Shown: positions 1 through 64,000 of the stretch, one piece after another
How positions within the stretch are numbered: position 1 is the first letter of the stretch
Layout: every line of letters begins with the position of its first letter
Assembly: GCA_027532905.1 (NCBI GenBank)
Contig: JAPZUA010000001.1
Span: 1 to 64,000, forward strand
DNA: 64,000 bases
DNA from: Magnetospirillum sp.
GTDB lineage: Bacteria > Pseudomonadota > Alphaproteobacteria > CACIAM-22H2
Direction: 5' to 3'
Made by a program: the position numbers and the translations under genes
The notes under the pieces: generated by a model
What the model saw: the letters and a program-made list of their open reading frames with translations, nothing else
The model's database searches: none
Told to the model about the DNA's origin: nothing

Positions 1-435
1 AACTACAACGGCACCAACCTGCTCTCGGCAGGCTCGACGGCCAAGACGTTCCTGGCCGACACCAATGCGACCGTGCTCACCTTGAGCGCGCAGTCGTCGG
101 TCGATGCGGCGTTCAACACGTTCGCCACGACCGCCAACATCGTCGCGACGGCGTCGGACGCGGCCGCAGGCCTCACCAGCCTGTCGACCTTCCAGCAGGC
201 GGTCGCCACCTCGCTCGGCGCCAACGCGTCGGAAACGCGCTCGCTCACGCTGCAGTCGAGCTTCGTGAACGCGATCGTGGACGCAACGACGACCGGCCTC
301 GGCGCCATCGTCGACGCGGACATCGGCAAGGCTTCGGCTTCGGTGCAGGCGCTGCAGGTTCGCCAGCAGCTCGGCATCCAGTCGCTGTCGATCGCCAACC
401 AGCAGCCCTCGGTTCTGTTGGGGCTGTTCCGCTAA
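1..435 (+). CDS. Flagellin, C-terminal part (5' end outside window)
   Basis: This is the last 144 codons of a flagellin, the filament subunit exported by the flagellar type III apparatus. The reading frame is open from base 1 to a TAA at 433-435, so the N-terminal D0/D1 part lies left of the window. The C-terminus (VRQQLGIQSLSIANQQPS then LLGLFR) is the typical helical D0 tail of short alphaproteobacterial flagellins. It aligns without gaps to the C-terminal half of the next gene, with 11 of 144 residues different. A strong terminator follows, so the two flagellins are probably separate transcripts. Confidence 0.93.
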   Translation, partial: NYNGTNLLSAGSTAKTFLADTNATVLTLSAQSSVDAAFNTFATTANIVATASDAAAGLTSLSTFQQAVATSLGANASETRSLTLQSSFVNAIVDATTTGLGAIVDADIGKASASVQALQVRQQLGIQSLSIANQQPSVLLGLFR

Positions 436-474
436 CATCCCGCGTCTTCGGACGCGCTCTCGCCAAACGCATCG

Positions 475-510
475 CGGGGACGGTCTTCGGACCGTCCCCG
501 TTTTCTTTTT
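475..510 (+). terminator. Rho-independent terminator of the first flagellin
   Basis: An 11-bp stem (475-485 pairs with 490-500) closes a TTCG loop and is followed by ttttcttttt (501-510). It lies 40 bases after the flagellin stop. Confidence 0.92.
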
Positions 511-812
511 GGCCTCACCTTAAATTGTTTTCAATTTTGAATGAAGCGGCACTCCTAAACAGAGTGGCGCTCCAAGCTGCATTGAGTTATCCATTCTTTA
601 TTGTAAAATTTTAACTTAACTTATGTAAAATAAACTTTTTTATCAGATATATCAAATACTTGCGAAACCATTAAGAACACGTATAGTTAATCTGCAATCC
701 GTTTATGGCGTGGAGACGCCACTGTCAGCCGCTGGGCAAAAACCAACGTTTGGCAACATAAACGCGAAGTTTCGACAGAAGTCGAAACGATCAACCAGAA
801 AGGGACCTCAAA
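511..812 (+). other. AT-rich flagellin upstream region
   Basis: These 302 bases hold no ORF and are much richer in A/T than the rest of the window, especially 520-690. They must carry the promoter of the second flagellin. I see TAAA at 626-629 and GATA at 646-649, which loosely resemble a sigma-28 promoter but with a 13-base spacer rather than the usual ~15. No operator can be named. A ribosome-binding site, AAAGGGA, precedes the ATG at 813. Confidence 0.4.
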
Positions 813-1637
813 ATGTCGAACTCCGTAAACACGAATATCGGCGCCTATACGGCCCTGGCTTCGTTGCGCACGACGCAAAACGCGCTCAACGTCGCATCCA
901 AGCAGGTCCAGACGGGCTATCGCGTTGCCGACGCGGCCGACGACGCGTCGACCTTCTCGGTGGCGCAAGGCATTCGCGGCAACCTGCAAGCCTACGGCGC
1001 CATCCAAGCATCGCTTGCCAGCGGTGTCGGCATCGGCACGGTGACGCAGGCGGCGCTGACGAACATCTCGAACCTGATCGGCAACCTGCAAGCCAAGATC
1101 ACGCAGCTCGCCGACGGGTCGATCAGCGCCAACCAGCGTTCGATCTACACGGCCGACTTCAACGCGCTTACAGCCCAGGTTGCAAACTTCATCAGCCAGG
1201 CAAGCTACAACGGCACGAATCTGCTCTCCGCCGGTTCGACAGCCAAGACATTCCTTGCCGACACCAATGCAACAGTGCTCACGGTCACTTCGCAATCGAC
1301 CGTCGATGCGGCCTTCAACACGTTCGCGGCGACGGCCAACATCGTCGCCACCGCTTCGGATGCAGCGGCAGGCCTCAGCAGCCTGTCGACCTTCCAGCAG
1401 GCAGTGGCAACGTCGCTCGGTGCCAATGCTGCCGAAACGCGCACGCTCACGCTGCAGTCGAGCTTCGTGAACGCGATCGTGGACGCAACGACGACCGGTC
1501 TCGGCGCCATCGTCGACGCCGACATCGGCAAAGCATCGGCCGTCGTGCAGGCACAGCAGGTTCGCCAGCAGCTCGGCATCCAGTCGCTGTCGATCGCCAA
1601 CCAGCAGCCTTCGGTTCTGCTGGGGCTGTTCCGCTAG
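813..1637 (+). CDS. Flagellin
   Basis: The 274-residue protein is a short flagellin that polymerises into the flagellar filament. The N-terminal helical domain (residues ~1-140, beginning MSNSVNTNIGAYTALASL) and the C-terminal helical domain (~190-274, ending LLGLFR) are both present. The variable outer domains found in long enterobacterial flagellins are essentially missing, as is common in alphaproteobacteria. The start is supported by AAAGGGA eight bases upstream. The gene is preceded by an AT-rich promoter region and followed by a strong terminator, so it is probably monocistronic. Its C-terminal 435 bases are a near copy of the gene to the left. Surface Ser/Thr residues are abundant, which leaves room for O-glycosylation, but no site can be named. 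Confidence 0.95.
   Translation: MSNSVNTNIGAYTALASLRTTQNALNVASKQVQTGYRVADAADDASTFSVAQGIRGNLQAYGAIQASLASGVGIGTVTQAALTNISNLIGNLQAKITQLADGSISANQRSIYTADFNALTAQVANFISQASYNGTNLLSAGSTAKTFLADTNATVLTVTSQSTVDAAFNTFAATANIVATASDAAAGLSSLSTFQQAVATSLGANAAETRTLTLQSSFVNAIVDATTTGLGAIVDADIGKASAVVQAQQVRQQLGIQSLSIANQQPSVLLGLFR
1203..1637 (+). repeat. Direct repeat of bases 1-435 (flagellin 3' halves)
   Basis: This segment matches 1-435 at exactly the same length and frame. Near-identical blocks occur at 245-296/1447-1498 and at 356-410/1558-1612, while other parts carry clustered differences such as the Leu-Ser-Ala to Val-Thr-Ser change. The pattern fits tandem duplication followed by patchy gene conversion. Confidence 0.85.
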
Positions 1638-1681
1638 TTCGCAAATAAGTCTCCCGTCGCAGACGGGGCAAAAAGCCGGCC

Positions 1682-1714
1682 AAGGGCCCCGCACGTCGCG
1701 GGGCCCTTTGTCTT
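1682..1714 (+). terminator. Rho-independent terminator of the second flagellin
   Basis: A perfect 11-bp stem (1682-1692 with 1698-1708) with loop ACGTC is followed by tttgtctt. It lies 45 bases after the flagellin stop. Bases 1715-1931 between it and the kinase start show no further recognisable signal. Confidence 0.9.
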
Positions 1715-1931
1715 GATGACGGAACAAAATGCGCTCTGCCGCAAAATTTTCTGCGGTACCACAGCGGTGACGCCGCAGCGTCAGGTCTGTATACTGCCGC
1801 GTAAGGAAATGTACGGAAATTCGAGGCGCGGACGTGATCGACAATTGTCCAGGCATAAAGCAGCGGCGGCACGCCGCCAGAGAAGCGAACGCCGAAGCGC
1901 AGAGCCCCGAATTGGCGGTCGGCTGAAATTG

Positions 1932-4124
1932 ATGGCGGATCGACACCCACTGCTCGTCCAGCAGCTGCAGGAAATCGCGCGCGACGGCGCAATAAACGTC
2001 GAGCGGCTTTGCGAGATCGTCAGCCAAACTTACCGCGGTCTCGAGCAAGCGAGCACGCAAACGCGCGCGCCAGGCGAACCGCACCTCGCGGATTTTGCCG
2101 AGCTATCGTCCGATTGGTTCTGGGAAACCGATGCGTCCCACCGCCATACGTTTCTGTCGGACGGCATCCGCCGCATCGGTATCGAGCCCGCCTCACAGAT
2201 CGGCAAGTCGCGCTGGGACATGTTCGACGCAGAATGGACGCGCGACCCGGCTTTCGGCGCGCATATCGAGGCCGTCGACCGGCAAGAACCCTTCGCGGAC
2301 CTCGTTTTCCGTCTGAAAGCCCCTGGCGTGGCCGGCTGCTGGATTTCGATCTCGGGCAAACCGCGCTATGCGGCCGACGGCGCGTTCGAAGGCTATCGCG
2401 GCACGGCGCGCGAGATCGGCTCGCAGATCGAGGCTGACCGCCAGTTGCGCCTGTCCGTCGTGGCCCAGACGGGTCTGCTCGAGGAACTCGAGAAGACCCG
2501 CGAACGCCTCGAACTGGCGCTCGAAACGGCTGCCATGGGCTGGTGGGACTTCGACACGCGCAGCGGCGAACAATACTGGTCGCCGCGCGCGCGCCAAATC
2601 TGGGGCGTAGGCCCCGAGGCAGAACCCAATTTCGAGAATTTCGGCGCCGCCCTCCATCCCGACGACCGCGCCAAACACGGCGATTTGCTGGCCAGTCCCA
2701 AATCGGTCGGCCGACGACTCTACAGAGTCGGGCTCCCGGACGGCGAGACACGCTATGTGCGCGAGGATTTTCGCATCGATCGGCGTGCCGACGGCACGAT
2801 CGAGCGGATCTTCGCGACCGTGCTCGACCTCACCGATATCGAGACGCTGCGTACCGCTGCCGAGCGCGCCAAAGTCGCCGCCGAAAAAGCGAACGTCGCC
2901 AAATCGCGTTTTCTTGCAACCATGAGCCACGAAATCCGCACGCCGATGAACGGCGTGCTCGGCATGGTCGAATTGCTGGCCGGCACGCCGCTCGATGCGC
3001 GCCAACGCAGCTATGTCGAAGTTGCAAGCCGATCAGCCAGCGAACTGCTCGGCATCATCGACGCGATTCTCGACTATTCGCGCCTCGAAGCGGGCGACAT
3101 GGCGATCGAAAACGTGCCCTTCGACCCGGCCGAAATCCTGAAACAGACTGTCGCCCTGTTGGCGGTCGCGGCCGAAAGCAAGGGGCTTGCCGTCAGCGTC
3201 GCGGTGGCCCCCGATCTGCCCGCACCGCTGGCAGGCGATCCCACGCGCTTCCGCCAGGTGCTGCTCAATCTCATCGGCAACGCCGTGAAGTTCACCCAGC
3301 GCGGCCGCATCGATCTGCGGCTCGATGCCGAGGCGCCCGCAAATGCGAACCCGACACTAGTCGTCTCGGTTGCCGACACCGGCATCGGCATTGCGCAAGA
3401 AGCACTCGAACATTTGTTCGACCGGTTCAACCAGGCCGATGCCTCGATCGCGCGCCGCTTCGGCGGGTCGGGATTGGGGCTCGCAATCTCGCGCGAGTTG
3501 GCACAGCTGATGGGCGGCGACATCGTCGTGCGATCGACGCTGGGACGCGGCTCGGTGTTCGAACTGCGCTTGCCGCTTATCGTCGCAGTCCCCGAAGCGC
3601 TGCCGATTGCGGACGCTCCCGGCGCCGTGCGGGAGACCTTCCGCGAACTCGACGTACTCGTCGCCGAAGACAACGAAGTCAACCGCATCGTCGTCGGCGA
3701 ATTGCTGATGCGCATGGGCCATCGCTGCACGTTCGCGCGCGACGGCGCCGAAGCGATAGCACTGGCGCGAACAAAACGTTTCGACGTCGTGCTGATGGAC
3801 GCGCAAATGCCGGAGATCGACGGGATCGAAGCAACGCGCTGGATCCGCACGCTTCCAGCGCCCTACAACACCGTACCGATCGTCGCCCAGACCGCAAACG
3901 CCATGCGCGGCGACCGCGAAAAATACCTCGAAGCCGGCATGAACGACTATATCGCCAAGCCGATCCGCAGCGCGGAATTGGCTGCAGCACTGCAACGCGC
4001 GACGGGTGCGGCGTCCAAGCCCACGCACGCGCGTCCCGCAGCAAGCGCGCCGGCAAGTTCGACCGCACGCAAGGGCCTAGCCGGGATCGCTGCCGAGCTT
4101 CGCGGCGCGACGGAAAGCAGCTGA
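1932..4124 (+). CDS. PAS-domain hybrid sensor histidine kinase
   Basis: From the ATG at 1932 the protein has 730 residues and no membrane segment, so it is probably a cytoplasmic sensor. In order it has a PAS-like segment (from LSSDWFWETDASH), a second PAS_3-like domain (LETAAMGWWDF), a HisKA box with His333 in MSHEIRTPMN, an HATPase domain (N-box NLIGNAVKF, then DTGIGIA and GGSGLGLAIS), and a C-terminal receiver with phospho-acceptor Asp623 in VVLMDAQMPEIDG. The frame stays open upstream to 1713, inside the flagellin terminator; that extension is basic and low in complexity, so I start at 1932, where the helical N-terminus begins. ATG 1809 is an alternative. Three bases separate it from the next gene, so the phosphoryl group may pass on to the REC-HPt protein. 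Confidence 0.9.
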   Translation: MADRHPLLVQQLQEIARDGAINVERLCEIVSQTYRGLEQASTQTRAPGEPHLADFAELSSDWFWETDASHRHTFLSDGIRRIGIEPASQIGKSRWDMFDAEWTRDPAFGAHIEAVDRQEPFADLVFRLKAPGVAGCWISISGKPRYAADGAFEGYRGTAREIGSQIEADRQLRLSVVAQTGLLEELEKTRERLELALETAAMGWWDFDTRSGEQYWSPRARQIWGVGPEAEPNFENFGAALHPDDRAKHGDLLASPKSVGRRLYRVGLPDGETRYVREDFRIDRRADGTIERIFATVLDLTDIETLRTAAERAKVAAEKANVAKSRFLATMSHEIRTPMNGVLGMVELLAGTPLDARQRSYVEVASRSASELLGIIDAILDYSRLEAGDMAIENVPFDPAEILKQTVALLAVAAESKGLAVSVAVAPDLPAPLAGDPTRFRQVLLNLIGNAVKFTQRGRIDLRLDAEAPANANPTLVVSVADTGIGIAQEALEHLFDRFNQADASIARRFGGSGLGLAISRELAQLMGGDIVVRSTLGRGSVFELRLPLIVAVPEALPIADAPGAVRETFRELDVLVAEDNEVNRIVVGELLMRMGHRCTFARDGAEAIALARTKRFDVVLMDAQMPEIDGIEATRWIRTLPAPYNTVPIVAQTANAMRGDREKYLEAGMNDYIAKPIRSAELAAALQRATGAASKPTHARPAASAPASSTARKGLAGIAAELRGATESS

Positions 4125-4127
4125 TCC

Positions 4128-5006
4128 ATGGCCGATGCAGTCGCCTACAACCCGTCGGAACTGCGAATTCTCGTCGTCGACGACAATCAACAAATGCGTT
4201 CGATCCTCAAGTCGATGCTGAACGGGTTCGGCGTGACCCAAATCGTGCCTGCAGTCGATGGGGCAGACGCGCTCGACAAACTCGCGGCCCAGACGTTCGA
4301 CGTCGCGATCTGCGACTGGCTGATGTCACCGATGGACGGGATATCCTTCGTCCAGGAAGTGCGCAAACACCCGGTCGCGGTACTGCGCGCCCTGCCGATC
4401 CTAATGCTGACCGCGCAGAAGGAAATGCGCAACGTGCTCGATGCGCGCAGTGCCGGCGTCGATGCCTACGTCGTGAAGCCCGTCAGCGCCTCGCTGCTCT
4501 GGGCGCGGCTCGAGACCGTTATCCAGCGCGCCAAGCACGTTTCGCCCGCCGAACCGCGCGCTGCCGCCAAGGCCATCGTGGCCGCGACGAGCAGCCTGTC
4601 GCATCTGGCCGACGCCTATCGCGACGTGCTGCGACTGGATTGCGACGATCTGGCGCGCGGCATGGGTCTGCTGCTAACCAGCGACTGGGACAATCGCGAC
4701 ATCTGGAATGCGATGTTCAAAAAAGCGCACGACCTCAAAGGCCAAGCGGGATCGTTCGACTATACGCTCGCGACCGACCTTGCCGAAGTACTTTGCGAGT
4801 TGCTGCGCCCGATCCGCCAGGAGTTTTCGCGTCGCAATCTGCGCGCGGCCGAACTCAAGACCGTGCTGCAGGCCAATATCGGCGCCCTGCAGCTGATCGC
4901 GCGCGAAAACATGATCGGCGACGGCGGTGCCGAAGGCCGTGAGTTGCTCGACCAGATGGACACGAAACGCTACCGGCTTCTGTCTGCTTGGGGCATCGAG
5001 CAATGA
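4128..5006 (+). CDS. Response regulator with C-terminal HPt domain (REC-HPt)
   Basis: The 292-residue protein joins a receiver domain (residues ~12-135; LVVDDN, phospho-acceptor Asp63 in ICDWLMSPMDG, Lys117 in VVKP) to a histidine phosphotransfer domain (His201 in KKAHDLKGQAGSFDY). There is no DNA-binding or enzymatic output domain. By family logic it would accept phosphate on Asp63 and relay or drain it through His201. It lies three bases after the hybrid kinase and overlaps the next gene by ATGA, so the three genes are very likely one operon. Its partner output regulator is not visible here. Confidence 0.88.
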   Translation: MADAVAYNPSELRILVVDDNQQMRSILKSMLNGFGVTQIVPAVDGADALDKLAAQTFDVAICDWLMSPMDGISFVQEVRKHPVAVLRALPILMLTAQKEMRNVLDARSAGVDAYVVKPVSASLLWARLETVIQRAKHVSPAEPRAAAKAIVAATSSLSHLADAYRDVLRLDCDDLARGMGLLLTSDWDNRDIWNAMFKKAHDLKGQAGSFDYTLATDLAEVLCELLRPIRQEFSRRNLRAAELKTVLQANIGALQLIARENMIGDGGAEGRELLDQMDTKRYRLLSAWGIEQ

Positions 5007-5563
5007 GCGAAGAAGCGGCCCTTACGGATGCAGCGATCGCCGGCGATTTTGGTCCGCTCGAACGCCATCTCGAATCGCACGGCTTCGAAAATCTTCTGCT
5101 GCGCTGGGCGCCCGACCCGGCCAAGCTCAACGTGCCCGAACTCGCCTTCCTGCACGGCTATTGGCTCCGCTTGCCGAAGGCAGGTTCGCTTGGGCGCTAC
5201 GATGCGATCGATCCGCTCGAAATGCGCCCGGCACTCGGCAACGTCATGCTGCTCGAAGCCGACGAAGCGGCCGACGACTATCGCTATCGTCTCTACGGTT
5301 CGCGGATTGCCGAGCGCGCCGGCTTCGATCTTACCGGCAAGTTCACCCGCGACGTGCCGACCCATCCGGCGCTTGGGCTGCTCTTTCGCGTCTGCTATCG
5401 CGCATGCGCGCAGCGCAAGATACCGCTTTTCACGCGCCACGTGCCGCCCGCAAGCGTCGGCGTACTCTATTGGACGCGTCTTATTCTGCCGCTGGCCGAC
5501 GATATGGGGGCGGCACGCCATTTCCTGGTCGGCAACGTTCCCGGCAAGGGCCATCCGGCGTAG
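5003..5563 (+). CDS. PAS_5-family PAS-domain protein
   Basis: The 186-residue protein resembles the alphaproteobacterial PAS_5 group, which are stand-alone PAS-fold proteins of unknown function. Recognisable parts are FLHGYWLRLPKAGSLG, DPLEMRPALGNVMLLE, YRYRLYGSRIAER and the closing RLILPLADD segment. No output domain is present. The ATG at 5003 overlaps the preceding stop as ATGA; an in-frame ATG at 4988 inside the upstream gene is less likely. Operon position suggests it senses a ligand for, or modulates, the kinase and REC-HPt pair. Confidence 0.75.
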   Translation: MSEEAALTDAAIAGDFGPLERHLESHGFENLLLRWAPDPAKLNVPELAFLHGYWLRLPKAGSLGRYDAIDPLEMRPALGNVMLLEADEAADDYRYRLYGSRIAERAGFDLTGKFTRDVPTHPALGLLFRVCYRACAQRKIPLFTRHVPPASVGVLYWTRLILPLADDMGAARHFLVGNVPGKGHPA

Positions 5564-5683
5564 CGTCGCATATTCTACAAAATCCATTTGTCTATCGAGC
5601 GCGCCGCGTATCGCGCCAACGCGCACCGTGACGGCGGAGTCTGCTAGGATCGCGCATTCTCAAGCGCAATTACCGGAGGCACA

Positions 5684-6793
5684 ATGTATCGGACCATTGC
5701 CGTTTGGACCGCGATCGCGGCGATTTCTGCAAGCCCCCTGGCCGCACAAGTTCAGAGCGAGAAGGCCACATATCGCGTGCAGCGGATCGCCGAGGGGCTC
5801 GAGAACCCATGGGCGCTCGCACTGCTGCCCGACGGCCGCTTACTCGTGACCGAGCGCCCCGGCCGCTTGCGCGTGGTCGAAAACGGCGCGCTGCAGCCGA
5901 ACCCGCTGGCGGGCGTGCCTGAGGTGTGGGCGCGCGGCCAGGGCGGCCTGTTCGATCTCGCTTTGCATCCGGATTTCGCCACGAACCGCCTGCTCTATTT
6001 CAGCTACGCAGCACCCGTCGGCAGCGGCGCTTTGACTCGTCTAGCGCGCGCGCGCCTGGGGGCAGCCGGCCTCGAAAATGTCGAGACCCTGTTCGAATCG
6101 TCCCCGGCGGTTTCGTCGGCGCGGCATTTCGGCGGCCGCATCGTGTTCGGGCGCGACGGCAAGGTCTATCTCACCACCGGCGATCGCGCCGAAGACATGC
6201 GCTCGCAGGACGGCCGCGATCTCAACGGCAAGCTCGTGCGCCTGGAGCCCGACGGCAAAGTCCCAGCCGACAATCCCTATCTTGGCCGCAGCGACATGCG
6301 GCCCGAAATCTTCGCGCTCGGCCTGCGTAACACCCAGGGTTTGGCGCTCGACGCAAACGGCGCCATCTGGGGGGCCGACCATGGCGCCCAGGGCGGCGAC
6401 GAACTCAATAGCCTCGTGCGCGGCCAGAATTACGGCTGGCCAATCATTACCCACAGCCGCAATTACGGCTCCGGCACGCAGATCGGCGAAGCCACCACGC
6501 GCCCCGGCTATGCCGATCCGCGCGTGATCTGGACGCCGTCGATCGCCCCCTCGGGTCTTTCGATCTATGCCGGTGCGGCATTCCCGGGCTGGCAGGGCTC
6601 GATGCTCGTCGGCGCCTTGCGCGGCCAGGGGCTCTACCGCATCGAATTGCAAGCGGATGGCAGCCATCGTCAGGAACGCCTGCTGGCAGAGCTTGGGGCG
6701 CGCATCCGCGACGTGCGGGTCGATCCGCAAGGGCGGGTTTATGTGCTGACCGACGCGCGCAACGGCATCCTCGCCCGCCTCGATCCGGGCTGA
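5684..6793 (+). CDS. PQQ-dependent aldose sugar dehydrogenase family protein, exported
   Basis: The 369-residue protein belongs to the soluble glucose/aldose dehydrogenase family, a six-bladed beta-propeller using PQQ and calcium to oxidise sugars in the periplasm. A signal peptide (residues 1-~21, ending SPLAA) is followed by family motifs: GLENPWALALLPDGRLLVTE, RGQGGLFDLALHPDF, HFGGRIVFGRDGKVYLTTGD, NPYLGRSDMRPEIFALGLRN and the GADHGAQGGDELN loop. Length fits the YliI-type group. A clear ribosome-binding site (GGAGG) precedes ATG 5684. It appears to be transcribed alone. Substrate cannot be told from sequence, and some family members have roles other than sugar oxidation. Confidence 0.87.
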   Translation: MYRTIAVWTAIAAISASPLAAQVQSEKATYRVQRIAEGLENPWALALLPDGRLLVTERPGRLRVVENGALQPNPLAGVPEVWARGQGGLFDLALHPDFATNRLLYFSYAAPVGSGALTRLARARLGAAGLENVETLFESSPAVSSARHFGGRIVFGRDGKVYLTTGDRAEDMRSQDGRDLNGKLVRLEPDGKVPADNPYLGRSDMRPEIFALGLRNTQGLALDANGAIWGADHGAQGGDELNSLVRGQNYGWPIITHSRNYGSGTQIGEATTRPGYADPRVIWTPSIAPSGLSIYAGAAFPGWQGSMLVGALRGQGLYRIELQADGSHRQERLLAELGARIRDVRVDPQGRVYVLTDARNGILARLDPG

Positions 6794-6843
6794 GCCCCGC
6801 CCCGTTCCAGCGCGCCCCCGCAGACAGGCTTGCCGAGCGACCC

Positions 6844-6869
6844 GAGATACTTTAGACTTAAAATATCTC
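6844..6869. promoter_or_regulatory. Inverted-repeat operator, probable MarR site
   Basis: GAGATACTTTA (6844-6854) and TAAAATATCTC (6859-6869) are inverted repeats with 10 of 11 positions matching and a GACT spacer. The site is A/T-rich in a GC-rich setting and ends 18 bases before the SDR start, where a bound repressor would block the promoter or early transcription. MarR dimers bind palindromes of this size, and a MarR gene is the second gene of the operon. Confidence 0.7.
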
Positions 6870-6887
6870 CGTCGTGAGGCTGCCTCG

Positions 6888-7670
6888 ATGCAACGCCCGT
6901 CTGCCGCACAGCCAGCAGCGTTTTTGGTCGGCCGTCACGCCCTCGTGACGGGCGCTTCGCGCGGCATCGGCGCGGCGATCGCACGCTGTTTGGCCGCACA
7001 CGGCGCCCACGTCACACTCGTCGCGCGCAACGCCGATCCGCTTGCCGCCCTTGCCGACGAAATCGCCGGCGACGCGCTGGCTTGCGACGTGACCGATGCG
7101 GCGGCTCTTGCGCGCATGTTTGACCAAGCAGTCGCGCGCCAACCCGTCGACATCCTCGTCAACAATGCCGGCGGGGCGACGAGCGCGCGTTTTGCCGACA
7201 CGAACGCCGAACTCTGGGCGCAAGCGCTGGCACTCAATCTGACGGCCGCCTTCGACGCGACCAAACTCGCCGTTCCGGCCATGGAAGCGCGCGGCTGGGG
7301 CCGCGTCGTGAATGTCGCCTCGACGGCCGGGCTCAAAGGCTATCCGTTCGTTTCTGCATATGTCGCCGCCAAACACGGGCTGGTCGGACTCACGCGCGCC
7401 CTCGGGCTCGAACTCGCGCGCACCGGCGTCACCGTCAACGCCGTATGCCCCGGCTTCACCGACACGCCGATGCTGGCCCAAGCCGCCGCCGATGTCGCAG
7501 CCCGCACCGGCGGCGACGCCGCGCGCATCAAAGACAAATACGCCGCCACCAATCCGATGGGCCGACTGATCGCACCCGACGAGGTGGCGGCTGCCGTCGC
7601 ATATCTGTGCTCGCCTGCGGCCGCTGCCGTGACCGGCACGGCCCTCACCGTCGCAGGCGGCGAAATATGA
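6888..7670 (+). CDS. SDR-family 3-hydroxyacyl-CoA dehydrogenase-like oxidoreductase
   Basis: This 260-residue short-chain dehydrogenase has the Rossmann motif TGASRGIG, the NNAG motif and a Ser...Tyr-x3-Lys catalytic set (VASTAG then YVAAKHG). The C-terminal TGTALTVAGG is typical of the family. First in the operon and followed by beta-oxidation-type genes and a CoA ligase, it most likely oxidises a hydroxyacyl-CoA intermediate with NAD(P), much like BadH in cyclohexanecarboxylate degradation. That assignment is inference from context. The stop overlaps the MarR start as ATGA. The palindrome at 6844-6869 lies just upstream. Confidence 0.85.
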   Translation: MQRPSAAQPAAFLVGRHALVTGASRGIGAAIARCLAAHGAHVTLVARNADPLAALADEIAGDALACDVTDAAALARMFDQAVARQPVDILVNNAGGATSARFADTNAELWAQALALNLTAAFDATKLAVPAMEARGWGRVVNVASTAGLKGYPFVSAYVAAKHGLVGLTRALGLELARTGVTVNAVCPGFTDTPMLAQAAADVAARTGGDAARIKDKYAATNPMGRLIAPDEVAAAVAYLCSPAAAAVTGTALTVAGGEI

Positions 7671-8173
7671 GCCTCGCAGCCGAACGCACAGGCGACCGCG
7701 AACAGGGGCACGAGAATTCGCAGCATCTGCAGCTGCGCGCCTGGCTGCGGCTCCTCACCTGCGCCAATCTGGTCGAGCGGCGCGTGCGCGCCAATCTGCG
7801 TGAAAGCTTCGACATCACGCTACCGCGCTTCGACGTCCTGTCGCAATTGTCGCGCGCCCAGAGCCAAGGCAACGAAGACGGGCTCACGATGGGCGAGCTG
7901 TCGCAGCGCATGATGGTGTCGGCCGGCAATGTAACGGGCTTGGTCGAAGGCCTCGTCGCAGACCGTCTGATCGTGCGCGTGGCGCAGGCCAACGACCGCC
8001 GCTCGGCGCGCGTCAAACTCACACCCAAGGGCTTACGCGCGTTCGAGGCGATGTTGGGCCCGCACGAAAGCTGGATCGATGCGGCGTTCTCGAGCCTCGA
8101 CGAGGGCGATCTCAAGCGCCTGCTAGCCTTGCTCGCCAAACTCAAGATTTCAGCCGCCGGAGCCACGCCATGA
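7667..8173 (+). CDS. MarR-family transcriptional regulator
   Basis: The 168-residue protein has the winged-helix MarR core: [22 protein letters not shown], the recognition-helix stretch [21 protein letters not shown], and the wing [13 protein letters not shown]. Such dimeric regulators usually repress aromatic-acid operons and release DNA when bound by an acid or its CoA thioester. The start ATG 7667 overlaps the SDR stop, and its own stop overlaps the next start, so it is translated as part of the operon it probably controls. The likely operator is the inverted repeat at 6844-6869. BadR of Rhodopseudomonas is a comparable case by context. Confidence 0.9.
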
Positions 8174-8994
8174 GCTTCAAAAACTTCGACGCCCACGCCT
8201 ATCGCGCGACGCACTTTCTTTGGGCGGTCGAAGGCAAAGTCGCGACTGTGACACTGAACCGACCCGAGCGTAAAAATCCGCTGACTTTCGAAAGCTATGC
8301 CGAATTGCGCGACCTGTTCGTTAGCCTCGTCGATTGCCGCGAGATAAAGGCCGTCGTGATCACGGGTGCCGGCGACAATTTCTGTTCGGGCGGCGACGTG
8401 CACGAAATCATCGGCCCGCTCGTCGGCATGGAAATGCCCGACCTGCTGCGCTTCACGCGGCTGACGGGCGATCTCGTTCGCGCAATCCGCACCTGTCCGC
8501 AAACAGTCGTCGCTGCGATCGACGGCGTGTGTGCGGGTGCCGGTGCAGCCATCGCCATGGCGGCGGACCTGCGCTTCGGCACCGAGCGTGCGAAGGTCGC
8601 TTATCTGTTCGTGCGCGTCGGATTGGCGGGCTGCGACATGGGTGCTTGCAGCATCCTGCCGCGCATCATCGGCCAGGGGCGGGCAGCCGAACTCCTCTAT
8701 ACCGGGCGCAGCCTCGCAGGCCCCGAGGGCGAACGCTGGGGTTTTTTCAATCGCCTCTGCGCGCCCGAAACGCTGCTGGCGGAAGCACACGCCTTTGCCA
8801 AAGACCTCGCCGACGGCCCGACCTTTGCACACGCGATGACCAAGACGGCACTCGACCATCAATGGAACATGAGCGTGTCGCAAGCCATCGAAGCCGAAGC
8901 GCAAGCGCAAGCAATCTGCATGCAGACTGAAGATTTCGCGCGCGCCTATCGCGCGTTCGCCGCCAAACAAAAACCCGTCTTCGAGGGCAATTGA
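8170..8994 (+). CDS. Enoyl-CoA hydratase/isomerase family protein, atypical active site
   Basis: The 274-residue crotonase-fold protein carries the oxyanion-hole segment [11 protein letters not shown] and the second family segment [20 protein letters not shown]. The two acidic residues expected in classical hydratases are not at their usual places: the first site reads [10 protein letters not shown] and the second [16 protein letters not shown], so Asp replaces Glu in the second. The crotonase fold also serves hydrolases, isomerases and C-C cleavage, so the reaction need not be hydration. Its place between the MarR gene and the acyl-CoA dehydrogenase, with ATGA/TGATG overlaps on both sides, ties it to the CoA-thioester pathway. 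Confidence 0.85.
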
Positions 8995-10160
8995 TGGCGG
9001 ACCGCTCGTACCTCGTCTGGCCGTTTTTCGATGAGCGCCACCGCGCACTTGCCGCAAGGTTGGACGCGTTCGGGCGCCATGTCGTAGAGCCGCGCGCTTC
9101 CGACCATGGCGATGCCGACGCGCTTACCAAAGAATTCGCACGCATGTTGGCGACGGCCGGTCTCCTCGACGTTGCGGTCCCGGCTGAAAAACACGATGTG
9201 CGCAGCCTGTGCTTGGCCCGCGAGCATCTCGCCTATCACTCCGGTCTCGCCGATTTTGCATTCGCCATGCAAGGCCTCGGTACGGGGCCGATCCTGCTGT
9301 TCGGCACGGACGCGCAGAAGGCAACCTATCTGCCCGCCGTGCGCGCAGGCGAAAATCTCGCGGCCTTTGCATTGTCGGAGCCGGAGGGCGGTTCGGACGT
9401 CTCGGCCCTGCGGCTCCAGGCGACACGCAGCGGCAACGGCTATGTGCTCGACGGGCGCAAGACCTGGATCTCGAACGGCGGCATTGCCGGACACTATGTC
9501 GTGTTCGCGCGCACGGGCGAGGCGCCGGGTGCCAAGGGGCTGTCGGCGTTTGTCGTCGATGCGGACCAGCGAGGGCTTGCGATCGAAGCGCGCATCGAGA
9601 CGATCGCACCGCATCCGCTTGCCACGCTACGCTTCGACAAGGCGTTTGTGCCCGCCGATGCGATGCTCGGGCAGCCCGGCGACGGCTTCAAGATCGCGAT
9701 GGCAACGCTCGACATCTTCCGCTCGACCGTGGCGGCCGCCGCCCTCGGTTTTGCGCGCCGCGCCCTCGACGAGGCTTTGGCCTACACGCGTACGCGCGAA
9801 GCCTTCGGCAGCAAGCTTGCCGACTTCCAACTCACGCAAGCCGCCCTTGCCGACATGGCAACCGAGATCGATGCAGCAGCCCTGCTCGTCTACCGCGCCG
9901 CTTGGACCAAGGACGTGCAAGGTGTGCGCGTCACGCGCGAAGCCTCGATGGCCAAGCTCTACGCGACCGAGATGGCGCAACGTGCGGCCGACCGCGCCGT
10001 GCAATTGCACGGCGGCCAGGGCGTGGTCGCAGGCAACGTCGTCGAGCGGCTGTATCGCGAGGTGCGGGCCCTTCGCATCTACGAAGGGACGAGCGAGATC
10101 CAGAAACTCGTGATCGCTAGCCAGACATTGGCCGCCTTCGCGGCGGAGAAAGGCGCATGA
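8994..10160 (+). CDS. Acyl-CoA dehydrogenase
   Basis: The 388-residue FAD enzyme has the acyl-CoA dehydrogenase signatures [36 protein letters not shown] and QLHGGQGVV. Near the C-terminus [13 protein letters not shown] supplies the catalytic Glu of the short/medium-chain group. It would introduce an alpha,beta double bond into an acyl- or alicyclic-CoA and pass electrons to ETF, whose genes are not in the window. ATG 8994 overlaps the previous stop as TGATG; a TTG one codon earlier is less likely. The N-terminus ([15 protein letters not shown]) resembles dehydrogenases found in anthraniloyl/benzoyl-CoA-type clusters more than fatty-acid enzymes, but the substrate is inferred. Confidence 0.9.
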
Positions 10161-11608
10161 AGCTGCTCGAACCCTTGCGCGTCGGCACCATGACGCTGCC
10201 CAACCGCGTGCTCGTCCCCGCCATGGTTACGCGCCTGTCCGGCGAAGATGGCTATGTAAACGAAGGCATCGTCGAGCGCTATGTGCGTTACGCAAAGGGC
10301 CATGTCGGGCTCATCGTGGTCGAAGCCATGGCCGTGCACGAGGCGAAGTCGGGGCCGCTCTTGCGCCTGTCGCGCGACGAGTTTGTGCCAGGCCATCGCG
10401 ATCTTGTGGCGCGCGTGCACGATGCGGGCCCGTCCAAGATCGTGCCGCAGATCATCCATTTCATGAAAGTGGCGCGCTCGGGCTGGCGCCAGACGATCGA
10501 CCAGCTGTCGCTTCAAGAAATCGACGCGATTGTCGATGCGTTCGCCGCCGCTGCGGGCCGTGCGCGCGAAGCGGGCTACGACGGCGTGGAACTCCACTCG
10601 GCGCACGCCTACACGCTGTCCTCGTTCCTGTCGCGGCGCAACATGCGGCGCGACGAATATGACGGGCGCACGCTCGAAGGCCGCTTGCGCCTGTTTGGCC
10701 GCGTGATGGCGCGCGTGCGCGAGACGGTCGGCAAGGACTGGCCTGTCGGCGTGCGTTTCCTCGCCGAAGAAGCGATAAAAGACGGCTACGCACTTCCCGA
10801 CAGCCAACGCATTGCGCTGCGGATGGCGCAGCTTGGCGTCGACTACATCTCGCTGTCGGTCGGCGGCAAGTTCGAAGACGCGGTCCACAAAGAAGGTTCG
10901 CCGCTATATCCCTACACGGGCTATTCGGGCGACCGTTGTATGCCGGGCGAAGCCTACCCGCCCTTGCCGCATGCGCATCTGGCCGCCGGCATCAAAGCCT
11001 TCATCAACAAACACGGCTACGATATCCCGGTCGCCTCGGTCGGCAAGATCAGCGATCCCGCCGACGCCGAGCGTCTGCTCGCAACCGGCCAGGCCGACAT
11101 GATCGGCATGGCGCGCCAATTGCTGGCAGATCCGGACTGGGTCAAGAAAGTGGCCGACGGCCGCAGCGACGCGATTCTGCGCTGCATCTACTGCAACGTT
11201 TGCAAACAGCTCGACGAAAATTTCAAACTCGTGAGCTGCTTCCTGTGGCCCAAGGGCTTGACGCAAGCGCCCGTCGACGATCCCACGCGCGAAGCGCCGC
11301 AATGGCCGACCGAAGGGGCCACACTCACAGCGACAGTCGAAAACGGCGTGGTGCGGCTGGCCTGGAAGAAGGCGCTCGGCAAAATCGCGGGCTACGACAT
11401 CCATCGCGCCGAAGCGGGCGGCGAAACGGCCATCGTCGAGGCAGTCAAGAGCACCAAACATGCCGACAAGCTCGTCTTGGGCGGCCTTGCCTACAGCTAT
11501 TACGTGACCGCCTACGACGAAAACGGCCGCCACAGCGCGCCGTCGAACGTCGTCGCCGTCGATCCTGCCCTCCCCCATTTCGAAATCGCCGGACCCGCCC
11601 ATGTCTGA
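10157..11608 (+). CDS. Old-yellow-enzyme NADH:flavin oxidoreductase with Fe-S motif and C-terminal FN3 domain
   Basis: The 483-residue protein has an FMN-binding TIM barrel of the 2,4-dienoyl-CoA reductase type (residues 1-~340; [52 protein letters not shown]). Four cysteines (343, 346, 349, 361) resemble the 4Fe-4S ligand set, but with Cys-x2-Cys-x2-Cys in place of the usual x3 gap. Dienoyl-CoA reductases continue with a flavodoxin-like and an FAD/NADPH domain. Here those are absent and residues ~388-470 instead look like a fibronectin III domain ([36 protein letters not shown]). It may reduce an unsaturated or dearomatised acyl-CoA. Both ends overlap neighbouring genes. Confidence 0.85.
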
Positions 11609-13241
11609 GCCGCTTCGCCTGTCGCCCTCTGCCCATCTCGACGATTTCGCGCGCCGCAATCTGCCGCCACAATCGGCATGGCCCGAAATGTTTTTTGCGT
11701 TGCCGGAGCTTTACTACCCGCCCCGTCTCAACGCGGCGGTCGAGTTGCTCGACGCGGCCGTTGCACGCGGCTGGGGCGGGCGCGCCTGCATCCGCTTCGG
11801 TACGCACGTGTGGAGCTATGCCGATCTGCTCGCGCACGCCAACCGCATCGCGCGCGTGCTCGTCGAAGATTGCGGCCTCAAGCCCGGCAATCGCGTGCTG
11901 TTGCGCAGTGCCAACAACCCGATGATGGTTGCGTGCTGGTTTGCGGTTTTGAAAGCAGGCGGCATTGCCGTCGCCACGATGCCGCTGCTGCGCGCCAAGG
12001 AGCTGACTTACATCCTGCAGAAGGCCGAAATCGCGCTCGCTCTGTGCGACGTGCGCTTGGCCGACGAGATGGAGAAAGCCAAAGCGGCCGCCCCCATCTG
12101 CCGCGATATCGTCTATTTCAACGGCGATGCGTCGGACGGGCTCGAAAAGTGTGCGGCGGCAAAGCCCGCTTTGTTCGACAATTGCCCGACAGCCGCCGAC
12201 GACGTGGCGCTGATCGCCTTCACGTCGGGCACCACGGGCCCGGCCAAGGGCACGATGCATTTCCATCGCGACGTGATGGCGATCTGCGACGCGTTTCCGC
12301 GCTACGTGCTGAAACCCACGCCGGACGACATCTTCACGGGCTCGCCGCCGCTTGCCTTCACGTTCGGGCTTGGCGGCCTTGTAACGTTCCCGATGCGCTT
12401 CGGCGCTTCGACGTTGCTGGCCGAGCGCGCCTCGCCCGACGCCGTGCCGCAGATCGTGTCGGACGGCAAGGCGACGATCCTGTTCACCGCACCCACCGCC
12501 TATCGCGCGATCGCCGACAATGCCGACGCCAAAGCATTCGCCACGTTGCGCCGCGGCGTATCGGCGGGCGAGCATCTGCCCAAAGCCACGTTTGAATCCT
12601 GGGAGCGTTTCTGCGGCGTGCGGCTCATCGACGGGCTCGGAGCCACCGAGATGCTGCATATCTTCGTGGCGGCCGCCCCTGAAGACATGATCGCGGGCGC
12701 CACAGGCCGCGCCATTCCGGGTTATGCCGCCTGCATCCTCGGCGAAGACGGCACGCCCTTGCCGCCCGGCGAGGTTGGGCGCTTAGCCGTGCGCGGTCCC
12801 ACCGGCTGCCGCTATCTGGCCGACCCCGAGCGCCAGGCCAAATACGTGCAGAACGGCTGGAACCTCACGGGCGATGCCTACAAAATGGATGAGCGCGGCT
12901 ATTTCTGGTACCAGGCACGCACCGACGACATGATCGTAACGGCCGGATACAATGTGTCGGGCCCCGAGGTCGAAAGCGTGCTGATCGAACACCCGAAGGT
13001 GCGCGAATGTGCGGTCGTGGGCGTGGCCGACACAGAACGCGGCACGATCGTCAAAGCCTTCGTCGTGCTGCGCGACGCCAATCAAGCCGATGCGGCGACG
13101 GTCAAAGAACTGCAGGACCACGTAAAAGCGACCATCGCCCCCTACAAATATCCGCGCGCCATCGAATTCCTCGAAACATTGCCGCGCACCGAAACCGGCA
13201 AAGTGCAGCGCTTCCGCCTGCGCGAACCTGCGAAAGCCTGA
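11601..13241 (+). CDS. 2-Aminobenzoate/benzoate-type CoA ligase
   Basis: The 546-residue ANL-family enzyme activates a carboxylic acid as acyl-AMP and then as a CoA thioester. The AMP-binding P-loop AFTSGTTGPAKGTMHFHRD, the LIDGLGATEMLHIF motif, the hinge region (YFWYQARTDDMI then VTAGYNVSGPEVE) and the C-terminal catalytic Lys in PRTETGKVQRF are all present. The N-terminus SAHLDDFARRNLPP is, as far as I recall, a hallmark of the aminobenzoate-CoA ligase subgroup. This gene sets the expected substrate class for the operon: an aromatic or cyclic carboxylate such as anthranilate. It overlaps the OYE gene by eight bases. Precise substrate is not decided by sequence. Confidence 0.85.
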   Translation: MSEPLRLSPSAHLDDFARRNLPPQSAWPEMFFALPELYYPPRLNAAVELLDAAVARGWGGRACIRFGTHVWSYADLLAHANRIARVLVEDCGLKPGNRVLLRSANNPMMVACWFAVLKAGGIAVATMPLLRAKELTYILQKAEIALALCDVRLADEMEKAKAAAPICRDIVYFNGDASDGLEKCAAAKPALFDNCPTAADDVALIAFTSGTTGPAKGTMHFHRDVMAICDAFPRYVLKPTPDDIFTGSPPLAFTFGLGGLVTFPMRFGASTLLAERASPDAVPQIVSDGKATILFTAPTAYRAIADNADAKAFATLRRGVSAGEHLPKATFESWERFCGVRLIDGLGATEMLHIFVAAAPEDMIAGATGRAIPGYAACILGEDGTPLPPGEVGRLAVRGPTGCRYLADPERQAKYVQNGWNLTGDAYKMDERGYFWYQARTDDMIVTAGYNVSGPEVESVLIEHPKVRECAVVGVADTERGTIVKAFVVLRDANQADAATVKELQDHVKATIAPYKYPRAIEFLETLPRTETGKVQRFRLREPAKA

Positions 13242-13303
13242 CCTTGCCGCCAAACAGTCCGCCTGCGAAACTCCGCTCATAACCAAAAACAGGGAGCCTC
13301 GAC

Positions 13304-14488
13304 ATGAAATACAAAACACTCTTCGCCGCCCTGGCCCTGACGGCTTCGGCCGCGCTGGTCCAGCCGGCGAGCGCCCAGCAAGGCGTCAAGATCGGCCTCA
13401 TCACGACGCAGTCCGGCCCCAATGCCGGCCTTGGCCGCGACATGGTCGACGGCTTCAACCTCGCCATTCGCCACGCGGGCGGGCGGTTGGGTGGTGTGCC
13501 GACCGAACTCATCGTCGGCGACGACCAGTTCCGTCCCGATGCCGGCAAGGCGCTGGCCGAACGCATGGTCCAGCGCGACCGCGTCGACATCGTGACGGGC
13601 GTCATCTTCTCGAACATCATGCTCGCCCTGTCGGACACGGTCCTCAAGGATCGCCGCGGCGTGTTTCTGGTGTCGGGCAATGCGGGTCCGTCGGAACTCG
13701 CGGGCAAGGACTGCAACCCGAACTTCTTCTCGGCCTCGTGGCAGAACGACAATACGCACGAAGCCATGGGCCAGCACATGACGAACGCCGGCATCAAGCG
13801 CGCCTACATCATGGCGCCGAACTATCCGGCCGGCCGCGACGCGCTCGCGGGCTTCAAGCGCTTCTTCAAGGGCGAAGTGGTGGCCGAAGTCTACACGCAG
13901 CTCGGCCAGACCGACTATGCGGCCGAACTCGCGGCCCTGCGCGCCGCACGGCCCGAAGCCACCTACATCTTCTATCCGGGCGGCATGGGTGTGGCTTACA
14001 TCCGCCAATACGCGCAGCTCGGCCTCATGCAGCAGATCCCGCTGTTTGCGCCGTCGTTCTCGGCCGACCAGACGATTCTGCCCGGCGTAGGCGATGCCGC
14101 CATCGGCATGTTCTCGTCGACCTTCTGGTCCGAAAGCCTCGGCAACCCGGCCAACGAGAAGTTCGTCGCCGATTTCGAAGCGGCCTACAACCGCATCCCG
14201 AGCCCCTATGCGGCCCAGAGCTACGACGCGGCAATGATGATCGACGCCGCCCTCAAGGCGACCGGCGGCAGCCTTGCCAACAAGGACGCGTTCCGCAACG
14301 CGCTGCGCACCGCCAACTTCCAGTCCGTGCGCGGCCCCTTCAAGTTCAACACCAACCACTTCCCGATCCAGAACTACTACCTGACGCAGATCGGCAAGGA
14401 CGAGAGGGGCCGCCTCGTGAACCAGATGCGCGGCATCATCTTCTCGGGCCATGCCGACGCCTATGTCGGCCAGTGCAAGATGAAGTGA
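13304..14488 (+). CDS. Branched-chain-type ABC transporter substrate-binding protein
   Basis: The 394-residue periplasmic protein has a signal peptide (residues 1-24, ending PASA) and the Peripla_BP_6 fold (VKIGLITTQSGPNAGLG start, IVTGVIFSNI, VSGNAGPSELAG). Family members near aromatic-acid genes bind aromatic carboxylates rather than leucine, and that is the likely role here. A ribosome-binding site (AGGGAG) precedes the start, 62 bases after the CoA ligase. A strong hairpin follows, probably a partial terminator giving more binding protein than permease. Confidence 0.88.
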   Translation: MKYKTLFAALALTASAALVQPASAQQGVKIGLITTQSGPNAGLGRDMVDGFNLAIRHAGGRLGGVPTELIVGDDQFRPDAGKALAERMVQRDRVDIVTGVIFSNIMLALSDTVLKDRRGVFLVSGNAGPSELAGKDCNPNFFSASWQNDNTHEAMGQHMTNAGIKRAYIMAPNYPAGRDALAGFKRFFKGEVVAEVYTQLGQTDYAAELAALRAARPEATYIFYPGGMGVAYIRQYAQLGLMQQIPLFAPSFSADQTILPGVGDAAIGMFSSTFWSESLGNPANEKFVADFEAAYNRIPSPYAAQSYDAAMMIDAALKATGGSLANKDAFRNALRTANFQSVRGPFKFNTNHFPIQNYYLTQIGKDERGRLVNQMRGIIFSGHADAYVGQCKMK

Positions 14489-14497
14489 GCTAAACGC

Positions 14498-14538
14498 CGC
14501 CCCTCGCCGTTCCAAAGACGGCGAGGGGCGCTTCTTTT
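14498..14538 (+). terminator. Intra-operon terminator/attenuator after the binding-protein gene
   Basis: A perfect 13-bp stem (14498-14510 with 14518-14530) with loop TCCAAAG is followed by cttctttt. It sits between the binding protein and the permease. In ABC operons such hairpins usually stabilise the upstream message and reduce read-through. Confidence 0.85.
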
Positions 14539-14554
14539 CCGGAACGATTGCGCC

Positions 14555-15442
14555 TTGTCCCTTCTTCTTTTCCTCGAACAGACGCTCAACGGCCTGCAAC
14601 TGGGCGTGACGCTGTTTTTGATGGCCGCCGGCCTTACGCTGGTATTCGGCATCATGAACATGGTCAATCTGGCGCACGGCTCGCTCTACATGATCGGTGC
14701 CTTTTTCGCCGCAAGCTTTACGCAATGGACGGGCAGCTTCTTCCTCGCATTGCCGCTCGCGATCCTGTCGACGTTCGTCGTCGGCGTGCTGGTCGAAGCG
14801 ATTGCGCTGCGCACCCTTTATGCGCGCGACCATCTCGACCAGGTGCTCGCCACGTTCGGCCTCATACTTTTTTTCAACGAGCTCACCAAAATCGTCTGGG
14901 GCCCCATCTCGATTTTCATGGACGTGCCGCCGTTGCTGGCAGGCCGCGTCGAACTCATCGCGGGCGCACCCTACCCGGTCTATCGCCTGGCCGTGCTCGG
15001 CGTCGGGCTTGCGGTCGCACTCGGCCTCTGGTGGCTGATCGCGCGCACGCGCCTGGGCATGCTGATCCGCGCGGGCGCCTCGAACCGCGAAATGGTCGGC
15101 GCTTTGGGCGTGGATATCAGCCGGCTCTACATGCTCGTGTTCGGCCTCGGGGCGGCACTGGCGGCACTTGCCGGTGCGATGGCAGGTCCCATCTACGTCG
15201 TCGAGATCGGCATGGGCGACGCGATGCTGATCAAAACCTTCGTCGTGATCGTGATCGGCGGCATCGGCTCGATCCGGGGTGCGTTTGTGGCAGCCGTGAT
15301 CGTCGGCCTCGTCGATACGTTCGGGCGGATCGTTCCCGCCCAGCTTGGCCTGCCGACCGCGATCGCTGAAATGGCGATCTACATTCTGATGGCCTTCGTG
15401 CTGTTCTTCAAACCCACCGGCCTGTTTGCGGCACGCGCATGA
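14555..15442 (+). CDS. Branched-chain-type ABC transporter permease (LivH-like)
   Basis: The 295-residue hydrophobic protein has about eight membrane segments and the LivH signature regions (GLTLVFGIMNMVNLAHGSLYM near the N-terminus; GGIGSIRGAF near residue 240). It forms half of the transmembrane channel of the importer. The start is a TTG at 14555, chosen because SLLLFLEQTLNGLQLG is the usual beginning of this family; no ATG is available before the first membrane helix. It lies 66 bases after the binding-protein stop, past the hairpin, and overlaps the next permease by ATGA. Confidence 0.88.
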   Translation: MSLLLFLEQTLNGLQLGVTLFLMAAGLTLVFGIMNMVNLAHGSLYMIGAFFAASFTQWTGSFFLALPLAILSTFVVGVLVEAIALRTLYARDHLDQVLATFGLILFFNELTKIVWGPISIFMDVPPLLAGRVELIAGAPYPVYRLAVLGVGLAVALGLWWLIARTRLGMLIRAGASNREMVGALGVDISRLYMLVFGLGAALAALAGAMAGPIYVVEIGMGDAMLIKTFVVIVIGGIGSIRGAFVAAVIVGLVDTFGRIVPAQLGLPTAIAEMAIYILMAFVLFFKPTGLFAARA

Positions 15443-16440
15443 CTGCTTTTAAGCTCGACCGCCGGACTTGGTTTGTAATCGTGCTGCTGGCCGCCCTCGC
15501 GGCGCTGCCGCTCGTCGCGATCGCGACCGACAGCGACTACCAGATCGCGCAGTTCCGCCGCATTCTGATCTTCGCGATCGCGGCGGTGAGCCTCGATCTC
15601 ATTTTGGGTTATGGCGGCATGGTCAGCCTCGGCCATGCGGCGTTTTTCGGCGTCGGCGCCTATGTCGTCGCCATCTTGAACTGGCATGCCGCGCGCGAAG
15701 TGCCGCTGTTCGGCATGATGCTCGGCACGCACAATGTGCTGGTCACCTGGACGGCGGCGGTCGTGCTGTCGGGGGCACTTGCGTGCCTGATCGGGCTCGT
15801 GAGCCTGCGCACCACGGGCATTTATTTCATCATGATCACGCTCGCCTTCGCGCAGATGGTCTATTTCTTCTTTGTAAGCCTGCGCGCCTATGGCGGCGAC
15901 GACGGGCTGCGCTTCCCCGGCGACACCGTCGTTCTGGGCTTCATCGAAACCGAAAACGACGTGGCATTCTACTATCTCGTCTTCGCCATTTTGTGCGCCG
16001 TACTCTACGCAACGCGACGCCTCGTCAATTCGCGCTTCGGGCTCGTCGTGCAAGGTTGCCGCGAAAACGAACGCCGCATGAAAGCGCTCGGCTTCGCCAC
16101 GTTCCGCTACAAGCTTGCCTGCTTCGCTTTGGCGGGCGCACTCGCAGGGCTTGCGGGTGCGCTGTTCGCCGCCAACGAAAGCTATATCAGCCCGTCGATC
16201 ATGCATTGGACGCGCTCGGGCGATTTGATCGTGATGGTGGTGCTGGGCGGCATGGGCACGCTGGTCGGGCCCGTGGTGGGTGCGATCGCGTTCCTGTTCC
16301 TCGAAAAGACGCTGCCCGACTACACGGAGCACTGGATGGTCGTCTTCGGTCCGATCCTGCTGCTGCTCGTGCTATTCGCGCGCCGCGGCATCTTCGGCTG
16401 GTTCCTGCCCAAGGAGGATCGCCATGGCGGCGGCCACTGA
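15439..16440 (+). CDS. Branched-chain-type ABC transporter permease (LivM-like)
   Basis: The 333-residue membrane protein is the second permease of the importer. Family regions visible are YGGMVSLGHAAFFGVGAYV, the central TTGIYFIMITLAFAQMVYF and VLGGMGTLVGPVVGA. Eight or more hydrophobic segments are evident. The start overlaps the previous stop by ATGA, and the 3' end overlaps the ATPase gene by 17 bases, so the pair is translationally coupled. Confidence 0.9.
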   Translation: MTAFKLDRRTWFVIVLLAALAALPLVAIATDSDYQIAQFRRILIFAIAAVSLDLILGYGGMVSLGHAAFFGVGAYVVAILNWHAAREVPLFGMMLGTHNVLVTWTAAVVLSGALACLIGLVSLRTTGIYFIMITLAFAQMVYFFFVSLRAYGGDDGLRFPGDTVVLGFIETENDVAFYYLVFAILCAVLYATRRLVNSRFGLVVQGCRENERRMKALGFATFRYKLACFALAGALAGLAGALFAANESYISPSIMHWTRSGDLIVMVVLGGMGTLVGPVVGAIAFLFLEKTLPDYTEHWMVVFGPILLLLVLFARRGIFGWFLPKEDRHGGGH

Positions 16441-17200
16441 GCAGGGGACCACCGATACGCTGCTAGCCGTCGACGGGCTCGTGAAGCGCTTCGGCGGCTT
16501 GCTTGCGACCGACAACGTTTCGCTCGGCATTCGCGAAGGCGAAATCCACGCGATCATCGGCCCCAACGGAGCCGGCAAAACCACGCTGATTGCCCAGCTC
16601 GCGGGCGAGATTCTGCCCAATGCCGGATCCATCCGTTTTGCAGGATCCGATGTGACAGGCCTCACTGTCGATGCGCGCGCACGCCTCGGCATTGCGCGCT
16701 CCTACCAGATCACGCAGATCTTCAAAGGCTTCACCGCACTCGACAATGTCGCCATGGCCGTCCAGGCGCAGGACGGCCACTCGTTCCGCGCATGGGCGCC
16801 GGCTCGCGCGGACGAAACTTTGCGCAAACCTGCTACAGCGATCCTCGAGCGCGTCGGACTCGGTACCCGCAGCGACGTGCGTGCGGTCAACCTTGCGCAC
16901 GGCGAACAGCGCCAGCTCGAAATCGCAATGGCGCTCGCCACGCGCCCGCGCCTGCTGCTGCTCGACGAACCGATGGCCGGCATGGGCAAGGACGAGTCCG
17001 AGCGTATGACGGCTCTGCTCGCCAAACTCAAAGGCGAAGAAACGATCCTGCTGATCGAACACGACATGGACGTCGTGTTCGCGCTTGCCGACCGCATCAG
17101 CGTGCTGGTCTACGGCCGCGTGATCGCGACCGGCAAGCCCGACGAAATCCGCGCCAACCCGGACGTGCGCGCAGCCTATTTGGGCGACGGCGATGCTTGA
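16424..17200 (+). CDS. Branched-chain-type ABC transporter ATP-binding protein (LivG-like)
   Basis: The 258-residue ATPase has Walker A GPNGAGKTT, Walker B LLLLDEPMAGM and the switch His in LIEHDMD. The signature motif reads NLAHGEQRQLEIA, as usual for this family. ATG 16424 is preceded by AAGGAGG at 16411-16417, which decides the start over upstream in-frame codons inside the permease gene. It powers import together with the next gene. Confidence 0.92.
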   Translation: MAAATEQGTTDTLLAVDGLVKRFGGLLATDNVSLGIREGEIHAIIGPNGAGKTTLIAQLAGEILPNAGSIRFAGSDVTGLTVDARARLGIARSYQITQIFKGFTALDNVAMAVQAQDGHSFRAWAPARADETLRKPATAILERVGLGTRSDVRAVNLAHGEQRQLEIAMALATRPRLLLLDEPMAGMGKDESERMTALLAKLKGEETILLIEHDMDVVFALADRISVLVYGRVIATGKPDEIRANPDVRAAYLGDGDA

Positions 17201-17888
17201 ACTCGAAGCCATCGAAACCAGCTACGGCGCGAGCCAGGTTTTGTTCGGCGTCGGCTTCAAGGTCGATGCGGGCGAGGTCGTAACGTTGCTGGGCCGCAAC
17301 GGCATGGGCAAGACCACGACCGTGCGCTCAATCATGGGCCTCGTAAAGCCGCAGGCCGGCCGCGTGCGCTTCGACGGCGGCGAACTCACGGGCCAGCCCG
17401 CCTACCGTGTGGCGCAAGCCGGAATCGGCTTGGTGCCCGAAGGCCGCCAGATTTTCCCCAATCTCACGGTGCGCGAAAATCTCGTGGCGACAGCGCGCAG
17501 CGCTGGCCGTACTGGCTGGACGCTCGACAAGGTACACGGCTATTTCCCGCGCTTGGCCGAGCGGGCGGGCAACATGGGCAATCAATTGTCGGGCGGCGAG
17601 CAGCAGATGCTCGCGATCGGCCGCGCTTTGATGACAAACCCGAAATTGCTCATTCTCGACGAGGCGACCGAAGGTCTTGCCCCGCTTGTGCGCCAAGATA
17701 TCTGGCGCTGCTTGGCCGCCCTCAAAGCCGAGGGCCAAGCCATCCTGGTCATCGACAAGAATCTCGAATCGCTGCTCAAACTCGCGGACCGCCATGTCGT
17801 GATCGAAAAAGGCCGCATCGTTTGGCAGGGCTCGTCGGCTGCCTTGGCGCAGGAACCGGCGATCCAACATCGCTATTTGGGCGTGTGA
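17193..17888 (+). CDS. Branched-chain-type ABC transporter ATP-binding protein (LivF-like)
   Basis: The 231-residue ATPase has Walker A GRNGMGKTT, the LivF marker GLVPEGRQIFPNLTV, the signature LSGGEQQMLAIGRAL and Walker B LLILDEATEGLAP. It is the last gene of the aromatic-acid operon and overlaps the LivG-like gene by eight bases. A GC-rich palindrome at 17894-17911 follows at once but has no T-tract, so termination there would be weak. Confidence 0.92.
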   Translation: MLELEAIETSYGASQVLFGVGFKVDAGEVVTLLGRNGMGKTTTVRSIMGLVKPQAGRVRFDGGELTGQPAYRVAQAGIGLVPEGRQIFPNLTVRENLVATARSAGRTGWTLDKVHGYFPRLAERAGNMGNQLSGGEQQMLAIGRALMTNPKLLILDEATEGLAPLVRQDIWRCLAALKAEGQAILVIDKNLESLLKLADRHVVIEKGRIVWQGSSAALAQEPAIQHRYLGV

Positions 17889-17893
17889 CGAAC

Positions 17894-18098
17894 CGGCCCG
17901 AATTCGGGCCGCAAACGACTTGTCATAATCCGGGGCTTGACCGCCGGAGTCCGATTCCCGCATGATTCTCAAGTCGATAGTCCGGCCGATTCGGGACCTC
18001 TTGGCAACCCGGTTGACCGGATAGGGTGGGCGGCCCAATTCGCCCTTCCGGCCCCCGATACGACATCCGCGCGGGATCGCGGACCGGGCGCCGCTACG
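17894..18098 (+). other. Hairpin-rich leader region before a small ORF (possible structured RNA)
   Basis: After the LivF-like stop comes a perfect 18-base palindrome (17894-17911). Three further hairpins follow: a two-part one at 17981-18021 (TCCGG/CCGGA outside, TCGGG/CCCGG inside), one at 18028-18045 (GGGCG/CGCCC) and one at 18066-18083 (TCCGCG/CGCGGA). They end directly before an exceptional Shine-Dalgarno. Taken together this looks like a structured 5' leader, perhaps a regulatory RNA, but I do not recognise a known riboswitch class. No promoter can be named with confidence. Confidence 0.45.
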
Positions 18099-18112
18099 AA
18101 AGGAGGTGATCC
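18099..18112 (+). promoter_or_regulatory. Extended Shine-Dalgarno complementary to the 16S rRNA tail
   Basis: AAAGGAGGTGATCC is the exact complement of the conserved 3' end of bacterial 16S rRNA, and the match continues through the next two bases (AG) to 18114. Ordinary sites in this window pair over four to seven bases. GGAGG lies seven bases before a GTG start. Confidence 0.85.
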
Positions 18113-18113
18113 A

Positions 18114-18233
18114 GTGCGCTTAGGATCGTTCAATTCCGGCTTCGGGCCGGGGCTTGCCGTGACCGCTTTGGAGAAATTCGAAGCTGGCCGCGTGCGGACG
18201 ACGAACCAATCGATCGCCTCCGACGTGGCGTAA
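18114..18233 (+). CDS. Small ORF, 39 codons, unknown function
   Basis: A GTG start is placed ideally behind the extended Shine-Dalgarno and opens a 39-residue frame (MRLGSFNSGFGPGLAVTALE, then KFEAGRVRTTNQSIASDVA) ending in TAA. A terminator follows 31 bases later, so leader, ORF and terminator form a self-contained unit between two unrelated genes. The predicted protein is soluble, with a Gly-rich start and one likely short helix (ALEKFEAGRV). There is no signal peptide, membrane segment or Cys. The same frame is open from an ATG at 17937, but that start has no comparable binding site. I do not recognise the protein. It could be a real small protein or a leader peptide whose translation controls the RNA. 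Confidence 0.55.
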   Translation: MRLGSFNSGFGPGLAVTALEKFEAGRVRTTNQSIASDVA

Positions 18234-18264
18234 AGGGTCACTCCCTATACGGCATTCGATCCAT

Positions 18265-18300
18265 CCCCCGCTGGGTCCCGCCCAGCGGGGGTTTCGTTTT
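18265..18300 (+). terminator. Rho-independent terminator after the small ORF
   Basis: A perfect 11-bp stem (18265-18275 with 18281-18291), loop TCCCG, followed by tttcgtttt. It separates the small ORF from the enoyl-CoA hydratase gene starting 17 bases later. Confidence 0.92.
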
Positions 18301-18317
18301 GTGCTAGTCTCAAATCC

Positions 18318-19109
18318 ATGACCGCATCGCAACCGCCTGCCACCGAATTGCTGCACGACACGCCCGAACCGGGCGTTCTGCGCCTTACCCTCAATCGGCC
18401 GACGGCGCGCAACGCGCTGAACACCGCCCTCTTGGGTACGGTCGCCGACGCACTCGACGCGGCCAGCACCGATCCGGCCGTACATGCCGTGGTATTGACC
18501 GGCGGGCCTGCGATTTTCGCGGCCGGCGCCGACATCAAGGAACTCGCCACCCGCGACACCGCCGGTGCCCTCGACGATGTCCGGGTCGGCCATTGGCAGC
18601 GCATAAGGCGGTTTCCCAAACCCATTGTCGCGGCCGTCAACGGCTTGGCCCTTGGCGGCGGCTGCGAACTCGCAATGAGTGCCGACATAATCGTGGCCGG
18701 AATGGGTGCAAAATTCGGCCAGCCTGAGATCAATCTCGGCCTCGTACCCGGTGCCGGCGGCACGCAGATCCTCGCACGCCTTGCCGGGCCGCAGATTGCC
18801 ATGAAGCTCGTACTGGCGGGCGAAACGATCGACGCCACGGAAGCCAAACAATGCGGCCTGGTGGCCGAGACGGTCGCCGACGAGACATGCCAAACGCGGG
18901 CCGTCGCCCTTGCCGCCAAGATCGCGGCCAAGCCCGCCCTGGCCGTGCGGCTTGGCAAGGAACTTGTGCGTGCCGCTCGCGACGTGCCGCTCGAACAGGG
19001 CCTGCTGTTCGAGCGCAAAGCCTTCGCCGCCCTGATCGCTACAGCCGATTTCCGCGAAGGAGTTGCGGCCTTCCTCGAAAAACGCCCGGCGAAGTTCGCC
19101 GGAAAATAA
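18318..19109 (+). CDS. Enoyl-CoA hydratase
   Basis: The 263-residue crotonase-family protein keeps the classical hydratase signature: the oxyanion-hole region FAAGADIKELA, the first catalytic Glu in LALGGGCELAMSADI, and the second in FGQPEINLGLVPGAGGTQ. It would hydrate trans-2-enoyl-CoA to 3-hydroxyacyl-CoA. Unlike the crotonase-fold protein at 8170-8994 both acidic residues are in place, so this may be the true hydratase for the CoA pathway upstream or a general beta-oxidation/PaaF-type enzyme. It has its own unit after a terminator and converges on the Sel1-repeat gene three bases later. Confidence 0.92.
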   Translation: MTASQPPATELLHDTPEPGVLRLTLNRPTARNALNTALLGTVADALDAASTDPAVHAVVLTGGPAIFAAGADIKELATRDTAGALDDVRVGHWQRIRRFPKPIVAAVNGLALGGGCELAMSADIIVAGMGAKFGQPEINLGLVPGAGGTQILARLAGPQIAMKLVLAGETIDATEAKQCGLVAETVADETCQTRAVALAAKIAAKPALAVRLGKELVRAARDVPLEQGLLFERKAFAALIATADFREGVAAFLEKRPAKFAGK

Positions 19110-19112
19110 CGC

Positions 19113-19646
19113 TTAGCGGCGCACGGGGCTGCGTGCGGGCAGCGGCTGGCGCCGGTCCATCTCGATCAGCAAGCGCCGTGCGCGCTCGGCGTCGCTCGGC
19201 TGGAAGCCGAGAGCTATGCGAGCCGCCGCACTGCGCGCGCGCTCGAAATTATCGCCCTCGAGGATGCGCCCGGCGCGCGCGGCGTGGGCATAAGCAAGGG
19301 CCAGATCGCGCGCGACACCCGCCCCCTGCTCGTGCATCAAGGCAAGATTGAGCATGGCGTGGCCGTGGCCTTGCGCCGCAGCGCGCGAAAACCAGTCGGC
19401 GGCAATCGCTGCATCGCGCGGCACGCCCTCGCCTGCACGGTAGAGATGCCCCATCGAGAATTGGGCCTCCGCGTGTCCTGCTTCGGCCAATCCCAACCAA
19501 GCAAACCAAGCGGCCGCATGGTCGCCCTCAAGATAGGCGTTAAGGCCGGTCTCGTAGGTCGCGGCCGGCGAAGATGCTGTCGGCGCTTGCGCACCGGCAG
19601 CGACCGAAACGACAAGCAGAAAAACCGCCAGAAGACGCGCACCCAT
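19113..19646 (-). CDS. Exported Sel1-repeat protein
   Basis: The 177-residue protein starts with a signal peptide (MGARLLAVFLLVVSVAAGAQ) and contains Sel1-like (TPR-type) helical repeats: WLGLAEAGHAEAQFSMGHLY, then GVPRDAAIAADWFSRAAAQG and HAMLNLALMHEQGAGVARD. Such proteins act as protein-interaction scaffolds. The start at 19646 is favoured because GGAGG lies five bases upstream on this strand and a signal sequence follows; the frame stays open further upstream into folE without coding character. A nine-pair hairpin (19657-19680) abuts the ribosome-binding site. The partner is unknown. Confidence 0.8.
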   Translation of the reverse strand: MGARLLAVFLLVVSVAAGAQAPTASSPAATYETGLNAYLEGDHAAAWFAWLGLAEAGHAEAQFSMGHLYRAGEGVPRDAAIAADWFSRAAAQGHGHAMLNLALMHEQGAGVARDLALAYAHAARAGRILEGDNFERARSAAARIALGFQPSDAERARRLLIEMDRRQPLPARSPVRR

Positions 19647-19656
19647 CTGGTTCCTC

Positions 19657-19680
19657 CGCGCGCGAGAGAGATCGCGCGCG
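19657..19680 (-). other. Perfect GC hairpin between folE and the Sel1-repeat gene
   Basis: CGCGCGCGA and TCGCGCGCG form a nine-bp stem around a GAGAGA loop. On the minus strand it lies 37 bases after the folE stop and directly before GGAGGA of the Sel1-repeat gene. It lacks a T-tract, so it is either a weak folE terminator or an RNA structure limiting access to the downstream ribosome-binding site. Confidence 0.5.
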
Positions 19681-19717
19681 AGATGCCGGACTAAGGGCCG
19701 ACCTTGGCTCGCCGCGT

Positions 19718-20341
19718 TTACGCGCCCTGCCCGATCATCGACAGAAATTCGCGCCGCGTCGATGAATTGTTTCGGAACACGCCGAGCATGCGCGATGTAA
19801 CCATCGATACGCCGGTCTTGTGCACGCCGCGCGTGGTCATGCACTGATGCTGCGCTTGGATCACGACGGCGACGCCCTTGGGCGCCAGCACATCTTGGAT
19901 CGCATTGGCGATTTGGGCCGTGAGCTTTTCCTGGATCTGCAGGCGCTTGGCATAGGCATCCACCACGCGCGCCAGCTTGGAAATGCCGACGACGCGCTTG
20001 TTCGGCAGATAGGCGACATGCGCCTTGCCGACGATCGGCACCATGTGGTGCTCGCAATGGCTTTCGAAGCCGATGTCGCGCAGCACGACCATTTCGTCGT
20101 ATCCGTCGGTTTCTTCGAACGTGCGCTGCAAGAGCTCAAGAGGGTCGATCTCATAGCCCTGGAAAAACTCTTCGTAGGCGCGCACGACGCGTGCCGGCGT
20201 GTCGATCAGTCCCTCGCGCGATACGTCGTCGCCGGTCCAGCGCAGCAATGTGCGGACGGCTGCCTCGGCTTCGGCGCGCGTCGGCCGGTCACTGGTGCTG
20301 CCTGCACTTTGGGGCTGTACGGCATCGACGAAACTGTCCAT
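19718..20341 (-). CDS. folE: GTP cyclohydrolase I
   Basis: The 207-residue enzyme converts GTP to 7,8-dihydroneopterin triphosphate, the first step of tetrahydrofolate synthesis. Zinc-binding and active-site motifs are intact: [17 protein letters not shown], the Cys/His pair in [39 protein letters not shown] and the second Cys in [10 protein letters not shown]. It is the canonical type IA enzyme and full length. It lies on the minus strand behind the phoX terminator and so has its own promoter, probably in the A/T-rich stretch 20400-20462. Confidence 0.97.
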
Positions 20342-20462
20342 CGCAACAATCCTTCCACGCTTGGCGGCCCGATAAACCGCCCAACCAACTTCGTGCGATT
20401 TTCGTTGATTTCAAGCGGTGCAGGATTTATGTGCCAAGATATTGAAAAAAAAACGTATTTTC

Positions 20463-20501
20463 AAAAGAAACAGGCCGACCCCGCACTTTGCGAAGTCGGC
20501 C
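20463..20501 (-). terminator. Rho-independent terminator of phoX (minus strand)
   Basis: On the minus strand GGCCGAC (20501-20495) pairs with GTCGGCC (20479-20473), with an inner CGCA/TGCG stem, followed by TGTTTCTTTT. It lies 30 bases after the phoX stop. Confidence 0.85.
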
Positions 20502-20530
20502 CGCCAAATGCGGCAGAAGCGGAAACCGGC

Positions 20531-22555
20531 TTAGATGCCGATCGGCCCGCCGCCGTTTTTGCTCACCATGACCACGGACGGACGCGGCGGCACGTTGGCC
20601 TGGAAGTCGGGCCAACGGGTCGGCACTTCGTCGTAGGTCGGCAGCTTGCCGAACGGCGCATAGTCGCGCGCACCGTCCGTACCCGGATGCTGCACGGCAA
20701 TGGTCATCGCCTGCGTATCCGAGGTGAAGTTCATACCGCAGATTTCGGCCCCAACCGGAACACGGAAGAACATCTTCGACGTGCCTCGCAGCGGACCTTC
20801 GGTCTCCATCGACCACACGCCGTCGGCTGTCCCCGAAGCGGCCTTCCAGGCCGTACCCTGGTCGGTACCGACCCAAAGGCGGCCACGCGGATCGACGGCC
20901 ATGTTGTCGGGACATGCAAACCAGCCATTTTTGCTGGTGGCCGGATTGTACATGGCATTCACGGCCGGATTGGCTGGGTTGCCGCAACGCACGAGAATTT
21001 CCCAGCGGAAGCGCGTGGCAGTCTGGTCGTTGTTCGCGTAGGTGAACTCGATCAGATGGCCCCAGTTGTTTTCCGCACGCGGGTTGGACGGATCGATCTG
21101 GGCAGCCGTGCGGTTCGCGTTGTTGGTCAGCGCCAGATAGACCTTGCCCGTACGCGCATTGGCTTCGAAGTCTTCGGGGCGGTCCATCTTGGTCGCACCG
21201 ACGACGTCGGCAGCCCGGCGCGATTCGATCAGCACGTCGGCCTGGCTGTTGAAGCCGTTAGCCGCCGTGAGCGGACCCTGGCCTTGCACGAGCGGCAGCC
21301 ACTCGCCCGAACCGTCGGCATTGAACTTGGCGACGTAGAGCGTGCCTTCGTCGAGCAGGTTCATGTTGGCCTGGCGGTTGTTGCGGTCGAAGCGGCCGGC
21401 CGTGACGAACTTGAACGCGTACTCGAAGCGCTCGTCGTCGCCCGAATAGACGACCACGCGGCCGTTCGGAGCAACGATCGTCTCGGCACCCTCATGCTTG
21501 CTGCGGCCCAAGGCCGTGCGCTTTACCGGCACGGAGTTCGGATCGTACGGATCGACTTCGACGATCCAGCCGAAACGGTTCGGCTCGTTCGGCTCCTTGC
21601 CGACATTGAAACGGTCGTAGTGCGTGCCCCAAGCGTACCAGCCCGACGGCACGCCGTAGCGGCGGTGGTTGGCAGTTTCGGCGTGGCCTGCGGGAAGCGT
21701 GCCGTTGAAATAGCCGTGGAAATTCTCCTCGGCCATCAGATAGGTGCCCCACGGCGACATCCCGCCGGCACAGTTGTTGATGGTCCCCATCACCGCACGG
21801 CCCGTCGTGTCGGCCGACGTCTTCAGACGGTCGTGGCCTGCGGCAGGACCTGAAATGCGCATCGGCGTCATGGCCGTGATGCGGCGGTTCATTTGGCCGC
21901 CGCGCACGTAACTCCACTTGCCATTCGAGCCCTTGCGGATCTCGACGATCGAGCCGCCATGGGCCGCCATTTCGACGTCGCAGATTTCCTTCGTCATCTT
22001 CGACATGTCGGGGCGACCGTTGGCTTGCATCACGCCGCGGAACATGAGCTCGGGGCTCGTGTATTCGTGGTTCACGCACATCAGCGCCTGGGTGGCCGTG
22101 TTGCCGCCCATCGGCAGCGGGGCCAAGCCCACATAGTCGCAATTGTAGCCAAACTGCGTGAGCTGCTTGGCGCCCGTCTGGTTGGCCGGATCGAAATCGG
22201 CCGCGATCGTGAACAACGGATCGCCCCAACGGATCAGAATGTCGGCCGTATAGCCGGGAGCGACGTGATGCTTCTCGTCGACGCCATGTTCGATCTCGGT
22301 GAAACTGAAGCTCGGCTTCGCGGCAGTCTGCGCTGCCGCACCGTCGGTCGAGCCGGCATAGGCGGCGATCGCGGTCGTCGCGAGCAGCCCGCCCATCAGA
22401 TCGCGGCGCCCGAGGCGGGCGGCAATCACGTCGCCGATCGTTGTGTTGGCCGTCGGGTTCGACGGAATGTCTTCGGAGACTTCATAGAGTTCGCCCATCG
22501 TCATCCCGGCATATTCCGGGCGCGCGGCGAGGGTTGCGTAATCCTTCGAATTCAT
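20531..22555 (-). CDS. phoX: PhoX-family (DUF839) alkaline phosphatase, Tat-exported
   Basis: The 674-residue protein belongs to the PhoX family, calcium/iron-dependent periplasmic phosphatases that release phosphate from organic esters. A twin-arginine motif (GRRDLMGG, Arg50-Arg51) is followed by a hydrophobic stretch to about residue 75, indicating Tat export of the folded enzyme. Family segments include LMCVNHEYTSPELMFRG, NNCAGGMSPWGTYLMAEENF, GRSKHEGAETIV, YSGDDERFEYAFKFV, DRPEDFEANARTGKVY and SDTQAMTIAVQHPG. A Pho-box-like sequence lies 53-70 bases upstream, so it is probably induced by PhoB under phosphate limitation. The start at 22555 is chosen because the N-terminal extension before the Tat motif is typical of the family. 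Confidence 0.9.
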   Translation of the reverse strand: MNSKDYATLAARPEYAGMTMGELYEVSEDIPSNPTANTTIGDVIAARLGRRDLMGGLLATTAIAAYAGSTDGAAAQTAAKPSFSFTEIEHGVDEKHHVAPGYTADILIRWGDPLFTIAADFDPANQTGAKQLTQFGYNCDYVGLAPLPMGGNTATQALMCVNHEYTSPELMFRGVMQANGRPDMSKMTKEICDVEMAAHGGSIVEIRKGSNGKWSYVRGGQMNRRITAMTPMRISGPAAGHDRLKTSADTTGRAVMGTINNCAGGMSPWGTYLMAEENFHGYFNGTLPAGHAETANHRRYGVPSGWYAWGTHYDRFNVGKEPNEPNRFGWIVEVDPYDPNSVPVKRTALGRSKHEGAETIVAPNGRVVVYSGDDERFEYAFKFVTAGRFDRNNRQANMNLLDEGTLYVAKFNADGSGEWLPLVQGQGPLTAANGFNSQADVLIESRRAADVVGATKMDRPEDFEANARTGKVYLALTNNANRTAAQIDPSNPRAENNWGHLIEFTYANNDQTATRFRWEILVRCGNPANPAVNAMYNPATSKNGWFACPDNMAVDPRGRLWVGTDQGTAWKAASGTADGVWSMETEGPLRGTSKMFFRVPVGAEICGMNFTSDTQAMTIAVQHPGTDGARDYAPFGKLPTYDEVPTRWPDFQANVPPRPSVVMVSKNGGGPIGI

Positions 22556-22607
22556 TGGGGAGGCCTCCAAGAGGGGAATCAGGACCCCGCTTGGATACCA
22601 ACACCAC

Positions 22608-22625
22608 ATTGCAGAAAGATTACAG
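22608..22625 (-). promoter_or_regulatory. Pho-box-like site upstream of phoX
   Basis: Read on the minus strand, CTGTAAT-CTTT-CTGCAAT forms two 7-base half-sites spaced by four bases, close to the PhoB consensus (CTGTCAT repeats, 11-base period). It sits 53-70 bases before the phoX start, in the gap behind puuD. Confidence 0.65.
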
Positions 22626-22643
22626 CCTTCGTGAATTTCTCGT

Positions 22644-23555
22644 TCACATCTTCGCGGCGACGTAAAACAGACCGGCCATACCAACGGCGGCGGCCGGCAT
22701 GATCCAGAAGCCCGCGTCGCCGCGCCCCTTGTTGCGCAGATTGAACACGTGGCGCACGCTTGCCCCCACGCAGGCGATGCCCGCGAGCAGCGCCCAGTTC
22801 CATTCGTGGCCCCAGGTGCTGCCGTAGTTCTTCGACAGCATGATGAAGACGATCGGCAGCGTGAAGTAGTTGTTGTGCAGCGAGCGGAATTTTGCCTGGT
22901 TGGCGAAGCGATATTGCGGCGTGCGCCCCTCGCGCGTGGCGTCGACAAGCTCGCGTTGGTTCGGAATAATGATCAGCCACACATTGGCGGTCATGATCGT
23001 GCCGATGACCGCGCCCACGTGGATATAGGCAGCGTGCGGCGCCATCACGCGCGTGAGCAGATAGGCAAGCAGCACGAAGCCAAGGAAAGTCGCGACCGTC
23101 GCGGCGAACGAGTTGCCTTCCGCCCAGGTGGTTTTCCACATCTGATCGTAAAGGATCCAGCACAGCGCGATAACGCCGAGCGAAAAAGCAGCCGCCCCCA
23201 GCGTGCCGAATTGCGCGAAAGACGGATGCGTGAGGAACGACCCGCCCGAGCCCACATAGTAGACAAGCGACAGCAGCAGCACACCCGAGATCCAGGTGAA
23301 AGCCGCTTCCCATTTGAACCAATGCAGCTCGGCAGGCAGCGTGGGCGGGGCGACGGCGAATTTCTCGACGCGGTAGAAGCCGCCGCCATGCACGAGCCAG
23401 GTCTCGCCCTCGATACGGTCGCGCGGCACCTCGGGTGCGCGGAACTTCGATTCGAGCCAGTTGAAATAGAACGACGAGCCGATCCACGCGATGCCCGTGA
23501 TCACATGGGTCCAGCGCACGATCATATCGAGCCATTCCGGCAGCAACTGCAGCAT
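22644..23555 (-). CDS. puuD: PuuD-type membrane urate oxidase, membrane domain only
   Basis: The 303-residue protein matches the integral-membrane domain (DUF989) of PuuD, which oxidises urate to 5-hydroxyisourate. Visible features are IVRWTHVITGIAWIGSSFYFNWLE, WLVHGGGFYRVEKF, HWFKWEAAFTWISG, NVWLIIIPNQRE and about eight hydrophobic segments. Characterised PuuD proteins carry a C-terminal cytochrome c domain that takes the electrons; this protein ends just after the last membrane helix (MAGLFYVAAKM) and has no CxxCH, so the cytochrome must be separate. HIU hydrolase lies 15 bases upstream in the same direction, which strongly supports the urate function. Confidence 0.88.
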   Translation of the reverse strand: MLQLLPEWLDMIVRWTHVITGIAWIGSSFYFNWLESKFRAPEVPRDRIEGETWLVHGGGFYRVEKFAVAPPTLPAELHWFKWEAAFTWISGVLLLSLVYYVGSGGSFLTHPSFAQFGTLGAAAFSLGVIALCWILYDQMWKTTWAEGNSFAATVATFLGFVLLAYLLTRVMAPHAAYIHVGAVIGTIMTANVWLIIIPNQRELVDATREGRTPQYRFANQAKFRSLHNNYFTLPIVFIMLSKNYGSTWGHEWNWALLAGIACVGASVRHVFNLRNKGRGDAGFWIMPAAAVGMAGLFYVAAKM

Positions 23556-23570
23556 TCTGTTTGGTTCCTC

Positions 23571-23924
23571 TTAGGAGCCGCGATACGTGGAGTAGCTCCA
23601 CGGGCTGACCAGCAGCGGCACGTGATAGTTCCCGTCCGCCTCGGCAAGCCCGACTGGAATCGGCACGATGTCGAGGAAAGCCGGATCAGGCAGGACGACG
23701 CCAAGCTCGCGAAAATAGGCGCCGATATGGAAGCGCAACTCGTAGCGTCCCGGCTTGAAGGAGTCAGGCCCCATCAACAGCTTGTCCGTGCGTCCGTCTT
23801 TGTTGGTGCGAAAATCCGCTACAAGGACAGTCGCCTCGCTCGAAATGCGCCATAATTCGATTTGTACGCCGGCGGCTGGTTTGCCGTGCATGGTGTCGAG
23901 AATATGGGTCGAAAGCTTAGCCAT
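23571..23924 (-). CDS. uraH: 5-Hydroxyisourate hydrolase
   Basis: The 117-residue transthyretin-like enzyme hydrolyses 5-hydroxyisourate to OHCU, the step after urate oxidation. The N-terminal motif LSTHILDTMHGKPAAGV, the central GRYELRFHIGAYF and the C-terminal signature YRGS, which separates these hydrolases from transthyretin, are all present. The start at 23924 gives the standard length; an upstream in-frame ATG would add 15 residues. Together with puuD it forms a two-gene urate operon transcribed leftward from the region before the ABC ATPase gene. OHCU decarboxylase, normally next, is missing nearby. Confidence 0.95.
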   Translation of the reverse strand: MAKLSTHILDTMHGKPAAGVQIELWRISSEATVLVADFRTNKDGRTDKLLMGPDSFKPGRYELRFHIGAYFRELGVVLPDPAFLDIVPIPVGLAEADGNYHVPLLVSPWSYSTYRGS

Positions 23925-24019
23925 CGCTGATTCCGTCGGAGCTGCTGAATCGAATTCGCTGCAGCGCACAATAGATGCTCAATCTTGCATCGACAAGAGC
24001 AGCCAAAAATGCTGAATTT

Positions 24020-24049
24020 ATTTGCAGTTCGTCTTTTTAATGTGCAAAT
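24020..24049. promoter_or_regulatory. Inverted repeat in the uraH/ABC-ATPase divergent promoter region
   Basis: ATTTGCA (24020-24026) and TGCAAAT (24043-24049) are perfect inverted repeats 16 bases apart in an A/T-rich patch of the 234-base gap between divergent genes. It could bind a regulator of either gene. No family can be assigned. Confidence 0.4.
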
Positions 24050-24158
24050 CGACAGTCGAAAGCGAAGTAGCAAGGCGCACGATGGGCGGCACGAAGCTTG
24101 CCTAACATAAGCAGATTTTCGAACCGCGCGTAACACAGCAGGCTGGAGGCTCGATCTC

Positions 24159-24980
24159 GTGGCAGACATTGCGGCAAACAACATTGGCGCCAAGGACTTT
24201 GTCGATATCGATCGCGTGAGCCTCGTCTATCGCACCAAGGACGGCGACACGCTCGCCCTCAAAGACGCCGACGTGAAGATCGCCAAGGGCGAATTCGTGT
24301 CGGTGGTCGGCCCCTCGGGCTGTGGCAAATCGACCCTGCTGAAGCTCGTCTCCGGCCTCTATACCGCGACCACGGGCAACGTCATCGTCGGCGGCACGGA
24401 AGTGACCGGGCCGCTCAAGATTTGCGGCATGGCCTTCCAGAATTCGATCATGCTGCCGTGGCGCACGCTGATCGACAACGTGCTGCTGCCGCTCGAAATC
24501 GTCGAACCGCATGCCCGAACCTTTCGGCGCGACCGCGACAAGCACGTAGCCGCAGCCAAGGAACTTCTCGCGACCGTCGGCTTGTCGGGCTTCGAAGAGA
24601 AGTTTCCGTGGCAATTGTCGGGCGGCATGCAGCAGCGCGGCTCGCTGTGCCGCGCGCTGATTCACAGCCCCGAATTGCTGCTGCTCGACGAGCCCTTCGC
24701 AGCGCTCGACGCGTTCACGCGCGAAGAACTGTGGGACGTCGTCCAAGCGCTTTGGATCAAGAAGCGCCCGACCGTAATGCTGATCACGCACGATCTGCGC
24801 GAGGCCGTGTATCTCTCGGACCGCGTTTTCATGATGAGTGCGCGCCCCGGGCGCATCATCTCGACCAATCCTGTGGATTTCGCGCGCCCCCGTACGCCCG
24901 AAGACGCATTCAAACCCGAATTCGTGGACATCGTGCACCGGTTGCGCGACGAAATCTCGGCCGTTCGCGCCAAGAAATAG
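24159..24980 (+). CDS. ABC transporter ATP-binding protein, nitrate/sulfonate/pyrimidine-precursor type
   Basis: The 273-residue ATPase is of the SsuB/TauB/NrtD class, importers of small N- or S-compounds. It has Walker A GPSGCGKST, signature LSGGMQQRGSLCRAL, Walker B LLLLDEPFAALDAFTRE and the class-typical LWIKKRPTVMLITHDLREAVYLSDRV. A GTG start at 24159 follows GGAGG by about nine bases. No permease or binding-protein gene adjoins it: urate genes lie on one side and a histidine kinase on the other. Its partners must be elsewhere, or the transporter was broken up. Location beside urate genes suggests a purine-related substrate, which is only inference. Confidence 0.88.
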   Translation: MADIAANNIGAKDFVDIDRVSLVYRTKDGDTLALKDADVKIAKGEFVSVVGPSGCGKSTLLKLVSGLYTATTGNVIVGGTEVTGPLKICGMAFQNSIMLPWRTLIDNVLLPLEIVEPHARTFRRDRDKHVAAAKELLATVGLSGFEEKFPWQLSGGMQQRGSLCRALIHSPELLLLDEPFAALDAFTREELWDVVQALWIKKRPTVMLITHDLREAVYLSDRVFMMSARPGRIISTNPVDFARPRTPEDAFKPEFVDIVHRLRDEISAVRAKK

Positions 24981-25055
24981 GCCTGCGACAGCGCCGCCTG
25001 GCGTGACCCAGCCGGTCCGCAGCACGTCCGCGTACATCGAAAGTTCATGATACTC

Positions 25056-25075
25056 CGGCAAACTTTTGCCGTTTT
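25056..25075 (+). terminator. Possible Rho-independent terminator after the ABC ATPase gene
   Basis: CGGCAA and TTGCCG (25056-25061 with 25066-25071) form a six-bp stem with loop ACTT, followed by TTTTC. It lies 76 bases after the ATPase stop. The rest of the 236-base gap to the kinase shows nothing recognisable. Confidence 0.55.
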
Positions 25076-25216
25076 CGGCGCTTTTTGCGATGATACCGGA
25101 CAATCGCGTCGCAATGGCGCTAGAGTCGGGCGATCGGCGATGGGTCGCGCGGGCAAGCGCAATCCGATGCCGAAATCGAAAACAGGCAGAACGGCGATGA
25201 AGCGGGCAGCGGAATA

Positions 25217-26272
25217 ATGAGAACGATGCGGGTCGAGGTTGCGCTTGACGCGCTTGCCGAACGCGTGGCCGACCCCGTCGTGCGGCTGGCGCGCGACGGG
25301 CGCATCTTGTTCGCCAATGCGGCCTTTGCGCGCGATTTCGGGCCGGCGCCGACGAATGTCATGGAACTCGCCGCCAACGGTGCCAACAGCGAAGCCCTCG
25401 TCGCAACGATCCTCGCCGGCACCGAAGCCGAGTTGCCGTTGACGGATGCCTCGGGCCGGCTGTGCATGGTTACGATCGACGCGATGCTCTCGGGCGACGA
25501 CGGGCATATGGTGGTGCTGCGCCCGCAGCACCCGGAAGCCTTGCGCGCCGGCGACGTGTTTCTCGCGACCGCAAGCCACGAACTGCGCACGCCGCTCAAC
25601 GCGATCCTGGGCTTTGCCCAGATGCTCGAGGAGGGGTTGGCGGGTCCGATGACCGACCGCCAGCGCGAATACGCGGCCTCCATCCGGGCCGGCGGCACGC
25701 TGTTGATGGGCATTGTCGAAGATCTGCTCGAAGCCGCCCAAGACGACGGCGTGGGCGAGCGCATGGCCGACAGCGCTTTCGACCTTGCAGCGCTCGCGCG
25801 CGCGCAGCGCGATTTGATGCGCGCCGAAGCCCAAGCGCGCCGCATCGAGATTGCCAGCGCCCTGCCCGATGCCCCCGTCCCCATGCGCGGCGACGCGCGC
25901 AAGCTCGCCAAAGCCGTGCTCGATCTGCTCGCCAATGCGATCCGCTTCTCCCCCATCGGCGGCACGGTCACGATCGGCATCGGCGAAAGCACCAGGGGCG
26001 GCATCGCACTCTGGGTCGGCGACCAGGGCCCCGGCATTCCGCCCACCGACAAACGCGGCCTCGGCGCACCGCAGATCAATTCCGACAATGCCTATATGCA
26101 GCGCACGCCGGGTGCGGGCATGAGCCTTGCCATCGTGCGCCATTACGTCGAACTGCATGGCGGACAGCTCGAATTGGGGGCTGGCCCCGGTGGCGGTGCC
26201 GCTGTGACGATCCGACTGCCCGCCGACCGGCGCTTGAGTGCGGCCGAAATGCGCCGCTTCGAAAAGGCCTAA
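25217..26272 (+). CDS. PAS-domain sensor histidine kinase
   Basis: The 351-residue kinase has an N-terminal PAS-like domain (residues ~8-105; VADPVVRLARDGRILFANAAF), a HisKA domain with phospho-acceptor His121 in ATASHELRTPLNAILGFAQ, and an HATPase_c domain (N-box LLANAIRFSP, then GDQGPGIP and a degenerate G2 box GAGMSLAIVRHYVELHGG). It lacks membrane segments and a receiver. No cognate response regulator is adjacent; the neighbours are an ABC ATPase gene and, converging with a three-base overlap, a flavin-binding protein gene. It may phosphorylate a distant single-domain regulator. Confidence 0.88.
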   Translation: MRTMRVEVALDALAERVADPVVRLARDGRILFANAAFARDFGPAPTNVMELAANGANSEALVATILAGTEAELPLTDASGRLCMVTIDAMLSGDDGHMVVLRPQHPEALRAGDVFLATASHELRTPLNAILGFAQMLEEGLAGPMTDRQREYAASIRAGGTLLMGIVEDLLEAAQDDGVGERMADSAFDLAALARAQRDLMRAEAQARRIEIASALPDAPVPMRGDARKLAKAVLDLLANAIRFSPIGGTVTIGIGESTRGGIALWVGDQGPGIPPTDKRGLGAPQINSDNAYMQRTPGAGMSLAIVRHYVELHGGQLELGAGPGGGAAVTIRLPADRRLSAAEMRRFEKA

Positions 26273-26862
26273 CGCATATTCTCGAGCTTCGCCGTAAGCT
26301 CGGCGATCTTGGCGTCGCGCTCGGCCAACGCTGCGGCCACGTCGTCGGCCGGAATCATCATTGGGATATGCTGCGGGCAGTTGCTGTCCCACGCGGCGAC
26401 GCGAAACAGCAAAGCGCGCTCCGGTGTCGCTTTGTAGCCTTGCGGCATCAGGCTTTGGAGCAATACCGCGTCCCCCTCGATAGCCTCGAGCGTGCCCCAG
26501 ATTTTCACACGCCGACGATGCACGTAGTCCATCACGAAAAGATGCGCTTTGGGATTGTCGGCGAGATTGCCGAGCGTGATGTATTGCCGGTTGCCGCTAT
26601 AGTCGGCAAAGCCCAGCGTGTGCGCATCGAGCGTGCGGATGAAGCCGGCGGGCCCGCCGCGATGCTGGATGTAGGGCTGGCCGTCGGCATTGACCGTCGC
26701 AAGATAGGCGGTGCGCTGCTCGGCGAGGAAGGCAGCGAGGTCGGCCGTGACTTCCGTCTGCCAGCCGCCCGCCTCCTCCATGCGCCGATAGGCCGCGCGC
26801 GATCCCTTCTGCTGCTGGATTGACTTTACGGAAGGCGTAAAGGCGATGTCGCTTGAGATCAT
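26269..26862 (-). CDS. Pyridoxamine 5'-phosphate oxidase-like flavin-binding protein
   Basis: The 197-residue protein has the split-barrel PNPOx fold that binds FMN or similar cofactors: AFLAEQRTAYLATVNADGQPYIQHRGGPAGF, then YITLGNLADNPKAHLFVMDY and RRVKIWGTLEAI. True pyridoxamine phosphate oxidases differ and sit in biosynthetic settings; this belongs to the general FMN-binding oxidoreductase group. A short coiled tail (AALAERDAKIAELTAKLENM) ends the protein. It lies 23 bases after the AhpD-like gene and under the same promoter, controlled presumably by the divergent LysR regulator. The 3' end overlaps that of the kinase gene. Confidence 0.8.
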   Translation of the reverse strand: MISSDIAFTPSVKSIQQQKGSRAAYRRMEEAGGWQTEVTADLAAFLAEQRTAYLATVNADGQPYIQHRGGPAGFIRTLDAHTLGFADYSGNRQYITLGNLADNPKAHLFVMDYVHRRRVKIWGTLEAIEGDAVLLQSLMPQGYKATPERALLFRVAAWDSNCPQHIPMMIPADDVAAALAERDAKIAELTAKLENMR

Positions 26863-26885
26863 GGCGCGGCCCTCGGACGGAACGG

Positions 26886-27437
26886 TTAAGCGGCGATGCT
26901 GGGCTTGACGGCCGGGAAATCGACCGGCGTTGCCGCAACTTCGTTGACGTAGTTGGTGAGCGTATTGAGCGCGACATTCGCCACGATCTCGAGGATCGCG
27001 GCATTGTCGAAGCCTGCGCCACGCACCGCCGCCAAATCGCCTTCGCCCACATGGCCGCGCGCTTCGACGATCTTTTTGGCGAACACGAGGGCCGCGTCGG
27101 TCTTGGCGTCCGAAGCATGGCCGGCGCGTGCTTTGGCAATATCGTCTGCGCCGATCTTGGCCATGTTGGCGGCAATGTAGCTGTGCGCGGCCAGGCAGTA
27201 GCCGCAGCCATTCGCTTCGGCGACCGTCAGCGCGATCGCCTCGCGGGTTTTGAGGTCGAGCGTGCCGGCACCGAGCGCGCCAGAAAAGCCGAGATAGCCG
27301 TCCAAAGCGGCCGGGGCATTGGCAAGAACGCGAAACAGGTTGGGCACCGAGCCAAATTTGCCGTTCACGGCCTTGAGGCTGGCTTGGGCAGCTGCAGGCG
27401 AGGCTTCGATTGAGGCGGTTGGCGCAATACGCGACAT
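26886..27437 (-). CDS. AhpD-like peroxidase-related protein (carboxymuconolactone decarboxylase family)
   Basis: The 183-residue all-alpha protein carries the AhpD redox signature Glu-x-x-x-Cys78-Gly-Tyr-Cys81-x3-His85 (EANGCGYCLAAHS). AhpD-type proteins use the CxxC pair in peroxide reduction or thiol transfer. The PNLFRVLANAP and GAGTLDLKTREAIALTVAE segments match the peroxidase-related subgroup. A good binding site (GGAGA) precedes the start. It leads a two-gene operon with the flavin-binding protein and is transcribed divergently from the LysR gene, a common arrangement for a small redox-stress unit. Confidence 0.86.
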   Translation of the reverse strand: MSRIAPTASIEASPAAAQASLKAVNGKFGSVPNLFRVLANAPAALDGYLGFSGALGAGTLDLKTREAIALTVAEANGCGYCLAAHSYIAANMAKIGADDIAKARAGHASDAKTDAALVFAKKIVEARGHVGEGDLAAVRGAGFDNAAILEIVANVALNTLTNYVNEVAATPVDFPAVKPSIAA

Positions 27438-27540
27438 GGGGTCTTCTCCGATGGGTTTGCAGCAGGTCCGATACCCGCCGACACCCAGACAATGCGCTCT
27501 TGCCGTTTATGTGATAATATAGTCATTGTGACGTAGTTAA

Positions 27541-27555
27541 TTGCAAAGGGTGCAA
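27541..27555. promoter_or_regulatory. LysR-type T-N11-A box
   Basis: TTGCA-AAGGG-TGCAA is a perfect five-base inverted repeat containing T27542 and A27554, the T-N11-A spacing of LysR sites. It lies four bases before the lysR ATG in the 122-base intergenic region shared with the AhpD-like gene, so it may serve autorepression and control of the divergent operon. Confidence 0.6.
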
Positions 27556-27559
27556 TAAT

Positions 27560-28459
27560 ATGGATCGCTTCGAAGATCTCTCCGCTTTTGTCGCGGTGGC
27601 CGAACTCAAAAGCTTTGCGGCCGCCGCACGCCGGCTCGGCGTATCGGCATCGGCCGCAACGCGCGCAGTGGCCGCACTCGAAACGCGCCTCGGCGTGCGG
27701 CTGCTGCAACGCACGACGCGCTCGGTCACGCCGACGGACGCGGGCGAACGCTATCTGGCGCGCGCGCGCAGCGTGCTTGCCGACCTTGCCGAGGCCGACG
27801 ACATGGCGCGCGCCGAGCGCGACGAACCTTCGGGCCGCCTGTCCGCGACGGCGCCGGCGATGTTCGGCCGGCTGCATGTGGGCCCGTTGATGTGCAGCTT
27901 TCTCGAACGCCATCGCAACGCGACCGGCGAATTGCACTTGTCCGACCGCATGGTAAATCTCGTCGAAGACGGCATCGACCTAGCCGTGCGCATCGGCACG
28001 CTCGCGGATTCGAGTTTCGTAGTCCGCAAGCTCGGCAGCACGCGGCGCGTCGTCGTTGCGGCACCCGCCTATCTTGCGGGACACGGTACGCCGCAAACGC
28101 CTGCCGACCTCGCCCAGCATCGCCTTGTGCGTTTCTCCGCACTCGGCGGCGCCAATGAATGGCGCTTTTCCGAGGGCGGGCGCGAGAAGCGGCTGGCGAT
28201 CGTGCCGCGCTACACGACCAACAGTGCCGATGCCGCCCTCTGGCATGCCGAGCGCGGCGGCGGGTTGACGATGGTGCTTGCCTATCAGGCGGCTGAGGCC
28301 GTGCGGGCGGGCCGCCTTCGCATCGTGCTCGCAGACTGCGAACCGCCACCGCTGCCGATCCAGATCGTCTATCCTGCGAGCCCGTACGTGCCCTCGAAAG
28401 TGCGCGCCTTCATCGATCTCGCGCGCGAAACCGTCGATTGGAACTTCGTCGATTTTTGA
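27560..28459 (+). CDS. LysR-family transcriptional regulator
   Basis: The 299-residue regulator has the N-terminal winged helix (DLSAFVAVAELKSFAAAARRLGVS, then ASAATRAVAALETRLGVRLL) and a periplasmic-binding-like effector domain (residues ~90-295; LHLSDRMVNLVEDGIDLAVR, ending FIDLARETV). It falls in the CrgA/YhjC-like subgroup. It is divergent from the AhpD-like and flavin-binding genes, its probable targets. A T-N11-A palindrome overlaps its translation start region. Its stop directly abuts that of the M20 hydrolase. Effector unknown. Confidence 0.93.
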   Translation: MDRFEDLSAFVAVAELKSFAAAARRLGVSASAATRAVAALETRLGVRLLQRTTRSVTPTDAGERYLARARSVLADLAEADDMARAERDEPSGRLSATAPAMFGRLHVGPLMCSFLERHRNATGELHLSDRMVNLVEDGIDLAVRIGTLADSSFVVRKLGSTRRVVVAAPAYLAGHGTPQTPADLAQHRLVRFSALGGANEWRFSEGGREKRLAIVPRYTTNSADAALWHAERGGGLTMVLAYQAAEAVRAGRLRIVLADCEPPPLPIQIVYPASPYVPSKVRAFIDLARETVDWNFVDF

Positions 28460-29698
28460 TCAGGAATCGGCGAGTGCTTGCAGGCAGTCGGCCAGCACGC
28501 GCGCACCGGCTGCAAGATCGCCGGGGCTTGCGGCTTCCGCCTCGTTGTGGCTGATGCCGCGCGCGCAAGGCACGAAGATCATGCCGGCCGGCCCCAGCGG
28601 CGCCACATGCATCGCGTCGTGCCCTGCACCGGACGGCATGTCCATATGCGGCAAGCCCAGTTGGACCGTCGCATCGCGCACGAGATCGACGATCTTGGCG
28701 TCGAAAACCGTCGGCTCGACATGCACGACCTTCTCGACCTTGGCCGCGCAAGGGCCAACGCTCGCCTGCACGACCTTGTCGATCGCGTCGCCGAGCCTGG
28801 TCAGAACCGCACTCTCGGGATGGCGGAAATCGATCGTGAAATGCACCTGGCCCGGCACCGTATTGGGCGAACCGGGCCGGCATTCGAAACGGCCGACCGT
28901 GAAGCGCACGATGTCGGCCGGATCGTGCATGTGCCGCTCCAGCGCCTGGATTGCGGCGACCGCACTTTTGAGCGCGTCTTTGCGCACGCGCAGCGGCGTG
29001 GTGCCCGCATGCGCTTCCTCGCCGAAAATGTCGATCGTGTAGCGTTGCGAGCCTTGGATGCCGGTCACAACGCCGATCGTCTTTGATTCTGCCTCCAGGC
29101 GCGGACCTTGCTCGATATGCGTCTCGATGTAGGCATGGAAGCGTCGGTCGAATTCGCCGACTGTGCGGCACGGAGCCGCAGCAAGCGTCTGGGCCAACGC
29201 ATCGGCGAGTTTCACGCCGGCGCGATCTTCGACCGCCAGCATGCGCTCAAGATCGTAGTGACCGGCCCAAACGGCGGAGCCCATCGCACCAGGCTGGAAG
29301 CGGCTGCCCTCCTCGTTCATCCAGGCGACGACGCCGACGGGTCGCTTGGTGCGAATACCGGCATCGTCGAGCGCTTCGAGCGCTTCGAAACCTGCCAGCA
29401 CGCCGTACATGCCATCGTACTTGCCGCCCGTAGGCTGGCTGTCCATGTGCGAGCCGGTCAGCACCGGAGCGGCGTCGTTTTCGGTGCCGGCACGGCGCAC
29501 ATGCAGATTGCCGATCGGATCGCTGAACACGTCGTAACCGCGCGCTTGCGCCCATTGCCCCAGAAGCAGACGGGCGGCCGCATCCTCCGGCGAAAGGGCC
29601 TGGCGATTGACCCCGCCTTTGGGCAAGCCGCCGAGACGGGCCATGTCGACATGGCGCTGCCACAGGCGGGTTTCGTCGATTTTGTCAGACGCGCGCAT
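28460..29698 (-). CDS. M20-family allantoate amidohydrolase / N-carbamoylase-type hydrolase
   Basis: The 412-residue zinc enzyme belongs to the hydantoinase/carbamoylase group of M20, which includes allantoate amidohydrolase (AllC) and ureidoglycolate hydrolase. Metal-ligand and catalytic motifs are intact: GSHMDSQPTGGKYDGMYGV, WMNEEGSRFQPGAMGS, HIEQGPRLE, the dimerisation-domain segment EEAHAGTTPL and the late SGAGHDAMHVA. The start ATG 29698 has GGAG upstream. It lies 72 bases after ureG and reads in the same direction, so it may be the last gene of the urease operon. Given PuuD, UraH and PuuE in the window, allantoate is the best substrate guess; N-carbamoyl-amino acids remain possible. 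Confidence 0.86.
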   Translation of the reverse strand: MRASDKIDETRLWQRHVDMARLGGLPKGGVNRQALSPEDAAARLLLGQWAQARGYDVFSDPIGNLHVRRAGTENDAAPVLTGSHMDSQPTGGKYDGMYGVLAGFEALEALDDAGIRTKRPVGVVAWMNEEGSRFQPGAMGSAVWAGHYDLERMLAVEDRAGVKLADALAQTLAAAPCRTVGEFDRRFHAYIETHIEQGPRLEAESKTIGVVTGIQGSQRYTIDIFGEEAHAGTTPLRVRKDALKSAVAAIQALERHMHDPADIVRFTVGRFECRPGSPNTVPGQVHFTIDFRHPESAVLTRLGDAIDKVVQASVGPCAAKVEKVVHVEPTVFDAKIVDLVRDATVQLGLPHMDMPSGAGHDAMHVAPLGPAGMIFVPCARGISHNEAEAASPGDLAAGARVLADCLQALADS

Positions 29699-29770
29699 TG
29701 CTGCTCCGTTCCAGATGCCGAACCTCTTCCATGCCCTGACGCGCCTGCGGATGCAAGCGTGCGCGCATTG

Positions 29771-30397
29771 CTACGCCGCCGCGCGCGGGCGCGGCTTGAG
29801 TCCGCCTTTTTGGCAGATGAAATCGGCGATTTCGGCGACGGCCTTGCCGGCCTTGATCTGCGCGAAAATGAACGGGCGGTCACCGCGCATTTTGCGCGCA
29901 TCGCGGTCCATCACCTCAAGCGACGCGCCCACATAAGGCGCCAGATCGATCTTGTTGATGATCAGCAGATCCGAGCGCGTGATGCCGGGCCCGCCTTTGC
30001 GCGGGATCTTGTCGCCGGCCGACACGTCGATCACGTAGAGCGTAATGTCGGCAAGCTCCGGCGAGAATGTGGCCGCCAGATTGTCGCCGCCGCTTTCGAC
30101 GAACAGCAATTCGAGCCCGGGGAATTTGGCGGTCATCTCGGCGCAAGCGGCCAGATTCATCGAGGCGTCCTCGCGAATGGCCGTGTGCGGGCAGCCGCCG
30201 GTTTCCACGCCCATGATGCGCGACGGATCGAGCGCGCCCGAGCGCGTGAGGAACTGCGCGTCTTCTTTGGTGTAGATGTCGTTGGTGATGGCGGCTACGT
30301 CGAGCACGTCGCGCAAGTGCTTGCACAGCGCATCGACCAATGCCGTCTTGCCCGAGCCGACCGGCCCGCCGATACCGACGCGAAGGGGTCCTGTCAT
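29771..30397 (-). CDS. ureG: Urease accessory GTPase UreG
   Basis: The 208-residue GTPase helps insert nickel into urease by GTP-dependent transfer within the UreDFG complex. It has the P-loop GGPVGSGKT (residues 10-18), the conserved [16 protein letters not shown] loop with the CPH metal motif, [18 protein letters not shown] and the base-recognition NKID. Its start overlaps the ureF stop by ATGA. Confidence 0.97.
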
Positions 30398-31080
30398 GAT
30401 CTGAACAACCTCGAATATTGGGTTTCATGGCGAAAGGAGAGCGCGTCGAGCGCAGGAGCCGCTGTTCCTGCGTCCTCGAGCATGCGCGTTTGGGCGGCTG
30501 CGGCGGCCTTGGCAACCGCGGGCTCGACGGCCGCGAGAACGCGCTGGCCGTCGGTTTGGCCAAGCGGGATGGCGCGAACCGCCGCCGACACGAGATTGGC
30601 CGCGAATGCGTGCAGATAGGCTGCCAACGCAGACGTCGCATCGATTTTGGCGATTGCCGCGGCGCACGCGACAGCGACCGGATAGGCGGGGCGGATTTCG
30701 GCCGCAGCAAGCCGTTCGCGCCAGACCGTGATCTCGACGGGCCAGGCATCGCCGATCGCGCGCATGAAGCTTTCGCCCTGCTGGATCGACTCAAGCGCCA
30801 ATTCGCCGGTCCCGCGCATTGCGGCCGCCCATTCGGCGACTTCGAGAAAGGACGCATCATCTCCGTCCGCCACAGCCCGATGCGCGCACACGAAAAAAAC
30901 GCCATCGGCGCGCGGACTGCCCTGCTCGAGCAGGTCTTCGATCCACGCTTGAAGCGAGATGCGGTCGGCAACGAGCCCTTCGTCGATCGCCGCTTCGAGC
31001 GCGTGGCTATAGGCGAAGGCACCGACCGGAAAAGACGGCGACAGCCACGCCAGCAGCTTCAGCAAGCCGTCAGCTGCCAT
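30394..31080 (-). CDS. ureF: Urease accessory protein UreF
   Basis: The 228-residue helical protein acts with UreD and UreG in nickel delivery to apo-urease. The family opening [27 protein letters not shown] and the conserved C-terminal [16 protein letters not shown] are clear. The start ATG 31080 overlaps the end of ureE by 11 bases; upstream in-frame codons lie deep in ureE and lack coding signal. Confidence 0.95.
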
Positions 31081-31519
31081 GGGCGTGGCTCGCGTAAGCG
31101 CCGGGCTCGGGATCGAACGGGGCTTCGTGCGCGCGCACCGTCGCACCGAGCCCTGTGGCCATCTCGGCGATCACATGGTCGGCGGCAAGCCGTAGCGTGC
31201 CGCCGGCTAGGATCTGTACGGCCAAATGCCGGTTGCCGACATGCCAAGCAAGCCGCGCCAAGTGGCTCGCGTCCGCGCATGCGATGTCGATGACGGATTC
31301 GGGGGCAGCACGCACTTCGACATAGCGTCCGTCGTCGAGGGCAAGCCCATCGCCCTGTTTGAGATGCGTCGCGTGAACGAGATCGAGCAGGAATTCGAAT
31401 CCCTCGTCGGCGCGCATCGTCAGGCGGCGGCGATGGCGCGCGTCGGAGGCGAGCGTGACATGGCCCGCCTTGCGCGCCGTATCCCAAGTCCCCGCCGGTT
31501 CGACCGCCAAAGCGCGCAT
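31070..31519 (-). CDS. ureE: Urease nickel metallochaperone UreE
   Basis: The 149-residue protein carries nickel to urease. Recognisable parts are RRRLTMRADEGFEFLLDL, LKQGDGLALDDGRYVEV and the metal-binding core HLARLAWHVGNRHLAVQ. The His-rich C-terminal tail known from Klebsiella is missing; only SHAHGS remains, so nickel storage capacity is probably low. ATG 31519 overlaps the ureC stop as TGATG. Confidence 0.93.
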   Translation of the reverse strand: MRALAVEPAGTWDTARKAGHVTLASDARHRRRLTMRADEGFEFLLDLVHATHLKQGDGLALDDGRYVEVRAAPESVIDIACADASHLARLAWHVGNRHLAVQILAGGTLRLAADHVIAEMATGLGATVRAHEAPFDPEPGAYASHAHGS

Positions 31520-33228
31520 CAGAACAAGAAGTAGCGCTGGGCCAGCGGCAGCGAGGTCGCGGGCTCGCACGTGATGCGCTTGCCGTCGGCGCGCACCTCG
31601 TAGGTCTCGGGATCGACCTCGACCTCGGGCGTGGCGTCGTTGTGGCGCATGTTCTTCTTGCCGATCTTGCGCGTGTTGGAAACCGGCAGAACATGGCGGC
31701 CGAGACCGAGCTTGCGGCCGATATCGTCGTCGTGCGCGAGTTTCGAAACGAAGGTTAGGTTCGACGACGCCAGCGCCTTGCCGAACGAGGCGAACATCGG
31801 CCGGTAATGCACGGGCTGCGGCGTCGGGATCGAGGCGTTGGGATCGCCCATGGGGGCAGCCGCGATCGAACCGCATTTGAGGATCATTTCGGGTTTGGCA
31901 CCGAAGAACGCGGGTTGCCAGATCACGAGATCGGCGTATTTGCCCTTCTCGACCGAACCCACATAGCGCGAAATACCCTGCGCGATGGCCGGATTGATCG
32001 TGTATTTGGCGAGATAGCGCTTGGCGCGCTGGTTGTCGTTGTCGCCGGTTTCGCCTTCGAGACGGCCGCGCTGCTGCTTCATCTTGTGCGCCGTCTGCCA
32101 GGTGCGCGTGATCACCTCGCCGATGCGGCCCATGGCTTGGCTGTCCGAACTCATCATCGAGATCGCACCCAGATCGTGCAGAATGTCTTCGGCCGCGATG
32201 GTTTCGCGCCGGATGCGGCTTTCGGCAAAGGCAACGTCTTCGGGGATGCGCGGATCGAGATGGTGGCACACCATCAGCATGTCGAGATGCTCGTCGATCG
32301 TGTTGACAGTGAAGGGCCGCGTGGGATTGGTCGAGGACGGCAGCACGTTGGGCAGCCCCACGACCTTGATGATGTCCGGCGCATGGCCCCCGCCCGCACC
32401 TTCCGTGTGGAAGGCGTGGATCGTGCGGCCCTTGAACGCGGCGATCGTGTCTTCGACGAAGCCGCTTTCGTTGAGCGTGTCGGTGTGGATCGCGACTTGG
32501 ATGTCGTATTTCTCAGCGAGTTTCAGGCACGCGTCGATGGCGTTGGGCGTGGTGCCCCAATCTTCGTGCAGCTTCATGCCGCACGCACCTGCGCGCACCA
32601 TCTCCACCATCGGCGCTTGCGCCGAGGCGTTGCCCTTGCCGAAAAACCCGAGATTGATCGGCAGGCCTTCGGCCGCTTCGAGCATGCGATGCATGTGCCA
32701 CGGCCCCGGCGTGCAGGTCGTGGCCGAAGTACCGGCCGCTGGCCCCGTGCCGCCGCCGAGCATCGTTGTGATGCCCGAATAGAGCGCGTCTTCGACCTGC
32801 TGCGGGCAGATGAAATGGATGTGCGAGTCGATGCCGCCGGCCGTAACGATGCGCCCCTCGCCCGCAATCACTTCGGTGCCGGGGCCAATCACGATATCCA
32901 CGCCGGGCTGGATATCCGGATTTCCGGCCTTGCCGAGAGCCGCGATCTTGCCGTCCTTGAGACCGATGTCGCATTTGACGATGCCCCACCAATCGAGCAC
33001 CACGGCATTCGTGATGACGGTGTCGACGGCTCCTTCGCGGCGGCTGCGCTGGCTCTGCCCCATGCCGTCGCGGATGACCTTGCCGCCGCCGAACTTCACT
33101 TCCTCGCCGTAGGTCGTAAGATCCTTCTCGACCTCGATCACGAGATCGGTATCGGCCAGGCGAATACGATCGCCCGTCGTGGGGCCGTACATGCCGGCAT
33201 AGGCGGCGCGCGAAATCCGGAACGACAT
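31519..33228 (-). CDS. ureC: Urease subunit alpha
   Basis: The 569-residue catalytic subunit hydrolyses urea to ammonia and carbamate. Nickel ligands are visible in [10 protein letters not shown] (His136, His138), the carbamylated lysine in [15 protein letters not shown] (Lys219), and the active-site flap His in MVCHHLDP. Length matches the family (about 567-570). The start [20 protein letters not shown] is the canonical one; a longer frame to 33264 is rejected because it runs into ureB. One base separates it from ureB. All catalytic residues I can check are intact, so the enzyme should be active once nickel is loaded. Confidence 0.98.
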
Positions 33229-33229
33229 G

Positions 33230-33565
33230 CTATTTCCCCCGCTTCTTGGATTTGCTGCGCACAAGCGGACCGTTCACGGCACCGCGGAACCCGTGAACGA
33301 TGCGCGCGCCCGCATAGGCCACGAGGGCCACTTCGCGCGTTTGCCCGGGTTCGAAGCGCACGGCCGTACCGGCCGGAATGTCGAGGCGCATGCCGTAGGC
33401 GGCTTGGCGGTCGAACTGCAAAGCGGGATTGGTTTCGAAGAAATGGTAGTGCGAGCCGACCTGAATTGGGCGGTCGCCCGAATTCGCGACTTTCATCGCG
33501 ACCGACGGGCGCCCTGCATTGAGTTCGATCTCGCCGGACGCCACCAGAATCTCACCGGGTTTCAT
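33230..33565 (-). CDS. ureB: Urease subunit beta
   Basis: The 111-residue structural subunit shows the family opening [18 protein letters not shown], then [17 protein letters not shown] and [21 protein letters not shown] strong binding site (GGAGG) lies just before ATG 33565. The last residues are unusually basic ([10 protein letters not shown]). It sits between ureA (10 bases) and ureC (1 base). Confidence 0.97.
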
Positions 33566-33575
33566 GGGGCCTCCG

Positions 33576-33878
33576 TCAACGGATCGGGTTGTGGACGGTG
33601 ACAAGCTTGGTGCCGTCGGGGAAGGTCGCCTCGACCTGGATTTCGTGGATCATTTCGGCGATCCCCTCCATCACCTGCTCGCGCGTCACGACCTTGCCGC
33701 CGTCGCGCATGAGATCGGCGACGCTGCGCCCGTCGCGCGCACCCTCGACGACGAAATCGGCGATCAGCGCCACCGCCTCGGGATGGTTGAGCTTCACGCC
33801 GCGCTCCAATCGCCGGCGTGCCACCTGCGCCGCCATGGCGACCAGCAGCTTGTCCTTTTCGCGCGGACTGAGATTCAT
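33576..33878 (-). CDS. ureA: Urease subunit gamma
   Basis: The 100-residue subunit is full length and canonical: [60 protein letters not shown] and the C-terminal [13 protein letters not shown]. It follows ureD by 37 bases. Separate gamma and beta genes are the usual bacterial layout. Confidence 0.97.
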
Positions 33879-33915
33879 CGCATTCCCCCTTCACGTTCCG
33901 TCCGAAATTCTAGCA

Positions 33916-34737
33916 TCACACGTGCCAAAGGCGAGACAGCCGTTGCGGCAAGCCGAACAGTCGCGCGCGCAGCGCCCCCCACAGCGCCACATAGCGCGCG
34001 CGCAAGGCGGCGATATCGGCGTCGAGCAGGCGAACGACCAGCAAATCGCCGACCAAACCGCAAGATACACCGGGCTGATCGCGAGCGGTCGCAAGGGCTG
34101 CTGCAGGATCGGCGCAGAGGCACACGAGCGTCGCCACGGCCCGCGCACCGCCGAACAAAGCCGGTCGGTCGAGTAGCGCGTCGTCGACGGGGTCGGCGAT
34201 CAGCGCATCGGCCCACAGCAATCGCCCGTCCCGCCGGATCTGCCAGCGGTCAAAAAGCGCTCCGCCTGTCATCGTCTCGCCGCGCGCGCGGCGACCAAAT
34301 ACGACGATCTCGCCGCCCAAGAACTGCGCTGCCGGCGCCAAATCGACCGACAAACGGCGCGAAAGCCGCGCTTGGTCGAACAGGATCGTCTCCTGCGGAA
34401 ACCATTCGAGCCTGCCGCCCGCACCGACCGTCAAGCGGTTCGCGACATTGGCCACAGGCCCCCAGCTGCGATAGATCTTCTCAGCCGCCTGCCCCACGAC
34501 CAATGCAGATGCCCCCGGGCCGACTTCGATCGTTGTTTGCAGTTCGTCGCCGCCGACCACGCCGCCGCCGGTATTGACCAACACGACAACGGGCTGCGGT
34601 TCTTCAAGCGGTGCCGGAAACAGCAATTTGAGCGGATCGCGCTGCTCGAGATCGCGCAATCTTGTCGCACCGTCGGTCCCGCGAAGGAACGAAGCAAGAC
34701 AACGCCCCGAAACCTTGGGACGCCCCAGCCCGATCAT
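33916..34737 (-). CDS. ureD: Urease accessory protein UreD
   Basis: The 273-residue protein is the scaffold that binds apo-urease during nickel insertion. Motifs include LLFPAPLEEPQPVVVLVNTGGGVVGGD (read in two parts), TTQAAEKIYRS-like GQAAEKIYRSWG, RLEWFPQETILFDQARLSR and GEIVVFGRRARGE. I place the start at 34737, preceded by AAGGG at a good distance; ATG 34755 would add six residues but has a poor binding site. It heads ureDABCEFG. The divergent SDR gene begins only 41 bases away, so the ureD promoter must be very compact or lie inside the SDR coding region. Confidence 0.93.
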   Translation of the reverse strand: MIGLGRPKVSGRCLASFLRGTDGATRLRDLEQRDPLKLLFPAPLEEPQPVVVLVNTGGGVVGGDELQTTIEVGPGASALVVGQAAEKIYRSWGPVANVANRLTVGAGGRLEWFPQETILFDQARLSRRLSVDLAPAAQFLGGEIVVFGRRARGETMTGGALFDRWQIRRDGRLLWADALIADPVDDALLDRPALFGGARAVATLVCLCADPAAALATARDQPGVSCGLVGDLLVVRLLDADIAALRARYVALWGALRARLFGLPQRLSRLWHV

Positions 34738-34778
34738 GCTATGCCCTTCGTCCATTCCAACAGCTTAGGGGGTTGCCG

Positions 34779-35558
34779 ATGACCGAACAATCGTGTCGCG
34801 ATCTGCGCGTGCTCGTGACTGCCGGTGCGGCCGGCATCGGCCGCGAAATTGCGGACGCCTTTGCCGGCGTCGGCGCCCGCGTTGCGGTTTGCGACATCGA
34901 CGAGGCAGCCCTTGCCCGTTTTCGCGCCGAATTGCCCGGCCACGAAGCGTTCGAATGTGACGTTTCCGACGAGGACGACGTCGACGATCTGTTCGACGAC
35001 GTGATCGATACGCTGGGCGGGCTCGACGTGCTCGTCAACAATGCCGGCATTGCGGGCCCGACCGGCCCGGTCGAATCCCTGTCGCCCGACGATTGGCGGC
35101 ATACAATGGAAATCAACATCGACGGCCAATTTTTGTGCGTGCGGCGCGCCGTACCGCTGCTGCGCGCGGCCGGTGGCGGCAGCATCATCAACATGTCGTC
35201 GGCGGCAGGGCGTTTCGGCTTTCCGCATCGCACGCCCTATGCCGCCAGCAAATGGGCCGTGATCGGCTTCACCAAGAGCCTCGCGATCGAACTCGGGCCC
35301 GACAATATCCGGGTCAACGCCATCTTGCCCGGTGCGGTCGACGGGCCGCGTATCCGCCGCGTCATTCAGGCCAAAGCCGCTTCGACCGGCGTTGCGGTCG
35401 AAGAGCTCGAGCGGATCTACACGCAACAAGCCTCGCTCGGCCGCATGGTCGATCCGCAGGACATCGCGCGCATGGCGCTGTTTTTGGCGGGTTCGGGCGG
35501 GCGCAATATTTCGGGCCAAGCGCTCGCGATCGACGGCGACACGCAAGCGCTGGTCTGA
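34779..35558 (+). CDS. SDR-family oxidoreductase
   Basis: The 259-residue short-chain dehydrogenase has a slightly altered cofactor motif TAGAAGIGREIADAF, then LVNNAGIAGP and the catalytic SSAAG ... YAASKWA (Ser, Tyr, Lys). The C-terminal ISGQALAIDGDTQ is classical. Start ATG 34779 follows TTAGGGGG. It stands alone, divergent from ureD and convergent on the bactofilin gene. It resembles the hydroxy-acid/sugar dehydrogenase branch of SDRs but the substrate cannot be told. Confidence 0.88.
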   Translation: MTEQSCRDLRVLVTAGAAGIGREIADAFAGVGARVAVCDIDEAALARFRAELPGHEAFECDVSDEDDVDDLFDDVIDTLGGLDVLVNNAGIAGPTGPVESLSPDDWRHTMEINIDGQFLCVRRAVPLLRAAGGGSIINMSSAAGRFGFPHRTPYAASKWAVIGFTKSLAIELGPDNIRVNAILPGAVDGPRIRRVIQAKAASTGVAVEELERIYTQQASLGRMVDPQDIARMALFLAGSGGRNISGQALAIDGDTQALV

Positions 35559-35566
35559 ACGACCGG

Positions 35567-36022
35567 CTATTTCTTGGCGCCTTCGCCGACCTTGGCGACG
35601 TCGTGCACAAGCGCCAGCGCGGCGGGGGCTGCCGCTTCGGCCGCACTCGCATCGTCGAGGCGCTGCAGATGGCCGTCGACCTGCGCTTCGGGTTCGACGG
35701 TCAGCGTTTCGTAGCGAATGTCGCCGGTGACGCGCGCCGTGCGGCCGAGTTCGACCGCACTGGCGCGGATTGGCCCCACGACCCTGCCCAATACCCGAAC
35801 GCGCTTGGCCGTGACCTCGCCGCGCACTTCCCCGGTGACGCCGATCGTCAGCGAATAGGTGTGCAGCGCGCCCTCGACGGTGCCGTCGAGCTGGATATCG
35901 CCGTCGCAGGCAATGTTGCCCTTGACCGAGAAACCCTGCGCGATGATCGAGGGCACGTTCGAACTAGTCGCTTTGGCAGGCCGCGCTTCGGCGACCGGTT
36001 TGCTATTCGATTTTCCGAACAT
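35567..36022 (-). CDS. Bactofilin
   Basis: The 151-residue protein is a bactofilin (DUF583), a beta-helical cytoskeletal protein that polymerises without nucleotide and recruits cell-wall enzymes. The repeated strands are visible from about residue 25 to 110 (SIIAQGFSVKGNIACDGDIQ, then LDGTVEGALHTYSLTIG, EVRGEVTAKRVRVLGRVVG and TGDIRYETLTVEPEAQVDG), flanked by short disordered Ala/Pro-rich ends. Its start lies 20 bases inside the upstream M23 peptidase gene, so the two are translationally coupled. By analogy to known M23-bactofilin pairs it likely positions that peptidase for cell shape or stalk/bud formation. Confidence 0.93.
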   Translation of the reverse strand: MFGKSNSKPVAEARPAKATSSNVPSIIAQGFSVKGNIACDGDIQLDGTVEGALHTYSLTIGVTGEVRGEVTAKRVRVLGRVVGPIRASAVELGRTARVTGDIRYETLTVEPEAQVDGHLQRLDDASAAEAAAPAALALVHDVAKVGEGAKK

Positions 36023-37328
36023 GGCGGGCTGCCTCCAAAAAGCGGACGGGATCGACGGCGCGGCCATCGACGAGAACTTCGTAGTGAACGTGCGGCCCCG
36101 TGCTGCGGCCGGTTGAGCCGAGCAGGCCGACCGTTTGCCGCCGCTCCACGCGCTGGCCGACGCGCACGTCGATCCGCGTCAGATGACCATAGCGCGTCGA
36201 AAGACCGAATTCATGCTGGATTTCGACCATATTGCCGTACTCGCCGCTCCAACCGGCGGTAACCACGCGCCCCGGTGCTGTCGCCAGAACCGGCGTGCGC
36301 GGCGGTGCTTGCAGATCGATGCCGCTATGCATGGCGAGTTGCCCGTTGAAGGGGTCGCGCCGCATCCCGAACGGGCTCATGACGGCAAAATCGTCGAGCG
36401 GCGCATGGACCGGCAGGCCGCGCAACGCCGTCCGCAAATCGCGCAGGCGCTCGAGATCGGAGCCCAGCGAGGCGAGTTTGAGGCTGGCGTTCGGCAGGGA
36501 TTCGTCGCCGACCGCGTTTACGAATGGACCGCCCGCGTTGGCCACGCGTGCGGCGACCACGCGATCCGGCTGCAGGCCCGTACCGCGCAAGATGCGCATG
36601 ATTTCGTCGATCTGCGCCTTGGTCGAGCCGGCGATTTCGCTCAGTGCCGCATCCTGCGCCTTGGCGGCGTCCTGGTTTGCCGCGCGCACGCCGTTGAGAG
36701 AGCCAACGACCGTGCGGTGCTCCATCGCCAAACGCCGCGCCTCGACCGCCAAGCGGCCGCGCTCGGCCATCGCTTCGATGCGCAACCGCTCGATCACTGC
36801 CGCACGTTCAGCCGCACTGGCGGCATCCGGAACTCGGGCCCCCAGGCGCGTTTCGACTTGCTGCAGCCGCTCCATCAATCCTGTGTGGGTCGCAAGCGCG
36901 CGTTCGCGCTCGCTCTCCGCAGTTGCAAGGCCGCGCTCGATTTCGACCATTCGCGCACTCAGCATGTTGCGCTGCTCGATCAGGCTTGCGACTGTTTCGG
37001 CGGCTTCGGCACGGCCGCGCTCGGTCGCGCGCACCAAGGCTTGCCCCAACTCCTCCATCCGCGCGCGATGGTCTTCCTGCAAACGCGCCACATCGAGACT
37101 GCGCGTCTCGATTTCGATCAACGCGGCACGATAGGCGCTCGAAGCGGCAACGCCACCGACGATCGCCACCAGAACCGCCGCAGCGACAGATTGCTGGGCG
37201 AAGCTCGAAATCCGAACGAGGCGCACAGCGCCGTCGGACCGCAACAGCACTTCGCGCGGGCGGAAAAGACGCGCCATGCGCGCGCGCAATCTCGCATTCC
37301 ATCCACGTTGAGAACCGTTAAACAGCAT
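36003..37328 (-). CDS. M23 (LytM-type) membrane-anchored peptidoglycan endopeptidase
   Basis: The 441-residue protein has an N-terminal membrane segment (SVAAAVLVAIVGGVAASSAY), a long coiled-coil region (residues ~80-260) and a C-terminal LytM/M23 domain. The zinc site is complete: AMHSGIDLQAPPRTP gives His and Asp, and TGPHVHYEVLVDGR gives the HxH pair, so it should cut peptide cross-links rather than act only as an activator. The start at 37328 is tentative because the frame is open to 37526; it is chosen since the basic cytoplasmic stretch before the helix begins there. Coupled to bactofilin by a 20-base overlap, like LmdC/BacA pairs. Confidence 0.9.
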   Translation of the reverse strand: MLFNGSQRGWNARLRARMARLFRPREVLLRSDGAVRLVRISSFAQQSVAAAVLVAIVGGVAASSAYRAALIEIETRSLDVARLQEDHRARMEELGQALVRATERGRAEAAETVASLIEQRNMLSARMVEIERGLATAESERERALATHTGLMERLQQVETRLGARVPDAASAAERAAVIERLRIEAMAERGRLAVEARRLAMEHRTVVGSLNGVRAANQDAAKAQDAALSEIAGSTKAQIDEIMRILRGTGLQPDRVVAARVANAGGPFVNAVGDESLPNASLKLASLGSDLERLRDLRTALRGLPVHAPLDDFAVMSPFGMRRDPFNGQLAMHSGIDLQAPPRTPVLATAPGRVVTAGWSGEYGNMVEIQHEFGLSTRYGHLTRIDVRVGQRVERRQTVGLLGSTGRSTGPHVHYEVLVDGRAVDPVRFLEAARHVRKIE

Positions 37329-37510
37329 ACATTCGATCCGCACCTTAAACACGAAGCGGCGATGATGCCGATTCAGCAGGCGCGGTTCAAGCAAGGTTTC
37401 GCAATTTTCGTCCAAAAATGAGGCACGAAATTGAGGCGATTTGATCACTTGAAAAGCAGGTCGCAAGCACATGATTCTGAATGATTCCAGAGGCGCGAAA
37501 GGCATGTGCC

Positions 37511-37519
37511 TGTGGATAA
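37511..37519 (-). other. Single perfect DnaA-box 9-mer
   Basis: TGTGGATAA here is the reverse complement of the consensus DnaA box TTATCCACA. It lies in the 208-base gap between the M23 peptidase gene and the ABC permease gene. No second copy or A/T-rich unwinding element is seen nearby, so it is not an origin; it could be a chance match or a DnaA-binding regulatory site. Confidence 0.3.
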
Positions 37520-37536
37520 GCTGCAAGACTTTCGGG

Positions 37537-38343
37537 TTACAATTTCACGCGCGTCGTCCCGATGCGGCTTGCCGACCACGCCACACACGCAATGCACACG
37601 ATCATGAGGGTCGCCAGCGCGTTAATCTGCGGCGACAGACCAAGACGCACGCTCGCATAGATCAGCATCGGCAACGTCGTCGCGCCTGGGCCCGAAACGA
37701 AACTCGCGACCACCAGATCGTCGAGCGAGAGCGTGAATGCAAGCAGCCAGCCCGCCGCGACGGCCGGCGCCAGCAGCGGCAGCGTCACGCGAACAAATGC
37801 GCGCCACGGTTTTGCACCCAAATCGCGCGCCGCCTCCTCGAGGGCGGGATCGATGCCGCGCAGCCGTGCTTCGACGATGACGGCCACGAATGCCGAGCCG
37901 TAGCACGCATGGGCAAAGGCGATCACAAGGAAACCGCGTTCGGCGGGCCACCCGACCAGACTGTCGAGCGTGGCAAACGCCATCAGCATCGCCAATCCCA
38001 GTATGACTTCGGGCAACACCATGGGGGCAAGCAGCAGCAAGGCAAACAAGGCGCGGCCGGGGAAACGACCGAGGCGGCCAAGAACGTAGCCCGCCAAGGT
38101 GCCGATCGTCGCCGCGAGACTCGCCGACGCGGCCGCAACGGCGAAACTGAGGCCGGCCGCTTCGAGCATGCGGACATTGCCGAACAATTCGCCGTACCAT
38201 TTAGTCGAGAAGCCCGCCCAAACCGTGACCAAGCGGCTCTCGTTGAAGCTGAACGCCGCCATGATAACGATCGGCAAATACAGAAACGCAAAACCCGCTG
38301 CGAGCATCGTCGGAAGCGTCGCGGCGGTCGGACGGCGCATCAT
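37537..38343 (-). CDS. Polyamine-type ABC transporter permease (PotI/PotC-like)
   Basis: The 268-residue membrane protein has six hydrophobic segments and the EAA loop typical of ABC permeases (EEAARDLGAKPWRAFVRVTLPLLAP). The region LSLDDLVVASFVSGPGATTLPM is characteristic of PotI/PotC permeases. ATG 38343 overlaps the stop of the PotH-like gene by ATGA. It is the last gene of the potFGHI-like operon. Confidence 0.9.
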   Translation of the reverse strand: MMRRPTAATLPTMLAAGFAFLYLPIVIMAAFSFNESRLVTVWAGFSTKWYGELFGNVRMLEAAGLSFAVAAASASLAATIGTLAGYVLGRLGRFPGRALFALLLLAPMVLPEVILGLAMLMAFATLDSLVGWPAERGFLVIAFAHACYGSAFVAVIVEARLRGIDPALEEAARDLGAKPWRAFVRVTLPLLAPAVAAGWLLAFTLSLDDLVVASFVSGPGATTLPMLIYASVRLGLSPQINALATLMIVCIACVAWSASRIGTTRVKL

Positions 38344-39170
38344 CGCGTGGCCGAACGCAGCCGGTCGAACAGCAGCAACGGCACGGCCAGCAAAGCCGCA
38401 AGCGTCGTCGCCAACGCGCAGGCCATCGGCCAATCGCGGTTCTGGAAAAACTCGAACCACAGAACACGGCCGATCATCGGAGAGTCCGGCCCGCCAAGCA
38501 GATCGGGGATAACGAATTCGCCGCTCGCAGGGATAAACACTAGCAGCGCCCCTGCCGCCACACCCGGCAGCGACAGCGGAAACGTCACGCGCCAAAAGGC
38601 GCGCCGAGGCCCTGCCCCGAGATCGTGGGCCGCCTCGAGCAAGCTTGCATCGAGTTTCTCGAGCGTGGCGTAGAGCGGCAGGACCATAAACGGCAGATAG
38701 GCGTAGACGATGCCAAGGTGCACCGCAAACTCGTTGGCGATCAATTGCAGCGGCGCCTCGATCAGCCCGAATTCGGCCAGAACCGTATTGACGAGGCCGG
38801 TCGGGCGCAGCAACCCCATCCACGCATAGACGCGGATCAGAAACGACGTCCAGAACGGCAGCATGACGAGGAACAGCAGCAAAGCGCGGTGCTGCGGGCG
38901 CGCACGCACGATCGCCAAAGCCATCGGATAGCCGACCAAAAGGCATATCAAGGTCGAAGTGCCGGCGATGCGCGCGGCATTGGCAAGCGCGCCCCAATAG
39001 AGATCGTCCGAGAGAAGCAGGCGATAACTGGCAAGCGAAAAGCCCCACTCGAACGGCGGGGCCCCTTGCGTGGCCTCGCCGAAACCGATCGCCACGATCA
39101 GCGCAAACGGCATTGCGATCGCCGCCAGAAGCCATGCGTAGACCGGAACGATGAAAACGGCGCGGTTCAT
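38340..39170 (-). CDS. Polyamine-type ABC transporter permease (PotH/PotB-like)
   Basis: The 276-residue permease has six membrane segments, the PotH-type LPFWTSFLIRVYAWMGLLR stretch, the EAA loop EAAHDLGAGPRRAFWRVTFPL, and FIPASGEFVIPDLLGGPDS before the last helices. It pairs with the next permease to form the channel. Its start overlaps the ATPase stop by ATGA. Confidence 0.92.
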   Translation of the reverse strand: MNRAVFIVPVYAWLLAAIAMPFALIVAIGFGEATQGAPPFEWGFSLASYRLLLSDDLYWGALANAARIAGTSTLICLLVGYPMALAIVRARPQHRALLLFLVMLPFWTSFLIRVYAWMGLLRPTGLVNTVLAEFGLIEAPLQLIANEFAVHLGIVYAYLPFMVLPLYATLEKLDASLLEAAHDLGAGPRRAFWRVTFPLSLPGVAAGALLVFIPASGEFVIPDLLGGPDSPMIGRVLWFEFFQNRDWPMACALATTLAALLAVPLLLFDRLRSATR

Positions 39171-40120
39171 TGCGGCAGATAGCGCTCGGCGTCGGGCGGC
39201 CAACCGAACGCGACCTCGACACCGTTGTCGGGCACCGGCGCTTGGCCGGGTTGGCTCACGATCACGCGGCCGAGCGCACTGTCGAGAAACACCAAGCGCC
39301 GCTCGCCGAGATAGGCGCATTCGCGCACGCGGCCCCTATGCGGGCCGTGACCCAGCGCCATGCGCTCCGGCCGCACGGCCGTGAAGCCGTGCCCGCCCGG
39401 CCCCGCAAACAGGTTTATGCGCCCGACAAACTCGGCCACGAATCGCGTCGCCGGGCGTTCGTAGAGCTCGCTTGGAGCTGCGATCTGCACGATGCGGCCG
39501 GCCTCCATCACGCCGATCCGGTCGGAGATCGCCATCGCCTCGTCCTGGTCGTGGGTGACGAAGACGAACGCGATGCCCAAACGCGCCTGAAGCTCGACAA
39601 GCTCGAGCCGCGTTTCTTCGCGCAGTTTGGCGTCGAGCGCCGACAGGGGTTCGTCGAGGAGCAGCACTTTGGGATGTCGCGCAAGTGCGCGCGCGATCGC
39701 CACGCGCTGGCGCTGGCCGCCGGAAAGGGCCGCAGGCTTTCGCGCTGCGAACCCGCCAAGGCGCACAAGCTCGAGCATCTCATCGACACGCTTGGCGCGC
39801 GCGCGCTTGTCCATCGGCAATGTTTCGAGCCCGAACCCGACATTGGCCGCGACGGTCAAGTGCGGAAACAATGCGTAGTTTTGGAATACCGTGTTGACGG
39901 GGCGCTCCCATGCGGGCATCGCCGTCACTTCCACGCCGTCGAGCCAGATGCGGCCCGCATCGGGCTGCTCGAATCCGCCGATGCAGCGCAGCAAGCTCGT
40001 CTTGCCGCAACCCGAGGGGCCGAGCAGGCAGAATATCTCGCCGGCCGCGATCTCAAGGTCGATTCCGGCGACCGCCGAAACCGTCCCGTAGCGCTTGGCG
40101 ATGCCTTCGAGCCGGATCAC
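39167..40120 (-). CDS. Polyamine-type ABC transporter ATP-binding protein (PotG/PotA-like)
   Basis: The 317-residue ATPase has Walker A GPSGCGKTS, the Q-loop NYALFPHLTV, signature LSGGQRQRVAIARAL, Walker B LLLDEPLSALD and a C-terminal TOBE regulatory domain (FTAVRPERMALG). I place the start at a GTG (40120), giving MIRLEGIAKRYG; no ATG is available near it and the binding protein gene ends 11 bases upstream. The start is therefore the least certain part. Confidence 0.9.
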   Translation of the reverse strand: MIRLEGIAKRYGTVSAVAGIDLEIAAGEIFCLLGPSGCGKTSLLRCIGGFEQPDAGRIWLDGVEVTAMPAWERPVNTVFQNYALFPHLTVAANVGFGLETLPMDKRARAKRVDEMLELVRLGGFAARKPAALSGGQRQRVAIARALARHPKVLLLDEPLSALDAKLREETRLELVELQARLGIAFVFVTHDQDEAMAISDRIGVMEAGRIVQIAAPSELYERPATRFVAEFVGRINLFAGPGGHGFTAVRPERMALGHGPHRGRVRECAYLGERRLVFLDSALGRVIVSQPGQAPVPDNGVEVAFGWPPDAERYLPQ

Positions 40121-40131
40121 GAACGCAGGCC

Positions 40132-41226
40132 CTACCGCCCCGTCGTCACGCGCGTCCAAGCGCGCGTGCGCAGCCGCTCGTAGTCGCGGGCTGCAGGCGT
40201 GACGGTGTAGAGTTTTGCGCGGATTTCGGGCGGAACGAACACGGTCGGATCGTCGCGCAAGTCCGGCCGTACCAAGGCGCGCGCCGCCGGCACGGCCGTC
40301 GGGTAGCCAACCGCGTCGCTGTTGAGGGCGGCGATCTCCGGGCGCAGCATGAAATCGACGAAACGATGCGCTGCATCGACATTGCGCGCATCGGCCGGGA
40401 TCGCCCATACGTCGTGCGACAGCAATGCGCCCTCCTGCGGCACTGCGAACTCGATCCGCACATTGGCGCGCTTGCTTTCGGCGGCTCTTGCGGCTGCCTG
40501 CTTGATGTCGCCCGAATAGCCGAAAGCCAAGCACGCGTCGCCGTTGGCGAGATCGTTGATGTATTCCGACCCGTGCCATTTGCGCACGAACGGGCGAATG
40601 CGCATCAACGCTTCGGTCGCGCGCGTCAGATGTTCGGGCTCCTTGGAGTCCGGCGGCAGGCCGAGATACGCAAGGGCCGCCGGGAACACGTCCGTCGGCG
40701 AATCCAACACCACGATGCCGCAGGCTTGGAACCGGCGCGCAACGTCCGGATCGAAAATCATTCGCAGCGAGAAGACCGGCGCATCGGCCATAATGCGCGC
40801 AACCCGTTCGGCGTTGTAGCCGATGCCGGTCATGCTCGACATGTGCGGCACAGCGAAGCGATTGCCGGGATCGGCGCGCTCGAGTTCGCGCATCACCTGC
40901 GGATCGAGATTGGCGAAATTCGGCAGCTTCGCGCGGTCGAATTCGCGATAGAGCCGTGCGGGCAGCTGCTGCGCCAGAAACGGCGAAGCGGTTGGCACGA
41001 CGAGATCGTAGCCCGAGCGGCCCGCGCGCAGTTTGGCGTCGAGCGTCTCGTTCGAATCGTAGGTGTCGTAGCGCACGCGTATGCCGGTCTCGCGCTGGAA
41101 ACGCTCGATCGCCTGCGGCGAAACGTAGTCGTTCCAATTGTAGATATTGAGTACGGCTTGCGCTTGCGCCGGACCGCCCGCCAGGCCGAAAAGCACCGCC
41201 ATTGCCGCCAAAAAACGTCCTGCCAT
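40132..41226 (-). CDS. Polyamine-type ABC transporter periplasmic binding protein (PotF-like)
   Basis: The 364-residue protein has a signal peptide (ending GGPAQAQA) followed by the PotF/PotD opening LNIYNWNDYVSPQAIERF. Later motifs YDLVVPTASPFLAQQL, MSSMTGIGYNAERV and CLAFGYSGDIKQA belong to the same family, which binds putrescine or spermidine. It is first in the leftward operon binding protein, ATPase, two permeases. A GTG three codons upstream is an alternative start. It is divergent from allophanate hydrolase; the 187-base gap between them shows no clear operator. Because neighbours deal with urea and purine nitrogen, the ligand could be another cationic nitrogen compound. Confidence 0.9.
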   Translation of the reverse strand: MAGRFLAAMAVLFGLAGGPAQAQAVLNIYNWNDYVSPQAIERFQRETGIRVRYDTYDSNETLDAKLRAGRSGYDLVVPTASPFLAQQLPARLYREFDRAKLPNFANLDPQVMRELERADPGNRFAVPHMSSMTGIGYNAERVARIMADAPVFSLRMIFDPDVARRFQACGIVVLDSPTDVFPAALAYLGLPPDSKEPEHLTRATEALMRIRPFVRKWHGSEYINDLANGDACLAFGYSGDIKQAAARAAESKRANVRIEFAVPQEGALLSHDVWAIPADARNVDAAHRFVDFMLRPEIAALNSDAVGYPTAVPAARALVRPDLRDDPTVFVPPEIRAKLYTVTPAARDYERLRTRAWTRVTTGR

Positions 41227-41413
41227 CGCACCCACTCCGGATCGCCAGATTTGTGCAAGATTAGAGCCTCGTCGGCCCCTTCCCTGTCAATCGTCGGGAC
41301 AAGGCCGACGTAGAAATTTGGCCTCGCATTCGCTACTTTTGTTATCGTTGCAATGTCCGGGCCTGGGCCGAATTGGCTTCGAGTCGCGGGCGCTTTGTCC
41401 CACGCAGGTTTTC

Positions 41414-43237
41414 ATGACTCTCAGTCTCGACATTGCCAGTCTGCGCGCGGCCTATGCGGCCGGCCGCACGCCGCAAGAGGTGATCGGCGAAATCTACGAC
41501 CGGATCGCGGCACGCACCGGCGACAAGACATGGATCCATCTCGTGCCGCGCGCGCAAGCGCTGGCCGCAGCAGCAGCGCTCAAGCATATCCCGCGCGATG
41601 CACCGCTCTGGGGCATTCCGTTTGCGATCAAGGACAATATCGACTTGGCGGGCGCTCCGACGACGGCAGCCTGCCCGGACTTCAGCTACGTGCCGGCCGA
41701 ATCCGCTGTCGTCGTCGCGAAACTGGTTTCGGCGGGCGCGATCGCGATCGGCAAGACTAACCTCGACCAGTTCGCGACAGGCCTTGTCGGCGTGCGCTCG
41801 CCCTATGGCGTGCCGGAAAATCCGTTCGACAAGCGTTATATTCCGGGGGGCTCGTCGTCGGGTTCGGCTGTGGCAGTCGCGGCGGGCCTCGTGTCGTTTG
41901 CGCTCGGCACGGACACGGCGGGCTCGGGCCGCGTTCCGGCCGGATTCAACAACCTTGTCGGCTTGAAGCCGACGAAGGGGCTATTCTCCACGCGCGGCCT
42001 CGTGCCCGCCTGTCGCACGCTCGACGTCATTTCGATTTTCGCCCTCACGGTCGAAGATGCGCGTATTGCAGGCCAAGTCGCCGCCGCCTTCGATGCCGAA
42101 GATCCCTATTCGCGCGAGGCGGCGGCACCTTCCGTGCTCGACCGGCAAAAAGCACCTGCGGCGTTTCGCTTCGGCGTGCCGCAGGGCGCGGCTCTCGCGT
42201 TTTTCGGCGACGCGCAAGCCAAAGCGGTCTTTGCCGACGCGTGCGCGCGGCTCAAAAAACTCGGCGGCATCGAAGTTCCGTTCGATTTTTCGGCACTCAA
42301 AGAAACGGCCTCCCTGCTGTACGACGGTCCTTGGGTCGCCGAACGTTATGCCGCGATCGAATCCTACATGCGCGAAAAGCCGGAAGCCCTGCATCCGACT
42401 ACGCGCGCCGTGATTGCCAATGCCACCCGCTTCGACGCTGTGGCAACATTCAAAGCACTCTACCGTCTTGAAGCGCTGAAGCGTCGAGCTGCAGCTCTGT
42501 GGCGGGATTTCGACGTGATCGCCGTACCGACAAGCGGGACGATCTTCACGCTCGAGCAGCTTGCGGCAGAGCCGGTGCGCCACAATACCGAGCTTGGCTA
42601 CTACACAAATTTCGTCAATCTGCTCGACATGTCGGCACTCGCCGTTCCGGCCGCCATGCGCGCCGACGGCTTGCCAAGCGGCGTCACGCTGATCGGTCCC
42701 GCCTTCGCCGACGGCAAGCTTGCAGCCCTTGGTGCGGCCTTCCATCGCGACACGGGCCTGCCGATGGGGGCGACCGGCGTGCCGCAGCCCGCAGTAGAGG
42801 CCGCCGCACCTGCGAAAGACGCTGGCGAAACCGTACGGCTCGCGGTCGTCGGCGCGCATCTGACGGGCATGCCGCTCAACAGCCAGCTTACGCATCGCAG
42901 CGCCAAACTCGTGCGCGTTGCTGCGACCGCAAAGAGCTATCGGCTCTACTCCCTTGCCAACACAACCCCGCCCAAGCCCGGTTTGGTGCGCGTCGATCGC
43001 GCGGGCGAAGCCATCGCCCTCGAGATCTGGGAAATGTCGCTGGCTGCGTTCGGCAGCTTCGTGGCCGAGGTACCGGCGCCGATGGCGATCGGCACGCTCG
43101 AGCTCGACGACGGCACATGGTGCAAGGGTTTTGTGTGCGAGCCGGGCGCCCTGGCCGACGCGGAGGACATCACCGCGCATCGCGGCTGGCGCGCCTATCT
43201 GCAACATCGCAATGCACAACGCGCGGCCCAGCAATGA
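41414..43237 (+). CDS. atzF: Allophanate hydrolase
   Basis: The 607-residue protein combines an amidase-signature domain (residues 1-~455) with the C-terminal domain specific to allophanate hydrolases (~460-607; VVGAHLTGMPLNSQL, then SYRLYSLANTTPPKPGLVRV and EIWEMSLAAFGSFVAEVPAP). The Ser-cisSer-Lys triad motifs are intact ([38 protein letters not shown]). It converts allophanate to carbon dioxide and ammonia. The usual partner, biotin-dependent urea carboxylase, is not in the window. The stop overlaps the next amidase by ATGA. Confidence 0.94.
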   Translation: MTLSLDIASLRAAYAAGRTPQEVIGEIYDRIAARTGDKTWIHLVPRAQALAAAAALKHIPRDAPLWGIPFAIKDNIDLAGAPTTAACPDFSYVPAESAVVVAKLVSAGAIAIGKTNLDQFATGLVGVRSPYGVPENPFDKRYIPGGSSSGSAVAVAAGLVSFALGTDTAGSGRVPAGFNNLVGLKPTKGLFSTRGLVPACRTLDVISIFALTVEDARIAGQVAAAFDAEDPYSREAAAPSVLDRQKAPAAFRFGVPQGAALAFFGDAQAKAVFADACARLKKLGGIEVPFDFSALKETASLLYDGPWVAERYAAIESYMREKPEALHPTTRAVIANATRFDAVATFKALYRLEALKRRAAALWRDFDVIAVPTSGTIFTLEQLAAEPVRHNTELGYYTNFVNLLDMSALAVPAAMRADGLPSGVTLIGPAFADGKLAALGAAFHRDTGLPMGATGVPQPAVEAAAPAKDAGETVRLAVVGAHLTGMPLNSQLTHRSAKLVRVAATAKSYRLYSLANTTPPKPGLVRVDRAGEAIALEIWEMSLAAFGSFVAEVPAPMAIGTLELDDGTWCKGFVCEPGALADAEDITAHRGWRAYLQHRNAQRAAQQ

Positions 43238-44439
43238 ATCTCGACGCCTATACCCGCCACGAACGCGTCCACATCCTTGGCGTCGAAGACGGGCGGCTGC
43301 GCGGCACCGTGTTTTCGGCCAAAGACAATTTCGACGTCGCCGGCAAGCGCACGGGTGCCGGCAATCCAACCTGGCTGCAGACCCACAACAAGGCCACGCG
43401 CAGCGCACCCGCCCTGCAGCTGCTGATCGATGCCGGCGCCACGTTGCTCGGCAAAACAACGATGGACGAGATCGCCTACGGCCTCACCGGACGCAACGCG
43501 CACTACGGCACGCCGCTCAATCCGGCCGCCCCCGAGCGCGTGCCCGGCGGTTCGTCGTCGGGTTCCGCGTCGGCCGTTGCCGGGCGTGCTTGCGACTTCG
43601 CACTGGGTACCGACACGGGCGGCTCGGTCCGCGTGCCGGCGAGCTATTGCGGCCTCTTCGGCGTGCGGCCCACGCACGGGGCAATCCCTATCGAAGGCGT
43701 GGTGCCGCTTGCACCCAGCTTCGACACGGTCGGCTGGTTCGCGCGCGACGCCGATCTGCTCGAGCGCGTCGGCCGCGCCCTGCTCGATGCCAAAACGCCC
43801 CCGCCCGAGCCCACACGTCTGCTTGTGGCAAGCGACACCATGCGCCTCATCGATCCAGCCGTGCATGCGGCTCTATTGCCCTGGATCGGACGGGCAAAGT
43901 CGTTCTTCGAAGAGACGGCCGACATCGACGTCGCGGGCGCGGACCTGTCCGCGTGGTCGGACACGTTCCGCATGCTGTCGGGTGCGGAAGCTTGGGCGTG
44001 CCATGGCGAGTGGATCGAACAAGTCGAACCGCGCCTGGCACCCGACGTCGCCGCCCGCTTCAAATTCGCAAAATCGATAGACGCTGCGACCGTTGCCGCC
44101 CACCAGAAGCGGCGTGCGGAAATCTGCACGCACATGGATGCGCTGCTCGCACCGGGCACTATTCTGTGCATGCCCACGGCCGCAACGCCCGCCCCTTTGC
44201 GCGACGCCGACGAAGCGACGTTCGATCGGGTGCGCCAGCGCACTCTGCTGCTCACCTGCATTGCCGGACTCGTGGGCTTGCCGCAAATCTCGCTGCCCGC
44301 TGGCTTTGCCGACGATGCGCCCGTCGGCATCTCCTTCCTCGCCGCGCGCGGGCAAGACACGATGCTGCTCAATTTCGTCAAACTTCTGACCATTCCCCAC
44401 GCCGCGGAGCCGGACGACGATGCCAAAAGCCAAGCCTAA
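43234..44439 (+). CDS. Amidase-signature family amidase
   Basis: The 401-residue enzyme shows FSAKDNFDVAGKRTGAG (catalytic Lys), [13 protein letters not shown] (cis-Ser) and GTDTGGSVRVPAS (nucleophile). It is short for the family, as in AtzE/GatA-like small amidases. Position between allophanate hydrolase and allantoinase, with a four-base overlap before and a 20-base overlap after, makes it part of the same nitrogen-scavenging operon. An amide or carbamoyl intermediate of purine or pyrimidine breakdown is a reasonable substrate; biuret-type hydrolysis (as with AtzE) is another option. Confidence 0.87.
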   Translation: MNLDAYTRHERVHILGVEDGRLRGTVFSAKDNFDVAGKRTGAGNPTWLQTHNKATRSAPALQLLIDAGATLLGKTTMDEIAYGLTGRNAHYGTPLNPAAPERVPGGSSSGSASAVAGRACDFALGTDTGGSVRVPASYCGLFGVRPTHGAIPIEGVVPLAPSFDTVGWFARDADLLERVGRALLDAKTPPPEPTRLLVASDTMRLIDPAVHAALLPWIGRAKSFFEETADIDVAGADLSAWSDTFRMLSGAEAWACHGEWIEQVEPRLAPDVAARFKFAKSIDAATVAAHQKRRAEICTHMDALLAPGTILCMPTAATPAPLRDADEATFDRVRQRTLLLTCIAGLVGLPQISLPAGFADDAPVGISFLAARGQDTMLLNFVKLLTIPHAAEPDDDAKSQA

Positions 44440-45352
44440 AGCGCGCACCCCCGTCTACGACCGCGATCTCGTCGGCTACGGGCGCAATCCGCCGCATGCG
44501 GCGTGGCCCAACAAGGCGCGCATCGCGGTTTCGTTCGTCGTGAACTATGAGGAAGGCGGCGAACGCACGATTCTGCACGGCGACAAGGAATCGGAAGTCT
44601 TTCTGCACGAGGTCGTGGGCTTGACGCCGCGCCCGCGCAAGCGCGACGAGTCGGTCGAGAGCGTTTACGAATATGGCAGCCGTGCGGGTTTCTGGCGCAT
44701 CCTGCGCGAATTCGAGCGTCGTCAACTTCCCTTCACGTCGTGGGCCGTCGGCATGGCGCTGCTGCGCCATCCGGACGCCGCACGCGCCATGGTCGAAGGC
44801 GGCCACGAGGTGGCAAGCCATGGCTGGCGCTGGATCGACTACCAGAACATGCCGATCGCCGAGGAGCGCAAGCACTTCAAACTCGCGATCGACGCGATCA
44901 AGAAGACGACGGGTGCCGCCCCCGTCGGCTGGTACACCGGCCGCCTGTCGCCCAACACGCGCCGCCTCGCGGTCGAGCACGGCATGCTCTACGACGGCGA
45001 CGCCTACAACGACGACCTGCCCTACTGGACGAATGTCGCGGGCAAGGGCCATCTCGTGGTGCCCTACACGCTCGACGTCAACGACATGAAGTTCGGTACG
45101 GCGCAAGGCTTCAACACCGGCGACGATTGGTTCGCCTATGCGCGCGACGCATTCGACACGCTCTACGCCGAGGGCGACGAGACGCCCAAGATGATGTCGA
45201 TCGGCCTGCATCTGCGGCTGATCGGCCGGCCCGGCCGCATGCGTGCCCTGCAGCGTTTCATGGATCACATCGCCAAACACGACCGCGTTTGGGTCTGCCG
45301 GCGCATGGACATCGCGCGCCACTGGATCAAGACGCACCCGTACAAGGGCTGA
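44420..45352 (+). CDS. puuE: Allantoinase PuuE (polysaccharide-deacetylase-like)
   Basis: The 310-residue protein matches PuuE, a cofactor-independent allantoinase of the polysaccharide deacetylase superfamily that opens allantoin to allantoate. Family hallmarks are RDLVGYGRNPPHAAWPNKARI, VNYEEGGERTILHGDKESE, EYGSRAGFWRILREFE, GHEVASHGWRWIDYQ, GWYTGRLSPNTRRL and LHLRLIGRPGRMRALQRF. Length agrees with characterised PuuE (about 308). It joins PuuD, UraH and the M20 hydrolase as parts of urate breakdown in this window. It overlaps the amidase gene by 20 bases. Confidence 0.93.
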   Translation: MPKAKPKARTPVYDRDLVGYGRNPPHAAWPNKARIAVSFVVNYEEGGERTILHGDKESEVFLHEVVGLTPRPRKRDESVESVYEYGSRAGFWRILREFERRQLPFTSWAVGMALLRHPDAARAMVEGGHEVASHGWRWIDYQNMPIAEERKHFKLAIDAIKKTTGAAPVGWYTGRLSPNTRRLAVEHGMLYDGDAYNDDLPYWTNVAGKGHLVVPYTLDVNDMKFGTAQGFNTGDDWFAYARDAFDTLYAEGDETPKMMSIGLHLRLIGRPGRMRALQRFMDHIAKHDRVWVCRRMDIARHWIKTHPYKG

Positions 45353-45358
45353 AGGCTC

Positions 45359-46003
45359 GTGGCCGAATTCGCCGTCTATTCGCGCTTCGTCGTAACGCTG
45401 CTCGCCATCCTGACGCCGTTTGCGGCGATCCCGGTGTTCCTGGCGCTGACGGCGGGCCAAGACCAGGCGTTTCGCAAGCGCACGGCCGACATGGCAGCCA
45501 CCACCGTGTTTGCCGTGCTCGTCGTTTCGGCCGTCACGGGCGATCTCTTGTTGCGCGTGATGGGGACGAGCCTCGACGCGTTTCGCGTCGGCGGCGGCAT
45601 CGTTCTGTTCACGATGAGTCTGTCGATGCTGAATGCCAAAGTCTCGGCCGTGCAGCAAACGCAAGAAGAAGCCGACGAGGCTGGCGGCAAGTCCGTGCTC
45701 GGCGTCGTGCCGATCGGGATTCCGCTGCTGGTCGGACCCGGTTCGATTTCCTCGACCATCATCGAAACCAAGCGCTCGCCCGAGCTTGCGCATCTCGCCC
45801 TCGTGATCGGCTGCATTGCGCTGGTCTGCGTGGCGGTCTGGGGCACGCTGCGCCTGGCCGATCCGATCGGCAAGCGACTGGGCCGCACCGGCCTCAACAT
45901 CCTCAACCGCATTTTCGGGTTGCTGCTGGCGGCCATCGCCGTGCAGATCATTTCGGCCGGCTTGATCGGTCTCTTCCCTGTGCTCGCGGGCTTGCCCGTC
46001 TAG
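45359..46003 (+). CDS. marC: MarC-family integral membrane protein
   Basis: The 214-residue protein has six membrane segments and the MarC motifs LLAILTPFAAIPVFLALT, FRVGGGIVLFTMSLSMLNA and VPIGIPLLVGPGSISSTII. MarC proteins have no established transport substrate; the old antibiotic-resistance link was not supported. The start is GTG 45359, seven bases after puuE, so it may be co-transcribed with the purine genes. Confidence 0.9.
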   Translation: MAEFAVYSRFVVTLLAILTPFAAIPVFLALTAGQDQAFRKRTADMAATTVFAVLVVSAVTGDLLLRVMGTSLDAFRVGGGIVLFTMSLSMLNAKVSAVQQTQEEADEAGGKSVLGVVPIGIPLLVGPGSISSTIIETKRSPELAHLALVIGCIALVCVAVWGTLRLADPIGKRLGRTGLNILNRIFGLLLAAIAVQIISAGLIGLFPVLAGLPV

Positions 46004-46055
46004 CGCAAAAGGTTAAGCTGCCCCGTCTTTCGCTCTGCCGTCGATGGAGTATCCA

Positions 46056-47627
46056 ATGGCGACGCCCCGGCCCTATACGACACAAAATTTTATTGTCCAG
46101 AAACCGCAGGCGGGAACCGCAATCGGCGGCGTGATCTCGGGCCAAGCGCGCGCGGCGATGGAGGTGGGTGCGCAAGTGCTGCAGAACGGCGGCAACGCGG
46201 TCGACGCCGCCGTATCGGCCGCCTTCGCGTTGGCAGCAGTCGAGCCGTGGAACAGCGGTCTTGGCGGTATCGGGTATCTCTCGTACCGCGACGCGGCGAC
46301 CGGCAAGACCCAGATCGTCGATTTCGGACCGCTTGCACCGGCCGGGCTCGATCCGTCCCATTTCCCGCTGACGGGACGCAAAGCGGGCGACTTGTTCGGC
46401 TGGCCCGAAGTCTTCGACAACCGCAATGTCCACGGGCCCCTCTCCGTCGCGATCCCGGGCCAAGTCGACGGATTGGCGCTCGCCCTCGAAAAATTCGGCA
46501 CGATCCCGTGGGAGACAGCGCTCGAACCGGCCGTGCGCTTGGCTGAGCGCGGCCTGCCGGTCGATTTCTGGACCACGCTCAAAATCGCCAATGCCGCACC
46601 CGAGATCGCGCGCTATCCGAGCACGGCCGACATCTATCTCGACGACGGCTTGCCACCCAGCCGCGAAACCGGCACGAATGTGCCCTTCCTGCCGATGGGC
46701 GAATTGGCATCAACGCTGCGGCGCCTGCAGCTCAAAGGCCCACGCGATTTTTACGACGGCGTCTTGGCGGCCGACATCGCCGACGATCTGCAGCGCTTGG
46801 GCGGCGTCCTCACGCGCGACGATCTTGCGGGCTATCGCGCCCGCATCGTCGAACCCACTTTGTACACGTATCGCAGCGCCGAGGTCGCGGCAGGCCCTGT
46901 CGGTACGGCGGGCCCGACGCTGGCGCGCGTGCTCGACCTGCTCTCGCCGCAGCTCTTCCGCCCGTTCGGCGCCGATGCGGCAAGCTTCGTGGCCTATGCC
47001 GAGGCCTTGCGCCAAGCCTATGCCGAGCGGCTGGCAGATACGCCTGCGGGAACGGGGCCGGTCACGAGCACCACGCATCTCAACGTCGTCGACCGTGCCG
47101 GCAATATGGTGGCACTCACGCAGACGCTGCTTTCCTCGTTCGGGAGCCGCCTCGTGCTGCCGCGCACGGGTATCTTGCTCAACAACGGCGTCATGTGGTT
47201 CGACCCGCGACCGGGGCGCGCCAATTCGCTTGCCCCTGGAAAGCGGCCGCTCACCAACATGTGCCCGACGATCGTATCGCGCGGCGGGCGCGCCTGGTTT
47301 GCGCTCGGCGCGTCAGGCGGGCGGCGCATCCTGCCGGCCGTGGCGCAGATCCTGTCATTTGTGATCGACCACGGCATGACGCTCGAAGAAGCGTTCCACA
47401 CGCCGCGCATCGACGTGTCGGGCAACCCGCATGTCGACTACGATCCGAGGCTGGCCTTCGACGTGCGCCGCGCTCTTGCCGAGCGCTACGAATTGCGCGC
47501 GAGCGAGCACACGATTTCGCCGTCAAACTATGCTTGCCCGTCGGCCGTGATGCTCGATCCATCGACGGGCGCGCGCACCGGCATGGCCGACGTGATGAGC
47601 CCGTGGTCGATCGCCCTCGTCGCATGA
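46056..47627 (+). CDS. Gamma-glutamyltransferase family protein, without signal peptide
   Basis: The 523-residue protein belongs to the Ntn-hydrolase gamma-glutamyltranspeptidases, which cleave themselves and then hydrolyse or transfer gamma-glutamyl groups. The N-terminal GGVISGQARAAMEVGAQVL, NGGNAVDAAVSAAFAL and the processing site TSTTHLNVVDRAGNMVALTQ (nucleophile Thr339) are present. The later GILLNNGVMWFDPRPGRANS resembles the family's oxyanion region. It lacks a signal peptide, unlike periplasmic GGT, so it probably works in the cytoplasm on a small amide. ATG 46056 is preferred (GGAG six bases upstream) over ATG 46044. It leads a coupled run with Nudix, isochorismatase-like and cupin genes. 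Confidence 0.88.
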   Translation: MATPRPYTTQNFIVQKPQAGTAIGGVISGQARAAMEVGAQVLQNGGNAVDAAVSAAFALAAVEPWNSGLGGIGYLSYRDAATGKTQIVDFGPLAPAGLDPSHFPLTGRKAGDLFGWPEVFDNRNVHGPLSVAIPGQVDGLALALEKFGTIPWETALEPAVRLAERGLPVDFWTTLKIANAAPEIARYPSTADIYLDDGLPPSRETGTNVPFLPMGELASTLRRLQLKGPRDFYDGVLAADIADDLQRLGGVLTRDDLAGYRARIVEPTLYTYRSAEVAAGPVGTAGPTLARVLDLLSPQLFRPFGADAASFVAYAEALRQAYAERLADTPAGTGPVTSTTHLNVVDRAGNMVALTQTLLSSFGSRLVLPRTGILLNNGVMWFDPRPGRANSLAPGKRPLTNMCPTIVSRGGRAWFALGASGGRRILPAVAQILSFVIDHGMTLEEAFHTPRIDVSGNPHVDYDPRLAFDVRRALAERYELRASEHTISPSNYACPSAVMLDPSTGARTGMADVMSPWSIALVA

Positions 47628-47635
47628 GGCCCGCC

Positions 47636-48190
47636 ATGGACCAAGATCGTCTCTGGAAAACGCTGGCCTCGCGCGAGGTCTACAAGGCCGAGCCCTGGGT
47701 ACGCGTGCTCGACGAAACGCTCGAATTGCCGAACGGCAAGATCGTGCCGAGCTACCATCGCATTCTGCTGCCCGACTATTCGATGGTCTTCCCCATCCTC
47801 GAAGACGGTCGCGTGCTGATGATCCGCAGCTATCGCCAGGGCCCTGGCGCGATCGTGCTGGGCTTTCCGGGCGGCGGCATCGATGCGGGCGAAACGCCGG
47901 AGGCCGCGGCGCAGCGCGAACTGCGCGAGGAAACCGGCTACGCGGCGGAACGCTTTGTATCGCTCGGGGCAGGCCTCACCGGCGCAAATGTGCGCGGCGC
48001 CAAATGCCACATGTACATGGCATTGGGTTGCCGCAAAGTCGTCGAACCCAATTCGGGCGACCTTGAGGAACAGGAATTGCTAAGCCTGTCGCGCGACGAA
48101 TTGGCGGCCTATTTGCAAGAGAACCGGTTCGTCATTCTGGCCTACGCGGCGATCGCCGCGCGCGCCCTGTTGGAGTGGAAAGACCGATGA
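47636..48190 (+). CDS. Nudix hydrolase
   Basis: The 184-residue protein has a complete Nudix box beginning GGGIDAGETPEAAAQRELRE and continuing EETGYA, the metal site for cleaving nucleoside diphosphates linked to other groups. The layout (PSYHRILLPDYSMVFPILED before the box) is like ADP-ribose or ADP-sugar pyrophosphatases. ATG 47636 has GAGG upstream; ATG 47624, overlapping the previous stop, is an alternative. Its stop overlaps the next start by ATGA. Why it sits between a gamma-glutamyltransferase and an isochorismatase-like gene is unclear. Confidence 0.87.
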   Translation: MDQDRLWKTLASREVYKAEPWVRVLDETLELPNGKIVPSYHRILLPDYSMVFPILEDGRVLMIRSYRQGPGAIVLGFPGGGIDAGETPEAAAQRELREETGYAAERFVSLGAGLTGANVRGAKCHMYMALGCRKVVEPNSGDLEEQELLSLSRDELAAYLQENRFVILAYAAIAARALLEWKDR

Positions 48191-48957
48191 AACCGCGCAA
48201 TCCGCTTGGCACTTCGTCCGCAAATCTCTGGCGCGCCGACGCCAGATCCGTCGATACCGTCCGCCCGCCGGTTAAGCCGCGGCCGCTGACCTTCGATGCG
48301 ATGCCGCAGAAACTGACGATCGATCTGGCGCGCACCGCCATCATCGTGATCGACATGCAGAACGATTTCTGCCACCCCGACGGTTGGCTTGCGCATATCG
48401 GCGTCGATGTCGCACCTGCGCGCAAACCAATCGCACCTTTGGCGAAGTTGCTGCCGCGCTTGCGCCGCGCGGCTGTACCCGTCGTTTGGGTCAATTGGGG
48501 CAATCGGCCCGACCGGCTCAATCTCAGCCCCTCGCTCGAGCATGTCTACAAGCCGACCGGCAAAGGAATCGGCCTCGGCGACCGGCTGCCCAAACGCAAG
48601 GCCAATGTCCTCGAGAAGGACAGCTGGGCCGCTGCCGTCGTCGATGAGCTTGCGCCAAAAACCGGCGACATACGCATCGACAAATTCCGCATGTCGGGCT
48701 TTTGGGATACGCCGCTCGACTCCATTCTGCGCAATCTTCGCGTCGACACGCTGCTGTTCGGCGGCGTCAATGCCGACCAGTGCGTTTTGTGCACGCTGCA
48801 GGATGCCAATTTTCTCGGCTACGATTGCGTCATGCTCGAGGATTGCAGTGCCACGACCAGCCCCGGCTTTTGCTGGGATGCGACGCTCTACAATGTACGC
48901 CAATGTTTCGGCTTCACGACACCGAGCAAGGCGTTGCTCAAAGGGCTCGGACGATGA
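48187..48957 (+). CDS. Isochorismatase-like cysteine hydrolase
   Basis: The 256-residue protein has the Asp56 (VIDMQNDF), Lys166 (IDKFRMSGF) and Cys199 (GVNADQCVLC) triad of the isochorismatase-like amidases. The segment SGFWDTPLDSILRNL is close to the ureidoacrylate amidohydrolase RutB, and family members also hydrolyse biuret, triuret, carbamoylsarcosine and nicotinamide. With allophanate hydrolase 5 kb upstream, an amide or ureido substrate feeding into that enzyme is attractive but unproven. An ATG 12 bases upstream is an alternative start. Coupled by four-base overlaps to the Nudix and cupin genes. Confidence 0.87.
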   Translation: MKPRNPLGTSSANLWRADARSVDTVRPPVKPRPLTFDAMPQKLTIDLARTAIIVIDMQNDFCHPDGWLAHIGVDVAPARKPIAPLAKLLPRLRRAAVPVVWVNWGNRPDRLNLSPSLEHVYKPTGKGIGLGDRLPKRKANVLEKDSWAAAVVDELAPKTGDIRIDKFRMSGFWDTPLDSILRNLRVDTLLFGGVNADQCVLCTLQDANFLGYDCVMLEDCSATTSPGFCWDATLYNVRQCFGFTTPSKALLKGLGR

Positions 48958-49376
48958 CGCCACTTGTCTTCAAAAACATTGCCGATTGCGCGGCCTATCG
49001 GATTGCGCCCGGTGACAGCAACTATTTCGCGCTGATTTTCGATCCGGCGGGCGAAGGGGCCGATCTTGTCGCCGTCGTCGAAATCTTTGCACCCGGCGGC
49101 AAAACGCCGCCCAATTCGCACAGTCGCGCACACGAAATGTTTTTCGTGCTCGAAGGAACCGGGCGCGCCCTGTGCGGAGCCAAGGTGCAGCCCGTCAAAA
49201 AGGGCGACGCGATGTTGCTTCGACCGGGGGCCGAGCATGTCGTGGAGAATACCGGTCCCGGCAAGCTCTATACTTTGACGGTCATGGTGCCGAACCAGGA
49301 TTTCGCAGAGCTCATTCGCAACGGTACGCGCGTCGAACTCGATGCCGAAGATCGCCGCGTGATTTGCGGCGCCTGA
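48954..49376 (+). CDS. Single-domain cupin protein
   Basis: The 140-residue beta-barrel protein has the two cupin motifs: APGGKTPPNSHSRAHEMFFV with a His/Glu metal set, and PGAEHVVENTGPGKLYTL. It may be an isomerase, dioxygenase or ligand-binding protein. The ATGA overlap with the isochorismatase-like gene suggests joint function, perhaps as in other hydrolase-cupin pairs. It ends the run; the MFS gene converges 13 bases later. Confidence 0.83.
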   Translation: MTPLVFKNIADCAAYRIAPGDSNYFALIFDPAGEGADLVAVVEIFAPGGKTPPNSHSRAHEMFFVLEGTGRALCGAKVQPVKKGDAMLLRPGAEHVVENTGPGKLYTLTVMVPNQDFAELIRNGTRVELDAEDRRVICGA

Positions 49377-49389
49377 CGGGTTCGGAGCG

Positions 49390-50625
49390 CTACTGGACGG
49401 CCTGCCCGTCGGCCACGCGCTTGACGATGCTTAAGCCCACGAACGACAGCAGCGACAACGCGGCACACAGGAGCAATGGTGCCACCGGACCGCCGGCTTC
49501 GAGAATCGCGGCCAGCACGAAGGGGGCTGTCGCAAACACCAGATTGAGCGGCAGATTCATGCGGCCCATCAGACCCGCATAACCTTCGCGGCCAAACACG
49601 ACGAGCGGGGCAATAATGCGCACGACGGTGTTCGCACCCGCCCCCAGACCGAAACCCACGACCGTTACCGCCAGCATCACGAACGACCCACCGACCAGCC
49701 ACGGCAAAGCGCAGCTTGCCGCGATCAAGGCTTGGCTGAAAAGACCGATCTTGAGAATCGGAAAGCGCAGCCCAAACAGAATATCGAGCAGTCGCGAGGC
49801 CATCTGCGCAGGCCCAAGCACAGCACCGACCGCCACCGCCAAAGACAGCGGCAAACCGTAGGCCGTTCCGATCGCGACCAGTTGCAGCGGCAGCCCCCAG
49901 GTGACGAACCCAATGCAGGAAAACGACAGCGCCATCGCCCAGAAGGCGGCCCGACGTGCGCCAGGTGCGCGAATGCCGGCGGATGCCGCAGGCGCATTGG
50001 GCGCGCTGTCTGCGGATGGCGGCTGCGGTGCGATCATCGCGTGGAGCGGCAAGCACAGCAGTATCTGGCACGCCGCAAACAGAACGCAGATCGCGCGCCA
50101 ACCGATCTGCGGCTCGAGCCACGCCATCAGCGGCAAGAACACGACCGTCGTGCCGCCGCCGAGCAGCGTCATGGCGCCAACGGCCCGCCGCGCCGAACCC
50201 GGGATCAACCATGCCGCCGCCACAAACGGGATCGGCGTCAACGCCATCGGCATCGCAAGCCCCAACAGCATCCAACAGACGGCATACCCGATCGGACCGG
50301 TCGACAGCCCGAGCCCGAACAAAGCAAGCGCAAGCAATAGTGACCCAGCCATCAACAGCGAATGCGGACCGTGCCGATCAGCGAATCGCCCGTAGACGGG
50401 ACCAACAAAGGCGCCAACGACCAGCATGATGGTGACGCCGGCGAACGCAAAGCTGACCGACATGTCGAGATCGCGCGCCATCTGGGCGCCCAACATTGCG
50501 GGCAGAAAGTAGGTCGATCCCCAGCCGACGATTTGGGTCGCCGCAAGCGCCAAAATGGCGTGCCGACCTTGCAAAACGATCATCGCGTAACGAGGGGCCG
50601 TTGATCGATCCGGCGAACAAGACAT
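49390..50625 (-). CDS. MFS transporter
   Basis: The 411-residue protein has twelve predicted membrane segments and the MFS loop motif GRFADRHGPHSLLMAG between helices 2 and 3. The opening LALAATQIVGWGSTYFLPAM is typical of a small-molecule exporter/importer subgroup related to oxalate/formate and YbfB-like carriers. The start is uncertain: ATG 50625 is used here, GTG 50643 or ATG 50583 are possible. It is divergent from the hydrolase-GT41 fusion gene across 128-146 bases with no clear operator. Confidence 0.87.
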   Translation of the reverse strand: MSCSPDRSTAPRYAMIVLQGRHAILALAATQIVGWGSTYFLPAMLGAQMARDLDMSVSFAFAGVTIMLVVGAFVGPVYGRFADRHGPHSLLMAGSLLLALALFGLGLSTGPIGYAVCWMLLGLAMPMALTPIPFVAAAWLIPGSARRAVGAMTLLGGGTTVVFLPLMAWLEPQIGWRAICVLFAACQILLCLPLHAMIAPQPPSADSAPNAPAASAGIRAPGARRAAFWAMALSFSCIGFVTWGLPLQLVAIGTAYGLPLSLAVAVGAVLGPAQMASRLLDILFGLRFPILKIGLFSQALIAASCALPWLVGGSFVMLAVTVVGFGLGAGANTVVRIIAPLVVFGREGYAGLMGRMNLPLNLVFATAPFVLAAILEAGGPVAPLLLCAALSLLSFVGLSIVKRVADGQAVQ

Positions 50626-50771
50626 TTCGACATTGTCGTTCACCTTAGCGTGCCTGCAGCTTCGACATCAAAGCAAAGCGTTGCTGCAGCGCACGCGCTT
50701 GCTCGGACACGGGCGCGACCCCTACAGTAAACCATGCGATTCGCTGCAAAACCGATTGCCCAGGACACGCG

Positions 50772-53210
50772 ATGACGAATGCGGCCGTGCAACCGACGCC
50801 CTTCGGTCGGGCTTGGATCCGGCCGGTCATTGCCGAAGTCGACGGGCGCGTCACCGGCGGGCTTTTCGTGTCGAGCAAGGCCGGGCGCGGCAAACCGGCC
50901 CTCGTCGTTATTCCAGGCTCGTTCCGACCGGCGCAGATGCTGCTGCCCGCAGCACGCCTTCTGTGCGACGACTACGACATTCTGATCGTCGATATGCCCG
51001 GCTTCGGCGCGAGCCCGATCTACGAACCGGCCAGCATCGGTTCGTTTGCCGGACGCGCGGCGGATCTGCTGCGCAGCGTACTGGGCGAACGCGAGACGAT
51101 TCTGCTCGGCGAGTCGATCGGCGCCATCGTTGCGATGGCCCTCGCACCCGCTCTCGACAGCCGCTTGCGTGCGGCCGTCTATCTCGACCCGCCGGTCTCC
51201 GCGACCTCCCTCAGATCTGCACGCGACTATCTGCGGCGCGGGACCGCAGGGGTTGCGATGGACGAATTCTTCACGGGCTATGTCGAGGGGCCTGGGATGC
51301 TCGGCGACGGCAACGCGCAGGGCTATTGGCCAATGCTTGCGGCAGCCGCGACGCACGCACCGACCCTGATCATGTCGGGCGGCCGTGCTGCATGGCTCGG
51401 CGCGGTGTCGCCCGGTGCGCTCTTCACGCCCGACGACGAGACGAAGGCACGCGCACTGCAGATCGATACTTTGGCCGTGCAGCGTATCCCCACGGCAGGC
51501 CACCTGCTCTATCAGGAAAATCCCGGCGAGTGCGCCACGGCCACCGTGCGCTTCCTGCGCGCTGCCCTATCGGGCCTGCGCCATCTGGCGGGCCAGCTTG
51601 TTGCAGCACCAAGCGACACAAGCGTTCGCGACGCGCTGCTTGCGGCCCTCGGCGGTTTCGATCCCGCGAGCTTGCTGTCGCATCGCGATGCTCTGCTGGC
51701 CGTCGTTCGCGCGCGGCCCGACGACGTGCAGCTGATGAATGCGATCTTGCGCACCGTCTACAAGCTGCTCGATACGGAAGGGCTTGGGACGATGCGCTAT
51801 GTGGCGGCGCACGCAACCGAAGAAAACACGAAGCTGTGGACCTGCCTGCACACGGCCGTTTCGCTGTCGTGCCTCGGCGATCCGGACGGCGCGCTCGACA
51901 CACTGCGCACCTTCTCATTCGGCGCCGATATGCCGACGCGCGTGGCCGGCCTCATCCTGATCATCGAGCTCTATTCCGAGCACGCGACGGATTCGAGCGT
52001 TGCACGCGCCAAAGAAGCCCAACTGGCCGTGCTGCGCCGGCATCTGCCGAAGCCCTTGGTGCAGCCTGCGGTGCGACGCGCAAGTGCTGTACCGCGCATC
52101 GGCATGGCCAGCGGGTCGTTCGGCATGCGCAACTATATGAGCCTGCTGCTGCCTTTCCTGCGCGAAGCCGCGAAACTGCCGCTGTCGATCGAATTGCTGC
52201 CGCTCGTCGCGGGCGATCTCGAGATCGTGCGCAAGGCCTTGCCGGCCGAAACGCCGATCCGCGACATCGAAGAGATCACGATCGCGAACGTCGATTCCCC
52301 CGACGCTTGGCATCGCATGAACCAGACGCTTGCCGATCTCGACTACGATCTGCTGATCGATCTCGACGAATCCTTGGTGCCATATTTGCCGGCCTGCGTC
52401 GTCGGGCGCCCTGGCGCCAAGCAAGCGACATGGTTCAACATGTCGGGCCCTAGCCACGATCCGTGCTTCGACGCTGCGATTGGGCCTGACAGCATCTATC
52501 CGCTGTCGCTCGATGCCGAGTTTCCGGGCAAGGTCGCACGCTTGCCGGGCGACCTTTACGTGTTCGAGCCGGAAGTCTGGGTCGAACATGGTCTTGCATT
52601 GCCCGAGGCCGGGCCGCCGCCTTCGCTCCGCAACGGCTACACGACGTTCGGCTCGCTCTCGCATCTCTACAAAATTACGCAGCCTTGCATCGCCTTGTGG
52701 GCCAAGGTCCTGCACGCGATGCCGGACGCAAAGCTCTATCTCGGCAACGGCGACCTTTTGGAGATGCATGTAGTCGACCACGTCCGCAACAGTTTTCGTG
52801 AATGCGGCATCGCGCCCGAGCGCCTGATCTTCGCCTACCATTTCGGCTGGCCGCGCTATCTTGCGGGCTACCAGAATATCGACGTGGTGCTCGGCACGTT
52901 TCCGGTCGCCGGCGGTACGACCCTGTTCGAGGCCGCACATATGGGCATGCCCACATTGAGCCGCGTGGGTGCGACGAGCCTTGGCCGCATCGGCCGATGG
53001 CTCGAGGCGGCAACCGGCCGTGCGGGCATTGCGCACGACAGCGACGAATCTTTTGTTGCCGAGGCCGTGCGCCTTGCCCATGCGGTCGAGGAAAGAGCGG
53101 CCTTACGCGCCAATGAAACCAAACGCCTTGCCGCCAAATCCAAACTTGACGGCGCACGCATGGCGACGGCGTTTCTCGACATTGTGCACCAGCGTTTCAT
53201 GCGCAGCTGA
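50772..53210 (+). CDS. Alpha/beta-hydrolase fused to a GT41 (O-GlcNAc transferase-like) glycosyltransferase
   Basis: The 812-residue protein has two enzymatic halves. Residues ~10-265 form an alpha/beta-hydrolase with nucleophile Ser115 in LLGESIGAIVAM and His244 in PTAGHLLYQENP; an Asp at 221-222 could complete the triad. Residues ~280-430 are helical and may be a TPR-like linker. Residues ~441-805 resemble the SPINDLY/OGT catalytic domain: PRIGMASGSF, DLLIDLDESLVPYLPAC, TFGSLSHLYKITQPCIALWAK (Lys634 matching the conserved GT41 Lys), PERLIFAYHF and NIDVVLGTFPVAGGTTLFEA with HMGMPTLSR. The usual catalytic His region is altered to FGMRNYMSLL. It could glycosylate proteins such as flagellin and also de-esterify a substrate. 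AGGA precedes the start. Confidence 0.8.
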   Translation: MTNAAVQPTPFGRAWIRPVIAEVDGRVTGGLFVSSKAGRGKPALVVIPGSFRPAQMLLPAARLLCDDYDILIVDMPGFGASPIYEPASIGSFAGRAADLLRSVLGERETILLGESIGAIVAMALAPALDSRLRAAVYLDPPVSATSLRSARDYLRRGTAGVAMDEFFTGYVEGPGMLGDGNAQGYWPMLAAAATHAPTLIMSGGRAAWLGAVSPGALFTPDDETKARALQIDTLAVQRIPTAGHLLYQENPGECATATVRFLRAALSGLRHLAGQLVAAPSDTSVRDALLAALGGFDPASLLSHRDALLAVVRARPDDVQLMNAILRTVYKLLDTEGLGTMRYVAAHATEENTKLWTCLHTAVSLSCLGDPDGALDTLRTFSFGADMPTRVAGLILIIELYSEHATDSSVARAKEAQLAVLRRHLPKPLVQPAVRRASAVPRIGMASGSFGMRNYMSLLLPFLREAAKLPLSIELLPLVAGDLEIVRKALPAETPIRDIEEITIANVDSPDAWHRMNQTLADLDYDLLIDLDESLVPYLPACVVGRPGAKQATWFNMSGPSHDPCFDAAIGPDSIYPLSLDAEFPGKVARLPGDLYVFEPEVWVEHGLALPEAGPPPSLRNGYTTFGSLSHLYKITQPCIALWAKVLHAMPDAKLYLGNGDLLEMHVVDHVRNSFRECGIAPERLIFAYHFGWPRYLAGYQNIDVVLGTFPVAGGTTLFEAAHMGMPTLSRVGATSLGRIGRWLEAATGRAGIAHDSDESFVAEAVRLAHAVEERAALRANETKRLAAKSKLDGARMATAFLDIVHQRFMRS

Positions 53211-53219
53211 GCCGCATCG

Positions 53220-53936
53220 CTATCGGTGCGGCTTGACGATCACGCCCTGGCCGGTCGGGAGTCCCAAGATCGGCACGCCGTGCGCTTTGGCAAACGCATC
53301 GAATGCGGCCTTCTGGTTCACGTGCGGCAGCCAGTTGTAGTCGTCGAGCAGAATCACGCCGCCGGGCGACAATTTCGGCCAGAAATGCGTGACGGCGGCG
53401 ATCTCGGGCAGCGCCATATTCATGTCGATCGACAGATACGCCACTTTCTCGGCCGTCACCGTCGCCAACGTATCGGGCACGCGGCCGGGAACGATCTTCA
53501 CGTTCGCAACGGGTTCGAATTTCTGGCGGATGCGCGCGAGATCGTCCATGCCGCGATAGGTTTGATTGTAGTCTGCAAGGCCGAGTTTTTTCTCGGCGTC
53601 GGACAGCTGGTCCTCGGGCATGCCGTCGAACGTGTCGAGCAGCCACATCGTGCGCCCGGTTTGCGTGGGCCAGTTGGTCCACACGGCAATGGCGCCCGAA
53701 AGAATGCCGGTATGCACGCCGCATTCGACGAAGTCGCCCTCGGCGCACAGAGCCTGCTCGGCCGCCCATAGGGCGACCCATACGCGCCATTCGATATGCA
53801 GATCGAGCCTGCGGTCGTTGCCGACCATCATGCCGAAATTGTAGGCCGCCTTGAAACGCTGGCTGTTGAGAAAGTCGCTGTTGTGGAACGTGACCAGACC
53901 GTCGGCCTGGAATTGCGGTCCGAGTGGGGCAGACAT
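53220..53936 (-). CDS. TylF/MycF-type class I SAM-dependent methyltransferase
   Basis: The 238-residue protein resembles the macrocin O-methyltransferase (TylF) family that methylates sugar hydroxyls. Motifs are GDFVECGVHTGILSGAIAVW (SAM site), MWLLDTFDGMPEDQLSD, AYLSIDMNMALPEI and GGVILLDDYNWLPH (metal/substrate acids). The start at 53936 is set by the conserved N-terminal region and AAGGCG upstream. It converges on the GT41 fusion gene with nine bases between stops. As GT41-type enzymes add sugars, a sugar O-methyltransferase next door is suggestive of glycan tailoring, though opposite strands mean separate control. Confidence 0.82.
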   Translation of the reverse strand: MSAPLGPQFQADGLVTFHNSDFLNSQRFKAAYNFGMMVGNDRRLDLHIEWRVWVALWAAEQALCAEGDFVECGVHTGILSGAIAVWTNWPTQTGRTMWLLDTFDGMPEDQLSDAEKKLGLADYNQTYRGMDDLARIRQKFEPVANVKIVPGRVPDTLATVTAEKVAYLSIDMNMALPEIAAVTHFWPKLSPGGVILLDDYNWLPHVNQKAAFDAFAKAHGVPILGLPTGQGVIVKPHR

Positions 53937-53962
53937 GGGATCGCCTTTTTCTCGAGGGATTT

Positions 53963-55348
53963 TCAGGCCGGAAGGGGCCAAGGTTTTGCGCGTTCGAACG
54001 CATAAGCGGCGCGCAGGACGGTGCGGTCCTCGTAGAGGCGCCCGACCAATTGCAACGCCATCGGCAGTCCATTCGAATGCAGGCCGAGCGGCACGCTGGC
54101 GGCAGGCTGACGCGTCATGTTGAAAGGGTAAGTAAACGGCGTCCAGTCGATCCAATAGGACTGGTCCGGCGTGGCGACATCCTGCCCCGCAGCAAAGGCC
54201 GTGATCGGCAATTGCGGTGTGAGCAGCAGATCGTAGGTTTCGTGGAACTTCGCCATCGCCTCGCCCGCTCGCACGCGCATTGCATCGGCGGCAAGATAGT
54301 CTGACGCCGACAGGCCGAGCCCCGCCTTGGTCGAAGCCACCAACCCCGGATCACAGTGGGCCCACTGCTCGGGCGGGTAGGCCTGCAAGGCGCGCGCAAT
54401 GCCGCCCGTCCAGAGCCGATAGAACGCGTCGCGCAGATCGCCCAGATTGGGCTCCGCCAATTCGACGAATGCGCCAAGGTCGGCCAACAAAGCCGCAGCC
54501 TTCGCGACCGCCGCGGCTATCTCGCCATCGACTTTGGCGCCGCCGAGCGTGGGGCTGAAACCGATGCGCAGGCCCCTAATCCCTTTGTCGCGTTCGCCCG
54601 TCCACGAACCCGGATCATTGGGCAGCGAATAGACGTCGCGCGAATCGCGCGCTGCCATGGCTTCCAACATAAGCGCGGCATCGTCGACGCTGCGGGCCAT
54701 GGGGCCGATATGCGCGAGCAACCCGACCGGCGAGGCGGGATAAGCCGGCACGCGCCCGAAAGTCGGCTTGATGCCAAAGATGCCGCAGAAGCCGGCCGGC
54801 ATGCGGATCGAGCCGCCGCCATCTGTGCCCACATGCAGCGCCCCCATACCCAAAGCAGCCGCAACGGCCGCCCCCGCCGAGGAGCCGCCAGCCGTCTTGC
54901 TCGGATCCCACGGATTGCGGGTGATGCCGGTCAACGGCGAATCGCCGATCCCTTTCCAGCCGAATTCCGGCGTGGTGGTTTTACCCAAAAACACCGCCCC
55001 ACCTGCGCGCAGGCGCTCGACCGAGGGCGCATCGGCGTCGGCTGCGGGCGTGCCAACAAGCAATTTCGAGCCGCGCAAGGTCGGCCAACCCTTGACCCAG
55101 ATGAGGTCCTTGATCGAGGTCGGCACGCCGTCGATGGGGCCGTATTGCGTGCCCGCAAGCCAACGCGCCGCACTCGCGCGCGCCTGCGCCAACGCGGCCT
55201 CGGCATCGACGAGGCAGAACGCATTGTAGACGGGGTTGAGCCGCTCGATCTTGGCAAGGCAGGCCGTTGCCACCTCGACCGGCGAGAAGGCCCGGCTGGC
55301 GTAGCCGGAGACAAGCGCTTGCGCCGACAGCAGCGTCAAATCGACCAT
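53963..55348 (-). CDS. Amidase-signature family amidase
   Basis: The 461-residue enzyme has the full Ser-cisSer-Lys set: TSIKDLIWVKG, TAGGSSAGAAVAAALG and GTDGGGSIRMPAGFCGIFG. Length is typical for amidases acting on aliphatic or aryl amides or peptide amides. Start ATG 55348 has GGGAG upstream. It is divergent from the M81 peptidase gene, with only 64 bases between the starts, and reads toward the TylF-type gene 26 bases away. Location beside a peptide importer suggests it processes imported amides. Confidence 0.9.
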   Translation of the reverse strand: MVDLTLLSAQALVSGYASRAFSPVEVATACLAKIERLNPVYNAFCLVDAEAALAQARASAARWLAGTQYGPIDGVPTSIKDLIWVKGWPTLRGSKLLVGTPAADADAPSVERLRAGGAVFLGKTTTPEFGWKGIGDSPLTGITRNPWDPSKTAGGSSAGAAVAAALGMGALHVGTDGGGSIRMPAGFCGIFGIKPTFGRVPAYPASPVGLLAHIGPMARSVDDAALMLEAMAARDSRDVYSLPNDPGSWTGERDKGIRGLRIGFSPTLGGAKVDGEIAAAVAKAAALLADLGAFVELAEPNLGDLRDAFYRLWTGGIARALQAYPPEQWAHCDPGLVASTKAGLGLSASDYLAADAMRVRAGEAMAKFHETYDLLLTPQLPITAFAAGQDVATPDQSYWIDWTPFTYPFNMTRQPAASVPLGLHSNGLPMALQLVGRLYEDRTVLRAAYAFERAKPWPLPA

Positions 55349-55412
55349 GAAAAACTCCCTCAACTCGGTCTATGCTGGCATGGATAGGTCGACTGCGCAA
55401 AAAGGTTCGGAC

Positions 55413-56912
55413 ATGCGTCTGGTATTGGCAATGCTCAAACACGAGACCAACACTTTTTCGCCAGTGGCGACGGATATCGCCCGCTTTGCGGCGTGGGGCC
55501 TGCACTACGGCGACGACGTCGTCGCCAAATACGAGAATACGGCGATGCCGATCGCCGCATACCTGAAGCTTGCGCGCGCCGCAGGTGCGGAAATCGTAAC
55601 GCCGATCGCGGCCGAGGCGATGCCGAGCGGCCCGCTGACGGAAGAGACTTACGAAGCGCTGGTCGCACCCATCTTGGCGGCGATCGAGGCGGGCTGCGAC
55701 GCAGCACTTCTCGATCTGCACGGTGCTATGGTGTGCGAACATACCGACGACGGCGAAGGCACGCTGCTCGCGCGCATTCGTGCCCTGCGGCCCGATTTGC
55801 CGATCGCGGTGACATGCGACCTGCACGCCAACCTGTCGGACGCGATGGTACGCAATTGCACCGCGCTCATTGGCTACAAGACATATCCGCATGTCGATAT
55901 GTACGCCGTTGCCGAGCAAGTCGGCCGCGTTGTGCTCGATGCCATGGCCGGGCGCTGCAAGCCGGTCATGGCCTGGGGGCGCTTGCCGCTGCTGTCGCAA
56001 ACGCTGCGGCAAGGAACCGCCGATATGCCGATGAAGGGCATTCAAGCTCTGGCGACGGCGCTCGAACGCGAGCCCCACATTCTTTGCGCAACCGCTTTCG
56101 GCGGCTTCCCGATGGCCGATATCCCGATCGCCGGCAATTCCGCGATCGTCGTCGCCGACGGCAACAATGCGGCCGCCGAATCCGCCGCCCAACGCCTGCT
56201 CGACGAAAGCTGGGCCGCACGTTCCGAGTTCACGCATGTCCACGAACCGCTGAAGGCAGCCGTGACGCGGGCAAAGGCGGTCAATGCGGCACCGATCGTG
56301 CTGCTCGACCATGCCGACAATGTCGGCTCGGGCGGCACGTCGGACGTCATGACCGTCATCGCCGAAATCCTGCGCCAGGATCTGCAGGATGTCGCGGTTG
56401 CGACCGTCTGGGATCCGGCTGCCGTTGCGACGATGGCAAAGGCCGGTTTGGGCGCCCAAGTGACGCTTGCGCTCGGCGGCCATAGCGACATGCCGTCGAT
56501 CGGACTCGCCGGAAAGGGCCTGACCGTGACCGGCCGCGTGCGCCATCTCGCCGACGGGCGGTGGCGCGTTGCAGGGCCGATGTATACTGGGGTGGAGGTC
56601 AATACCGGCCCGACCGCCGTGCTTGAAATCGGCACGGTACGGATCGTCGTGGTGTCCCAGCACCACGAACCTTGGGACACTGGGATTTTCTCCGCAAACG
56701 GCATCGACCCGGCGGCGCAACGGTTTTTGCTGCTGAAATCGCGCATCCACTACCGGGCGGGCTTTGCCCCCCTTGCCCGCGCGACCTTCACGCTCGACGG
56801 CGAAGGGGTAACGACCTCGGACAACGGCAAACTCACGTATAATCGGCTCGCGCGGCCCATCTATCCGCTGGATCCTGGCCCGTTTCCGGCACCGCGCGCA
56901 CATATCGTTTGA
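55413..56912 (+). CDS. M81-family metallopeptidase (MlrC-like)
   Basis: The 499-residue protein belongs to the M81 family, named for microcystinase MlrC, zinc enzymes that hydrolyse small or linearised peptides or N-acyl amino acids. The N-terminal hallmark LAMLKHETNTFSPV, LLDLHGAMVCEHTDDGEG, VTCDLHANLSD, YKTYPHVDMY and DHADNVGSGGTSD with metal-binding acids and His are all visible. The start at 55413 begins at the conserved core; the frame is open 66 bases further up. It is followed by an ABC dipeptide-type importer in the same direction (75-base gap), so the substrate is probably an imported peptide. Confidence 0.9.
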   Translation: MRLVLAMLKHETNTFSPVATDIARFAAWGLHYGDDVVAKYENTAMPIAAYLKLARAAGAEIVTPIAAEAMPSGPLTEETYEALVAPILAAIEAGCDAALLDLHGAMVCEHTDDGEGTLLARIRALRPDLPIAVTCDLHANLSDAMVRNCTALIGYKTYPHVDMYAVAEQVGRVVLDAMAGRCKPVMAWGRLPLLSQTLRQGTADMPMKGIQALATALEREPHILCATAFGGFPMADIPIAGNSAIVVADGNNAAAESAAQRLLDESWAARSEFTHVHEPLKAAVTRAKAVNAAPIVLLDHADNVGSGGTSDVMTVIAEILRQDLQDVAVATVWDPAAVATMAKAGLGAQVTLALGGHSDMPSIGLAGKGLTVTGRVRHLADGRWRVAGPMYTGVEVNTGPTAVLEIGTVRIVVVSQHHEPWDTGIFSANGIDPAAQRFLLLKSRIHYRAGFAPLARATFTLDGEGVTTSDNGKLTYNRLARPIYPLDPGPFPAPRAHIV

Positions 56913-56987
56913 ACCATGACAAGTCTGTGGCATGCTTTGCGCAGACAATCGCCGCACGTCCGGCTCTTGCCACGAGGAGAATTGCCG

Positions 56988-58565
56988 ATGTCGAGCTTGC
57001 TCAAGAATATCGTCGCCGCCAGCGTCCTCGCCCTCGGGGTCGGGGTCGCTGTCGATGCGAACGCTCAGCAGAAGGTTCTGCGCTTCATCCCGCATTCGAA
57101 CTTGCCCGCGATCGATCCGGTCGCGACGACCGGCTACGTCGTGCGCAACCACGGCTATCTCGTCTACGACACGCTTTTCGCAACCGACGCAAACTTCAAA
57201 ATCCAGCCGCAGATGGTCGAAAAATGGTCGACCAGCCCGGACGGGCTGCGCTGGGAATTCACGCTGCGCGAGGGCATGAAATTCCACGACGGCACGCCGG
57301 TGCGCGGCGCCGACGCCGCCGCTTCGATCCGGCGCTGGTCGGCGCGCGATTCCTTCGGCCAGACGATGGCGGGTGCGATCGCCGGCTACGATATCGTCAA
57401 CGATCTGACATTCGCCATCCGTCTGACGCGGCCCTTCCCGCTGATGATCGACGCGCTCGGTAAGCTTTCGAGCCAGGTTCCCTTCATCATGCCGGAGCGG
57501 ATCGCCAATACCGATCCGGCAACGCCGATCCAGGACGCGACAGGCTCCGGCCCGTTCCGCTTCGTGCGCGACCAGTGGGTTCCGGGGCAACGCGCCGTCT
57601 ACGAACGCTTCGCAGACTACAAGCCGCGCAACGAACCGCCGTCGTGGGCGGCCGGCGGCAAAGTCGTCAAGGTCGACCGCGTCGAATGGCGCATCATTCC
57701 GGACGGTGCCGTCGCCGCCGCCGCATTGGCGCAAGGCGAAGTCGATTGGTACGAACAGCCGCTGTTCGACCTGCTGCCGCAACTTGCGCGCAACCGCGAC
57801 ATCGAAGTCGCCCAGATCGATCCGATGGGCTCGGTTGCGATGCTGCGCTTCAACCATCTGCAGCCGCCCTTCGACAATCTGAAGGTTCGCCAGGCCGTTC
57901 AGATGGCCGTCAATCAGAGCGACTATCTGCAGGCCATCGTCGGCAACAAGGAATACTACAGGGAGTGCAAATCGCACTTCCCCTGCGGCACGCCTTTGTC
58001 GAGCGATACCGGCGCTGCGGCCCAAGCGGGCAATTTCGACCGCGCACGCGCCATGCTGCGCGACAGCGGCTACAAGGGCGAGAAAGTCGTGATTATCTCG
58101 CCGACCGACATCCCGACCAACCATGTCCAGAGCCTCGTCACCGAAGATCTTCTGAAGCGGCTCGGCATGAACGTGGAATTGGTCGCGACCGATTGGGGTT
58201 CGGTGCTGGCGCGCCGCAACAACCGCACCCCCGCCGATCAAGGCGGCTGGTCGATCTTCCATACCTGGTGGGTCGGCCCCGACCTGGTAAATCCGGCACT
58301 GCATGCACCGCTGCGGGGCCACGGGGCAGCCGCCTGGGCCGGCTGGCCGACCGATCCAACCGGCGAAGCGCTGCGCGACCGTTGGCTTGCGGCGTCCGCC
58401 CAAGCCGACCAAGTCGCTTTGGCCCGCCAGATCCAGGCGAACGCCTTCGAACAGGTACCCTACGTTACGGTGGGCCAGTTCCAGCAACCCACTGCGTTCC
58501 GCCGGAACGTGACCGGCATCGTCATCTCGCCGGTACCGTTCTTCTGGAACGTCGACAAGCGCTAA
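56988..58565 (+). CDS. Dipeptide/oligopeptide-type ABC transporter binding protein
   Basis: The 525-residue periplasmic protein has a signal peptide (ending VAVDANAQ) and the SBP_bac_5 fold: RFIPHSNLPAIDPVATTGYV, then WEFTLREGMKFHDGTPVRG, ATGSGPFRFVRDQWVPGQ and VRQAVQMAVNQSDYLQAI. The family binds peptides, opines and related solutes. Start ATG 56988 follows GAGGAGA and sets the signal peptide. First transporter gene of the operon that runs to 62420. It is followed by the permease gene after 26 bases. Confidence 0.92.
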   Translation: MSSLLKNIVAASVLALGVGVAVDANAQQKVLRFIPHSNLPAIDPVATTGYVVRNHGYLVYDTLFATDANFKIQPQMVEKWSTSPDGLRWEFTLREGMKFHDGTPVRGADAAASIRRWSARDSFGQTMAGAIAGYDIVNDLTFAIRLTRPFPLMIDALGKLSSQVPFIMPERIANTDPATPIQDATGSGPFRFVRDQWVPGQRAVYERFADYKPRNEPPSWAAGGKVVKVDRVEWRIIPDGAVAAAALAQGEVDWYEQPLFDLLPQLARNRDIEVAQIDPMGSVAMLRFNHLQPPFDNLKVRQAVQMAVNQSDYLQAIVGNKEYYRECKSHFPCGTPLSSDTGAAAQAGNFDRARAMLRDSGYKGEKVVIISPTDIPTNHVQSLVTEDLLKRLGMNVELVATDWGSVLARRNNRTPADQGGWSIFHTWWVGPDLVNPALHAPLRGHGAAAWAGWPTDPTGEALRDRWLAASAQADQVALARQIQANAFEQVPYVTVGQFQQPTAFRRNVTGIVISPVPFFWNVDKR

Positions 58566-58591
58566 CCGCAATCTGATCGGCAACAAGGCGC

Positions 58592-59533
58592 GTGTTCGCC
58601 TATATCGTGCGTCGCATTCTGGCCACCATCCCCGTCATGGGGGTGGTGGCCCTTTTCGTTTTCTCGCTCCTCTATTTTTCGCCGGGCGATCCTGCCGCGA
58701 TCATCGCAGGCGACATGTCGACTGCGGACGACATCGCGCGTATCCGGCGCTCGCTTGGCCTCGACCTTCCCTACCACGTGCGCTTCGGCACTTGGGTTTG
58801 GGCCATCCTTCAAGGCGATCTTGGAACCTCGATCTTCTCGAACCTTCCCGTTGCGACCCTGATCGGCCAGCGGCTCGAAGCGACAATCTCGCTGTCGATC
58901 GTTACCCTGCTTTTTGCCGTCAGCGTCGCGATCCCGATGGGCGTCCTGGCTGCCTGGAAGGCAGGTGGCTGGATCGACCGTGTCGTCATGCTGTTTGCCG
59001 TGCTCGGCTTCTCCGTCCCCGTCTTCGTGATCGGCTACGTGCTGATCTTCACCTTCGCGATCGAACTCGACTGGTTGCCGGTGCAAGGCTTCACCTCAAT
59101 CCGCGAAGGGCTTGGACCGTTCCTGCGCAACATCATTTTGCCGACTATCGCCCTCGGCACCATCTACATCGCGTTGATCGCACGCATGACGCGCGCCGCC
59201 ATGCTCGACGTGATGGCGCAAGACTATATCCGCACAGCCAACGCCAAGGGCCTGCGCACCGACCGCGTGCTGCTGGGCCATGCGCTGCGCAACGCGGCAG
59301 TCCCCATCGTGACCGTGGTCGGCATCGGCGTGGCCCTGCTGATCGGTGGCGTGGTCGTAACGGAGAGCGTCTTCGCGATCCCGGGCCTCGGCCGGATGAC
59401 GGTGGACGCCATTCTGCGGCGCGACTATCCGGTCATCCAAGGCGTGATCCTGATGTTCTCGTTTGTCTACGTAATCATCAACCTGCTGGTCGATTTGAGC
59501 TACACGCTCTTCGATCCGCGCATCCGGTATTGA
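58592..59533 (+). CDS. Dipeptide-type ABC transporter permease (DppB-like)
   Basis: The 313-residue permease shows the DppB opening FAYIVRRILATIPVMGVVAL, the LFYFSPGDPA-like LLYFSPGDPAAIIAG, six membrane segments and the EAA-type loop DYIRTANAKGLRTDRVLLGHALRN (seen in two parts). The C-terminus VDLSYTLFDPRIRY is canonical. The start is GTG 58592. Confidence 0.92.
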   Translation: MFAYIVRRILATIPVMGVVALFVFSLLYFSPGDPAAIIAGDMSTADDIARIRRSLGLDLPYHVRFGTWVWAILQGDLGTSIFSNLPVATLIGQRLEATISLSIVTLLFAVSVAIPMGVLAAWKAGGWIDRVVMLFAVLGFSVPVFVIGYVLIFTFAIELDWLPVQGFTSIREGLGPFLRNIILPTIALGTIYIALIARMTRAAMLDVMAQDYIRTANAKGLRTDRVLLGHALRNAAVPIVTVVGIGVALLIGGVVVTESVFAIPGLGRMTVDAILRRDYPVIQGVILMFSFVYVIINLLVDLSYTLFDPRIRY

Positions 59534-59543
59534 GGGTGCTTCC

Positions 59544-60419
59544 ATGACCCTCACACTCGTCGCCCCCGCAACGTCCGATCAGGCCACCGGCAAGCGTCGT
59601 CCCTGGTGGCGGCGCCATCTGTCGATCGTGATCGGCGGCCTGTTGCTGGCGCTGATGGTCGCGGTCGCCTTGGCGGCACCGTTCCTCGGCACCGTCGATC
59701 CGGCAGCCTTGTCGCCGATCCGCCGCCTGCGCATGCCGTCCGAACAGTATTGGTTCGGCACCGATGCATTGGGCCGCGACGTCTACAGCCGTGTCGTCTA
59801 CGGCGCGCGCGCCTCGCTGTTCGTCGGTTTTGCCGTCGCGTTTGTGGCCGTTCTGGCCGGGCTTCTGTTCGGCCTGCTTGCCGGCTTCAACCGCTGGATC
59901 GACGCGATCCTGATGCGGATCATGGACGGGCTCATGTCGATCCCGTCGGTGCTGCTCGCGATCGCGTTGATGGCGCTCACGCGCGCGAGCCTCGAAAACG
60001 TGATCGCGGCGATCGCTATCGCGGAAATTCCGCGCGTCACGCGGCTTGTGCGCAGCATCGTCTTGGGCTTGCGCGAACAGCCTTTTGTCGAAGCTGCGAT
60101 CGCGGTCGGTACATCCACGCCGCTGATCCTCTGGCGTCATATTCTGCCCAATACATTCGCCCCCTTGATCGTGCAGGCGACCTACATTGCGGCGTCCGCG
60201 ATCATCACCGAGGCGATTTTGTCCTTCATTGGCGCCGGGCTCCCGCCATCGATCCCGACTTGGGGCAACATCATTGCCGAGGGGCGCGCCATCTTCCAAG
60301 TGCGCCCGCATCTGATCCTCATTCCGGCGGGATTCCTGTCGGTCACGGTGCTGGCGATCAATCTGCTCGGCGACGGCATGCGCGATGCGCTTGATCCGCG
60401 CCTTGCGCGGCAATTGTAG
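59544..60419 (+). CDS. Dipeptide-type ABC transporter permease (DppC-like)
   Basis: The 291-residue permease has an N-terminal membrane helix, then [20 protein letters not shown], the classical DppC periplasmic segment, and the loop [20 protein letters not shown]. The ending [18 protein letters not shown] is the family standard. It lies 10 bases after the DppB-like gene. Confidence 0.93.
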
Positions 60420-60429
60420 GCGCGCACGC

Positions 60430-61443
60430 ATGGCCGACGCCCAACCCCTGCTCGAGATCGAAAATCTCCGCACGCATTTCTACACCGCCGACGGCGTGGT
60501 GCGCGCGGTCGACGGCGTGTCCTACTGCGTGCATGCGGGCGAAACGCTTGCAGTCGTCGGCGAAAGCGGCTGCGGCAAGTCGGTCACGGCCATGTCGATC
60601 CTGCGTCTGCTCCCCTCGCCGCCTGCGCGCATCGTCTCGGGCGCCATCCGCTTCGAGGGGCGCGATCTGCTGGCCTGCAGCGAAGCCGAGATGCGCCGCA
60701 TTCGCGGCAACGACATCTCGATGATCTTCCAGGAGCCGATGACGAGCCTCAATCCCGTGCTTACCGTCGGCCGACAAATCGCCGAAACGCTGGAACTCCA
60801 CCAAGGGCTCGACCGTGCCGCCGCACGCCAACGCGCGATCGAGATGCTCGATCTCGTGCGCATGCCCGAGCCCGCACGGCGCGCCGCCGCCTATCCGCAC
60901 CAGCTTTCCGGCGGCATGCGCCAACGCGTGATGATCGCGATGGCGCTTGCGTGCGATCCCAAGCTGCTGATCGCCGACGAACCGACCACGGCCCTCGACG
61001 TCACGATCCAAGCTCAAATCCTCGAGTTGATGCTCGATCTCAAACGTAAGATCGGGGCGGCCGTGATTCTCATCACGCACGATTTGGGCGTCGTCGCCGA
61101 AACGGCCCAACGCGTCGTGGTCATGTATGCGGGCCGCAAAGTCGAAGAAGCCCCCGTCGAGATGCTGTTCGCGCGCCCGCGCCATCCCTATACGCGCGGG
61201 CTGATGGGCTCGATCCCGCATTTGGGCGCTGCATCGCAGGCCGACGGGCCGCGCCAACGCCTCGCGGAGATCCCCGGTATTGTGCCGCGCCTGACCGAAG
61301 CGATCCCCGGCTGCGCCTTCGCCGAACGCTGCAGCTTTGCCCAAGAGCGCTGCCGCCGCGAAGCCCCGCCGCTCGAAGAGCACGCGCCCGGCCATTTCTC
61401 GGCCTGCTGGTTCGCCGATCGCGTTGCGGAGGCGGCAGCATGA
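60430..61443 (+). CDS. Dipeptide-type ABC transporter ATP-binding protein (DppD-like)
   Basis: The 337-residue ATPase has Walker [10 protein letters not shown]-loop [17 protein letters not shown], signature [15 protein letters not shown], Walker [15 protein letters not shown] and a C-terminal oligopeptide-transporter domain with the Cys cluster ([19 protein letters not shown]) that may hold an Fe-S cluster. ATG 60430 is 10 bases after the permease gene. Confidence 0.94.
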
Positions 61444-62420
61444 CCGCTCCTTTGCTCGAAATCGTCGATCTCAAAAAGCATTACGAGATCCGCAAAGGCC
61501 TGTTGGGCCGCGTGTCGGCCAAGGTCTACGCCGTCGACGGCGTTTCGTTCCATGTCGATGCAGGCGAAACGCTTGGATTGGTGGGGGAAAGCGGCTGCGG
61601 CAAATCGACCGTCGGAAAATCGATCCTGAAGCTTGTTGAACCGACGGCGGGCACGATCCGCCTTGCCGGTACTGCCATCGAAAGTCTGAGCCGCAGTGCG
61701 ATGCGGCCGCATCGCCGGGACATGCAGGTCGTCTTCCAGGATCCCTATTCCTCCTTAAGCCCGCGCCTGACGGCAGGCGACATCGTCGCCGAACCGCTGA
61801 CCAATTTCGGATTGGCGACGGGCAAGGCGGCACGCGAACGCACGGCATGGCTCTTCGAGAAGGTAGGGCTGCGCGCCGACCAGATGGCCCGCTATCCCCA
61901 CGAATTCTCCGGCGGCCAACGCCAGCGTCTGGGCATCGCGCGCGCGCTTGCCGTGCAGCCCAAACTGATCGTGGCGGACGAGCCGGTCTCTGCCCTCGAC
62001 GTTTCGGTGCAGGCACAAGTCGTCAATCTGCTGATGGATCTGCAGGCCGAATTCGGCCTCTCCTATCTGTTCGTCGCGCACGACCTTGCGGTCGTCGAAC
62101 ATATTAGCCACCGCGTGGCAGTGATGTATCTGGGCAAGATCGTCGAGATCGCCGACCGGCGGACGATCTTCACGCGACCGCTGCATCCCTACACCGAAGC
62201 ACTGCTGTCGGCCGCCCCGACCCCCGATCCGCGCGCGCGAAAAACGCGGATCGTGCTTTCAGGCGACGTACCTTCGCCGATCAATCCGCCCTCGGGCTGC
62301 CGCTTCCATACGCGCTGCCCCGTCGCCGAAGCGCGTTGCCGCACGATCGAGCCGCCGATCCTCGAAATAGCGCCGGGCCATCAAGTGGCGTGCCATCTTC
62401 ACACGCCCGCATCGAGTTAA
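61440..62420 (+). CDS. Dipeptide-type ABC transporter ATP-binding protein (DppF-like)
   Basis: The 326-residue ATPase has Walker [29 protein letters not shown], signature [15 protein letters not shown], Walker [19 protein letters not shown] and the C-terminal Cys motif [19 protein letters not shown]. It overlaps the DppD-like gene by ATGA, closes the transporter operon and its stop overlaps that of the convergent amidase gene. Confidence 0.94.
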
Positions 62421-63721
62421 CGCTTCAGGAAAGCCTCGAACCACGCGGCATGGCCGATGAGTTCGCCGTCTTCGTTGTGCGGCCCGATCAACTGGATGGC
62501 GAGCGGCAACCCGTCGTCGCTTTTGCCGGCCGGCAGTGCGATCGCCGGGTTCCCCAGCAGCGTCCACATGCGGTTGAAGACGGGATCGCCCGTCCGCTCG
62601 ATGCCGCGCGGGGCGGGCCCTGGGGCGGCCGGAGCCAGGATCACGTCGACGTCGCGCCAGAGCTGCGCCAGCCGATGGCGGCATTTGGTGGCAAGGGCTT
62701 TGGCGGCCGTCTCCTCGCGAATGCCGACCCGGTCGCCCGTCTCCAGCATGTCGCGCAATGCTTCCGAAAGTTCGCCCGGATGTTCGGCCCGCTCGCGCGC
62801 AAGCGCCACGGACGCCTCGCGCGACATGATGGCGAGCTGCGCGTCGTTGAGATCCGCCCAGTAATCCTCGCCCTCGAAATCGCGCACGGAGACGCCCGCC
62901 CCTTCGAGGCGCGCCACCAGCAGCTCGAACAAGCGGCGCGTGGAACCGTCGGCCGACTCCCAAAAGGGCGTATAGCAAACGGCAACGCGTGGGGCCGGCC
63001 GGCCGGCATCGCCCAAGCCGGCGATGGGGCGGGCCGCCACGAGTGCGCGGCGCACGAGATCGAGATCGGCAACAGCACGACAGAACACGCCGAGCGTGTC
63101 GAGCGACGGCGACAAAGGCTTGATGCCCGCCATGTCGATCCAGCCATAGGTGCCCTTGTAGCCGACCACGCCGCAAAAGGCGGCAGGTCGGATCACGGAA
63201 CCCGCCGTCTGCGTTCCCAAGGCGAGCGGCACCTGGAAATCGGCGACGGCCGCCGCCGAGCCCGACGAGGAGCCGCCCGGCGTATAGCCGTGTCGTGCCG
63301 GATTGTGGGTCGGTCCCGGCGTGAAATAGGCGAACTCCGTGGTCACCGTCTTGCCCATTGGAATGGCGCCGGCCGCGATCAGCCGGCGCACGCACAACGC
63401 GTCGTTTTTGGGCCGATGGTTGCGGTAGATGGGCGAACCGTAGCCCGTCGGCATCGAGGCGGTATCGATCAGATCTTTGATCCCGATCGGGATGCCGTGC
63501 AACGGCTGCGTCCGCGCGACCCGGTCGAGGGCCGCCGCCCGGCCGCGCGCATCGCGCTTTTCGACATGGCGCCACGCGCGAACCTCGGGCTCGCGCGCGG
63601 CAACGCGCGCAAGACAGGCGGCAACCAGCGTCGAAGAATCAAGTTTGCCCGAATCGCACGCATTGCGCATTTCGAGGGCCCCGAGCATTTCGGGGTGCGT
63701 CGTCAAATGGGGTTTTGTCAT
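62417..63721 (-). CDS. Amidase-signature family amidase
   Basis: The 434-residue enzyme has [19 protein letters not shown] (Lys), [14 protein letters not shown] (cis-Ser) and [19 protein letters not shown] (Ser nucleophile), all intact. It is the fourth amidase-signature enzyme of the window. It converges on the dipeptide importer operon, and together with the amidase at 53963-55348 it brackets that operon. Substrate unknown; family members act on aryl and aliphatic amides and some on ureides. Confidence 0.9.
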
Positions 63722-63780
63722 CTGGCTTGCATCATAGCAAGCCAGGACCCCGGCTCAAGCGGTACCGGCGGATGCGGTGT

Positions 63781-64000
63781 TCAGGCGTCGGCCGTTTCGT
63801 CGAGCGCGTAGCCGGCCGAACGGACGGTGCGGATCAGATCGATTTCGCCCTCGCCGTTGATCGCCTTGCGCAAGCGGCGGATATGTACGTCGACCGTTCG
63901 AGGTTCCACGTAGATGTCGCGCCCCCAAACCGCATCGAGCAGCTGCTCGCGGCTGTAGACGCGACCCGGCCGCTCGAGCAGGAAGCGCAGCAGGCGAAAC
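63781..64000 (-). CDS. phoB: Phosphate regulon response regulator PhoB, C-terminal part (5' end outside window)
   Basis: The last 72 codons of an OmpR/PhoB-type winged-helix DNA-binding domain are visible: [19 protein letters not shown], then [20 protein letters not shown] and [20 protein letters not shown], ending [13 protein letters not shown]. The [15 protein letters not shown] stretch is the classical PhoB DNA-recognition region. The receiver domain lies beyond the right edge. PhoB activates phosphate-starvation genes by binding Pho boxes, and a Pho-box-like site precedes phoX in this window. Bases 63722-63780 before it hold nothing recognisable. Confidence 0.88.

Follow-up and report, generated by a model that had tools for sequence, protein, structure and literature searches.

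O-GlcNAc-type glycosyltransferases have mostly been described as a glycosyltransferase (GT) domain behind TPRs. In the first 64,000 nucleotides of contig JAPZUA010000001.1 from a Magnetospirillum sp. (the stretch of DNA analysed here, hereafter the window), a first-pass annotation had proposed a chain that joins an alpha/beta-hydrolase to a transferase of the GT41 type. This locus raises the question of whether such a chain is a genuine gene or two genes joined by error, whether the combination is common, and what a hydrolase might do in front of a glycosyltransferase.

The open reading frame (ORF) begins with ATG and runs through 812 codons with no internal stop (Table 1). Pfam placed Abhydrolase_6 (PF12697) at residues 44-256 (E 3e-16, 61.2 bits against a cut-off of 26.3) and Glyco_transf_41 (PF13844) at residues 626-785, the latter barely above its cut-off (E 2e-6, 26.8 bits against 25), and none of the Pfam TPR models matched the 812-residue protein. 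The AlphaFold2 model, computed from 20 aligned sequences (mean pLDDT 85.0, pTM 0.70), consists of an alpha/beta domain at about residues 12-267, a run of helices at 269-422 and, starting near residue 440, a GT-B domain. When the model was compared with solved structures by VIA-align, the hydrolase domain matched 3kxp (Z 25.1, rmsd 2.6, 224 residues aligned) and 3bwx (Z 25.0, rmsd 2.8, 232 aligned), and the fusion matched the O-glycosyltransferases SPINDLY (8dtg_B; Z 40.1, rmsd 4.2, 515 aligned), TtOGT (5djs; Z 39.2, rmsd 4.7, 501 aligned) and xcOGT (2jlb; Z 35.4, rmsd 4.7, 495 aligned). For 10 of the 11 top rows, the match with these GT41 chains has Z 34-40 over 474-517 residues and begins at residue 267-297, before the GT domain. 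In sequence as well, the GT part is closest, among solved proteins, to these three (profile E 1e-28 to 4e-26), and the models and fold matches alike have the GT-B domain preceded by helical repeats that is expected of GT41. ORF, Pfam, structure model and fold search thus agree on a single hydrolase-GT41 chain with a helical linker. The first-pass annotation, which set the hydrolase against the N-terminal TPRs usual in GT41 proteins, needs one correction: the repeats are not wholly replaced, residues 269-422 being modelled as helices.

Table 1. Features of the fusion gene and its convergent neighbour, in window coordinates
Feature	Position	Strand	Evidence
Fusion gene, 812 aa: alpha/beta-hydrolase, helical repeat and GT41-type GT-B	50772..53210	+	ORF, Pfam, model, fold match
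Alpha/beta-hydrolase domain, residues 12-267	50805..51572	+	Pfam; model; VIA-align 3kxp, 3bwx
Nucleophile Ser115 (in GESIG), immediately following strand 109-114	51114..51116	+	invariant in 10/10 modules; model
Candidate catalytic acid Asp139 (in LDPP), immediately following strand 132-138	51186..51188	+	invariant in 10/10 modules; model
His244, catalytic His after strand 234-239	51501..51503	+	invariant in 10/10 modules; model
Helical-repeat linker, residues 269-422	51576..52037	+	model; fold match begins here
GT41-type GT-B domain, residues 440-812	52089..53207	+	Pfam; SPINDLY and TtOGT fold match; xcOGT profile 1e-28
Arg453, replacing the GT41 histidine (DFRxHS)	52128..52130	+	alignment
Lys634, aligned with SPINDLY K665	52671..52673	+	K in 13/13 clade rows; alignment
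Trp693 of the clade-specific GWP motif	52848..52850	+	W in 13/13 clade rows, 0/53 others
GGTT diphosphate-binding loop, residues 714-717	52911..52922	+	alignment
TylF-type O-methyltransferase, convergent to the fusion and 9 nt beyond its stop	53220..53936	-	PF05711 2.8e-18; conserved neighbour; independent pairing in G001

Ser115 and His244 were found intact where they had first been placed, each after the expected strand, so that these residues and the Pfam score together identify an alpha/beta-hydrolase fold. Ser115, Asp139, Pro140 and His244 do not vary among ten related hydrolase modules, which belong to three types of chain (GT41, sulfotransferase and FkbM). The acid of some alpha/beta-hydrolases sits after the strand that corresponds to 132-138, and Asp139 is, judging from the model, a candidate for the catalytic acid; in the stretch after strand 198-203, the window protein has no Asp (GGRAAW) and several relatives have one. 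The module resembles stand-alone alpha/beta-hydrolases (3kxp, 3bwx, ABHD6 7ots and the esterases 4uhc) in fold, GxSxG motif and position of the His; unlike them it is fused to a transferase and has D139, after strand 132-138, as its probable acid. Because GT41 chains dominated the fold search, hydrolase rows were few and tied, and no hydrolase function could be read from them. Nor is the function fixed by NCBIfam, since its matches (PcaDC, PcaD, BioH, MenH and others) all lie far under their cut-offs.

For the GT part, we compared 66 GT41 domains from the window and 44 loci, of which 13 fall into the clade of the fusions and 53 outside it. Lys634 and the GTFPVAGGTTLFEA donor loop were confirmed at the positions first given. 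The Lys634 position is occupied by Lys in all 13 rows of the clade (47 Lys and 6 Arg in the other rows), and Thr717 is likewise kept in 13/13. The histidine of DFRxHS occurs in 0/13 rows of the clade as opposed to 52/53 outside it, Arg (8), Pro (2), Leu (2) or Glu (1) taking its place, and we accordingly file the domain in a divergent GT41-like clade and not as OGT or SPINDLY. Four GT41 members of the clade carry no hydrolase, as judged by length and by the hydrolase profile, which makes the loss of the histidine a trait of the clade and not of the fusion. Like xcOGT (2jlb), TtOGT (5djs) and SPINDLY (7y4i, 8dtg), the fusion has a helical repeat followed by GT-B, together with the Lys and the Thr loop; it differs from them in its N-terminal hydrolase, its missing histidine, the clade motifs DLDES, TWFNMxGPS and HFGWP, and an identity of 17-22%. 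According to excerpts of the SPINDLY report (PMC9715652), H495A and H495F are dead, D491A is active, and the authors assign the role of catalytic base to the alpha-phosphate of the donor; excerpts of this and of an OGT report name SPINDLY K665 and OGT K842 as the essential Lys (PMC9715652, PMC4683255). From the spacing of D491, H495 and S496, H495 would be the His of DFRxHS. The first-pass annotation had noticed the loss of a catalytic His near residue 450, and Arg453 indeed stands in its place, but the loss weighs less than was implied, because the base in SPINDLY has been assigned to the donor in those excerpts and because the loss extends over the clade. Since the clade has lost several further motifs besides the histidine, catalysis could be altered or absent.

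Is the fusion then real? The genome of the window (G000) encodes a full-length paralogue that is 50% identical over residues 6-806, and nine fusion genes were found in 6 of the 11 genomes of the genus sample, whereas none was seen in the other 12 genomes of the 23-genome family sample. G000, G002 and G003 have two copies each, one of those in G002 being cut at a contig end, and G004, G006 and G001 have one each. Glyco_transf_41 scores lie above the cut-off of 25 for the window protein, the paralogue (30.9), G004 (27.6) and G001 (34.3) and below it for G006 (22.1). The ninth fusion, that of G001, is divergent and was recognised from its upstream part; its hydrolase falls under the Pfam cut-off (Hydrolase_4, 16.4 against 27), yet the fold is present in the model, which has the same three parts (pLDDT 78.3) and whose hydrolase matches 9l75 (Z 23.5, rmsd 3.3, 239 aligned). 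Because this hydrolase escaped a hydrolase search, nine is a lower bound. In the four closest pairs, NG86 pN/pS was 0.13-0.24 for the hydrolase, 0.13-0.22 for the linker and 0.04-0.22 for the GT part, which scored lowest of the three parts in three of these pairs and highest in the remaining one; all parts of the fusion are thus under purifying selection in these pairs. For the more distant pair of the window and G004, the values were 0.46, 0.38 and 0.30, respectively, with synonymous sites near saturation. The paralogue, the orthologues in other genomes and the selection on all parts rule out a sequencing error or a chance read-through, and the suspicion that two genes had been joined by error is thereby removed. 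The hydrolase-GT41 fusion is real and conserved in this little-known bacterial group.

Beyond the genus, long matches to the fusion were absent from the 61 genomes searched and from the 23 family genomes, the search of the order covering these same 23; three further loci from a contig scan coincided with those of G003, G002 and G004 and added no genome. Profile searches detected no fusion outside the genus among 385 genomes of the class (E <= 1e-50) or 398 of the phylum (E <= 1e-40). In these searches at most 2 candidates per genome were scored, at strict thresholds, so that a fusion that arose separately and differs in sequence would escape them. Three other genomes of the phylum matched through the GT part alone, and the hydrolase profile found no match there. 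Among the 66 GT41 proteins, the hydrolase profile, for which most of the nine fusions had themselves supplied modules, matched these nine and none of the 57 others. No hydrolase-GT41 fusion is named in the titles and abstract openings that we searched, a body of literature from which most subscription journals are missing. A common fusion is therefore not supported at this search depth, and the combination looks rare.

Related hydrolase modules also occur in front of other transferases in this genus. G000 encodes a hydrolase-sulfotransferase chain, recognised by Pfam, with orthologues in G002 and G003; it comprises 550 residues (L134:7305-8957, at about 1377304-1378956 of contig C1) and is overlapped by a short ORF that presumably resembles a nucleotide kinase. 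In G010, a 725-residue chain (L137:11006-13183, contig C197) consists of a hydrolase, an FkbM methyltransferase and about 270 residues with no Pfam match. These chains have in common with the fusion a related N-terminal module with its Ser, Asp-Pro and His, and differ in the C-terminal transferase. In G010, an FkbM methyltransferase gene also lies directly upstream of a hydrolase-less GT of the fusion clade (L047:6448-7767 and 4871-6394, contig C13). Counting the two fusions, the GT half has fourteen matches in G000. One could picture a "deprotect-then-cap" module, in which one kind of ester hydrolase is reused before glycosyl, sulfuryl and methyl transferases and would free a hydroxyl, by taking off an acyl group, for whichever transferase is attached, an idea that we regard as rather unlikely.

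We searched for the module in the 385 class genomes, scoring at most 6 candidates in each; 63 genomes had a match at E <= 1e-12. Outside the genus, the strongest hit was an unfused 275-residue protein of G392, from another family (5e-39; next 2e-21). Aligned over 234 columns with the window module, this protein shows 31% identity. Its gene belongs to a same-strand series of TylF, the hydrolase, a 514-residue ORF, a second TylF, a 381-residue ORF and a TPR-GT41 gene; the 514-residue ORF (L171:7726-9270, minus strand) has no Pfam match and overlaps the hydrolase gene by ATGA. Two flagellins of G392 score above the cut-off, on a different contig from this cluster. In the family of G392, 5 of 18 genomes match the hydrolase (E <= 1e-10), the second best being G315 (2e-24), and the 20 kb read around the G315 locus contained no match to TylF, GT41, flagellin or rml-type genes. 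The fusions group with the four hydrolase-less GT41s in a single clade (100/100). Holding the fusions as a single clade in the GT tree was not rejected (p-AU 0.298), and constraining the nine GT-fused hydrolases to a single clade was weakly rejected (p-AU 0.037), a value to be read with a warning of long branches; the hydrolase may have been attached to GT41 twice.

The gene neighbourhoods offer a clue to what the fusion acts with. A TylF gene adjoins the fusion in five genomes (5/9 stretches), convergently in the window, G002, G003 and G004 and upstream on the same strand in G001. The convergent arrangement kept in G002, G003 and G004 proves little alone, because synteny is general there. In G001, 4 nt separate the end of the TylF gene from the ATG of the fusion; this pair comes from a single 3.1-kb contig in a fragmented genome, where TylF is cut at the contig end and enters the tree with 149 residues. 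In a tree of 18 TylF proteins, this copy groups with the island TylFs (see below) of G001, G005 and G009 (100/99), and the window-type TylFs form a separate clade (98/100). The tree forces two pairings with fusions, a single pairing occurring in 0% of bootstrap trees; TylF has been paired with the fusions twice, independently. The three C6-type paralogues, which adjoin a pentapeptide-repeat gene, and the G006 copy, which heads a same-strand run of GalU, UDP-sugar-dehydrogenase family and PgmG genes, have no TylF neighbour. Neighbouring ORFs were called by a custom codon-usage caller trained on ten window ORFs, and some long calls may be wrong; the starts of one such ORF, L041 11349-13688, vary between genomes. 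Elsewhere in the window, four ORFs within 22 kb (41414-43237, 43234-44439, 53963-55348 and 62417-63721) match each other's G004 counterparts at about 29-32% identity, and we take them to resemble amidases.

A second TylF gene is present in 10 of the 11 genus genomes, and in 10/10 it adjoins an rmlC-like gene of the flagellin-glycan island. The run of rmlC, rmlD-like, rhamnosyl-O-methyltransferase-like, unknown 160-residue ORF and hexapeptide transferase is whole in eight of these ten stretches, and the contigs of G001 and G007 end within it. These names were set on the G006 copies and transferred by BLAST; in G006, RmlC scores above its NCBIfam cut-off, the NCBIfam models for RmlD and the rhamnosyl-methyltransferase score below theirs, and Pfam RMNT_CmcI scores above. 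A GT41 gene is found in nine of the ten stretches (absent from that of G007), and a flagellin gene in the same or an adjoining stretch in five (G000, G006, G008, G009 and G010). In G004, the run lies beside a flagellin gene and starts at the contig start, without TylF. The fusion-side and island TylF copies of G000 are 71% identical. These two independent TylF pairings, with relatives in the flagellin-glycan island, support a link of the fusion to a methylated surface glycan.

The first-pass annotation had also suggested that the fusion might control flagellin, for which the evidence is indirect. The window fusion lies 49 kb from the flagellin genes of the window, and in the nine fusion stretches read (40-64 kb for the window, 3 kb for G001) there was no flagellin or rml-type gene; the surroundings of the G006 copy and the separate contigs of cluster and flagellins in G392 likewise speak against it. 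G000 has 10 Flagellin_N matches, and the window itself opens with an ORF cut by the contig start, followed by a flagellin gene (1-435 and 813-1637). The ends of contigs C1 and C7 are both flagellin and identical over the last 141 nt, the first 31 nt of the window lying at the start of that stretch, which indicates that the assembly breaks at flagellin repeats. As far as descriptions allow a comparison, the closest working analogue would be Caulobacter FlmG, with N-terminal repeats, a C-terminal GT-B domain and a host with many flagellins (PMC7591256). In the excerpts of that report, FlmG, unlike the fusion, has TPRs and no hydrolase, and it needs pseudaminic acid; its N-terminal TPR part binds flagellin, and the GT part alone fails to restore function (PMC7591256). 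We do not assign the fusion to the FlmG class, a gene of which would be sought among flagellin or flagellin-glycan genes; here, only the TylF neighbour has relatives in the island.

What the fusion does can be proposed only tentatively. Our preferred reading, which we consider plausible at a little under even confidence, is that of a bifunctional surface-glycan enzyme that would combine ester hydrolysis with sugar transfer, TylF acting as the O-methylating partner. The helical-repeat linker would hold the acceptor, onto which the C-terminal GT-B domain would move a nucleotide-activated sugar, possibly a UDP- or dTDP-hexose; the N-terminal Ser-Asp-His hydrolase would cut an ester (an O-acyl group, for instance) of either the acceptor or the sugar just transferred, and the neighbouring TylF would O-methylate a sugar hydroxyl. 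We infer both activities, their order, the donor and the acceptor, which could be flagellin, another surface protein or a polysaccharide. The earlier idea, that glycan addition might be coupled with acyl removal, fits the evidence, and the fusion probably helps to build the methylated sugars of a surface protein or glycan. The Ser-His-Asp set also serves some acyltransferases, and together with the low NCBIfam scores of the hydrolase models this would allow the N-terminal domain to be an acyltransferase of alpha/beta-hydrolase fold that adds an acyl group to the sugar transferred by the GT domain. Against this, a hexapeptide-transferase gene is already present in the flagellin island, and we think an acyltransferase quite improbable.

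The occurrence of related modules on GT41, sulfotransferase and FkbM methyltransferase chains could also be explained if the hydrolase domain were a docking module only, steering different transferases to the same acceptor much as the N-terminal part of FlmG binds flagellin (PMC7591256, excerpts). The Ser, Asp and His, invariant in all ten modules across the three chain types, speak against such a role, to which we give little credence. A GT domain that is inactive or a mere scaffold, leaving the work to the hydrolase, would account for the lost GT41 His in 13/13 rows and the clade-specific changes at other motifs; the retention of Lys634 and Thr717 in every row and the lowest pN/pS in three of four close pairs (the highest in the fourth) argue against this explanation, which we consider improbable. 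The target, finally, might be a polysaccharide or a lipid-linked glycan instead of flagellin or another protein. The G006 copy beside GalU, UDP-sugar-dehydrogenase and PgmG genes, the G392 cluster apart from its flagellins and the nine stretches with zero flagellins fit such a target, whereas the nearest solved GT relatives are protein glycosyltransferases and the TylF relatives sit in the flagellin island; on this evidence we judge it unlikely.

Returning to the bifunctional reading, a genus in which hydrolases precede a histidine-less GT41, a sulfotransferase and a methyltransferase makes it possible to test whether the removal of acyl groups is coupled with the capping of sugar hydroxyls. 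The histidine-less clade is, in addition, a natural experiment on which GT41 residues are needed for catalysis.
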